Shown here piece by piece: positions 1 through 33,583 of a stretch of DNA of 33,583 bases. Source of the DNA: a virus; the IMG/VR virus record IMGVR_UViG_3300037587_000539, positions 1 to 33,583 of that record. The stretch is one strand, 5' to 3'. The notes beneath the pieces are model-generated. The model did not search any database. It had not been told where the DNA came from and was given only the letters and a program-made list of their open reading frames with translations. Position 1 is the first letter of the stretch. Each line of letters opens with the position of its first letter. The position numbers and the translations under genes were made by a program.

Positions 1-2
1 TG

Positions 3-1679
3 GGTGGGGTTGGGGGGGGGGGTGGCGGCTTTGGCGGGCCATCCGCATCAGAGTTAGCGCAAGAGGCTCAAGGAACAGGCACGGTTTTAGGAAGTGACGA
101 CAAAACGCAATCAATAATAAATGCTCAAGATCGCTTTATTGATATAGCAGTTGATCAACTGGCAGAGTTGCGCGGAATAAAAGGCGCTTTAACAAATGTT
201 ACAGTTGGAATATCAAGCTTGGCCGCGAGGGTTGCTGGCGGTAGCCTAGCCACAGCAGGGCAAGCGGTTGTTGCGGGTGATGTCATTGGAGGGGCAGAGG
301 TGCAAGAAGTTTTTGGTGCCCGTATTGATTTTATAAATCAGAGCCTTGGTCAAGTAATAGACAAAGGGGCTCTAGATATAGAAATTGCGTTTGAAACTTT
401 AACGCGCAGAACTTTTGAAATACTCACTAGTAGAGCGACCGGATCTGAAACAAAAGTTATTCTAAAAAGAGAAGACATAGTAGTAAACGCAAGCGAGGCA
501 ATCAACGAATCAGTTGGTCAAATTCTAATTGGGATGGGTGAAACGGTATCCCAATCAGTCGCATTACTCGGGCTGGAAGGCAAAAAAACAATTGAAGAAT
601 TTGTTGTTAATATCGGCAATATAAACCTAGAAGGATTGACCGGCGAAGAAATACAAACAGAGCTTGAAGCGATATTTGGCAGGCAAGCCGATTTAATGGC
701 TCAGTTTCTTATTCCTGAATTGTCAAATTTTCAGCGTGTAGGTGAGGGTTTATTTGATACGCTAACTCGAATCACCCAAGAGCAAGTTATATTTAATGAC
801 GCAATTGATTTCATGGGTGATAGCCTGTCAAATCTATCAAGCATCATGCAAATTGAAGTTGCCCAATCGATTATTACAATGGCAGGCGGGCTTGATAGCT
901 TTAGCGATTTAACTGATGAGTTTTTTGATAGCTTTTTCACCGAAGAGGAAAAGTTTGAGCGCTTAAGCGGTTCGTTAAACGATGCAGTTTCAGAAATGGG
1001 GCTTTCGATGTTTGAAACACGAGGGGCATTCAGAGCGGCCGTTGAGGGCGTTGATAAAACAACGGCGGCAGGACAAGCTTTGTTCGTTGGGCTACTTGAG
1101 TTGGCCCCCGCTTTTGATGATTTCTTTGATGGTATCGAGTCTAATTTAATATCATTATCCGATAACATTAAAAGCGCGCTTGGGCTGGATAGCAGCAACG
1201 ATTTAATATCCGCCTTGGCTGGGGCTAGAAGGGGCGACTTTGGAGAAGCAAGAGAGCTTGATATTAAGTCTCTAATAAACCTAAACCCTAGATTATTCGA
1301 AAGCGCAGAGGCGTTAGCTGTTCAAGAGGCTATCAACAGGGGCAGGTTGGCCACTATCGCGGGGCTAGCCGATCCATCAGTAGCAGAAACAGAACTTGAA
1401 GCTCTTAACAAGCAAATAAGCTTGTCACAAGATATTGCTGATAACACTCTTAGTATTGTTGATGCAATAACCTCAATACCTAGCGCCGTTGCAACATCTA
1501 ATGCCGAGTCGTCAAATGAAAGTAACGTTGTTACTCTTGCTACCATACGTGATGAGATAAAGAAAACTCGTGATGAGGACAAGGAAATACAAATGGTAAT
1601 ATTAAGAAATTCAACAACATCTGCCGACGCGTTACAGGAATTTATGCTAAATGGTATGGACGTAAGGGAGATTACATAA
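3..1679 (+). CDS. Tail tape-measure protein, C-terminal part (5' end outside window)
   Basis: The reading frame is open from the first bases of the window, so the gene is cut at its 5' end; a TTG at 168 is only an internal codon. The first visible residues are glycine-rich (GGVGGGGGFGGPSASE) and lead into a GTGTVLGSDDKTQSI motif. This layout, a Gly-rich linker then GTVxGD-like text and a long acidic helical tail of about 500 residues, is common at the C-terminus of siphophage tape-measure proteins, which set tail length. The next gene's ATG overlaps the stop codon (TAATG), as expected in a tail operon. The family call rests on this motif style and position. The N-terminal tape-measure region cannot be seen. 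Confidence 0.72.
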   Translation, partial: GGVGGGGGGFGGPSASELAQEAQGTGTVLGSDDKTQSIINAQDRFIDIAVDQLAELRGIKGALTNVTVGISSLAARVAGGSLATAGQAVVAGDVIGGAEVQEVFGARIDFINQSLGQVIDKGALDIEIAFETLTRRTFEILTSRATGSETKVILKREDIVVNASEAINESVGQILIGMGETVSQSVALLGLEGKKTIEEFVVNIGNINLEGLTGEEIQTELEAIFGRQADLMAQFLIPELSNFQRVGEGLFDTLTRITQEQVIFNDAIDFMGDSLSNLSSIMQIEVAQSIITMAGGLDSFSDLTDEFFDSFFTEEEKFERLSGSLNDAVSEMGLSMFETRGAFRAAVEGVDKTTAAGQALFVGLLELAPAFDDFFDGIESNLISLSDNIKSALGLDSSNDLISALAGARRGDFGEARELDIKSLINLNPRLFESAEALAVQEAINRGRLATIAGLADPSVAETELEALNKQISLSQDIADNTLSIVDAITSIPSAVATSNAESSNESNVVTLATIRDEIKKTRDEDKEIQMVILRNSTTSADALQEFMLNGMDVREIT

Positions 1680-2596
1680 TGAGAGTGATTCGGCCGCAAA
1701 CAATTGATGATGCCAATTTAACATCGTCGACAATAGCAGAACCAGACGCAGGCGAAACGGTTTGGGTGCCTGCAACTCTTACCCTTGGAACGAGGCGAAT
1801 TAACACAACAACTCACCGAGTTTATGAGGTGGTGGCTGATCCAGATACGGCTGACGATCCGGTAGGCGTGAATGAGGGAATAAACGCCAACCCTCCAACC
1901 TGGGTTAATGTTGCGCCAACAAATAAATTTGCGATGTTTGACAACATTAATAGCACTCAATCATCAGAAACAACATCATTAGTTGTTGAAATAACTACTG
2001 GGCTTGTTACTAATTCAATAGCCGGTTTTAACATTGATGGCGCATCAACGATAAATGTAACAATGACCGATCCAACGGCTGGCGTTGTTTTTGATCGCGA
2101 CATTAGTATGATTAATAACTCACAGGTTGGGTCGTGGTGGGATTTCTTCTTTGCCCCAATAATTAATATTACATCATTTGTAATTCTTGATATGCCAATA
2201 TTCCCCGATGCAACAATAAAAATAACGGTTACCGGCTCAACAATAGATTTTGGTAGTTTAATTGTTGGTAGTCAAATTACACTAGGAATAACAAATTTCG
2301 GAACGTCATTGCAATTGTTAGATTTTAGCCGAAAAGAAACAGATTCTTTTGGTAATACAGTGGTAGTGCCGGGGCGCACATCTAAGTTGGTAAACTTCAA
2401 TGTTACCATTCAGAAAAGCTTGGTTGGTTATGTGTTTGATCAGCTAACTCAGCTAACTGGCTCGCCATCTGTATGGGTTGGCACTGATGAGACAGACGAT
2501 GCCACTTTGGTATTTGGTTACTACAGAAACTTCCGAAATAATATCAGTAGTCCGACAATTACGGATGCGACAATCACAGTTGAGGGCTTAGTTTAG
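1679..2596 (+). CDS. Putative tail structural protein
   Basis: This 305-aa protein starts at an ATG sharing one base with the tape-measure stop, so translation is coupled. It is rich in beta-forming residues, Thr, Ile and Asn, with a KFAMFDNINSTQS segment near residue 100 followed by jelly-roll-like text (GSWWDFFFAP). Proteins of this style follow the tape measure in YuA-like and related siphophages and are annotated as virion or carbohydrate-binding tail proteins. No signal peptide or membrane segment is seen. The exact role (distal tail, hub or baseplate) is inferred from position only. Confidence 0.6.
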   Translation: MRVIRPQTIDDANLTSSTIAEPDAGETVWVPATLTLGTRRINTTTHRVYEVVADPDTADDPVGVNEGINANPPTWVNVAPTNKFAMFDNINSTQSSETTSLVVEITTGLVTNSIAGFNIDGASTINVTMTDPTAGVVFDRDISMINNSQVGSWWDFFFAPIINITSFVILDMPIFPDATIKITVTGSTIDFGSLIVGSQITLGITNFGTSLQLLDFSRKETDSFGNTVVVPGRTSKLVNFNVTIQKSLVGYVFDQLTQLTGSPSVWVGTDETDDATLVFGYYRNFRNNISSPTITDATITVEGLV

Positions 2597-2621
2597 GCGT
2601 GATTAAAAATAATGGTATACT
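2593..2621 (+). promoter_or_regulatory. Putative extended -10 promoter for the tail fibre gene
   Basis: An extended -10 element TGGTATACT (2613-2621) lies 28 bases upstream of the tail-fibre ATG, with only a weak -35 match (TTAGGC, 2593-2598) at 17-base spacing. It sits in the 52-base gap after the preceding gene, so the fibre gene could be expressed apart from the tape-measure operon. Similar extended -10 elements occur near 20501 and 21702. Confidence 0.42.
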
Positions 2622-2648
2622 AAATTAAATCAAAATTAAGGGCTTAAA

Positions 2649-4910
2649 ATGACCATCCCAACAATACCGCTATATGTCGGTGACATTCCAGATCGAAATA
2701 CCCAAGATGCCGCAACGTTCACGCTGAACGCGGTAACTTGGCTTGATTACCAATTAATACAGATTCCCGCCACAAACACATCAATTGGTGAGATTAATAG
2801 TACAGCGATTCAAGTTACGGCAGACGCAGACGCCGCCGCCGTAAGTGCAGTTACCGCAGAATCAAGCGCAAACTTCAAAGGGCGATGGGTTGATCTAACT
2901 GGCGCTTTGAATATTCCGGCATCAGTTGAGCGTAATAGCAGGGTATACCAGCTGCTTGAAAACTTAGCAGACGTTACACTTGCAGATCCGTCAACTAGCT
3001 CTAAATGGCTTATTATTAGTTCTAGCGAGTTCTACGCTAGCGACCATGGTTTCATCGGGAGCCTCGCGGGAGACCAATCAGCAGCGTTTGATGCAATGCT
3101 ACTGGTGGCCTCGGTGGTGGGGGCTCGGAGTGTGATATTTCCAATACCTACAGACTTCGACATTGACACTACTATCGTAAATATGCACGACGTAATATTG
3201 TCGGGTTTCGCGACTATACGGACGGACAATGCGGACAATAGATACATTAAGTGCTCAAGCGAAAATAGAATCTCTCAAGAGTCTGATTTTGTTGACATTG
3301 GGGATATGTCCTCGTTTAGCAACGCGGTGCTAAACGCAAGATATGGGGGGGTAAACCCTCGCGTCGTACTATTAGGAGACTCGCTATTGATGGGGGGTCA
3401 AAATTTCAACGACTATAGCTGGCCTGCATCGCGGATCGAAACCGAGATACGAAACGCCCTTGGATCGGATGGTTTGAATTGTGAGTTTTTTAATCGAGCG
3501 ATCGCAGGGTCTAACATAGGTGAGGTTGAGGGCATAATCCCAGGATTCGCTACACCGGCGACGACACACGCACCAGGTGAAGTCGCGTGGATCGACAATA
3601 CTGGCGTAACGTGGCTTTCATACGTTACCGCACTACAGCCTGACCTGATTGTGCTAGCGTTCGGGATGAACGCGCAGAGTTCAGACGACATTCAAGACGC
3701 GATATCACTCCGTGCTGCGCTAAAGGCACTACCATCTAAACCGTCAATAATCTGGATGTCAACACCCATGCGCACGGTTGACGCGTCAAAGTCGTTGGGC
3801 GTGTTCCCTGGTAACGAGCACACCAACGCGGCGGGCCTGTCTTACGCTAATTTCGGCAGGTTTGTTAGGGATACGGTTATCGACGTAAATAGATCTTCTA
3901 ACATGGTTATGCTAGGGCGCGACAACTACAGCGCAGCAATCGAAGCGGAGGACGAAAACAGAAGCGTGGTATCTATTGGGTCGACCTCCTCGATCGTTGG
4001 TGGAAAGATAACCGCACAGTTAGTCGTAGGGGGTTCGATAAGGTCGGAGGAGTTTTCGCGGGATTGCGCGGTCGAGTTTAGAGTTACGACACAAGGGGCG
4101 CTTATTCGAGTTATTGGCCGCGCAGACACGGCGTCGATCAACTCGATACACATAGAAATAACCCCGACAGACATCAATCTAATCGGGCCGGATCGTGTCA
4201 CTGGGGTGATGGGTACGATTGCGACCGTGGCTGCTACTGTCTCAGGTAAGTTAGTTCGATTTCAGATGCTAGGTAATCGGGTGTTCGTCGCGCTAGATAA
4301 TGTCTTCGTAATAAATGAGGATCAAATCTACGGTGCGCAGTTTTCTAACAACTTAAGGGTTGACGCCCTAACCGGAGCCTCTGATTTTACGAATTTAGTA
4401 TTTAGGAGTGGCACCTATAAGACTAACGTTCCCACGTTATCCACAGACCAAATCTTTAGCGCTGACCCGGCTTTTGGCGCGGGGGGTAATGACCTTAACC
4501 ACCCCAACACAATTGGCATTGAGTATATCTACGGGTCCGCGTTAAAAGGATTTAGTAAGAAGCTACTCACTGAAATGGCCAATAATAAAACGGTGTTATC
4601 CGTTGCTTTCCCAGTCCTAGACGGTGCCTTCACGTCGGGTACGATGGTCGCACGAAGAGTAGGGAACAACATAACAGTTAACGCCGACGCGCTGCAAGGC
4701 ACTATCTCCGCAGGTACAGTCATTGCGACACTTGATCTATTGTACCTGCCCACCGAAGACTTAGTGGTCAGCGGAATATTTCGAGGCACACAGGATCGGC
4801 AAGTAAGCGTATTTATTGAGGCATCTACAGGTGACATAATTTATAAAAGCGCTACCGCTGCCGGTGATGGGACTTACGGGTTCACGGTAACTTACGCTAG
4901 ACTAAATTAA
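2649..4910 (+). CDS. Tail fibre/spike protein with SGNH (GDSL) hydrolase domain
   Basis: This 753-aa protein probably binds the host surface. The first 125 residues resemble attachment modules of phage tail fibres (NFKGRWVDLTGALNIPASV). An SGNH/GDSL esterase-type domain follows: block I VVLLGDSLLMGG with Ser245, a block II-like NRAIAGSN, block III FGMNA with Asn341, and a block V-like NEHTNAAG with His391. Such domains deacetylate or de-esterify surface sugars. The Asp normally three residues before the catalytic His is Gly here, so activity may be altered or the Asp supplied elsewhere. After about residue 125 codon choice becomes more CG-rich (many TCG, GCG and CGN codons) than in the neighbours, suggesting a swapped receptor-binding part. 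A terminator follows directly. Confidence 0.8.
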   Translation: MTIPTIPLYVGDIPDRNTQDAATFTLNAVTWLDYQLIQIPATNTSIGEINSTAIQVTADADAAAVSAVTAESSANFKGRWVDLTGALNIPASVERNSRVYQLLENLADVTLADPSTSSKWLIISSSEFYASDHGFIGSLAGDQSAAFDAMLLVASVVGARSVIFPIPTDFDIDTTIVNMHDVILSGFATIRTDNADNRYIKCSSENRISQESDFVDIGDMSSFSNAVLNARYGGVNPRVVLLGDSLLMGGQNFNDYSWPASRIETEIRNALGSDGLNCEFFNRAIAGSNIGEVEGIIPGFATPATTHAPGEVAWIDNTGVTWLSYVTALQPDLIVLAFGMNAQSSDDIQDAISLRAALKALPSKPSIIWMSTPMRTVDASKSLGVFPGNEHTNAAGLSYANFGRFVRDTVIDVNRSSNMVMLGRDNYSAAIEAEDENRSVVSIGSTSSIVGGKITAQLVVGGSIRSEEFSRDCAVEFRVTTQGALIRVIGRADTASINSIHIEITPTDINLIGPDRVTGVMGTIATVAATVSGKLVRFQMLGNRVFVALDNVFVINEDQIYGAQFSNNLRVDALTGASDFTNLVFRSGTYKTNVPTLSTDQIFSADPAFGAGGNDLNHPNTIGIEYIYGSALKGFSKKLLTEMANNKTVLSVAFPVLDGAFTSGTMVARRVGNNITVNADALQGTISAGTVIATLDLLYLPTEDLVVSGIFRGTQDRQVSVFIEASTGDIIYKSATAAGDGTYGFTVTYARLN

Positions 4911-4935
4911 TGGTGTCGGCTGGTTAATGCGATGA

Positions 4936-4970
4936 AAATGACGCCTGAATGTTAGGCGTCATTTATTTAC
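4936..4970. terminator. Strong bidirectional rho-independent terminator
   Basis: Perfect 11-bp arms (4936-4946 AAATGACGCCT and 4954-4964 AGGCGTCATTT) enclose a 7-base loop. A/T-rich sequence on both sides lets it work in both directions. It lies between the converging tail operon and the minus-strand early operon, and overlaps the stop codon of the 26-aa minus-strand gene. Confidence 0.85.
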
Positions 4971-5039
4971 CTTTTTATAAAGCCACCAGCAGCCGGCAGC
5001 AAATAAAATTAAGAATATCACACCTGGCATGTTAGGCAT
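4959..5039 (-). CDS. 26-aa single-span membrane peptide
   Basis: The tiny frame encodes MPNMPGVIFLILFAAGCWWL followed by YKKVNK. It has one hydrophobic span (about residues 6-20) and a positively charged C-terminal tail. AAGGGG sits 8 bases upstream of the ATG, a good ribosome site, and the gene follows the DUF1064-like gene as the last cistron of the minus operon. Its stop codon lies inside the terminator stem. Function is unknown; such peptides can act on the host membrane or in superinfection exclusion. Support is the RBS, the clean membrane span and the operon position. Confidence 0.6.
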   Translation of the reverse strand: MPNMPGVIFLILFAAGCWWLYKKVNK

Positions 5040-5049
5040 AAACGACCCC

Positions 5050-5358
5050 TTATGTTTCAAATATATCAAACCCGTAAATAGCTTTAATCATCTTTTTCTT
5101 TAGGTTATATACGGGAGTTTTTACGCCCTTCACATCCTCGATCACTTCTTTGCCATCTTGAGTGTATTTAAAATCAGCTTTGTAAAACCCAATTTTGGTG
5201 CCGTTAATAATAAGGTCGAATCTTGGTTGAAGACTTAGATCCGATATATGCCCGGCTTTTTGCAATAACACCAAGGCGCGATATCTTGCCGCCTCTTTTT
5301 TTGAATCAAACTTTATGCCGTCGACCGTTGTTTTTATTGCTCCGTATTTATTTCTCAT
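5050..5358 (-). CDS. DUF1064-family putative nuclease
   Basis: The 102-aa protein has the DUF1064 pattern: KYGAIKTTVDGIKFDSKKEAARY at the start (residues 4-26), SLQPRFDL in the middle, then YKADFKYTQDGKEVIEDVKG and a lysine-rich end. The spaced E (SKKEA), D (KADF) and E-x-x-K-like EDVKG are what a PD-(D/E)XK-type nuclease fold would need. Phage members often lie in nin-like regions and are proposed to act on recombination intermediates, possibly in place of a Holliday-junction resolvase. The start overlaps the upstream gene by ATGA. The family call is firm; the biochemical role is inferred. Confidence 0.8.
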   Translation of the reverse strand: MRNKYGAIKTTVDGIKFDSKKEAARYRALVLLQKAGHISDLSLQPRFDLIINGTKIGFYKADFKYTQDGKEVIEDVKGVKTPVYNLKKKMIKAIYGFDIFET

Positions 5359-5714
5359 TTTCTTGTGTCCATTATTGCGTTAATAACATCTTGGCCGAAT
5401 GGTAAAGTTATTCCACTTTCAGCCATCGAGTTGATCATTTCCTTGAACAGTTCAGATTGAAGCCCGAACGCATCGGTGAATCTATGCCGGTAATGCGTGA
5501 CGTTTAGCCCGTTGTTGCTGCCGACGTCATGAAGGCGAATCGGTAATGGCAGAATAAACCACTCACCGATAGCTATTTTATTGTGCTTACCTTTACGGCC
5601 AACTACATGATGAATTTGCCGATGGTACCCGTTGAGTTCGCTTTGCTCGTAACCTATGGTTTCGTACCAGTTAACCACGTTAGCAACCCATCGTTTTTGC
5701 TCTGAATTAGCCAT
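5355..5714 (-). CDS. Ref/DUF968-like HNH-family nuclease (putative)
   Basis: The 119-aa protein carries QIHHVVGRKGKHNK, then WFILPLPIRLHD and YRHRFTDAFG. This layout (HH-I/V-G ... PL ... HD ... F ... FG-x-Q) parallels DUF968, the family of phage P1 Ref, a RecA-dependent HNH-like nuclease. It lies between a nin-like unknown and the DUF1064 gene, with TAATG and ATGA overlaps on its two sides, fitting a recombination/repair module. The usual Cys residues of the Ref zinc site are not obvious, so the match is partial. Confidence 0.55.
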   Translation of the reverse strand: MANSEQKRWVANVVNWYETIGYEQSELNGYHRQIHHVVGRKGKHNKIAIGEWFILPLPIRLHDVGSNNGLNVTHYRHRFTDAFGLQSELFKEMINSMAESGITLPFGQDVINAIMDTRK

Positions 5715-6208
5715 TATTTATTTTGCTCCTGTTCTAGCTGTGAGTATTCAGAATCGCGCGGATTGAATAGAATTATACCGCGTTCACCGGCCCATATTTG
5801 ATGCTTCATCATGGCGCTGAACCTTTCACCTTTAGTGGCCGCTCGCATGCCGTCATGGTCTTTTTTGGCCCAACCAAGTCGAACGCCATCAGCATCAGCG
5901 CCTAAATATTGTTGGGAAAAAAGTTCGTGAGCATCATCTTTATTAAACGGGCGAGTTCCATAGTGCGATCCGTCTGTTTTAAGCATTAATGGCATAGTGC
6001 AACCATTACCAGCCATAAATTTAGCTGTTGATGACATCCAGGCACGCCAAAGACGGGCCATTCCCCACTTGCCAGTATTGCCGCTTTGAGTGCTTAAAAC
6101 TAACAGAGGTGTTTTTTCCAGTTCAATCTGTATCGATTCAAAGCATTCATGAATGTTATGTTTAGTGCATTGGTAATCAGCCATAATAATGTTACTCTTG
6201 CATTTCAC
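5714..6208 (-). CDS. Conserved phage protein, possibly NinB-like recombination protein
   Basis: Up to 164 aa. The central text GKWGMARLWRAWMSSTAKF and RPFNKDDAHELFSQQYLG and the end WAGERGIILFNPRDSEY look strongly constrained. Its place upstream of the Ref-like and DUF1064 genes and downstream of lambda P-like replication matches ninB in lambdoid phages, and the ERGxxxx ending is mildly NinB-like, but I do not claim the family. An internal ATG (MADYQC, residue 9) is an alternative start. The Trp and Arg content suggests nucleic-acid binding. Confidence 0.6.
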   Translation of the reverse strand: MKCKSNIIMADYQCTKHNIHECFESIQIELEKTPLLVLSTQSGNTGKWGMARLWRAWMSSTAKFMAGNGCTMPLMLKTDGSHYGTRPFNKDDAHELFSQQYLGADADGVRLGWAKKDHDGMRAATKGERFSAMMKHQIWAGERGIILFNPRDSEYSQLEQEQNK

Positions 6209-6219
6209 TTGTTAGTTTT

Positions 6220-6245
6220 GGCCCATATGGATATGGGCCGTTTTT
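6220..6245 (+). terminator. Hairpin with plus-strand U-tract inside the minus-strand operon
   Basis: GGCCCATAT (6220-6228) pairs with ATATGGGCC (6231-6239), effectively an 8-bp stem with a TGGA loop, followed by GTTTTT on the plus strand. On the minus strand the A-run comes first and overlaps the TAA of the 58-aa gene. It is therefore placed to stop transcription running against the operon, not along it. Confidence 0.55.
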
Positions 6246-6420
6246 ATTCTGAATCATCAGCAATTGTATCTTCATAAGTTATTTTAGTGTTGTGCTGCTG
6301 CATCCAGGTTGGAATGTTTTTATTAAGCCAATTCCAAGCGTCACTCTGTGTTTTCAATCCTTCATACCATCGGACGTAACTAACTAAGTCGTCGATTTGT
6401 TCTTGGGTTTTTAGCTGCAT
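6244..6420 (-). CDS. Small protein of unknown function (58 aa)
   Basis: It begins MQLKTQEQIDDLVSYVRWYE and ends ITYEDTIADDSE, is acidic and Trp-rich (four Trp), and is predicted mainly helical with no membrane span. It lies in line with its neighbours on the minus strand, four bases after the stop of the upstream gene. I do not recognise a family. Codon use and operon fit support it. Confidence 0.55.
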   Translation of the reverse strand: MQLKTQEQIDDLVSYVRWYEGLKTQSDAWNWLNKNIPTWMQQHNTKITYEDTIADDSE

Positions 6421-6424
6421 TAGC

Positions 6425-6589
6425 TCACCAACTTAGCTCTATACACAACTTACCAATCCATAAAGCCCTTATATAGCCATCGTAATAACATGAGTAATAG
6501 GATATAAACTTATGGTCTTTGTCGCTCGGTATTTCATGAAATCCAATGTGCCACTCGCCGTAAATTGCTGCTTGAAATAAGTCTTTCAT
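6425..6589 (-). CDS. Small protein of unknown function (54 aa)
   Basis: It begins MKDLFQAAIYGEWHIGFHEI and is rich in Tyr and Trp (YYSCYYDGYIRALWIG). The ATG overlaps the upstream stop as ATGA, with an AGAGGTCAGGACG ribosome-site context. Aromatic-rich with no clear membrane span. No family recognised. Confidence 0.55.
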   Translation of the reverse strand: MKDLFQAAIYGEWHIGFHEIPSDKDHKFISYYSCYYDGYIRALWIGKLCIELSW

Positions 6590-6750
6590 CGTCCTGACCT
6601 CTTATGTTTCCCGCGTCTATTCTTCTTGTGCGGTGGCGTGAATGAATGTTTCGGAAGGTTACACGTCGCCACATGAGCAATGCTTGATTCACAAGATGAT
6701 GCAATTGATAGGGCGACAGCTTGATAGATAATAACGTTATTATTCCTCAT
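6586..6750 (-). CDS. Small basic protein with hydrophobic N-terminus (54 aa)
   Basis: It starts at the ATG giving MRNNNVIIYQ; longer versions of this frame would run through the upstream gene. An N-terminal hydrophobic part with two Cys (residues 7-30) is followed by a very basic tail (HKKNRRGKHKRSGR). This could be a membrane or secreted peptide, or a small nucleic-acid binder. It overlaps the next gene by ATGA. Function unknown. Confidence 0.45.
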   Translation of the reverse strand: MRNNNVIIYQAVALSIASSCESSIAHVATCNLPKHSFTPPHKKNRRGKHKRSGR

Positions 6751-6760
6751 TTTTATCCGC

Positions 6761-6988
6761 CTAGATCTGCTTAAGTGGTGGCAAATCAGTGGCACCATTT
6801 GCGATGTCAATCTGACGTTGGTCATACGCAATTTTGAACTTATCGCGACTATCACAGCCAAGCATTTTGTTAAATGCAGTAATACCCTTGGATTGCTCAA
6901 CAGCGGCATCTTTCAACACTTTTATATCCTTCACCTTGTGGATGTTTGGTCCGGTCATACATGTCATTGTTATATTTGCTAATAGCAT
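6761..6988 (-). CDS. Protein of unknown function (75 aa)
   Basis: The ATG giving MLLANITMTC is chosen because AAAGGGG lies 6 bases upstream, right at the end of the preceding gene; upstream in-frame ATGs would overlap that gene. The protein has a polar, Lys/Asp-rich helical body (KDIKVLKDAAVEQSKGITAF). No domain recognised. Confidence 0.6.
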   Translation of the reverse strand: MLLANITMTCMTGPNIHKVKDIKVLKDAAVEQSKGITAFNKMLGCDSRDKFKIAYDQRQIDIANGATDLPPLKQI

Positions 6989-6989
6989 G

Positions 6990-7325
6990 TTATTCCCCTT
7001 TGTTTTCATCAATAGCATCCAATAAGCCGTCCATTTTCCCGCTATAATCAATTCCTGAATTTGAATCCATCAAGCTATCAGCGTGCCGTTTTATTAATGA
7101 TATCTGCGCCTTAAGCCCATTATTCTCATCGACCAGCTTGTTAATTCTCGCATCAGCTACCGCCAGCATTTCTTGATTAGCGATTTCGATATTGGTTATC
7201 TGATCGTCGTGCTGTTCTAGTTCGGCTTTTAGCTTTACGAACTCACTTTTAGGAATATACTCGCCAAACCCTTCAACCATGATAAGGCTTGACCCGTTAC
7301 CGTCTTTGTATACTTTTCTTTTCAT
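6990..7325 (-). CDS. Coiled-coil protein of unknown function (111 aa)
   Basis: The start is set at MKRKVYKDG, whose ATG overlaps the previous stop (ATGA) with GGAG 8 bases upstream. Residues about 27-80 have a heptad pattern typical of a coiled coil (VKLKAELEQHDDQITNIEIA ... INKLVDENNGLKAQISLIKR). Early-operon phage proteins of this shape are common; no function is known from the sequence. Confidence 0.65.
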   Translation of the reverse strand: MKRKVYKDGNGSSLIMVEGFGEYIPKSEFVKLKAELEQHDDQITNIEIANQEMLAVADARINKLVDENNGLKAQISLIKRHADSLMDSNSGIDYSGKMDGLLDAIDENKGE

Positions 7326-7714
7326 TTCGTTTCGCTCCATTGTCCGTTGAAAAACTCATAATGCGGCTTCTTTCCTGAACTTAGATATCGGTGCATATTT
7401 AAAACTAGCTTACCGCTATAATTTAAATTAAGACTTCTATTGTTTACCCTATACCCATCGCGTGAAGATGAATCTCTAAAGTACCAAGCCCGAACATCAA
7501 TACCGTTAACATTAACCGCCAACCACTCTAAATCGTTTTGCGGGATGAATTCATAATCCTCAACGAACTTAGATCTATTAAGCCACCCAGCCGTGCCGCA
7601 TGGCTTAACGTAATGAACTCTAGCATCACTAAGTCTTGACACCCTCCTTGCGTCGAAGTGACCGCTTATCAGCGATTTTTTACCATGAAACTGCCCGACT
7701 CTTATTTTAATCAT
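7322..7714 (-). CDS. Protein of unknown function (130 aa)
   Basis: The start at MIKIRVGQFHG has GGGGAG 5 bases before the ATG, better than the upstream ATG. The protein is mixed alpha/beta, rich in Arg and aromatics, with a C-terminal MHRYLSSGKKPHYEFFNGQW. No domain recognised. It is followed with ATGA overlap by the coiled-coil gene. The 79 bases upstream of it hold AT-rich sequence but no convincing promoter. Confidence 0.6.
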   Translation of the reverse strand: MIKIRVGQFHGKKSLISGHFDARRVSRLSDARVHYVKPCGTAGWLNRSKFVEDYEFIPQNDLEWLAVNVNGIDVRAWYFRDSSSRDGYRVNNRSLNLNYSGKLVLNMHRYLSSGKKPHYEFFNGQWSETK

Positions 7715-7793
7715 TTCGCTCCCCACTTGTCATTTAGTATAATTTATATCACTTAACTGAGTTGTTGTATCTACGACTATGGTCCACTTGACT

Positions 7794-8111
7794 TTAGTTA
7801 ATTCTCCTTTTCCAGAGTCCATCACTCGAGTTATATTTTTTCTCTACTGGCTTTTTACTGGCAACGGTTCGTTTTAGCTTTGGCTCAACAGCTTTTTGCT
7901 CGGGCCGGTATTCCTCGGCAACCGCTTGAAGATATTTATTAGCTTCATCGCGCCCAGGATACCCATCATTAAACCTGAGCAACTTCTCATAATGATTAGT
8001 AACTTCTCGCCGCCTATCTTCGGGAATGACTTTGAACTTTTTAATTATCCAAAAGATATCATTAACACCACGGCGGCAAAAATACATGATTGGTCTAATT
8101 AGTTTTGTCAT
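7794..8111 (-). CDS. Basic protein of unknown function (105 aa)
   Basis: It begins MTKLIRPIMYFCRRGVNDIF and ends with a lysine-rich, probably disordered tail (KLKRTVASKKPVEKKYNSS). The ATG follows the upstream TGA directly (TGAATG). The basic character fits nucleic-acid binding, but no domain is seen. Confidence 0.55.
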   Translation of the reverse strand: MTKLIRPIMYFCRRGVNDIFWIIKKFKVIPEDRRREVTNHYEKLLRFNDGYPGRDEANKYLQAVAEEYRPEQKAVEPKLKRTVASKKPVEKKYNSSDGLWKRRIN

Positions 8112-8510
8112 TCAAGTCATCCCAAGTCTTGATTTTTCGACGGCGCTTGGCCACCTGCCATAGCTTCTAAAAAACTCCCTAATCCTAACTTTAATTGTTA
8201 GAAAGCAATCTTGGCACATGTAACAATCCATCTCCTTAACCCCTACCCACCCCTTGTACGTCCTAGACGCGTATTTCCCGCAATCACACTTAACCTGCCA
8301 TCTAACTTTTTTAGTATCAAGCCTCCCTAAAATAGTTAGCCTGCCTTTTTTCTCTCCGGTAAGATCATTGTTTGATGTTACCTTCTTCATTTTCTTCGGG
8401 GCGAACCACACGTCAACATCAGAGTAGCCAGCATTAAACTCATTATCTTTAGATTGCTTCGATGTAACTAAGGCGGCAGTTTTGTTTATTGGCATTAAAT
8501 ATCTATGCAT
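8112..8510 (-). CDS. Zinc-ribbon phage protein (132 aa)
   Basis: It has a four-cysteine arrangement: WQVKCDCGKY (CxC, about residues 73-75) and MDCYMCQDC about 20 residues later, preceded by NNDLTGEKKGRLTILGRLDT. This GRLTVLG...CxC...CxxC pattern is frequent in small phage and bacterial zinc-finger proteins that probably bind DNA. The C-terminus (FFRSYGRWPSAVEKSRLG) looks helical. It lies in the early operon between two small basic proteins. Confidence 0.6.
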   Translation of the reverse strand: MHRYLMPINKTAALVTSKQSKDNEFNAGYSDVDVWFAPKKMKKVTSNNDLTGEKKGRLTILGRLDTKKVRWQVKCDCGKYASRTYKGWVGVKEMDCYMCQDCFLTIKVRIREFFRSYGRWPSAVEKSRLGMT

Positions 8511-8516
8511 AATTAT

Positions 8517-8741
8517 TTACCCCTTAGTTTTCTTTTTGGCCATCTTTTTAGCCATCTTCGATTCTTTCACCGACTCTTTAACCATGCGTTCAATCATTTT
8601 TCCAACCGTTTTATCGATGAATGATGACTGCTTAAACATCTTCTTGCCCATTTCTGCATGGCGTCGAGCAATAGCTTGATTAGAACCATCTTTAACGGCT
8701 TCATTTATGATTGAGTCATATACAAAGTTTGCAATGTCCAT
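8517..8741 (-). CDS. Small basic helical protein (74 aa)
   Basis: It starts MDIANFVYDSIINEAVKDGS and ends in a lysine/methionine-rich amphipathic helix (MIERMVKESVKESKMAKKMA). One base separates it from the replication gene upstream, so it is probably co-translated. The lysine-rich tail may bind DNA or RNA. No family recognised. Confidence 0.55.
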   Translation of the reverse strand: MDIANFVYDSIINEAVKDGSNQAIARRHAEMGKKMFKQSSFIDKTVGKMIERMVKESVKESKMAKKMAKKKTKG

Positions 8742-8742
8742 G

Positions 8743-9444
8743 TTAACCCCCTTTAGTTTGTAAATAGCGTTTCTTATACGGCCCGATCAATCTGGTTCCG
8801 TTGGCCTGCATAACAACTATTTCAGCATCAAGCCTGATATTTCTAGCTTCTTCCGTTTCGGTTTCGCGAAAAACTTCAGGGCTAGCAACCTGAACAGGGT
8901 TAATATCATATTCGACTAACTCCCCGTTTCTAACTAGCTGAATGTTTCTAGTTAAAACCTTTTTAAATAACGCTCTGGCCTTTTCTTCCGATAGCTGCTG
9001 CTTGCATCTAAAACCGACCTCTTGGCGCGTTTCGTATTCAGCAATGTCATTGCATGGCTTTCTGTTGATCATGCGGTTAAATGCTTCGTCAGTGTCAATT
9101 TCAGGCCCATCACACCAGTTAATAAACTGACCAACACTAGGCCAAAACGGATTAACGCCTTTTCTGGCCGCCTCAAGACCGGCTTTTATCTGCCATTCGT
9201 TAGAGATATTGTTTTCGATAAATGCCTTGGTCCATGTCTTTTTGGCAGCACTCCATGTCTCGCGAGTCTCAAATGCTTGCTTCCAAGCTGGATAGCATGA
9301 TTTAAGTTCTTTAAACAATTCGTCGATAACAGACTTAGCATTTTCAGAAACTTGTTTTTTAAGTAACTCGTTTTGCTGATTAGCCTCGTTGGTTGCTGCC
9401 ATGTTGCTTTGCATTTTTTCCATAACTGCTTTTAAATCTTTCAT
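8743..9444 (-). CDS. Lambda P-like replication protein (helicase loader)
   Basis: This 233-aa protein resembles lambda P, which brings host DnaB helicase to the phage origin. Diagnostic text: VIDELFKELKSCYPAWKQAF, then WSAAKKTWTKAFIENNIS and ARKGVNPFWPSVGQFINWCD, paralleling lambda P's LFMQL..FPAWRQ, ARRQWVLAFRENGI and PFLPSPGQFVAWC. The ATG at 9444 is preferred to the GTG at 9450 because GGGG lies 8 bases before it; the GTG would overlap the upstream stop. Immediately upstream is the O-like gene, the same order as lambda O-P. The C-terminal third is variable. Confidence 0.85.
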   Translation of the reverse strand: MKDLKAVMEKMQSNMAATNEANQQNELLKKQVSENAKSVIDELFKELKSCYPAWKQAFETRETWSAAKKTWTKAFIENNISNEWQIKAGLEAARKGVNPFWPSVGQFINWCDGPEIDTDEAFNRMINRKPCNDIAEYETRQEVGFRCKQQLSEEKARALFKKVLTRNIQLVRNGELVEYDINPVQVASPEVFRETETEEARNIRLDAEIVVMQANGTRLIGPYKKRYLQTKGG

Positions 9445-9446
9445 GA

Positions 9447-10061
9447 TCACATCCCCAGGTCTTTATGCCAGTTATCATCATCCCAGTTATCGGGTTGCTG
9501 TTGAGCTGCTGATTGTTTGACAGGGAATAGACCTTGATACTCGTTGTTAATTGACTGTTGAATAATTAACGCTTGAGTTTGCTCGTTCCCCATGGTGATT
9601 ATTTTTTTCATAGCGGAATCGGTTTTATACTTTTTGAATTTGCACTTAGCACGAAAAGTAATCCACAAGTCCCATGCTTCACAATTCAGCCCGACAGGGC
9701 GCTGATCTTTAATATAATTATCACTATCACTCTTTGTTTTATTCTTATTCTTTGTTTTATTATCTGCTACGTTTGCTACCTTTTGCTTGCTATTGCTAGC
9801 ATTTGCTACCTTTTGCTTACCTCCCTTGGAGCCCGCTTCTGCTCTACGTTTGCAGGTCGTTTGATACTTTTCGTCATCACGCTTAAATTGGTTTTTAAAT
9901 GGTGAAAAAGCAATTCTTACAACGCCGTGAAGCTCCATTTCTTCACCAATTTGATGCGACCTAATGGCATTAAATAACTCACCAGCTTGCTCGTTGGTAA
10001 GGTCATCAAGGATGTCCAAGCTATCAATGTGTATTAAGAATGACTTTTTGCCGCCGCTCAT
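9447..10061 (-). CDS. Replication-initiator-like protein (DUF6291-type N-terminus)
   Basis: The 204-aa protein begins MSGGKKSFLIHIDSLDILDD and continues with LTNEQAGELFNAIRSHQ and FSPFKNQFKRDDEKYQTTC, then AGSKGGKQKVAN. This matches the DUF6291-like module at the start of many phage replication proteins that occupy the lambda O position. The middle is low-complexity with a duplicated KQKVAN unit (residues about 82-97) encoded by DNA direct repeats. The C-terminal half could bind DNA. ATGA overlap with the upstream gene. The origin-binding role is inferred from gene order and repeats. Confidence 0.7.
   Translation of the reverse strand: MSGGKKSFLIHIDSLDILDDLTNEQAGELFNAIRSHQIGEEMELHGVVRIAFSPFKNQFKRDDEKYQTTCKRRAEAGSKGGKQKVANASNSKQKVANVADNKTKNKNKTKSDSDNYIKDQRPVGLNCEAWDLWITFRAKCKFKKYKTDSAMKKIITMGNEQTQALIIQQSINNEYQGLFPVKQSAAQQQPDNWDDDNWHKDLGM
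9731..9820. repeat. Direct repeats inside the O-like gene; candidate origin iterons
   Basis: Two near-identical 20-mers (GTTTGCTACCTTTTGCTTGC at 9771-9790 and ATTTGCTACCTTTTGCTTAC at 9801-9820) are spaced 30 bases apart. Beside them are two copies of TCTTTGTTTTATT (9731-9743 and 9749-9761). Lambdoid origins consist of iterons inside the O gene next to an AT-rich tract, and this block fits that plan. The repeats also encode KQKVAN repeats, so protein-level duplication is the alternative. Confidence 0.4.
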
Positions 10062-10381
10062 AATTGAACTCTGGTGGCTTTTTTCTGGAATGTGGACGCG
10101 AGAATATCAATTAAATGTATAGCTTCCTGCTTATCGGCTTTAAAAAACTCTTTAGCGACGTGTCTCCCGCTAAGATTTTGATGGCAGTATTGCTCGAAGC
10201 CCAAACAGTCACATGTTTCATAACTTGCTAATAGCTCAAATGGGAATGGCACTGATTGATTAGATAAAACTTTTAATCTTTTTGCTGGATCTGAATTTGT
10301 AGCGCCTATTTTGACAATTTTCTTCATTGCTTTATTATAAGCAATGTATACAAATCCTTTTTGGTTTCTGTGTAGATACAT
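10058..10381 (-). CDS. GIY-YIG superfamily T5orf172-domain protein
   Basis: The 107-aa protein has the T5orf172/MUG113 form of the GIY-YIG fold: GFVYIAYNKAMKKIVKIGAT with VYI at 11-13 and VKIG at 23-26, then Arg35 and LSNQSVPFPFELLASYE. In this subfamily the second motif is KIG and the conserved Arg follows. Phages carry these as small endonuclease-like proteins or as domains joined to anti-repressors. The RBS GAGGTAATCAGGC precedes the ATG. It lies between the putative regulator and the O-like gene. Nuclease activity is not shown. Confidence 0.75.
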   Translation of the reverse strand: MYLHRNQKGFVYIAYNKAMKKIVKIGATNSDPAKRLKVLSNQSVPFPFELLASYETCDCLGFEQYCHQNLSGRHVAKEFFKADKQEAIHLIDILASTFQKKATRVQL

Positions 10382-10407
10382 GCCTGATTACCTCGCTGTC
10401 TAAATTT

Positions 10408-10433
10408 ATCCTCTGTTAGCGCAGGGGATTTTT
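10408..10433 (+). terminator. Hairpin with plus-strand U-tract between minus-strand genes
   Basis: ATCCTCTG (10408-10415) and CAGGGGAT (10422-10429) form an 8-bp stem (one G.U) with a TTAGCG loop, followed by TTTTT on the plus strand. It lies in the 57-base gap between two minus-strand genes, with the U-tract pointing against them. Same design as the hairpins at 6220 and 11363. Confidence 0.5.
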
Positions 10434-10438
10434 ATTGC

Positions 10439-10669
10439 CTATGTTAAAAGTTTTTCCATCTTCCAAACAATAAGCGCTGAATCGTCTCCGCCCATTGAGG
10501 ATTCGATATGTTCAATGTAGTAATTGCCAGATTTAAGCCAAAGATAAAGCGTTGAAACCCCTATCTCTAAAGAAAATGCGATCTCAGCTTTAACCTCTCG
10601 AAGTGGCAGGCTTGATTTCGCAGCCTCGCCCTCGACGTATGCGTGTAAGTCCGTTGCTGTAATGTTCAT
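10439..10669 (-). CDS. Putative HTH regulator in cII-like position (76 aa)
   Basis: The start MNITATDLHAYVEGEAAKSS is chosen for GGAG nine bases before the ATG. Residues about 23-46 (EVKAEIAFSLEIGVSTLYLW) look like a helix-turn-helix with the turn at IGVS. Position directly upstream of the replication genes is where lambdoid phages keep cII or cro-like genes. No Cro or CII family match is claimed. It could switch on or limit the replication operon. Confidence 0.5.
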   Translation of the reverse strand: MNITATDLHAYVEGEAAKSSLPLREVKAEIAFSLEIGVSTLYLWLKSGNYYIEHIESSMGGDDSALIVWKMEKLLT

Positions 10670-10753
10670 TTGTAGCTCCGTTTGATTTATTAGATTTAAT
10701 AATATCATTTATTGGATAGGAGTCAACACTTCAATTGATTTATTTCACGCACT

Positions 10754-10775
10754 AAAAAGCCGCTCAATGGCGGCT
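10754..10775 (-). terminator. Rho-independent terminator on the minus strand
   Basis: AGCCGC (10758-10763) pairs with GCGGCT (10770-10775) around a 6-base loop. On the minus strand the stem is followed by TTTTT. It separates the micro-genes upstream from the regulator/replication genes, so it could attenuate read-through into replication or be a target for an antiterminator. Confidence 0.6.
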
Positions 10776-10795
10776 AGTTGGGTGGGTGGTTGGTG

Positions 10796-10906
10796 TTATT
10801 TTGTTAATGCTCTTATTAGCGACTCGATACGCTTAACTCTCCATCCGTAACTTACACGTAACTCAGCGTATAACTCACCAAGGGTCATATCTTCTAGATC
10901 TTTCAT
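10796..10906 (-). CDS. Micro-protein of unknown function (36 aa)
   Basis: MKDLEDMTLGELYAELRVSY followed by GWRVKRIESLIRALTK. One or two amphipathic helices, charged, no membrane span. CGGAGAG lies 8 bases upstream of the ATG. Ends just before the minus-strand terminator. Peptides of this type often bind host enzymes, but no target can be read from the sequence. Confidence 0.5.
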   Translation of the reverse strand: MKDLEDMTLGELYAELRVSYGWRVKRIESLIRALTK

Positions 10907-10926
10907 TTTAAAACTCTCCGTTATTG

Positions 10927-11142
10927 TTATGCGTTAGCATATAAAAACTTTACTGCGCTATCAATTTGAACCTGAGTTAGCCCAGCGCACGTATCAGGGT
11001 TTAAATTGATAGGTTCGTCATTTTTGTATTGATCATCCCATTCGTCAGCAACTATATCAATCGCCTCTTGAGTTGGCTCTACAGCCTTGAGTATGGCATT
11101 ATCAAAGCTACCAACTAATTTATCCATTTCGTGAAACATCAT
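10927..11142 (-). CDS. Small acidic protein of unknown function (71 aa)
   Basis: It begins MMFHEMDKLVGSFDNAILKA and has strongly acidic text (DIVADEWDDQYKNDEP). AAGGGGAAG precedes two adjacent ATGs (11142 and 11139), either of which may be used. Acidic early phage proteins sometimes mimic DNA; that is only a possibility here. Confidence 0.6.
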   Translation of the reverse strand: MMFHEMDKLVGSFDNAILKAVEPTQEAIDIVADEWDDQYKNDEPINLNPDTCAGLTQVQIDSAVKFLYANA

Positions 11143-11175
11143 TCTTCCCCTTTATCGGTCATAGTTTAGTGGTGG

Positions 11176-11325
11176 TTATCTAAGTTCTGCTGTCGCATAC
11201 CAGCCAACATCAAAATGATATTCACATACGGGGCACTCAACCTCTGAGCTATCACAGGCGCGTTCTGGTAGGTCATCGTGATCCAACTCAAAGATATGTT
11301 TACATTCTGGACATTCAATGTTCAT
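11176..11325 (-). CDS. Small zinc-ribbon protein (49 aa)
   Basis: MNIECPECKHIFELDHDDLP then CDSSEVECPVCEYHF: two CPxC knuckles (Cys5/8 and CPVC about 25 residues later) form a probable four-cysteine zinc ribbon. The body is acidic. It resembles many small phage zinc-ribbon proteins. The RBS is weak (AGGAATAAC). Role unknown. Confidence 0.6.
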   Translation of the reverse strand: MNIECPECKHIFELDHDDLPERACDSSEVECPVCEYHFDVGWYATAELR

Positions 11326-11362
11326 TTTTGTTATTCCTGTTTATGTGTTAGTTGTCATTTCT

Positions 11363-11387
11363 ACCCGCTTTAACGAGCGGGTTTTTT
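11363..11387 (+). terminator. Hairpin with plus-strand U-tract facing the minus-strand operon
   Basis: ACCCGCT (11363-11369) pairs with AGCGGGT (11376-11382) around TTAACG, followed by six T on the plus strand (11382-11387). The T-run overlaps the TAA stop of the minus-strand 69-aa gene, so it would end transcripts coming the other way. A near-textbook intrinsic terminator for plus-strand RNA. Confidence 0.6.
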
Positions 11388-11595
11388 AGCCCCAGACTTC
11401 CATAAGTTCCTTGCGCAATAAAGCTGCGTTTTCAGCCTTAACCATGCGCTTGTGCAGCTCACAGTCAATTTTAGTTTTGATCGACTTGTTAGCTTCGTGA
11501 ATGCGCTTGAGTGATTTGTCAGCCAGGCTTTGCGATTCTTTCTTGCTGATACTGGCTTTCTTGTTTTTGGTTAGGTTCATTGCGTAATCTGACAT
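11386..11595 (-). CDS. Small basic helical protein (69 aa)
   Basis: It begins MSDYAMNLTKNKKASISKKE and is Lys/Glu/Ala-rich, ending ENAALLRKELMEVWG. It is likely one long helix or coiled coil. A strong AGGAG is 6 bases before the ATG. Sits between the zinc ribbon and the 79-aa gene. No family recognised. Confidence 0.6.
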   Translation of the reverse strand: MSDYAMNLTKNKKASISKKESQSLADKSLKRIHEANKSIKTKIDCELHKRMVKAENAALLRKELMEVWG

Positions 11596-11596
11596 G

Positions 11597-11836
11597 TTAG
11601 TTCTCCTCGCATTGCTGCATTGTATAAGTGTGATGATCGCCGCGTGTAACCGCTATTAAATCCACGATTCCGTTTGTTACAGTGGTCATTACGTAGTCGG
11701 GGTAGGTTGCTGTTGATTTGATTGCCCACTCACTACCTCCTGCAATGGACTGTATCGCCATTGAGTGAACCATATTAAGCAGCCGATACGCCTCGGTCTT
11801 ATCATTACTATTGGCTGTGATTGCTTCTATTTGCAT
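11597..11836 (-). CDS. Protein of unknown function (79 aa)
   Basis: It begins MQIEAITANSNDKTEAYRLL and continues with NMVHSMAIQSIAGGSEW. Mixed helix then strands (YVMTTVTNGIVDLIAV). GGGG lies 8 bases before the ATG and overlaps the end of the upstream gene. No domain recognised. Confidence 0.6.
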   Translation of the reverse strand: MQIEAITANSNDKTEAYRLLNMVHSMAIQSIAGGSEWAIKSTATYPDYVMTTVTNGIVDLIAVTRGDHHTYTMQQCEEN

Positions 11837-11837
11837 G

Positions 11838-11996
11838 TTATTTCCCCATCATTTTAAAAATTGCGTTGTTTGCGGTGTATTTAGCTAAGCGCTCGTTGCC
11901 ATTAATAGCTATTAGCGTTGGCATCGTCCAAGTAACTAAATAGCCAGGCATCCACGGCGTAAACTGGCCGGTGTAACGTTCGATGGGATTTACCAT
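11838..11996 (-). CDS. Small protein of unknown function (52 aa)
   Basis: MVNPIERYTGQFTPWMPGYL then VTWTMPTLIAINGNERLAKY. GAGGTGATG lies just before the ATG and is shared with the end of the upstream 34-aa gene, which overlaps this start by 7 bases. Aromatic and mildly hydrophobic; no clear transmembrane helix. Part of a chain of overlapping micro-genes. Confidence 0.5.
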   Translation of the reverse strand: MVNPIERYTGQFTPWMPGYLVTWTMPTLIAINGNERLAKYTANNAIFKMMGK

Positions 11997-12094
11997 GGCA
12001 TCACCTCGATATTAACGAATGAATAGGCCTCGATAATTGCGAATACAGCAAACAAGAACCAAAACCAGGCCTTTAGGTGTTTTTTATATGGCAT
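11990..12094 (-). CDS. 34-aa single-span membrane micro-protein
   Basis: MPYKKHLKAWFWFLFAVFAI then IEAYSFVNIEVMPW. Basic N-terminus, one aromatic-rich membrane span (about residues 9-23), then a short tail. TAGGAGT is 10 bases upstream of the ATG. The start lies inside the previous 26-aa gene and the end overlaps the next gene. Function unknown. Confidence 0.5.
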   Translation of the reverse strand: MPYKKHLKAWFWFLFAVFAIIEAYSFVNIEVMPW

Positions 12095-12164
12095 TGATAG
12101 CTACTCCTATAATTACGGCTAAAACGATAACCCAAGGGCTATTACAGAATTTGTCCCAGTTCAT
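12084..12164 (-). CDS. 26-aa single-span membrane micro-protein
   Basis: MNWDKFCNSPWVIVLAVIIG then VAINAI. One hydrophobic span covers most of the peptide. AAGGGG lies 10 bases upstream and the ATG shares a base with the preceding TAA (TAATG). Very similar in design to the 26-aa peptide at the far end of the operon. Function unknown. Confidence 0.5.
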   Translation of the reverse strand: MNWDKFCNSPWVIVLAVIIGVAINAI

Positions 12165-12382
12165 TATTTGCGCCCCTTGATTTGATTCTCAATTGAATCT
12201 CGAACCACCTGAATTTTCAGCATGTCTTCAACGTGGTCTGAATAGATTTTATCGGCCTTATGGTAGAGCTCATCCAAGAAGACTTTGCCGCTTGAGTCAA
12301 TCTCGCCGCAGACTTCTAGCTCTATTGCCTGTCCTGCTATGTTTATAGTTACTGGTGTGTAAGTAAATGTGCGCGCTGTCAT
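12164..12382 (-). CDS. First gene of the minus-strand early operon; unknown function (72 aa)
   Basis: It begins MTARTFTYTPVTINIAGQAI and continues ELEVCGEIDSSGKVFLDELY, with a helical end. A good GGGAGAG site precedes the ATG by 8 bases. It is the first cistron after the divergent control region, 25 bases from the -10 element at 12407. No domain recognised. Confidence 0.65.
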   Translation of the reverse strand: MTARTFTYTPVTINIAGQAIELEVCGEIDSSGKVFLDELYHKADKIYSDHVEDMLKIQVVRDSIENQIKGRK

Positions 12383-12406
12383 GGTGTCTCTCCCTTTGTT
12401 TTAGGT

Positions 12407-12435
12407 ACGTTACTATTAGTGTGGGATTGAGTCAA
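12407..12435 (-). promoter_or_regulatory. Probable early leftward promoter
   Basis: On the minus strand TTGACT (12435-12430) is followed after exactly 17 bases by TAACGT (12412-12407), a near-consensus -35 with a fair -10. It points into the long minus-strand operon. Flanking AT-rich sequence at 12436-12480 contains an imperfect inverted pair (TTAATTCATA and ATTAATCATA on opposite strands) that could be an operator. Confidence 0.55.
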
Positions 12436-12481
12436 GCGTTAATTCATATCAAAATTAATATAAAATAATGTATGATTAATG

Positions 12482-12511
12482 TTGACCTCGCTTATTGTTT
12501 TATATTACTAT
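12482..12511 (+). promoter_or_regulatory. Probable early rightward promoter
   Basis: TTGACC (12482-12487) and TACTAT (12506-12511) with an 18-base spacer lie 25 bases upstream of the ATG at 12536. It is back-to-back with the leftward promoter and would drive the recombination genes. The AT-rich stretch just upstream (12440-12480) could serve as an UP element or operator. Confidence 0.45.
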
Positions 12512-12535
12512 TGCTCTATCAAATTAGGAGGCAGT

Positions 12536-12736
12536 ATGAAGCAGAGACAATTAAATTTATCTAAAGAGTCGATTCAAAACGAAAAAGACTTAAAACGATT
12601 AAGTGATGGTAAGTCTATCCAGATATCTAGGGATGGCATTTACGAAAAGGCGTTAAGAAGTAAACTGGCATCGGTTGCTAAAACATATGGCGACGATAAA
12701 ATTTTAGAAAGACTGAGAGGGCCGATAAATGAATAA
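12536..12736 (+). CDS. First gene of rightward operon; unknown function (66 aa)
   Basis: MKQRQLNLSKESIQNEKDLK, then a Lys/Arg-rich helical body ending ILERLRGPINE. The start is set by a perfect AGGAGG five bases before the ATG; upstream in-frame codons would lie in the promoter. The charge pattern suggests a DNA- or protein-binding early factor. No family recognised. Confidence 0.6.
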   Translation: MKQRQLNLSKESIQNEKDLKRLSDGKSIQISRDGIYEKALRSKLASVAKTYGDDKILERLRGPINE

Positions 12737-12854
12737 CTATAAATGCCCAATATGCGGATCATCAATGACCGTTAGGCAAGTAGCAGACGGCGAGGTTATT
12801 GATTGCGATAACGATAACCAAGAATGTAATTATCAAGTTGATAAGGAAGATTAA
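12729..12854 (+). CDS. Small zinc-ribbon protein (41 aa)
   Basis: MNNYKCPICGSSMTVRQVAD followed by GEVIDCDNDNQEC. Four Cys (CPIC at 6-9, then C26 and C33) could bind one zinc. It overlaps the upstream gene by 8 bases and precedes the ERF gene by one base. Tiny zinc ribbons before recombination genes are frequent in phages; role unknown. Confidence 0.55.
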   Translation: MNNYKCPICGSSMTVRQVADGEVIDCDNDNQECNYQVDKED

Positions 12855-12855
12855 G

Positions 12856-13557
12856 ATGGACAATAAAATTGTAACAATTGAACAAAATGAAACCGCTGTG
12901 CAAAACTCACCAATGCGACTTGTTGAAATGGCGATTCAGTCCGGTGCTGACATTGAAAAGCTTGAGAAGCTAATGGATTTACAAGATCGCTGGGAAGCAA
13001 AGCAAACCAAAAAATCATTCCTTGAAGCTATGTCTAATTTTCAACGCGTTTGCCCTGACATCATCAAAAAGAAAGATGCTCACAACAGTAAGTACGCACC
13101 ACTGGGTGACATTGTAGCGCAAATTAGAGCACCGCTAGCTGATTGCGGCCTGTCCTATCGATTTGAACAAAAGCACGATAACGGCATCACGGTTCGCTGT
13201 ATTATTAGTCATGTTGACGGGCACAGCGAATCAACCACAATGACGGCTGCGGCTGATACATCGGGCAGCAAGAACTCAATACAATCAATTGCGTCAACGG
13301 TGACCTATCTTAGTCGTTACACGATGACAGCGGCACTAGGCATTGTTACTGCTGACGCTGATATGGACGGTCGATTGCCTGATGAAATGAAAACAACAAT
13401 CGATCAAGACCAAGTTCAGCAATTGTATAATTTACTTTGTGACGAAAATGGAACTTACACCAAAAAAGGCGAGAAAGTTAGACGGGCATTCAAATTCGAA
13501 AACTTGACCGATATTCCGTCTAAGAAATTTAACCAAGTACTAAAGGCGGCATCATGA
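12856..13557 (+). CDS. erf: ERF-family single-strand annealing protein
   Basis: This 233-aa protein belongs to the ERF superfamily of phage recombinases, which coat single-stranded DNA and anneal it with complementary strands. Evidence: KKSFLEAMSNFQRVCPDIIK, HNSKYAPLGDIVAQIRAPLA and YLSRYTMTAALGIVTADADM, the usual ERF core with its Y-A-P/L-G and RY-x-x-x-x-x-L-G signatures. The ATG with AAGGAAG upstream is preferred to an earlier in-frame start in the zinc-ribbon gene. It overlaps the exonuclease gene by 4 bases, the standard two-component recombination system. Confidence 0.9.
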   Translation: MDNKIVTIEQNETAVQNSPMRLVEMAIQSGADIEKLEKLMDLQDRWEAKQTKKSFLEAMSNFQRVCPDIIKKKDAHNSKYAPLGDIVAQIRAPLADCGLSYRFEQKHDNGITVRCIISHVDGHSESTTMTAAADTSGSKNSIQSIASTVTYLSRYTMTAALGIVTADADMDGRLPDEMKTTIDQDQVQQLYNLLCDENGTYTKKGEKVRRAFKFENLTDIPSKKFNQVLKAAS

Positions 13558-14327
13558 TTATCATTGACAATATAGAACAAGGGACAACTCAGTGGTTTTT
13601 TACAAAGGCGGGGGTTGTATCGGCCAGCCGAGCAAGTGAGTATTCATCAGAACCAAAACTAGCGCCGTTGCCTGATGATCACCTTTACTATAAAGACGGT
13701 AACGAGCATTTTATAAAAATAGGGGATCGCCAGTTCTCTGGAGCAAATAAATCTAACGTAACCAAGGAGGCCAGAGAGTCATTATTACCTGTTTATGGCG
13801 ATATGCGTCAAGGTTACATGTGCGAGTTGGTAGCGCAGATTTGCACCGGAGAAATACCAGAGGAAATGAGCTTTAAACAATGCGAATGGGGGAAAGATCA
13901 CGAAGATGAAGCGAGGGCGCATATTGAGCTTGAACTAGGTGTTGACGTTACTGTGCCAGCGTTTATATATCGTGACAATGATAAGCGGTTTGGTGTTAGT
14001 CCAGATGGTTTAATTGACGGTAAAAAAATCGGCTTGGAGTTAAAGGTTCCATTTACATCAAAAGTATTCGTAGAGTTTGCTACATGCGACAAAATAAAAA
14101 AGGAATACATCGAGCAGTGCCAGTTTTCGATGTGGGTTACTGGATACGAAGGTTGGTATTTTGCTAATTACGATCCGCGTATGAAAAGTAAAAATTTACA
14201 CTACACATTAATTGAGCGCGATCAAAAATACATGGATAAATACGACCGGGCAGAAATTAACTTTATTAAAGATATGAATACTATGCTTGATAAAATGGGT
14301 GTTGAATTCGGGATGCAATGGCAATGA
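13554..14327 (+). CDS. YqaJ/lambda-exonuclease-type recombinase
   Basis: This 257-aa protein chews one strand of double-stranded DNA to expose single strands for the ERF partner upstream. Evidence: GTTQWFFTKAGVVSAS at the start, CEWGKDHEDEARAHIE in the middle, then SPDGLIDGKKIGLELKVP with Asp151, Glu162 and Lys164 matching the D-(10)-E-x-K catalytic set, and QCQFSMWVTG. An ATGA overlap with ERF couples their translation. All key residues are present. Confidence 0.9.
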   Translation: MIIIDNIEQGTTQWFFTKAGVVSASRASEYSSEPKLAPLPDDHLYYKDGNEHFIKIGDRQFSGANKSNVTKEARESLLPVYGDMRQGYMCELVAQICTGEIPEEMSFKQCEWGKDHEDEARAHIELELGVDVTVPAFIYRDNDKRFGVSPDGLIDGKKIGLELKVPFTSKVFVEFATCDKIKKEYIEQCQFSMWVTGYEGWYFANYDPRMKSKNLHYTLIERDQKYMDKYDRAEINFIKDMNTMLDKMGVEFGMQWQ

Positions 14328-14671
14328 TTGGTCTAGCCGGGCTATGTAATAGCATATTAAACCCTGTTGATTTATCTCATAAGTTAACCGATGGCACAAA
14401 TTCAATTACCAAGGCAAAAGTAAAACAAAGACTAGGCCCGGAGCCAAAGCCATTCTATAGCCCGATATGGGCCAAAAACAATATTGGCCCGGGACGTCGA
14501 GTTATAAGCATAAAATTTGAAGGTGGCGAAAGGCTAAAGCGGTGCCCGCAGTGCGAGATATGGAAGTCTGCCGACACGGAGAGCTTTAGTATAGATCGGC
14601 ACCAGTTAATAGGCATATCTTCAAGGTGTAGATGTTGCTCAAGAAAAAACCAGCGTAAGACTAAAGCATAA
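14318..14671 (+). CDS. Zinc-finger protein of unknown function (117 aa)
   Basis: A flexible N-terminal half is followed by a C-terminal knuckle pair: RLKRCPQCEIWK and SSRCRCCSRKN (CxxC ... CxCC). This is typical of small phage zinc fingers and of the zinc half of HNH proteins, but no HNH core is seen. Start options are 14318 and 14324; the second gives an ATGA overlap with the exonuclease gene. Likely binds nucleic acid. Confidence 0.6.
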   Translation: MAMIGLAGLCNSILNPVDLSHKLTDGTNSITKAKVKQRLGPEPKPFYSPIWAKNNIGPGRRVISIKFEGGERLKRCPQCEIWKSADTESFSIDRHQLIGISSRCRCCSRKNQRKTKA

Positions 14672-14701
14672 TAGATCAACCCACAAACAAAGCTTACTCT
14701 T

Positions 14702-15127
14702 ATGGGTAAGCCACTAACAAGCGAGAACGATATGATGACATTAGATAAGTTTTACTCAACCGAAAGTGCAGAGGATATTCAGTGGTTCAAAGGATATCGT
14801 TCCGACTGGATGACTGATGACCAGTGGTTGTGCCATTTATTTTTAAGCCAGTTGTTTTGCGGTTTCCATCACATAATGGGCAAACCAAAAGCATTTGGCA
14901 GCGGAATAGTTATTAACTCAAGAGAGCATCGTTTAGCAACTTTCGACTTCGATTACCTAACCAAGGCGGTAATCATGGCTCATAACTGGGGTGTTAGATT
15001 CTCAGTTGAGGGCGGCGGTCCAGGTATGATAAAGATTCTATTATTTAAGCGTTCGGAGCGGACCGGAGATGTATCACAGCGGCACCCGTTAATGTCCGAG
15101 GCTGTCGAAAAGTATAAAGACAAATAA
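14702..15127 (+). CDS. Protein of unknown function (up to 141 aa)
   Basis: Trp- and His-rich: IQWFKGYRSDWMTDDQWLCH, then FCGFHHIMGKPKAFGSGIVI and a C-terminal GPGMIKILLFKRSE. The first ATG has a poor ribosome site; the ATG pair at 14732 (MMTLDKFYS) with GAGA upstream may be the true start. No domain recognised; a mixed alpha/beta fold is likely. Confidence 0.55.
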   Translation: MGKPLTSENDMMTLDKFYSTESAEDIQWFKGYRSDWMTDDQWLCHLFLSQLFCGFHHIMGKPKAFGSGIVINSREHRLATFDFDYLTKAVIMAHNWGVRFSVEGGGPGMIKILLFKRSERTGDVSQRHPLMSEAVEKYKDK

Positions 15128-15137
15128 GGCGCGGCGA

Positions 15138-15431
15138 ATGAAATATCTACTCCCAGGCAACGAAAGCACTAAACGGGTTGAGCTATTAATCAGCTTAACT
15201 CGAATAGAGAGCGAACCATTGATTAAGGCTATAAATCAGCATTTAGTCAACGGTAAGCCAGAAAACAGCGCGGCCGTACTCAACGGCATACCGCAGCCTA
15301 ATTTTAATCGGGCAATGGTCAAGCTAAACAAAGTAGCTGAGACCGTTGAGGCAATCAAAGCGCTGGACTGGACTCACATTAATAACAAATCACAAACTGA
15401 TGTAAAACGGAGAAAACTATGCAACACATAA
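15138..15431 (+). CDS. PapB/FaeB-like HTH regulator
   Basis: The 97-aa protein resembles PapB-family regulators, best known for controlling fimbrial operons. Residues about 17-71 (LISLTRIESEPLIKAINQHL then VNGKPENSAAVLNGIPQPNF and NRAMVKLNKV) line up with PapB's I-x-S-E-K-x-I-x-A-L-x-x-Y-L-V-x-G ... F-S-x-x-L-x-R-L. The family binds DNA through a modified HTH in that stretch. Here it sits at the end of the recombination block, before the lysis genes, so it may control phage genes or host pili. Confidence 0.65.
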   Translation: MKYLLPGNESTKRVELLISLTRIESEPLIKAINQHLVNGKPENSAAVLNGIPQPNFNRAMVKLNKVAETVEAIKALDWTHINNKSQTDVKRRKLCNT

Positions 15432-15508
15432 TCATAGCAATGCAAAAAGACGCGATTCAACCATTTAATTGTTGGCTACCACTTGAACCAGGAGCCGAAC
15501 AGGACTAA
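15419..15508 (+). CDS. Micro-protein of unknown function (29 aa)
   Basis: MQHIIIAMQKDAIQPFNCWL then PLEPGAEQD. It overlaps the end of the PapB-like gene by 13 bases in another frame, with GGAG 8 bases upstream of the ATG. No similarity is claimed; it is kept because of the ribosome site and tight overlap. Confidence 0.35.
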   Translation: MQHIIIAMQKDAIQPFNCWLPLEPGAEQD

Positions 15509-15516
15509 CCAAGCCG

Positions 15517-15535
15517 GCCCGTTAATTCGGGCTTT
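15517..15535 (+). terminator. Short TTAATT-loop terminator hairpin
   Basis: GCCCG (15517-15521), loop TTAATT, CGGGC (15528-15532), then TTT. It is a weak intrinsic terminator 9 bases after the 29-aa gene. It shares its loop with the hairpin at 15622. Confidence 0.5.
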
Positions 15536-15580
15536 GTGGGTGCCAGGATATGAAATATTAAACAACCAGAGGATAACGTT

Positions 15581-15607
15581 ATGAAAACGCAGGGGGAAAG
15601 CCCTTAG
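15581..15607 (+). CDS. Possible 8-codon leader peptide
   Basis: ATG AAA ACG CAG GGG GAA AGC CCT TAG reads MKTQGESP. AGAGGATAACGTT upstream gives a ribosome site. It is followed by a GAGA-TTAG-TCTC mini-hairpin (about 15607-15618) and by the terminator hairpin at 15622, an arrangement that resembles an attenuator. The rest of the 15509-15671 gap holds nothing else I can name. Speculative. Confidence 0.25.
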   Translation: MKTQGESP

Positions 15608-15621
15608 AGATTAGTCTCCGC

Positions 15622-15641
15622 AGCCGCTTAATTGCGGCTTT
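15622..15641 (+). terminator. TTAATT-loop hairpin terminator
   Basis: AGCCGC (15622-15627), loop TTAATT, GCGGCT (15634-15639), then TT. It lies 30 bases before the 95-aa gene and may attenuate transcription into the lysis region. Confidence 0.5.
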
Positions 15642-15671
15642 GTCGGTAGTAAAACAACAAAGGAAATCAAA

Positions 15672-15959
15672 ATGAGTTTACTTAGCGTATATAGATTATC
15701 AACTGATTACAAAAAGCTTTATCAGCGTGTTAATGCTGGTGACGTTATCGCCGCCTTTGCTGAAAGAAAGCGATCTAACTCGGATGTTCTTGTTACTGAT
15801 ATTTGCAGGGTAATAAAACATCGAACATTTACTTTCTCATTCGGGGTGTGTGGCATTTCATACGATGAGATATTTCCATTCGACAGCTCGCAAGGAACGG
15901 AAGAAGAAGTGTTTATTGCGGCCTGTGAGGGTTTAAATCTAGGCTGGATTGAGCCTTAA
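15672..15959 (+). CDS. Protein of unknown function (95 aa)
   Basis: It begins MSLLSVYRLSTDYKKLYQRV and contains VTDICRVIKHRTFTFSFGVC. Soluble, mixed fold, no membrane span. AAAGGAAATCAAA before the ATG is a good ribosome site. It opens the segment leading to the lysis genes. No family recognised. Confidence 0.6.
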   Translation: MSLLSVYRLSTDYKKLYQRVNAGDVIAAFAERKRSNSDVLVTDICRVIKHRTFTFSFGVCGISYDEIFPFDSSQGTEEEVFIAACEGLNLGWIEP

Positions 15960-15977
15960 AACAACAAAGGAGCTAAC

Positions 15978-16175
15978 ATGACAAAACATCAATTAAACAT
16001 TATAAAGCTTGTCGATTTGATACACGACATCGAGAACACTAATTGCCACGTCGGTAGTCTCGATGGCTTAAATTTACTAAATGGCTTAGTAAAGATTCAC
16101 TCCGAACACACTGGATCTAAGTATAAACCGTACAGTCAAAAACCGGTTGGCCCGGCAAAAGATTATGTGGCTTGA
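15978..16175 (+). CDS. Small protein of unknown function (65 aa)
   Basis: It begins MTKHQLNIIKLVDLIHDIEN and ends PYSQKPVGPAKDYVA. Mostly helical and polar. AAAGGAG is 6 bases before the ATG. Its end overlaps the start of the 36-aa membrane peptide by 11 bases, so the two are likely translated together. Confidence 0.6.
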   Translation: MTKHQLNIIKLVDLIHDIENTNCHVGSLDGLNLLNGLVKIHSEHTGSKYKPYSQKPVGPAKDYVA

Positions 16176-16275
16176 AGTCGCACTAACAATACTAGCCATG
16201 TCGGCTGGTGTTATCGGTATAGCGTCTGCGTTGGGCGCTTTGATTAATTATTATTTTGGAGGCGATCATGAATAG
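16165..16275 (+). CDS. 36-aa membrane micro-protein (lysis region)
   Basis: MWLEVALTILAMSAGVIGIA then SALGALINYYFGGDHE. One strong span (about residues 4-28), negative C-terminus. It overlaps the neighbour on each side and lies two genes before the lysozyme, so it is a candidate holin, antiholin or pinholin-like peptide. No family can be named at this length. Confidence 0.5.
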   Translation: MWLEVALTILAMSAGVIGIASALGALINYYFGGDHE

Positions 16276-16399
16276 TGTAACGTTTGAGCATGTCGCGTAC
16301 GCAGCAGCTTTAACTGTTGGCTCAGTATCCATACTGTTCGTTGGCTCTGTTTTAGTTATATGTTTAGTTAAAAAATTTGGAGATTATGATGATGAGTAA
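16268..16399 (+). CDS. 43-aa membrane micro-protein (lysis region)
   Basis: MNSVTFEHVAYAAALTVGSV then SILFVGSVLVICLVKKFGDY and DDE. One long span (about residues 9-35) then a charged tail. GGAGGC lies 5 bases before the ATG. It overlaps both neighbours, ending inside the lysozyme start. Candidate holin-like peptide; a single span with a short charged tail is consistent but not proof. Confidence 0.5.
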   Translation: MNSVTFEHVAYAAALTVGSVSILFVGSVLVICLVKKFGDYDDE

Positions 16400-16805
16400 A
16401 TTAATCGAGCAAATAAAGTTTCACGAAGGCTTACGATTAAAGCCGTATGTATGTACCGCTGGAAAGTTAACCATTGGCTACGGTAGAAACCTTGAAGATC
16501 GCGGAATCACTAAATATGAAGCTGAACTTCTTTTATCTCATGACCTGGCAGAAGTCGAAAGCCAGTTAAAGGACAAGCTTGAGTTTTGGAGTGCTCTCGA
16601 TCACGTTCGTCAAGCTGTACTGATTAATATGGCTTTCAATATTGGCATTAATGGCCTAATGAAATTCAAGAAAACTCTGGTCATGATCGGAAATGGTGAA
16701 TATTCATATGCGGCAATTGAAATGATGGATAGCCGATGGGCAAAGCAAGTTCCTAAACGTGCGCTTGATTTGAGTGTTCAAATGGATCTGGGGATTTTCT
16801 CATGA
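16389..16805 (+). CDS. Phage lysozyme, GH24 family, with E-C-T active site
   Basis: A T4-type muramidase that cuts the MurNAc-GlcNAc bond of peptidoglycan. The N-terminus (KFHEGLRLKPYVCTAGKLTIGY) aligns with the T4 lysozyme active-site region; Glu13, Cys22 and Thr28 match T4 Glu11, Asp20 and Thr26 with identical spacing, so Asp is replaced by Cys. The rest (AVLINMAFNIGINGLMKFKK, SRWAKQVPKRA) is typical of the family. No signal or anchor segment is seen, so a holin is needed. Three in-frame ATGs occur (16386, 16389, 16392); 16389 sits 6 bases from GGAG. ATGA overlap with the holin gene. Confidence 0.88.
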   Translation: MMSKLIEQIKFHEGLRLKPYVCTAGKLTIGYGRNLEDRGITKYEAELLLSHDLAEVESQLKDKLEFWSALDHVRQAVLINMAFNIGINGLMKFKKTLVMIGNGEYSYAAIEMMDSRWAKQVPKRALDLSVQMDLGIFS

Positions 16806-17380
16806 GTTGGTCAAAAGTAGGTAAATTTTTAAAGTCGGCACTACCAATGGCGGCGAATGCTTTAACTGGTGGATCCGCTGGTGTTATTGGTTCCTTAATT
16901 TCTTCAGCAATGGGTGTTGATAATAATCCTGACGCTGTAATGGCAGAATTAAAGCGGGATCCCGATGCTATTTTAAAATATAAACTAGCAGAACTGGAAA
17001 ATGATAGCGTTGTAATTGTGGCGTGTCAGCAGGTTGAATTGGAAAAACTTCAAACTGTTAACGACACAATGCGTGTTGAGATTAATTCGGGCGATCCATT
17101 TGTTCGCCGGTGGCGTCCGTTTTATGGCTACTGCGTTGCCATATCCTGGCTAATTCAAATGATGGGCTTTACTTTTGTATTTGGATATACGGCAATAAAG
17201 AACCCTGACAAGCTCATGTTGGTAATTCAGCAATTCGCTGTGCTGTCGGGTTCGTTAATTGCTTTGTGGGGTATTGCGTTGGCCGTGCTTGGTGTAAGCG
17301 TGCATAAGCGGAGTCAAGACAAGCAGCAACCAGTCGAAGACAAAGCAAAAGGCATTCTTGCTAAACTAATGGGGAGATAA
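16802..17380 (+). CDS. Holin of the 3TM / GTA-release family
   Basis: The 192-aa protein has an amphipathic Gly/Ala-rich N-terminus (ALTGGSAGVIGSLISSAMGV), a soluble helical middle, then GDPFVRRWRPFYGYCVAISW and further membrane spans (VFGYTAIKN region and AVLSGSLIALWGIALAVLGV). The RRWRPFYGY motif before the membrane block is characteristic of the holin-of-3TMs family. It follows the lysozyme with ATGA overlap, so it would time release of the cytoplasmic lysozyme. Confidence 0.82.
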   Translation: MSWSKVGKFLKSALPMAANALTGGSAGVIGSLISSAMGVDNNPDAVMAELKRDPDAILKYKLAELENDSVVIVACQQVELEKLQTVNDTMRVEINSGDPFVRRWRPFYGYCVAISWLIQMMGFTFVFGYTAIKNPDKLMLVIQQFAVLSGSLIALWGIALAVLGVSVHKRSQDKQQPVEDKAKGILAKLMGR

Positions 17381-17382
17381 TC

Positions 17383-17496
17383 ATGCTACCACCACGCATA
17401 AAACAAGAGCCATACTGCCACAAAAGCAACATCATAGTTTTGGTGGTTCTTGCTTTTTGTGTGGCACTATCGTTGTATGTTACAATCGGACAATAG
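17383..17496 (+). CDS. 37-aa single-span micro-protein
   Basis: MLPPRIKQEPYCHKSNIIVL then VVLAFCVALSLYVTIGQ. Basic N-terminus and a single C-terminal span. GGGGAGATAATC before the ATG is a strong site and spans the end of the holin gene. Its coding DNA contains a large imperfect inverted repeat (17416-17466). Possible antiholin or spanin-related peptide; not assignable. Confidence 0.5.
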   Translation: MLPPRIKQEPYCHKSNIIVLVVLAFCVALSLYVTIGQ

Positions 17497-17516
17497 TTAA
17501 TTAATTGGATGAAATA

Positions 17517-17648
17517 ATGGCTAAGCGACCTGAAAGAAAAGCGGTTAAAAATGCTGGTAATGGTGGCAGAAAACCTAGACTACCACCACAAGCCAGAAGC
17601 GTCGATAAAAATGGCCGCACACATGGAGCGGATGGGAGATTCGAATGA
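17517..17648 (+). CDS. Small basic, Gly/Arg-rich protein (43 aa)
   Basis: MAKRPERKAVKNAGNGGRKP then RLPPQARSVDKNGRTHGADG. Very basic and probably unstructured. The ATG overlap (ATGA at 17645) joins it to the membrane protein that follows. The upstream ribosome site is weak. Role unknown. Confidence 0.45.
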   Translation: MAKRPERKAVKNAGNGGRKPRLPPQARSVDKNGRTHGADGRFE

Positions 17649-18100
17649 TTAAACCATTGGCCATAGCTATGCTAAGCTGGATGTTTAGCCTATTGGTAGG
17701 CGAAGCTTACGAGTATCAAACTTGGCAATGCTTGGTCAATATGTCTCTAGTTGACTTTATGTTCTTTGCGGTGTTTTACTATAGCGATATAGATAATCAA
17801 AAAGTTAGATGGATTTGCACGTTATTATTTATTTCCATTGTTTTCACTTGGCTTTCATCAGTAGCGTTCTTTTTGTACCATTACAAACTGATTGGAGCTA
17901 GCTTTTTTGCTGTAGATGTTGATATTGACCTGTTCGGTAATGTTAGCCTTGTTTTATCGTTGCTAATACTTATCGTTTCATCACTTAATGATCGCGTCAT
18001 GGACAGATTAGATGGTTTATGTTGGCCTAGCTTTGCTCATTCTTTTCGGTATAGTTTTGATCTCAGTCGCATTCGTAATGCTAAGAAAGGTGCATTCTGA
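17645..18100 (+). CDS. Multi-span membrane protein of unknown function (151 aa)
   Basis: About four hydrophobic spans: MIKPLAIAMLSWMFSLLVG, FMFFAVFYYSDI, ICTLLFISIVFTWLSSVAFF and VSLVLSLLILIVSSL. A basic C-terminal tail follows. It lies in the lysis region between the two holin-like genes. Its stop codon (TGA) overlaps the CTG that seems to start the next gene. No family recognised. Confidence 0.6.
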   Translation: MIKPLAIAMLSWMFSLLVGEAYEYQTWQCLVNMSLVDFMFFAVFYYSDIDNQKVRWICTLLFISIVFTWLSSVAFFLYHYKLIGASFFAVDVDIDLFGNVSLVLSLLILIVSSLNDRVMDRLDGLCWPSFAHSFRYSFDLSRIRNAKKGAF

Positions 18101-18378
18101 AGATCACAAGCGTAGTAGACGCAATAGGCCAGCCAGTAGTCGAAGCGATAAACGCCGCAGGTAACAAGGTTGGGCTCGCATCTATTGGCGCTACTGCTGG
18201 CATTGTCGCAAGCATTAAGGCTGGCATTATCGACTTGGTTGGCTCTTGGGGCATGACAGACACAGCGCTATTAATATCAATGACTGGCGGTGTTATGTTT
18301 TGCCTCAAGTTAAGAATGGACATAAAGAAATCGGCACTTGAAATGGAACTAATGAAAAAGAAGGCTGAAAAAGATTAA
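18097..18378 (+). CDS. Holin-like protein probably starting at CTG
   Basis: Translation in this frame gives (M)KITSVVDAIGQPVVEAINAA, two candidate membrane spans (GLASIGATAGIVASIKAGII and TDTALLISMTGGVMFCL) and a charged tail rich in Lys, Glu and Met (93 aa). This is the general layout of a class II holin. There is no ATG, GTG or TTG before the conserved-looking start. The only fit is CTG at 18097, which overlaps the upstream TGA as CTGA, the usual ATGA overlap with one base changed, and AAAGG lies 6-7 bases upstream. The gene would be missed by standard gene callers. Confidence 0.55.
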   Translation: MKITSVVDAIGQPVVEAINAAGNKVGLASIGATAGIVASIKAGIIDLVGSWGMTDTALLISMTGGVMFCLKLRMDIKKSALEMELMKKKAEKD

Positions 18379-18470
18379 CCAATACCCCCGACGAGGTAGA
18401 TACTCCTAAACTAGAGGGAGGTGATCGAGAGCGTAACTCGCAAGTTTATATCGAGACTGTTGATAAATAG
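18372..18470 (+). other. Open -1 frame extension of the holin-like gene
   Basis: Directly at the end of the 93-aa gene, the -1 frame is open for 32 codons and reads RLTNTPDEVDTPKLEGGDRE then RNSQVYIETVDK. It has ordinary coding composition but no start codon. It is entered only if ribosomes slip back one base at GAAAAAG (18367-18373), or if one base has been lost. A C-terminally extended holin would result. Confidence 0.3.
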
Positions 18471-18487
18471 AGTTGATATAAGTAACT

Positions 18488-18511
18488 AACCGGCTTAAAG
18501 GCTGGTTTTTT
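18488..18511 (+). terminator. Rho-independent terminator closing the lysis region
   Basis: AACCGGCT (18488-18495) pairs with GGCTGGTT (18500-18507) including two G.U pairs, loop TAAA, and six T (18506-18511). It is the clear end of the plus-strand lysis transcript. The roughly 100 bases after it (to 18614) have no gene. They contain TTGTGT near 18554 and AT-rich text that might be a weak promoter. Confidence 0.75.
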
Positions 18512-18614
18512 ATTGGGTGAAATAAATCAAAAATGATATATCAAAAGTGTTGTGTTTCGCAATCAGTGTGATAAGGTTATTACATAGGCAGGGCGAACAC
18601 AAAAAGGAAATATC

Positions 18615-18734
18615 ATGAAGCGCATGGATGAAAAACACAGAATAGAGCGGCCATTTTACATAGTTGAGTTTGGCGTTGTTATTATTTTTCTTAGTTACAA
18701 ACTAATTTGCTTTTTAGGTGGAATATGGATTTAA
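18615..18734 (+). CDS. 39-aa single-span membrane micro-protein
   Basis: MKRMDEKHRIERPFYIVEFG then VVIIFLSYKLICFLGGIWI. Charged N-terminus and one C-terminal span. AAAAGGAAATATC precedes the ATG. The end overlaps the HTH gene start by 10 bases. Function unknown; the first gene after the terminator at 18511. Confidence 0.5.
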   Translation: MKRMDEKHRIERPFYIVEFGVVIIFLSYKLICFLGGIWI

Positions 18735-18907
18735 AAAAACACATCAATAAAAATCACGGTGGCAATGCATCGGCGTTTGCCAAGTCTGCCGGCACAACTT
18801 ACCAGCAAGTGCAGCGCTGGATTAAATTGGATTGCATATGGCACGACGGCGATGTATGGCAGCGCAAAACGAAGTTAACACAAAACAAATTGGATGATAA
18901 ATCATGA
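18725..18907 (+). CDS. Small Cro-like HTH protein (60 aa)
   Basis: MDLKKHINKNHGGNASAFAK then SAGTTYQQVQRWIKLDCIWH. Residues about 15-34 (ASAFAKSAGTTYQQVQRWIK) form a typical helix-turn-helix, followed by DGDVWQRKTKL, like small Cro/CI-type phage regulators. The start is set by AGGTGG 5 bases upstream. Overlaps the next gene by ATGA. It could control the segment containing rtcB. Confidence 0.65.
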   Translation: MDLKKHINKNHGGNASAFAKSAGTTYQQVQRWIKLDCIWHDGDVWQRKTKLTQNKLDDKS

Positions 18908-19263
18908 AAACAAAAAACGTTAAAGTAAGAGTTAAGGATATCAAGGCGGGAGTTGCTATTTATACGTCGCATCCCATCTATGGCATAGAGTCATCTGTAG
19001 TTGTTGGTAAGCCATTTATGATTAGTGGAATAGGATTATTCTACAAAGTAAAGGTAACGTCTAAATATGGCGACTACAGGACCGAGCATAGTATTTGCGA
19101 TTCCGGCATCAAAAAAGGCGAGTCATATAATTACCGTAGAACATTTTTCAAGTTAAAGCATGCAGAAGAGTGGGCAAAGAAGATGTTAACGGACAAAGGT
19201 TTCATTAAGCAACAACAAAGACATGAGAACAGCATGAAGCCTTTTAACCATGTCTTTGCGTAA
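18904..19263 (+). CDS. Protein of unknown function (119 aa)
   Basis: It begins MKTKNVKVRVKDIKAGVAIY and contains a beta-rich basic body (GLFYKVKVTSKYGDYRTEH) and a helical basic end. The opening resembles short beta-barrel (KOW/SH3-like) proteins, but this is not firm. The start overlaps the HTH gene. It is followed by a hairpin and then rtcB. Confidence 0.6.
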   Translation: MKTKNVKVRVKDIKAGVAIYTSHPIYGIESSVVVGKPFMISGIGLFYKVKVTSKYGDYRTEHSICDSGIKKGESYNYRRTFFKLKHAEEWAKKMLTDKGFIKQQQRHENSMKPFNHVFA

Positions 19264-19264
19264 A

Positions 19265-19294
19265 TAAAACCCCACCGGCTTTAATCGGCCGGTG
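19265..19294 (-). terminator. Hairpin with minus-strand U-tract after the 119-aa gene
   Basis: CACCGGC (19273-19279) pairs with GCCGGTG (19288-19294) around TTTAATCG. The A-run AAAA (19266-19269) comes before the stem, so the U-tract is on the minus strand. It would stop RNA running against the genes, as with the hairpins at 6220, 10408 and 11363. It also lies 17 bases before the rtcB start. Confidence 0.45.
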
Positions 19295-19311
19295 CAAATA
19301 AGGGAATGACG

Positions 19312-20409
19312 ATGAAGAAGCAAAAAATTTACGCAGAAGTTTTGGAAGATGTTGCGTTAGAACAGTTTAATGACGCTATGGCTCAAGATTTCGTTGTTCA
19401 AGGTGCGTTAATGCCAGATGCTCACATGGGCTACTCTTTACCAATTGGCGCTGTTGTAGCAACTAAAGGCGTGATAGTTCCGGCCTGGGTTGGTTATGAC
19501 ATCGGCTGCGGCATGTGTGCTATACCAACTACATACAACGTCGATGAAATTAAAATATTCGCCAAGGAGATATTTGATAAAATTTATGAACTGGTTCCTG
19601 TTGGTTTTAACGTAAATCAAAAGAATATCGAATGTGATTTGTCGCCTAATGATTTGTCAGAGTTAGGTCAAAAAGCATTTGAAGCCAGAAAAGGGTTTAG
19701 ATCTCTTGGTTCGCTTGGTGGCGGTAATCACTTTATTGAAATCGGACAAGATGAAAGCAATTGTGTCTGGATTGTGATTCATTCGGGATCTCGCGGCCTA
19801 GGTCATGGCATAGCGCAAGAATACATGCGGCTTGCATCTGGTGACGGCAAGGTTAGAGAGGGTCATTTCGGGCTAGACGTTAATAGCGAAGGCGGTAAAA
19901 ATTACATTAACGATATGAATTGGGCGCTTGATTTCGCATTGGCCAACAGAAAAGAAATGATGTGCAGAATCGAACATGCAATGTCAGCCTATTGTAAAGG
20001 GTGGGTTAGATGGCCCGAATTAATCAACAGGAACCATAATCACGCCGAAGAAAAGAATGGGCTATGGATCCACCGCAAGGGCGCGACACACGCCGAGCAC
20101 AACATGCTAGGCGTCATCCCAGGCAATATGCGTGACGGATCATTCATCGTTAGAGGTAAGGGCAATCCTGATTCGTTATTTTCAAGCTCTCATGGTGCTG
20201 GTCGAGTTCTCGGCAGAAAGGCGGCAAAGAAAGCGTTGAACACTGATGACTTTAGAAAGGAAATGATCGGTATTACCGCAAAGGTTGAAGATTGTACGCT
20301 GGACGAATCGCCAATGGCCTATAAAAACATCTTTGAAGTGATGGAATTGCAAAAAGATTTAATAGAAGTCTTGCATCATATCAAACCTTTGATTAATATT
20401 AAGGGGTAA
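19312..20409 (+). CDS. rtcB: RtcB-type RNA ligase
   Basis: The 365-aa enzyme joins RNA 2',3'-cyclic phosphate or 3'-phosphate ends to 5'-OH ends with GTP and Mn2+, repairing cleaved tRNA. Signatures in order: PDAHMGYSLPIGAV, GYDIGCGM with Asp63 and Cys66 (metal), GGGNHFIEIG with His140, HSGSRGLGH with His157, NHNHAEE (His244) and LFSSSHGAGRVLG with His294, the guanylated histidine. All metal and catalytic residues are present; it is shorter than E. coli RtcB (about 408 aa). The ATG 7 bases from AGGG is preferred to the one six bases upstream. A tRNA gene starts 8 bases after its stop, suggesting a repair role against tRNA-cutting host nucleases. Confidence 0.93.
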   Translation: MKKQKIYAEVLEDVALEQFNDAMAQDFVVQGALMPDAHMGYSLPIGAVVATKGVIVPAWVGYDIGCGMCAIPTTYNVDEIKIFAKEIFDKIYELVPVGFNVNQKNIECDLSPNDLSELGQKAFEARKGFRSLGSLGGGNHFIEIGQDESNCVWIVIHSGSRGLGHGIAQEYMRLASGDGKVREGHFGLDVNSEGGKNYINDMNWALDFALANRKEMMCRIEHAMSAYCKGWVRWPELINRNHNHAEEKNGLWIHRKGATHAEHNMLGVIPGNMRDGSFIVRGKGNPDSLFSSSHGAGRVLGRKAAKKALNTDDFRKEMIGITAKVEDCTLDESPMAYKNIFEVMELQKDLIEVLHHIKPLINIKG

Positions 20410-20417
20410 ATAGAAAT

Positions 20418-20494
20418 CAGTGTGTAGCTCAGCTTGGTAGAGTAGCGGCTTTGGATGCCGGCGGTCATAGGTTCGAATCCTATCTCACTGACCA
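20418..20494 (+). tRNA. tRNA-Pro(UGG)
   Basis: A 77-nt tRNA with encoded CCA. The anticodon TGG (20452-20454) sits in a TTTGGAT loop. The T arm is perfect (ATAGG / TTCGAAT / CCTAT), the D arm is AGCTTGGTA, and the 3' end is CTCACTGACCA. Similar to E. coli tRNA-Pro(UGG) in the D loop, variable region and T arm. Oddities: a U-U mismatch in the acceptor stem, a G-G mismatch at the top of the anticodon stem, and A instead of the usual G at position 37. It lies 8 bases after rtcB. Confidence 0.88.
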
Positions 20495-20500
20495 AATTTA

Positions 20501-20509
20501 TGTTATAGT
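20501..20509 (+). promoter_or_regulatory. Extended -10 element before the pseudoknot RNA
   Basis: TGTTATAGT fits the extended -10 consensus TGnTATAAT with one mismatch. It would start RNA at about 20516, ten bases before the first paired base of the structured RNA. No -35 is visible, as is usual for extended -10 promoters. Confidence 0.4.
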
Positions 20510-20525
20510 ACTATTGTTGATTGGA

Positions 20526-20614
20526 TCCGACCCAAAAGACACTAGATAGGGTTTTGCTTTAGTAGTTGCGTGCATCGTGCACGGTCGGACAGCTGCTAAA
20601 CCAGAACCTTTTTT
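20526..20614 (+). ncRNA. Nested-pseudoknot structured RNA with intrinsic terminator
   Basis: Four helices fit together. P1: 20548-20556 AGGGTTTTG with 20602-20609 CAGAACCT (one bulged G). P2: 20558-20568 TTTAGTAGTTG with 20590-20600 CAGCTGCTAAA (11 bp, two G.U). P3: CGTGCA with TGCACG around TCG (20569-20583). The six bases left between P3 and P2 (GTCGGA, 20584-20589) pair exactly with TCCGAC at 20526-20531, making a pseudoknot. Six T end the element (20609-20614). The order of strands is like HDV-type ribozymes, but the P4 and J4/2 parts with the catalytic C are missing. I know of no family to name. It starts 31 bases after the tRNA. Confidence 0.6.
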
Positions 20615-20897
20615 ATTGCCCCGAATTCAGATCCAAGATTTATCCTAGCTACACACTTCATCAACAAAACGTGATATTCAAAGCTACGAATCAAAACAGC
20701 ATTAATGAAACACCTAAATATAAAATTACGTTGATACGCGGATAAATAAGCAATATGTCAGGGTTAATGGTTTGGTCAGCCTAAAGGATTTAAAGTGATA
20801 GCTTAATACTGTTTTATATATTTGTATTGGTCTCGCAGGTAATCCCTGACAAGCGTATCTAATGACCACTATTTAAAATTAATAATTGGAGAATAAA
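20615..20897 (+). other. Gene-free stretch with inverted repeats upstream of the 69-aa gene
   Basis: No gene on either strand. GTCAGGGTTA (20757-20766) pairs with TAATCCCTGAC (20839-20849) around one bulged base, closing a large AT-rich loop. TGGTCA in that loop (20773-20778) is complementary to TGACCA downstream (20863-20868), allowing a second pseudoknot. The sequence 20615-20756 holds AT-rich text with one TTGATA box (20731-20736). The structure lies 30 bases before the RBS of the next gene, so a regulatory leader is possible. Confidence 0.35.
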
Positions 20898-21107
20898 ATG
20901 TCAGTTTATCAAGTAGAAGATTATTACATTTATATCAATACTGAATCATACGATAAAGAAGCTATAAAAAACCTTGAGGACCATTTAAAAAACCTTGGTC
21001 ACGACTTTGAAATTCAAGATGGCAGTATAACTATTGACGGATTCCAATGTGAATACGAAGCGGAGACAATAGAACGTGAAATAATGACCCAATTAAGCGG
21101 GCAATAA
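20898..21107 (+). CDS. Small acidic protein of unknown function (69 aa)
   Basis: MSVYQVEDYYIYINTESYDK then EAIKNLEDHLKNLGHDFEIQ. Alternating strand and helix suggests a small alpha/beta fold. The start is chosen for TTGGAG seven bases upstream; earlier in-frame codons lie over the ribosome site. It follows the structured leader. No family recognised. Confidence 0.6.
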   Translation: MSVYQVEDYYIYINTESYDKEAIKNLEDHLKNLGHDFEIQDGSITIDGFQCEYEAETIEREIMTQLSGQ

Positions 21108-21119
21108 AGAGGAATAACA

Positions 21120-21293
21120 ATGAGCATTGAAATAAGCATAAAAGAAGGATGGGTTAATTTGGAAGTCAGCGGGGATATTCGGATCTCTTACCCTGTGTTT
21201 GGAGATAAAGATTCTAGGGACGAAAAGATAGACGAATTCGCAGAGGCGTTAAAGCGCGCCTTATCTGGCGAGAGATTGAGCACCCTTGATTAA
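21120..21293 (+). CDS. Small acidic protein of unknown function (57 aa)
   Basis: MSIEISIKEGWVNLEVSGDI then RISYPVFGDKDSRDEKIDEF. Strand-rich N-terminus and a helical end. AGAGGAATAACA precedes the ATG. 12 bases after the previous gene. No family recognised. Confidence 0.6.
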   Translation: MSIEISIKEGWVNLEVSGDIRISYPVFGDKDSRDEKIDEFAEALKRALSGERLSTLD

Positions 21294-21311
21294 ATTAAGC
21301 GAGATAAAACA

Positions 21312-21473
21312 ATGGAAACTCTCAACAACAAAGAACTTGACGCAGCTATCGAAAAGCAAGCAATCGAGCGTAACGCAAAGAAGGCGAGCAAGATAACCGG
21401 TAATCGAATCTGGGATATAGCGACCCGGAATAACCTCAAGCCGAAAGTGATTAGACTCAAGAAGATGTACTAA
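21312..21473 (+). CDS. Small basic protein, possible HTH (53 aa)
   Basis: METLNNKELDAAIEKQAIER then a Lys-rich part with SKITGNRIWDIATRNNLKPK that could hold a short HTH. The ribosome site (GAGA) is weak. Followed by a terminator-like hairpin. Function not assigned. Confidence 0.5.
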   Translation: METLNNKELDAAIEKQAIERNAKKASKITGNRIWDIATRNNLKPKVIRLKKMY

Positions 21474-21477
21474 AACC

Positions 21478-21499
21478 AAAGCCGCTTAATCGCGGTTTT
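21478..21499 (+). terminator. TTAATC-loop terminator hairpin
   Basis: AAAGCCGC (21478-21485) pairs with GCGGTTTT (21492-21499) with one G.U, around TTAATC. Five bases after the previous stop codon and A/T-rich on both sides, so it may work in either direction. Confidence 0.55.
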
Positions 21500-21517
21500 A
21501 ATAAAGAGGAATAGATT

Positions 21518-21694
21518 ATGGAATTTATACCTTCTGGCGCAACACATAAGAATCCGCTTATTTGTAAGTCACAATGTCAATATGTAAGGATTGAAAGAAG
21601 CGGGCTTTATTCCTTTTGGGACAATGACCGATGGACTAACGTTAATAACTACATGATAAAAGACATGAGTCATTTGATAGAAATAAAGCGATAA
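21518..21694 (+). CDS. Small protein of unknown function (58 aa)
   Basis: MEFIPSGATHKNPLICKSQC then QYVRIERSGLYSFWDNDRWT. Two Cys five residues apart, aromatic-rich. AGAGGAATAGATT before the ATG. No family recognised. Confidence 0.55.
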   Translation: MEFIPSGATHKNPLICKSQCQYVRIERSGLYSFWDNDRWTNVNNYMIKDMSHLIEIKR

Positions 21695-21701
21695 TAAAAT
21701 A

Positions 21702-21710
21702 TGATACAAT
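21702..21710 (+). promoter_or_regulatory. Extended -10 promoter before the packaging operon
   Basis: TGATACAAT matches extended -10 TGnTAnAAT in an AT-rich context and predicts a start near 21717, 21 bases before the ATG at 21738. It would drive the terminase and head genes. Resembles the elements at 2613 and 20501. Confidence 0.42.
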
Positions 21711-21737
21711 AACCTTTTAACCATTGGAGGTGCTTGG

Positions 21738-22052
21738 ATGAGTAACCGAAAATTAAACAGCTATGACGTGTTGATGTGGTGGGGCAAAGTCCTTAACTCA
21801 TGCAACACAGAAGACCAATTCAAAAACGCGCTTAACCTTTGGCCTAAAGTTATTGAGCTAACGCCGTGTGTTAGCGATGCATGGATGGAGATTGTTAATA
21901 CTGCCAAGGTAAAGCTAGGTCGTATAGTTGTACCATTAAAAGTCACCAAAGTTAATCAAAACCTTACTACTATTGAGTGGGAATACCCAAAGACAGCAAT
22001 AGAAGTTAAACGAGCCGTGTTCGGACAATTAATACCGCCGGGGGTAGAATGA
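21738..22052 (+). CDS. Protein of unknown function before terminase (104 aa)
   Basis: MSNRKLNSYDVLMWWGKVLN and LNLWPKVIELTPCVSDAWME. TTGGAGGTG gives a strong ribosome site. It overlaps the small terminase by ATGA, so it is likely a packaging-operon member. No family recognised. Confidence 0.65.
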   Translation: MSNRKLNSYDVLMWWGKVLNSCNTEDQFKNALNLWPKVIELTPCVSDAWMEIVNTAKVKLGRIVVPLKVTKVNQNLTTIEWEYPKTAIEVKRAVFGQLIPPGVE

Positions 22053-22606
22053 GTCAATCACGCCCAACCAAATCAGAAGTCGACACTTACGCCGGACATT
22101 ATGTGCTTTATGGTGAGCAGAGTAATGCCTGGAGGGCCACTTTCCCAAAGAGTAAAGCAAAGGCTGAGGTTATCCACGTAAAGGCGTCAGCGTTCCATTC
22201 TCTTGCTAAGATTCAGGTAAGGATTAAAGAGCTAGAGGTTAAAGTGAGCAGCAGAGCAAAAGAACGTTTCAATATGGACTCTGATTGGCTGCTGGAAGAG
22301 TTAAGGGGTGTTAGAGACATGGACGTTATGGACATCATGGAAGATGACCTAAAATCATTCAAACCCTTGAGTGAATGGCCCGCTATTTGGCGAAGGGAGA
22401 TATCAGGCATTGATTTGATGACGATAAGTAATAGTGATGAAAATATTGAATCGATAATTAAAAAAATAAAGTGGCCAGATAAAACGAAAAATAGAGAGCT
22501 TATTGGTAAGCACGTGAAAGTATCTGCGTTTTCTGAGAACTTGAATATCATAACGGGTGCCGAGGTTACCCCGTGGGGCGATATAACCGCTGGCGTCGAT
22601 AAGTAG
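22049..22606 (+). CDS. terS: Terminase small subunit
   Basis: The 185-aa protein should bind the packaging site and load DNA on the large subunit. The N-terminus SEVDTYAGHYVLYGEQSNAW with RATFPKSKAK is the HTH part of the terminase_2-type family, followed by the helical KIQVRIKELEVKVSSRAKER oligomer segment and a C-terminal beta tail. It stands two genes before the large subunit. The fold call is from motif style and position. Confidence 0.8.
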   Translation: MSQSRPTKSEVDTYAGHYVLYGEQSNAWRATFPKSKAKAEVIHVKASAFHSLAKIQVRIKELEVKVSSRAKERFNMDSDWLLEELRGVRDMDVMDIMEDDLKSFKPLSEWPAIWRREISGIDLMTISNSDENIESIIKKIKWPDKTKNRELIGKHVKVSAFSENLNIITGAEVTPWGDITAGVDK

Positions 22607-22639
22607 CAAATTACATTTTAAACTAAACAGGATATAAAA

Positions 22640-22840
22640 ATGTCACATAAAAACTTAAAGGTATTCGATATTGTTGAGGTTGTTATCAACCCTAGACAAG
22701 AAGAAGCTAGTTTTGCTACGGTTCTGGAGTTAACAGACTACCGCGGCGAAGATGCAGCGCTAATTCAATATCACAACAACTCATGCGGCCCTCAAAAAGT
22801 GTGCGTTGCATTTATGAATAAGCACCAACAAGCGGATTAA
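22640..22840 (+). CDS. Small protein between terminase subunits (66 aa)
   Basis: MSHKNLKVFDIVEVVINPRQ then EEASFATVLELTDYRGEDAA. Beta-rich, like a small SH3-type barrel. CAGGATATAAAA before the ATG. Its last base overlaps the large terminase ATG (TAATG). Function unknown. Confidence 0.6.
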   Translation: MSHKNLKVFDIVEVVINPRQEEASFATVLELTDYRGEDAALIQYHNNSCGPQKVCVAFMNKHQQAD

Positions 22841-24360
22841 TGAGTAGCCTACACTTTGCCCCTCAAAAAGTATTCGCCCCGGCATACAACACCGATGCTA
22901 AGCAGATAATCAGTGAGCGATCATTCTTTAGTTCATTATATGACTTCTTTGTCGATTATGGCGGTCGAGGCGGCGGCAAGACGAAAGACAAAGTTAAATC
23001 AGTCGTGCTTGAGTCAACTATTCGATGCGTTCGCGTATTAGTTACTAGAGAGCTTCAAAACTCAATCGAGGAATCGGTCAAGGCTGAAATAGAGGCTTGC
23101 ATCGAAGAATTAGACCTTCACCACTTCTTTAAGATCACCGAAAAGCAGATAGTGGGGCTCAATGGCTCAAAGTTCATCTTTAAGGGCCTAAAGAACAACA
23201 TCAATAATATTAAGTCAATCGCAGACGTTGATATTGTCCTAGTGGAAGAGGCAGAAAACGTTAGCGAGATATCATGGGAAAAATTACTCCCGTCAATACG
23301 TCCTAATAGTGGCCGCGCAATTGTTATTGTCATATTCAACCCGGCAAACAAGCTTGATTCGACATGGCAGACATGGATAGAAAACACTCCTGTGCGAACG
23401 TTATTAACCAAGTGTAACTACGATGACAATAAACATTTTCCGCCATTCCTTGAGGCTCAACGTCTGCATGACGAGAAAACCCTACCACCAAGGCGCTATA
23501 AAAATAAGTGGCTTGGCATTCCAGCGGGACCCGAAGGCGATATCATTATCGATCTTGAATGGCTTGAGGCTTCAAGGTTTGCCAGTCAACATCCTGATTG
23601 GGTTAAAGCTGGACCTAAAAAGGTTGCATATGATCCCGCTGGCCAGGGCCGTGATGCTAACGCCGTGGTTTACGCTGATGGCAATTGTATTGTTGAGGTC
23701 GACGAATGGGTTAAATCATCCGATTTGAGAGAGGCGTCACGTAGAGCGTTAATGATGGCCAGAACACATGATGCTGACTCATTTACTTATGATGAGTGTG
23801 GTGGTTTTGGTGATGGCGTGAGCGTATTTGTTAGTGATAATGTATCTGGTGACGACGTTTCTAAGATAACCGAAAAGACGGACATGAAAAGCCTACCTTT
23901 CGATATGGACGAAGGGGCAACAGAATATAAATACCCTAAGATGCACATTGACGTGATCCCATTTAACGCAGGCGATCCGATTTTAGCGCCAGAAGACGAA
24001 GTGATAGAAGGAACAGAAAAGCTGCCGCATGAGATATACTGCAACCAGAAGGCTCACGCTCACGGCGTTGTTGCTCAGATGCTTTACAATACATTTAGGT
24101 TTATTAAGCTTGACGAGCGAGATATAGAGCCAACTGAAATGATTAGTTTTGACATTGAAGATGATGATGTCTGGAAAAAGATAATGCGTGAAATGTCCAC
24201 CGCGTTATGGGTCAAGTCAGAAGCTAATAGCAAAAAGAAAGTTGAAAGCAAAAAAGACATGAAAAAGCGCACTGGGCAAGAGTCACCGAATATTAACGAT
24301 TGCGTTATAATGTGTTATGCTCCTGAAGAAGAAATCAAAACCGCCGGTACCATTTTCTAA
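22840..24360 (+). CDS. terL: Terminase large subunit
   Basis: The 506-aa packaging motor. ATPase: Walker A GGRGGGKT (residues 41-48, Lys47) and Walker B IVLVEE (132-137, Glu136/137). Nuclease: YDPAGQGRDANAVVY with Asp265 as first metal ligand, and SFTYDECGGFGDGV with the next acidic site. FNPANKLDSTW matches the PBSX/terminase_3-like branch. It pumps DNA through the portal encoded next and cuts the concatemer. All motifs are present. Confidence 0.93.
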   Translation: MSSLHFAPQKVFAPAYNTDAKQIISERSFFSSLYDFFVDYGGRGGGKTKDKVKSVVLESTIRCVRVLVTRELQNSIEESVKAEIEACIEELDLHHFFKITEKQIVGLNGSKFIFKGLKNNINNIKSIADVDIVLVEEAENVSEISWEKLLPSIRPNSGRAIVIVIFNPANKLDSTWQTWIENTPVRTLLTKCNYDDNKHFPPFLEAQRLHDEKTLPPRRYKNKWLGIPAGPEGDIIIDLEWLEASRFASQHPDWVKAGPKKVAYDPAGQGRDANAVVYADGNCIVEVDEWVKSSDLREASRRALMMARTHDADSFTYDECGGFGDGVSVFVSDNVSGDDVSKITEKTDMKSLPFDMDEGATEYKYPKMHIDVIPFNAGDPILAPEDEVIEGTEKLPHEIYCNQKAHAHGVVAQMLYNTFRFIKLDERDIEPTEMISFDIEDDDVWKKIMREMSTALWVKSEANSKKKVESKKDMKKRTGQESPNINDCVIMCYAPEEEIKTAGTIF

Positions 24361-24374
24361 CCAAAGGATCTTTC

Positions 24375-25739
24375 ATGTTTGGTCGATCAAAGCAAGAAAA
24401 GCAAGAAGCGTTAACCGCTAAATACAATAGCGAACTAAAAGACCTGCTTATTCAGATTAACAGTAATACTGAGCGGTCAAATCTGTTTGCTAACATCCGC
24501 GGCGGCGGGTTTGATTTTGCCGATGCGCTGCATAATGTGTTTGAGGATTTCGGCTATCCATGTCAACTAACCTTTTTCAATTTCTGGAATATGTATCGAC
24601 GTTTTGGCCCTGCTGCTGCCGTTGTTAATATCCCGCCAAATCTATGTTGGTTATCTTCGCCTGAGGTTAAAGGTTCAGACCAATTCAATCGTGAGTTTAA
24701 AAAACTGGCAAAGAAGACAAGGTTATGGAACAGATTAAAAGGACTTGACAAACGTCAGCGCGTTGGGCGCTATGCCGGGTTGTTTATCCAGGTTGGTGAC
24801 GGCAAGAGGCAAAGCGAACCGGTAGAGGCTTTAAATGGCATTGGCAATATCCATAACCTAAAGCCTATCTACGAAGGTCAGTTAGAAGTCTCAACCACTG
24901 ACACCGACGAAAAAAGCCCTACCTTTGGCGAGCCAACGATGTATACGTTTTCTTCGGGCGGCACAGGTAATAAGGATGATAGAGCGGCTGTTGCATTCCA
25001 GATTCACCCATCAAGATTAATAGTAACGGCCGAAGGTGCAGACGATGGCACTATTTACGGCATTAGCGCATTGGAAAACATATTCAATGATTTAATGGAC
25101 CTAAGAAAAATCAGCGGTGCCGGTGGTGAGGGTTTCTATCAGAACACTCGTAGCGCGCCAGTGATTACCACTAAAGACGGCTTTAAGGCTCCAACCACTC
25201 AGAAAGGGAAGGATGCCCTAGAAAAAGAAATAGACGACTTCCTATCAAAATGGCAAAAGAAGTTTGTCGCACAGGGCTTAGAATTCGTATATCCGGACAT
25301 ATCTCTCGATAACCCGAAAGAATTTGCTGAAAACTCATGGAATAACATCAGCTCAGGCAGTCAATTATCAACCAATCGATTGCGCGGCGTTCAAACTGGC
25401 GTGTTGGCTGGTGATAAAGATTCAAAAGCTGACCTAATGACCATGCAGTCAAGGCGAGAAAACTACCTATCAGGGCTGGTGACTGACTTTGTTGACTGGA
25501 TGATATTGCATAAGGTGTTGCCTGCGTCTGAATTCGAAATTATTTGGGATGATTTATTAGCCGCGTCAGATCAAGAAAAACTAGAACTTGGCGGTAAGAT
25601 GTCCGTAATCAATGAGGCGTCGTTTAAATCGGCATTACCGCCAGTGTTCAGCGTGGACGAAATACGAGAAACATCAGGTTTTGATCCGCTCACCTTTGAA
25701 ATTCCTACTGAAGATTTAGACGATGACATTAAAGACTAA
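24375..25739 (+). CDS. Portal protein (DUF1073 type)
   Basis: The 454-aa protein forms the ring through which DNA passes. FNFWNMYRRFGPAAAVVNIP near the start, FQIHPSRLIVTAEGADDGTI and FAENSWNNISSGSQLSTNRL fit the DUF1073 portal family. Some databases label relatives as Acb1-family because of a shared domain; I see no separate anti-CBASS domain. AAAGGA is six bases before the ATG. The end overlaps the MuF-like gene by 17 bases. Confidence 0.85.
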   Translation: MFGRSKQEKQEALTAKYNSELKDLLIQINSNTERSNLFANIRGGGFDFADALHNVFEDFGYPCQLTFFNFWNMYRRFGPAAAVVNIPPNLCWLSSPEVKGSDQFNREFKKLAKKTRLWNRLKGLDKRQRVGRYAGLFIQVGDGKRQSEPVEALNGIGNIHNLKPIYEGQLEVSTTDTDEKSPTFGEPTMYTFSSGGTGNKDDRAAVAFQIHPSRLIVTAEGADDGTIYGISALENIFNDLMDLRKISGAGGEGFYQNTRSAPVITTKDGFKAPTTQKGKDALEKEIDDFLSKWQKKFVAQGLEFVYPDISLDNPKEFAENSWNNISSGSQLSTNRLRGVQTGVLAGDKDSKADLMTMQSRRENYLSGLVTDFVDWMILHKVLPASEFEIIWDDLLAASDQEKLELGGKMSVINEASFKSALPPVFSVDEIRETSGFDPLTFEIPTEDLDDDIKD

Positions 25740-26670
25740 TCAAAAGGCCACAAGGCAAGAGCAAGATCCCACCAATCAAGCCGGGACCAGGGCAAGAGCT
25801 ACCCGCGACAATAACCAGCGCTTAAACAATGCGGCTCGCAAAATATTAGCAGCATGGCGAGATGTCGACGCTAAAAAAACTACTCGCAAGAAAATAATCA
25901 ACGAACTATCTAGCAATGAAACGTTAGATTTTTATGTTTATGATTTAACCTCTCGCGGCAAAGAAGATTTGTTTGTTGAAATATCAGATTCAGTAAATGA
26001 AGAATTGGAAACGGCCGAAGTAACACCGCCCTTTGATTGGTACTATCAGCAGTATATTGAAACGGCATATAGAGGCGGTACAATACAAGAAAACGCAGAG
26101 ATAGCCGTTCTGCTTGCCCTGGTCGTCGGCTCTATAACTATTGAAACCGCTAGCATATTATCGTCATCACAGTATCTTGATTTACTCAAGGCCGCGGTAA
26201 ATAAGAATTATCCACTATTTAAGGGGCTTTCGGAGACCACAAGTAAGCAAGTATTCCAGGTAATAACTGATGGTATTGACGCCGGGTTAAGCAAAAGCGC
26301 AATTAGACGAAAAATCATAGAACGCTTCGAGGTTGCAAAATCATCAGCCAAGCGGATAGTCGACACCGAAGTTAACCGGGCATATAACAACGCCAGGACT
26401 GATTTAATCAAATTCTATCGCGATAATGGCGAACCATTAGCGGTTCAGCACATATCAGCATTACTAAAAACAACCAGAATTAATCATGCGGCCAGGCATG
26501 GTAGAGTATACACACCAGAGCAACAGGATAGATGGTGGGCCGAGGGGAGCAACAGAATAAATTGTAAATGTAGCATCAGGGCAATAGTAGTTAATCGTGA
26601 TGGCACGGTTGCGAATAAAGCAGCACAGAATAAAGTTATCGAACGTGGCAAAGAGATTTTTGAGGGTTAA
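25723..26670 (+). CDS. Mu gpF-like minor head protein
   Basis: The 315-aa protein has the MuF C-terminal module: AKSSAKRIVDTEVNRAYNNA, TTRINHAARHGRVYTPEQQD then WWAEGSNRINCKCSIRAIVV (Cys-x-Cys). Such proteins line the portal/capsid and some are injected. The N-terminal part is charged and helical. Its last 35 bases are also used, on the other strand, by the end of the HNH gene. Confidence 0.85.
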   Translation: MTLKTNQKATRQEQDPTNQAGTRARATRDNNQRLNNAARKILAAWRDVDAKKTTRKKIINELSSNETLDFYVYDLTSRGKEDLFVEISDSVNEELETAEVTPPFDWYYQQYIETAYRGGTIQENAEIAVLLALVVGSITIETASILSSSQYLDLLKAAVNKNYPLFKGLSETTSKQVFQVITDGIDAGLSKSAIRRKIIERFEVAKSSAKRIVDTEVNRAYNNARTDLIKFYRDNGEPLAVQHISALLKTTRINHAARHGRVYTPEQQDRWWAEGSNRINCKCSIRAIVVNRDGTVANKAAQNKVIERGKEIFEG

Positions 26671-27274
26671 TCTCGCCAGCTATACGGATTAAATAACCTC
26701 TTAACGGCTGATCTTGCTTCATAGCTACTTTGTAGACATGGTTGCTCTTGAATTTTTTGTAAGTATCACTGGCTTTTTTAGAGGTATCGAAGTACCCAAG
26801 ATGATTAGGCTTTCCGTTGACGTAGCATGTTGATTTAAATCTACCGTGACCATTACTAAAGACAACCCCTTTAGGGTGGTTACCTCTTGCCTTTCCGCAA
26901 TCGTTTAATAAGCTATTTATTTGTGAGGTGATAAAAATACATGTTTCAGGTGAATATATTTTATTGCCAGATTTAATGATGTCCTTATCAAGTTGCTTAT
27001 CTTGCCAATCCTGTTCAACCATCCAAGATCTAAAATTAGAAAAAGTTAACCACTCCTCGCAAATAGTGCAGCCTTTATAAGTTGGGCTGCTTTCATGCCA
27101 TTTAGTAGAGTAGCAACGCTCAAGAACTCCTAGCCATCTTTTATAAAAAGGGCAAGTGTATTGCTTGCCTTCAATTACGGGCTTAACTTGATACCAAGCA
27201 TCATTAGTGGCAACATTATAAATAAGCCTTCTTAACCATAATGATTTTTTACTTGCTGGAATTTCCTTAAACAT
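26636..27274 (-). CDS. HNH-type homing endonuclease with AP2-like domain
   Basis: This 212-aa minus-strand protein has the layout of phage HNH-AP2 endonucleases: YKRWLGVLERCYS, GCTICEEWLTFSNFRSWM, QLDKDIIKSGNKIYSPETCI and a C-terminal AP2-like DNA-binding part (KGVVFSNGHGRFKSTCYVNG, NHLGYFDTSKKASDTYKKFK). Such genes spread by cutting phages that lack them. It is inserted in reverse between the MuF-like and protease genes, and its 3' end overlaps MuF by 35 bases. AGAGGTATTAGTT precedes the ATG. HNH residues are not fully mapped by eye. Confidence 0.8.
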   Translation of the reverse strand: MFKEIPASKKSLWLRRLIYNVATNDAWYQVKPVIEGKQYTCPFYKRWLGVLERCYSTKWHESSPTYKGCTICEEWLTFSNFRSWMVEQDWQDKQLDKDIIKSGNKIYSPETCIFITSQINSLLNDCGKARGNHPKGVVFSNGHGRFKSTCYVNGKPNHLGYFDTSKKASDTYKKFKSNHVYKVAMKQDQPLRGYLIRIAGEINPQKSLCHVR

Positions 27275-27285
27275 AACTAATACCT

Positions 27286-28005
27286 CTAATGATTTAGTTG
27301 GGATTTGTGAACAAATAGCTTTTCAACGCCTTTCTTGCCTTTGCCACTTTTAGCCACACTTACAGATATTTCTTTTTTCCAAACGCAAGCAAAGTCATCT
27401 GGTGCGGCGTATTCGCTTATAAATACTTGATGGCCAGAAGCGCACCAGTCGCGGCACTTTTGCCAGAATTCAGTATGGTTAAAATCACTACCTTTATAGC
27501 CTGTTGTTTTTGCGTACGGAGGATCGCAATATACAATTGATTTGGTTGGCAGGTCTAGATATCGATACCCACAATCAATGAAGTTAACTCCCTGTATTTT
27601 TGGACTTTGCTTTGTTGCGTTACCCTTGGCTGCTCTGACAAAATCCTCTCTTGCCCTGCCCACCGCAAACGAACTGCCAAACATTGCGCTAAACGATAAC
27701 GCAAAAAGCATCAAGCACTCGAGTTGAGTTAATTGGCTGAAATGTTTTTTCTTTGCATCCTCATAATCAGCACGCGTAAACTCGCTATTATTTAAAGGGA
27801 TTGACTCAGGGTTATCCCTAACAAGTTTTAACGCGGATATTAAGTGCTGATTACTATCAGCCCCAATCCGATTACCCTCAACCTTATCGATCATATTTGC
27901 ACCACCAACAAACGGCTCAACGTACCATTGGCCTTCCTTGCGATCTTTTAGGATAATTGGCAATAAGTGCTTTGCTATTCTATTTTTGCTACCCATGTAT
28001 TTCAT
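27286..28005 (-). CDS. Dam-like DNA adenine methyltransferase (D12 class)
   Basis: The 239-aa enzyme moves a methyl group from S-adenosylmethionine to N6 of adenine. Motifs: MKYMGSKNRIAKHLLP at the start, PFVGGAN (31-37, SAM site) and IVYCDPPY (DPPY 161-164, catalytic), in alpha-class order. It lies between the HNH gene and a 54-aa gene in the reversed cassette, so it may protect the phage DNA from restriction or from its own endonuclease. The target site cannot be told; GATC is only a guess. Confidence 0.9.
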   Translation of the reverse strand: MKYMGSKNRIAKHLLPIILKDRKEGQWYVEPFVGGANMIDKVEGNRIGADSNQHLISALKLVRDNPESIPLNNSEFTRADYEDAKKKHFSQLTQLECLMLFALSFSAMFGSSFAVGRAREDFVRAAKGNATKQSPKIQGVNFIDCGYRYLDLPTKSIVYCDPPYAKTTGYKGSDFNHTEFWQKCRDWCASGHQVFISEYAAPDDFACVWKKEISVSVAKSGKGKKGVEKLFVHKSQLNH

Positions 28006-28023
28006 TTTTAATCACCTGTTTTA

Positions 28024-28188
28024 TTAAAGTTTGCTTTCTAGCCCATTGACTGAAAGCATGAGAAAAGCATTATCCTTAGCGGATTTGTGTTTGTGAGTAT
28101 CCCACCATGTTTTCTTTCTGTTTATGACCGATAAAAACTCATTGACGGTGTAACCTTTACTTCTTAATATCCTTACTGCATCATTCAT
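28024..28188 (-). CDS. Small protein of unknown function (54 aa)
   Basis: MNDAVRILRSKGYTVNEFLS then VINRKKTWWDTHKHKSAKDN. Helical and basic. The start is chosen because AGAGG lies 9 bases upstream; a TTG farther up has no site. First gene of the reversed methylase/endonuclease cassette; possibly its regulator. Confidence 0.6.
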   Translation of the reverse strand: MNDAVRILRSKGYTVNEFLSVINRKKTWWDTHKHKSAKDNAFLMLSVNGLESKL

Positions 28189-28221
28189 TGATAATACCTC
28201 TCGCAATTAAATGTAACCCAT

Positions 28222-28250
28222 ACCGTAACACGGCATGGTTGAGCTTGCAA
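28222..28250 (-). promoter_or_regulatory. Putative promoter of the reversed cassette
   Basis: On the minus strand TTGCAA (28250-28245), a 17-base spacer and TACGGT (28227-28222) lie upstream of the 54-aa gene. The -10 is weak. Back-to-back with the plus promoter at 28269. Confidence 0.35.
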
Positions 28251-28268
28251 TTGATTTTCTTTTAAACG

Positions 28269-28298
28269 TTGCTTGTTAGTGTTATTATTCAATATAAA
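28269..28298 (+). promoter_or_regulatory. Promoter for the capsid maturation genes
   Basis: TTGCTT (28269-28274), an 18-base spacer and TATAAA (28293-28298) precede the protease gene ATG by 18 bases. It would restore plus-strand transcription of head genes cut off by the reversed cassette. Confidence 0.5.
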
Positions 28299-28316
28299 TA
28301 ATTCAAAGGGTTGTCG

Positions 28317-29675
28317 ATGAAAAAGCTACATTTCTGTACGCATCGTGTTAATCGTAAGCATATTAAGCGCGAAACCCGAAAGGGAGTCGAGCATATCGTA
28401 TTAACCTCCTTCACATTACCGCCTAATATTGTAATGAATTTTGGCCTTTACCCTGCTGAAGAAATTGATAAATCATTTGAATCTTTAAACCGAACTCCTG
28501 TCACCGTGGAGCATCCAGAAATTGATGGAATGTTTGTTTCTGCCAATGACCCGGAAATTGACTTCGACTTCAGATTTGGTGCATTCAATGAAAACGCACG
28601 AAAACTTGATGATGGTCGAGTTGCCCTTGATAAAGTTATTAATGTTCAAAAGGCATTAATGACCGAAAAAGGCAAGCGCCTACTTGACCGAATTGAAGAA
28701 TTAGAAAACAATGATGATGCTAGGCCTATGCATACCAGCGTTGGCGTATTTGTTGATGTAGAAGAAGTTGAGCTTTCGACTAATGAAATGGGCCAAGAAT
28801 TCACATGGGTCGCCCGTGACATGGTATTCGACCATGACGCCATTTTACTTGATAGCGTTGGCGCATCGACTCCCGATCAGGGCACCGGCATTGGCATCAA
28901 TAAAGAGCAATTAAAAGTTAGCCACTTTGTTGTTGACTCACCTATTGATCGAGAGGTCAAAGCAACAAATTATCTAACTAACGAGCTATCGTTTGACCAA
29001 ATAGAGCATGAGTTATGGAAGGAGCTAAACAAAGGACTTGAAGAAAACTTCAGTTGGATAGCAGCTGTGTTCGACGATAGCTTTATTTTTAACACTAGCG
29101 ACGGCGAAATGTTCAGATCTAATTACACAGTAGATGAGCTGGGTAATGTAGCAATTCAAGACACACGTTTACCGGTAGAGCGTGTTGTTGAGTTTAAACC
29201 AATAAATACTACCGACACAGACGAGGATAACGCTATGCGTGATCAAATCATTGCCGAACTTGGTAAGCTAGGAATTACGGTTAACGCCGAAATTTCCGAT
29301 GCTGACTTAATGGCGAAATATAACCAAGCTTTAATCGCCAATAACGGTGATGATGGCTCGGATAAAAAAGGTGTTGCTGAAATCGTTGCTAACGCAGTGA
29401 AAGACGCAATGGCACCACTAACCGAAAAGATTGGCAGTCTAGAAACTCAACTAACAGCCAATTCAAATAAAGAATTAGAAGATCTTTCTCAATTCGTTGT
29501 TAGCTCTAAAAAGCGCCCTGAATTCGACCTTGACGGCCTAAAAGCCTTGGGCGTTGACAAGGTGCGAGACATTGCTGCTAATTGCGGCTTCTCTGCTGGC
29601 ATTGGTTCAACAATGCACGTTAACGATAATGAATCTGATACGTTTAAGACAAACGTTGAAGACTTACCAGAATAA
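28317..29675 (+). CDS. DUF2213-type prohead protease fused to a scaffold-like tail
   Basis: 452 aa. Residues 1-200 carry DUF2213 text: ETRKGVEHIVLTSFTLPPNI, SLNRTPVTVEHPEIDGMFVS, RPMHTSVGVFVDVEEVELST and DAILLDSVGASTPDQGTGIG. The family lies at the protease/scaffold position of many tailed phages and is thought to process the capsid. The last 130 residues are helical and acidic, like a scaffold (AVKDAMAPLTEKIGSLETQL). The ATG with AAAGGG six bases upstream is preferred to the TTG six bases before it. Protease residues are not confirmed. Confidence 0.75.
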   Translation: MKKLHFCTHRVNRKHIKRETRKGVEHIVLTSFTLPPNIVMNFGLYPAEEIDKSFESLNRTPVTVEHPEIDGMFVSANDPEIDFDFRFGAFNENARKLDDGRVALDKVINVQKALMTEKGKRLLDRIEELENNDDARPMHTSVGVFVDVEEVELSTNEMGQEFTWVARDMVFDHDAILLDSVGASTPDQGTGIGINKEQLKVSHFVVDSPIDREVKATNYLTNELSFDQIEHELWKELNKGLEENFSWIAAVFDDSFIFNTSDGEMFRSNYTVDELGNVAIQDTRLPVERVVEFKPINTTDTDEDNAMRDQIIAELGKLGITVNAEISDADLMAKYNQALIANNGDDGSDKKGVAEIVANAVKDAMAPLTEKIGSLETQLTANSNKELEDLSQFVVSSKKRPEFDLDGLKALGVDKVRDIAANCGFSAGIGSTMHVNDNESDTFKTNVEDLPE

Positions 29676-29686
29676 GGGGCTAAATA

Positions 29687-30160
29687 ATGGCTACTGTTAA
29701 AGGTAAACGTAATATTTATGTAGGCCCGGCTGATCACGGTCACGCTGGTAAGCCTCTAAATGTTGAAGGTAAAGCGCTTGGAGTTGTGCGCCCTGGTGCG
29801 TTAGTCGCCGAAGCTGCAACCGGTATTGATGAGAACGCCGTTGCTGCAACAATCTTTGGCGCATCTCGCTTATGGGCAGATAAAGATCAGCAGCTAACCA
29901 AAACCGTCGAAGATGATTGGGCCATCAATGAAAACATGGTTGCAATTCGCGGTCGTTCAGGTGAGTTTTTGAATGTACTGGTTGCGACGTCACAGACAAT
30001 CACTAAAAGCGGAACTCCGTTGAGTTCTAATGGTGATGGCACGTTAAAAATCGCAGTAACACCGGCAGTTGTCGGCGTAACGAGCGAAGAAATTTTAGCG
30101 TATTCCGATGAAATCATCACCACGACTGCGGTAACGCTTGTTCGTGTTGTTGTGGCTTAA
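29687..30160 (+). CDS. Head decoration (cement) protein
   Basis: 157 aa between the protease/scaffold and major capsid genes, the usual place for a decoration protein. Beta-rich: GKRNIYVGPADHGHAGKPLN, ALGVVRPGALVAEAATG, VAIRGRSGEFLNVLVATSQT. Its small size and order support the call; no diagnostic motif was recognised. A good site (AAGGGGCTAAATA) precedes the ATG. Confidence 0.6.
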   Translation: MATVKGKRNIYVGPADHGHAGKPLNVEGKALGVVRPGALVAEAATGIDENAVAATIFGASRLWADKDQQLTKTVEDDWAINENMVAIRGRSGEFLNVLVATSQTITKSGTPLSSNGDGTLKIAVTPAVVGVTSEEILAYSDEIITTTAVTLVRVVVA

Positions 30161-30174
30161 GGGGGGGGTCGAAT

Positions 30175-31251
30175 ATGATTTATACTAAGTCTCTGGTTGC
30201 AAATAGCATTGCAGCACAACGACAGTTACGAGAGCGTGATGCTATCCGAAGCTGTTTTAATATTAACGAAAAAAACTTTTCCGGTGAAATGCGGGCTCAC
30301 GGCTTAAAAGCTAATGCCGGCCGAATCCCTGATGAAGTATTTCGCGAGTTCGACAATGTTACCGTTGAGCGCATGAAGTTAGATGAAGGTGATGCTTTCT
30401 TAAATGACTTAATGCCTATGTCTCGCTCACTACCTATTGGTAAGTTGACGTTTGAAAATCGTCGCGCTTCTGATGCGGGTAATGTCCAAACGTCAATGAC
30501 CGGTCAAATTGGCGTTAAGTTCGATAGCGTTGATTTCAGCATTGACGGCACGATCATTCCAGTACACGACAATGGTTTCTCTCGTAACTGGCGTGAATTC
30601 TCTGCTGGTCAATCTGAAGGCTTCGATGTTTTGGTTGACGATCAGCGTGAAAACGTTTCAGCGCATCGTAATCACTTAGCTGATACATTCTTAGATGGTC
30701 ACACGGATAAGAACGGCCAAATCATCGTTGTTGATACCCGTAAGTGGGAAGGCATGCGCAACGATGCCCGTGTTGCTCAAATCGATTTAGGTGTTGGTGG
30801 TGTTAACTTCAATTTTACCGACCAAACCAAAACCGGCGATGAAATCAAAAACGCATTCATTCAGTTGCGAGACACAATGCGCATTACGAATAAATGTACA
30901 CTTGATTTGATGTATTATATTTCTGAAGAAATGGCGTCGAACTTTGAACGTAAATTCTCTACCCAGTATGATGCTAAAACCATCGAAGCGGAACTTATGC
31001 AGTTACGCGGCGTTGCTGGCATTAAGTCGTCTAGCAAGCTTGGCCCTGCGGCGGCGACAGCTGGCAATGAGTTAATGGCATTACCAATGAATGGCCTGGT
31101 TCGTCCACTAACCGGAATGGGCGTGTCTACCATCGCTCAGCCTCGACAGATTTATAATGCAAATTATGACTTTATTGTGGCGTCTGCTATTGGTTGGGAA
31201 GTACGGACCGATTTCTTTAACAACACTTGTGCAATGAGCGCTAAGGATTAA
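30175..31251 (+). CDS. Major capsid protein
   Basis: 358 aa of HK97-like coat protein in the DUF6260-like group, judged by position and text: FREFDNVTVERMKLDEGDAF, LPIGKLTFENRRASDAGNVQ, DNGFSRNWREFSAGQSEGFD and YISEEMASNFERKFSTQYDA, ending with NANYDFIVASAIGWEVRTDF, typical of an A-domain/P-domain end. A run of eight G (30161-30168) six bases before the ATG makes an unusually strong ribosome site, as suits the most abundant protein. Confidence 0.82.
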   Translation: MIYTKSLVANSIAAQRQLRERDAIRSCFNINEKNFSGEMRAHGLKANAGRIPDEVFREFDNVTVERMKLDEGDAFLNDLMPMSRSLPIGKLTFENRRASDAGNVQTSMTGQIGVKFDSVDFSIDGTIIPVHDNGFSRNWREFSAGQSEGFDVLVDDQRENVSAHRNHLADTFLDGHTDKNGQIIVVDTRKWEGMRNDARVAQIDLGVGGVNFNFTDQTKTGDEIKNAFIQLRDTMRITNKCTLDLMYYISEEMASNFERKFSTQYDAKTIEAELMQLRGVAGIKSSSKLGPAAATAGNELMALPMNGLVRPLTGMGVSTIAQPRQIYNANYDFIVASAIGWEVRTDFFNNTCAMSAKD

Positions 31252-31253
31252 TC

Positions 31254-31457
31254 ATGGCTAAGAAAACATTTATTGTTGGTCACCCAAATCAGTACCTTAA
31301 GGTTGATGGTAAGCTTGCTCGCGTGAAAAAAGGAACAGAAGTTACCATGGAAGAAAAGCACGCCGCAAGTCTGGTTAAGCAAGGTAAGCTCTTGGTTAAA
31401 GGCCAAAACAAAGCCGTTGATGTTGGCGGCGAAACAAAGCCTGAAGAAAAGGAATAA
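31254..31457 (+). CDS. Small head-associated protein (67 aa)
   Basis: MAKKTFIVGHPNQYLKVDGK then LARVKKGTEVTMEEKHAASL. Strand-rich start, lysine-rich end. Two bases after the capsid gene and followed by a terminator. Often seen after capsid genes; role unknown. Confidence 0.65.
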   Translation: MAKKTFIVGHPNQYLKVDGKLARVKKGTEVTMEEKHAASLVKQGKLLVKGQNKAVDVGGETKPEEKE

Positions 31458-31477
31458 CTTTAGATAGAGTTAATATC

Positions 31478-31504
31478 AAGCGCATTCATTGAGTGCGCTT
31501 TATT
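31478..31504 (+). terminator. Terminator after the capsid genes
   Basis: AAGCGCATTC (31478-31487) pairs with GAGTGCGCTT (31491-31500) around ATT (one G.U), then TTATT. A strong stem with a short U-tract, so probably partial termination that lowers expression downstream. Confidence 0.65.
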
Positions 31505-31523
31505 ATCAATTCAAGAGGTTGTT

Positions 31524-31799
31524 ATGGCTGATAACTTATTAAACACCCCGTTAGATGCAGATCAGGCAGTCGACCTATACGCCGCAAGTAGTATTGCCGT
31601 GGGAACTAAAATAGAAGTTCAAAACATTGGCACTACAGATGTCAGCCTATATTCACAAGCTGGCACCCCGTTAATTAACGATGACGGCAACCAAGTAATT
31701 AAGCGCGGTGAGTATATGGAAAATGACGAAGGTGACTTGGGCGCGTTTGCTATATCCCCACACTCTGACGGATTGCTTAACGTCAAGGTCTCGTTATGA
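31524..31799 (+). CDS. Small structural protein (91 aa)
   Basis: MADNLLNTPLDADQAVDLYA then beta-rich IEVQNIGTTDVSLYSQAGTP and GAFAISPHSDGLLNVKVSL. Beta-sandwich-like, maybe a head fibre or tail accessory part. AAGAGGTTGTT precedes the ATG. ATGA overlap with the next gene. Confidence 0.6.
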   Translation: MADNLLNTPLDADQAVDLYAASSIAVGTKIEVQNIGTTDVSLYSQAGTPLINDDGNQVIKRGEYMENDEGDLGAFAISPHSDGLLNVKVSL

Positions 31800-32629
31800 G
31801 CTGGAGCTTTGTACGTAAAATACCCAAGGCATTAATAGATTTATTTATTGCCGCGTTTGAAATTTCAGCGCGTGGCGTGACCGCTCTTGGCGTATTTATT
31901 CAGGACCAAACAACTCCAGTCCTAACAGTTCCCTTACTTCAAGGCCGCGCTGCAATATCTTTAGCTGTAGATACAGTGTTAGATTCGAGAATAATAACAT
32001 TAACCGCTGGTCACGGCACATTAGTTGGTGAAATTATAGAGCTTGCCGATCCTATAGTTTTAAAGTTCATGCAATCAGAAGTTGTTGCTGTGAATGTAAA
32101 TGCAATAACTCTCGATCAGCCCGTTAATAGGGTTTATTTTGCAGCAACGGCTATAGCACAAAGATCGTCGGCAGATATGCTAATCGATGGATCTGTTACG
32201 CCACAGATATTCTCTATATTACCTTTGCCGTCACAGGCTGGTGATATGGTCCGTGTTATACTTGAGCTTGAGGGTACCGGAGATATGGATTCTACCTCAT
32301 TTGGTAGTGATGTTGCGCTTTTCAATGGGTGCGTAATTAGAGTCTCTGAACCTGATGGAAATTTTAAAAATCTCTTTAACTTTAAGAGTAATGGTGATTT
32401 TATAGCGCAAGGCTTCGATCATGCTTTTTTGCAACCTAGAGTGCCAGGCAATAACACCAGGGCTTTTAACAGCCGGGTTACCTGGGGTGGACAATCAAAG
32501 CACGGTGTTGTTATTAGACTTGACGGCTCTTTAGGCGAGCAACTTCAAGTTGTGATTCAGGATGATCTAACGTTAGGTGTTAATACTAAATTTAAAATAA
32601 CGGCCCAAGGGCATGAACTACAAAATTAA
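31796..32629 (+). CDS. Virion structural protein of unknown role (277 aa)
   Basis: A helical N-terminus (PKALIDLFIAAFEISARGVT) followed by beta-rich text (DSRIITLTAGHGTLVGEIIE, GVVIRLDGSLGEQLQVVIQD). The pair with the 91-aa gene upstream suggests that they act together on the head or neck. No known domain. Confidence 0.6.
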   Translation: MSWSFVRKIPKALIDLFIAAFEISARGVTALGVFIQDQTTPVLTVPLLQGRAAISLAVDTVLDSRIITLTAGHGTLVGEIIELADPIVLKFMQSEVVAVNVNAITLDQPVNRVYFAATAIAQRSSADMLIDGSVTPQIFSILPLPSQAGDMVRVILELEGTGDMDSTSFGSDVALFNGCVIRVSEPDGNFKNLFNFKSNGDFIAQGFDHAFLQPRVPGNNTRAFNSRVTWGGQSKHGVVIRLDGSLGEQLQVVIQDDLTLGVNTKFKITAQGHELQN

Positions 32630-32638
32630 GAGGTCGAT

Positions 32639-33007
32639 ATGAGCAGAGTTAGCCCGGCAGAAGTAAGAGCAATAATCACGACAACTTTAACTGACCCAAC
32701 TATTCAGATATGGATTGACGCATCCAATACGATAGTAAATGAAATTGCTGATTGTGTTGGTAATGATGAGGTCATATTGACTCAGGTTGAATTGTATTTA
32801 TCTGCTCATCATATTGGTATGCTCGATCCCGCTATACGAGGATTCATCACTAAAGAAAAACTTGATGTTTTCGAAACGACCTACTCAAATCCTGTGACTA
32901 TAAAAAACAATATTGACGGCACCCCGTATGGCACCATGGCAAATAGATTGTCCAACGGGTGCTTAGCCAATATTGACGATAGAGCGATAACGTTATTTAG
33001 TGTTTAG
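32639..33007 (+). CDS. Head-tail connector (DUF4054-like)
   Basis: 122 aa: MSRVSPAEVRAIITTTLTDP, IQIWIDASNTIVNEIADCVG and ILTQVELYLSAHHIGMLD, the pattern (DAAN-x-x-V ... LxxIExYLSAHF) of phage head-tail connector proteins that sit under the portal. Position after the capsid genes agrees. AAGAGGTCGAT before the ATG. Confidence 0.75.
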   Translation: MSRVSPAEVRAIITTTLTDPTIQIWIDASNTIVNEIADCVGNDEVILTQVELYLSAHHIGMLDPAIRGFITKEKLDVFETTYSNPVTIKNNIDGTPYGTMANRLSNGCLANIDDRAITLFSV

Positions 33008-33015
33008 CTTAGCTT

Positions 33016-33312
33016 CTAGGCTGATGGATTAGCCTCTATAATGCATTCTAATATAGCGCGAGGTATGCCAGTCTTGCCTTTGAATGCGACATCAAATACA
33101 TCGCGCTTACTGTCTTTAAGCTTAAATACGAGATTATTTATATAATCTATAAACACTTCGTGCTTTAACATCAAATCTAATAGCAAAGCCTTTCCCATCA
33201 CTCCGCCTTTGCCATCCACAACAGCTGATAGCGCTCCAATGTTTGTTGCAGTGTCAACGCCAGACCAACCATCAATACCAGCTACTTTTCTACATAAAGT
33301 TAATGTGTCCAT
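33016..33312 (-). CDS. Protein of unknown function (98 aa)
   Basis: MDTLTLCRKVAGIDGWSGVD then VVDGKGGVMGKALLLDLMLK. Minus strand, converging on the connector gene with an 8-base gap. GGAGGAGGCAAGTA spans the end of the upstream membrane gene and is a strong ribosome site. The TAATG overlap couples the two. No family recognised; a reversed accessory gene in the structural region. Confidence 0.65.
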   Translation of the reverse strand: MDTLTLCRKVAGIDGWSGVDTATNIGALSAVVDGKGGVMGKALLLDLMLKHEVFIDYINNLVFKLKDSKRDVFDVAFKGKTGIPRAILECIIEANPSA

Positions 33313-33554
33313 TACTTGCCTCCTCCCATCTTTTCGCCGTCGATAACGGTATCTTTAGTTAAAAATATAATATTCTCCGAGCTCATCCAGCGCATTCCTA
33401 CCCATAGGGATATCGTTGATGTGCAAACGCCAAGAATCGCCATAGGCAATATAACTGACGGCCTAAAATCCCACGCAAAAGTCATCGTAAGAAACGGAAG
33501 TGATAACATGTTGGCGAAATATAATATTGCTATGTATTTAATTTCAGCTTTCAT
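33312..33554 (-). CDS. Two-span membrane protein (80 aa)
   Basis: MKAEIKYIAILYFANMLSLP has a first span, and SVILPMAILGVCTSTISLWV a second, followed by a polar end GEKMGGGK. The ATG 8 bases after AAGGGG is preferred to the GTG before it. It could alter the host membrane or block superinfection; not assignable. Confidence 0.6.
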   Translation of the reverse strand: MKAEIKYIAILYFANMLSLPFLTMTFAWDFRPSVILPMAILGVCTSTISLWVGMRWMSSENIIFLTKDTVIDGEKMGGGK

Positions 33555-33583
33555 CACTTACCCCTTTAATGTGATTGTGAATT

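Follow-up and report, generated by a model that had tools for sequence, protein, structure and literature searches.

A predicted family of phage RNAs in which a 5' hairpin loop pairs with a self-terminating hairpin

Introduction

In lambdoid phages, nutR and tR1 lie behind cro, and the late leader (6S RNA) is a short transcript made from a dedicated promoter and stopped by a terminator ahead of the late genes. The put RNA of phage HK022 consists of two plain hairpins (~70 nt) and is present as putL and putR, the place of putR being behind cro (PMC9378689). HDV-like and theta ribozymes (including minimal drz) follow the nested double-pseudoknot order P1-P2-P3-P3'-P1'-P2', keep this structure as their sequences vary, and occur in phages, sometimes beside tRNAs, in which case the cleavage site of the tRNA-associated forms lies at most 5 nt to either side of the tRNA 3' end (PMC10879173). 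At the other end of the size range, ROOL and GOLLD are large phage RNAs that form homo-oligomeric complexes (PMC12286853).

The element described here comes from a tailed-phage genome fragment (IMG/VR virus record IMGVR_UViG_3300037587_000539), analysed over its whole length of 33,583 nt, hereafter the window. It occupies 20521-20614 (+) and is a compact RNA made of a small 5' hairpin followed by a long self-terminating hairpin, with a predicted length of 94-131 nt across members. Its short promoter-to-terminator layout recalls the lambdoid late leader; unlike that RNA, it is pseudoknotted and not confined to a late promoter, and no Q gene was identified. Like put, it is a small structured phage RNA near transcription-unit starts, found behind cro in freshwater phages as HK022 putR is. 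It departs from the two plain hairpins of put by joining a kissing hairpin to a terminator hairpin, by a loop-bulge contact and a T-run (neither being described for put in the passages of PMC9378689 consulted), by its own -10 hexamer, and by its single copy in the window and in Vibrio phage 1.135.O (descriptor scan). HDV-like and theta ribozymes share its strand order, its tolerance of sequence change and its phage setting, whereas they possess a J4/2 with the catalytic cytosine at the first position before P2', both of which the element lacks, and cleave at the 5' base of P1, whose 5' strand is free (PMC10879173); the corresponding strand of the element is closed in a hairpin loop, and the element ends in an intrinsic terminator. 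ROOL and GOLLD are likewise phage-associated structured RNAs, some near tRNAs, and build complexes via RNA-RNA contacts (PMC12286853), but they are far larger, and the element matches neither Rfam family.

No Rfam 15 family was placed on the element itself by covariance models run at the gathering score and at loose E-values; in the Vibrio loci these models reported tRNA only, and in two freshwater phages also RF02932, downstream of the element. The literature search returned no description of it. The element represents an uncatalogued new RNA family, predicted from sequence, of the structured phage RNA kind, adding to phage biology a recurring compact fold that is undetected by any Rfam model. 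A preliminary description of the locus had proposed a new structured RNA with its own promoter-like signal and an end resembling an intrinsic terminator; this proposal is supported, and so is the lack of an Rfam match.

A hairpin loop paired with a bulge

The minimum-energy fold of the element (-37.4 kcal/mol, z = -4.1, equalled by 0 of 200 shuffles) opens with the hairpin H1 (20521-20535, +), in which a TTGG/CCAA stem that covaries across members closes the 7-nt loop ATCCGAC. A gap of just ~13 nt follows before P2, whose 5' strand (20549-20568, +) and 3' strand (20590-20609, +) are supported by sequence, fold and a junction test: at the base, GGGTTTTG (20549-20556) forms eight pairs with CAGAACCT (20602-20609), the outermost being G-U, and above a C-C mismatch (20557/20601), TTTAGTAGTTG (20558-20568) forms 11 pairs with CAGCTGCTAAA (20590-20600). 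P2 carries the hairpin P3 (20569-20583, +), seen in the minimum-energy fold and the junction test, with six pairs between CGTGCA (20569-20574) and TGCACG (20578-20583) around a TCG loop. Between P3' and P2' remains a six-base bulge, K' (GTCGGA, 20584-20589, +), exactly complementary to the kissing strand K (TCCGAC, 20526-20531, +) within the H1 loop, and bulge, P3 and P2 join without a spare base.

These helices, the complementarity of GTCGGA with TCCGAC and the zero-spare junction are all found where the preliminary description had placed them. It had also drawn a three-strand pseudoknot, of which the pairing is exact; TCCGAC, however, is not a free strand but part of the H1 loop, which had been missed, and the pseudoknot should be redrawn as a kissing contact from hairpin loop to bulge. 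The HDV-like strand order without the catalytic part was correctly recognised, as the absence of any nucleotide between K' and P2' leaves no J4/2.

A descriptor of the whole arrangement gives the element a score of 32.6, against 25.6 for the runner-up within the window, and finds a single place scoring as high in ~7 Mb of block-shuffled sequence. The structure is very likely real, and most of the remaining doubt about chance is removed by homologues with compensatory changes.

Promoter and terminator signals

Upstream of H1 lies an extended -10 element, TGTTATAGT (20501-20509, +), with the hexamer TATAGT (20504-20509) preceded by TGt, and the long hairpin is followed by six T (20609-20614, +), an intrinsic-terminator-like end; both signals had been claimed and are present. 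The promoter of the window is weak, having no clear -35 and escaping a two-hexamer scan, and it offers the extended -10 only, where many Vibrio members have TTGCA(A/T)-N17-TATAAT. In homologues in which H1 could be placed, a -10 hexamer (TATAAT, TATACT, TAGAAT or TATATT) stands 4-11 nt before H1, which would place the start of the RNA at or just 5' of this hairpin. The conserved 5' end GTTGAT (20517-20522, +) fits a predicted start at ~20516-20517 and corresponds to the GTTG(A/G)TT aligned between the window, the homologue L116 and 11 Vibrio phage homologues.

A run of five to seven T directly follows P2 in 30 of 30 curated members, a count to be read with the fact that most members were found by searches requiring a T-run, while those found by blastn were not selected for it. 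A terminator scan limited to 8-nt loops misses the terminator of the window. An autonomous unit, made of a promoter, a pseudoknotted RNA and an intrinsic terminator and predicted to yield a discrete RNA, is well supported by these signals.

In the promoter regions of two Vibrio phage homologues (L159 and L203, ~50 nt before H1), an inverted repeat CCCACT...AGTGGG surrounds TTGCATTTGTGTGG. This repeat, clear in L203 and L206, is kept across Vibrio phages whose RNA differs, and it looks like an operator.

Homologues and compensatory changes

Searching phages and plasmids by blastn with the window element itself returned no homologue, and the nearest rtcB relatives (L001-L005) do not carry it. 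More than 40 homologous loci were instead found via terminase relatives and BLAST, in Vibrio phages and in freshwater and marine IMG/VR phages. The terminase relatives include L021 and L022, in which a similar RNA ends 2 nt before tRNA-Ser and from which a DNA pattern and blastn led to the Vibrio phage family, as well as L116, whose terminase is 72% identical and which has the element. A 3'-end pattern added IMG/VR phages (L163, L169, L177, L178, L180 and L187); a kissing-sequence pattern (TTGAAAGA...TCTTTCAA) gave matches that were mostly chance or coding. The copies nearest to that of the window are those of L116 and of Vibrio phages (L158, L159, L195-L206), which share its 5' GTTG(A/G)TT and, for the most part, an AT(T)GCC-type tail; L198 is the copy of phage vB_VnaS-L3. 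Contig scans of bacterial genomes revealed no copy. In Vibrio phage V039C (L157:2510-2700), the promoter-side sequence is kept and the element lost, a natural deletion.

Because a MAFFT alignment of whole RNAs puts P2 wrongly in the L159 group, pairs were counted by helix register. Of 30 curated members, 29 have an H1 loop that forms six or more contiguous pairs with the inside of the long hairpin (17 different helices), and the H1 stem and P2 base covary likewise in the counts for this set, counts in which the pairing of K is high partly by construction, its strands having been picked as complementary. A member's own H1 loop averages 6.5 pairs, against 4.5 with the loops of other members, and shuffled loops reach six in 11% of cases. 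An independent test used phages fetched only via a Cro protein, with H1 chosen by its stem alone and its partner unseen: none of 20,000 permutations reached the observed summed complementarity, despite a few misplaced H1, and the set contributed further helices (CTGAAAC/GTTTCAG, ATCGAAC/GTTCGAT, CGTGGAA/TTCCACG, TTGAACC/GGTTCAA and GTGATG/CATCAC). The kissing pairing is kept through at least 20 different sequences, as in GTCGTGT/ACACGAC versus GTCGAGT/ACTCGAC. Among 17 bulge-type members tested, the junction leaves exactly zero nucleotides in 11 (the window and ten others), compared with 6 of 340 shifted controls, and most bulge-type homologues have at the same position a P3 of differing sequence.

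Compensatory changes in homologues were the check that the preliminary description had named in advance, and both sides of the pairing do change together. The comparison of homologous sequences shows the predicted fold and kissing helix to be under selection, while covariation fits pairing within one RNA and pairing between two copies equally well. Such clear covariation in a pseudoknot that runs from a 5' hairpin to a terminator, rewritten at least 20 times, is unusual. Pairing is poor in a few members (five pairs in L149, irregular in L230, L199 and L180), and in a Vibrio subtype (L022, L021, L033 and L147-L154) a second, internal hairpin loop takes the place of the bulge. L021 and L022 have, moreover, an extra covarying helix of 12-13 bp that joins the sequence upstream of P2 to the hairpin interior (AAAACGGATAGA/TCTATCTGTTTT in L022, GCAATTTGGTAGA/TCTATCAAGTTGC in L021), not present in the window.

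Genomic neighbourhood

The window encodes tape measure, replication O/P-like, Erf, RecE-like, terminase, portal and head genes, as well as rtcB (19306-20409, +, phrog_1075) and a tRNA-Pro(TGG) gene (20418-20494, +, tRNA call) that encodes its CCA. The element sits between tRNA-Pro and small ORFs preceding the terminase genes, and neither rtcB nor tRNA-Pro is a constant partner. A special link with rtcB does not hold, since the nearest relatives of this gene (L001-L005) are without the element and no homologue adjoins rtcB; the suggested roles as a nuclease decoy and as an RtcB substrate are not supported either. The link with tRNAs stands in part: in L021, L022, L147 and L149, a tRNA lies 2-3 nt behind the T-run, whereas many homologues have no tRNA, and in the window the order is reversed, the tRNA coming before the element.

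Other members have different neighbours. Freshwater phages carry the element ~15-60 nt behind a P22_Cro-family gene, and L169 has it ahead of a KilA-N/RecT/SSB gene run (SSB being identified by reading the sequence). In several Vibrio phages it is followed by tRNAs and terminase, and the copy of Vibrio phage 1.135.O is flanked by the head morphogenesis and major capsid genes. Its position is downstream of early promoters when behind cro or before the recT run, and elsewhere in the window and in 1.135.O.

In two freshwater phages with a Cro-family gene upstream, a Betaproteobacteria-1 RNA (RF02932, 88 bits; L163:2412-2533 and L177:5389-5510) follows directly, ~20 nt behind the element. Also a structured RNA, it differs in having its own covariance model, and the two are separate modules, as L213-L225 have after cro a sequence very similar to Betaproteobacteria-1 RNA and no element.

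Possible modes of action

The explanation that we tentatively put first is that of an uncatalogued phage RNA gene family, an autonomous, kissing-clamped terminator hairpin probably acting by its shape in trans. H1 would form first and capture K' as it emerges, and the pairing of K' with the H1 loop would unite the P2 strands while the U-run is being made; the loop-bulge helix may stack on P2 and pre-organise the emerging terminator stem. Efficient termination would result, along with a compact, stable RNA closed at both ends, which would most likely act in trans on a bound protein (first candidates: RNA polymerase or an RNase), and the terminator would also separate neighbouring genes. Autonomy is suggested by the unrelated neighbours of the element across phages (Cro-family, KilA-N/RecT/SSB, tRNAs and terminase, head genes). 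Action by shape is probable because almost nothing is conserved beyond the fold and the promoter/terminator context, and shape acting on a protein is likelier than antisense pairing, since there is no conserved unpaired seed.

The main rival, somewhat less probable although to be taken seriously, sees a cis-acting leader whose kissing-clamped hairpin would be a regulated intrinsic terminator (attenuator), or else a put-like modifier of RNA polymerase; if a protein, RNA or ligand bound the H1 loop, which is exposed, P2 would form later and read-through would follow. In its favour, many phages have the element at the head of transcription units, either just behind a Cro-family gene, in the lambdoid place of nutR/tR1 or putR, or ahead of the KilA-N/RecT/SSB operon or of tRNAs and terminase genes, and K' directly abuts P2', well placed to nucleate the terminator. 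Some read-through must occur in the four phages whose T-run and following tRNA are 2-3 nt apart, an observation that fits a cis leader equally. Yet the copy of Vibrio phage 1.135.O lies inside a head-gene cluster and not at the head of an operon, and an alternative antiterminator fold was not found. The put-like form is further weakened by the single copy in the window and 1.135.O, where HK022 has both putL and putR, and by the two-hairpin, ~70-nt architecture of put, for which the passages of PMC9378689 consulted describe neither a kissing contact nor a T-run. Does the same covariation reflect contacts between copies? An RNA assembling into dimers or higher forms, as ROOL and GOLLD do, would leave the same H1 loop-bulge signal, one subtype (L022, L021) has a true loop-loop contact, and the association with tRNAs in phages recalls these homo-oligomers (PMC12286853); but the ~13-nt gap between H1 and P2 in the window makes an intramolecular contact easy, neither Rfam family matches the RNA, which is also much smaller, and assembly is improbable.

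Two further readings depend on the neighbouring tRNA. That the element is the ordinary terminator of the tRNA-Pro transcript, with a pseudoknot by coincidence, agrees with a stem and six T directly downstream of this gene; it is very improbable in view of the covarying kissing helix, the conserved 5' GTTGATT and the exact junction in unrelated contexts, and the homologues already contradict it. Processing of the tRNA by an HDV-like (theta) ribozyme would account for the strand order beside a phage tRNA, a reading made exceedingly improbable by the missing J4/2 and catalytic C (K' runs into P2' with no nucleotide in between), by a first K strand held in a hairpin loop and not at a free 5' end, by the 31 nt that separate the end of the tRNA (20494) from the start of K (20526) where +/-5 nt would be expected of tRNA-associated theta ribozymes, by a tRNA that encodes its CCA, and by the lack of any match to Rfam HDV models in the window or the Vibrio loci.

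A broader and more doubtful proposal is that the loop-bulge kissing helix gates the built-in terminator, making a widespread transcription switch, protein-free or protein-sensing, used at several genome places. If true, such a kissing-gated switch would be a functional counterpart of nut, put and Q with a new fold. The element may account for the way in which transcription is halted or let through in some phages, behind cro or ahead of the late genes.

Additional features of the loci

Downstream of the element, three loci (L159:1530-1860, L206:2630-2760 and L155:2790-3100) share a long conserved noncoding stretch. It contains a small hairpin, after which some copies have GATTT(A/G)CACAGCG, and it may be a further RNA related to Betaproteobacteria-1. 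After the T-run, L154 (2587-2689), L155 and L156 carry tRNA-like sequences (one annotated as tRNA-Und) where relatives have tRNAs; ARAGORN does not call them, and they may be decayed or unusual tRNAs. In the window, HNH endonuclease and DNA methyltransferase genes (26636-28005, -) form a moron-like insertion between those for head morphogenesis and head decoration.
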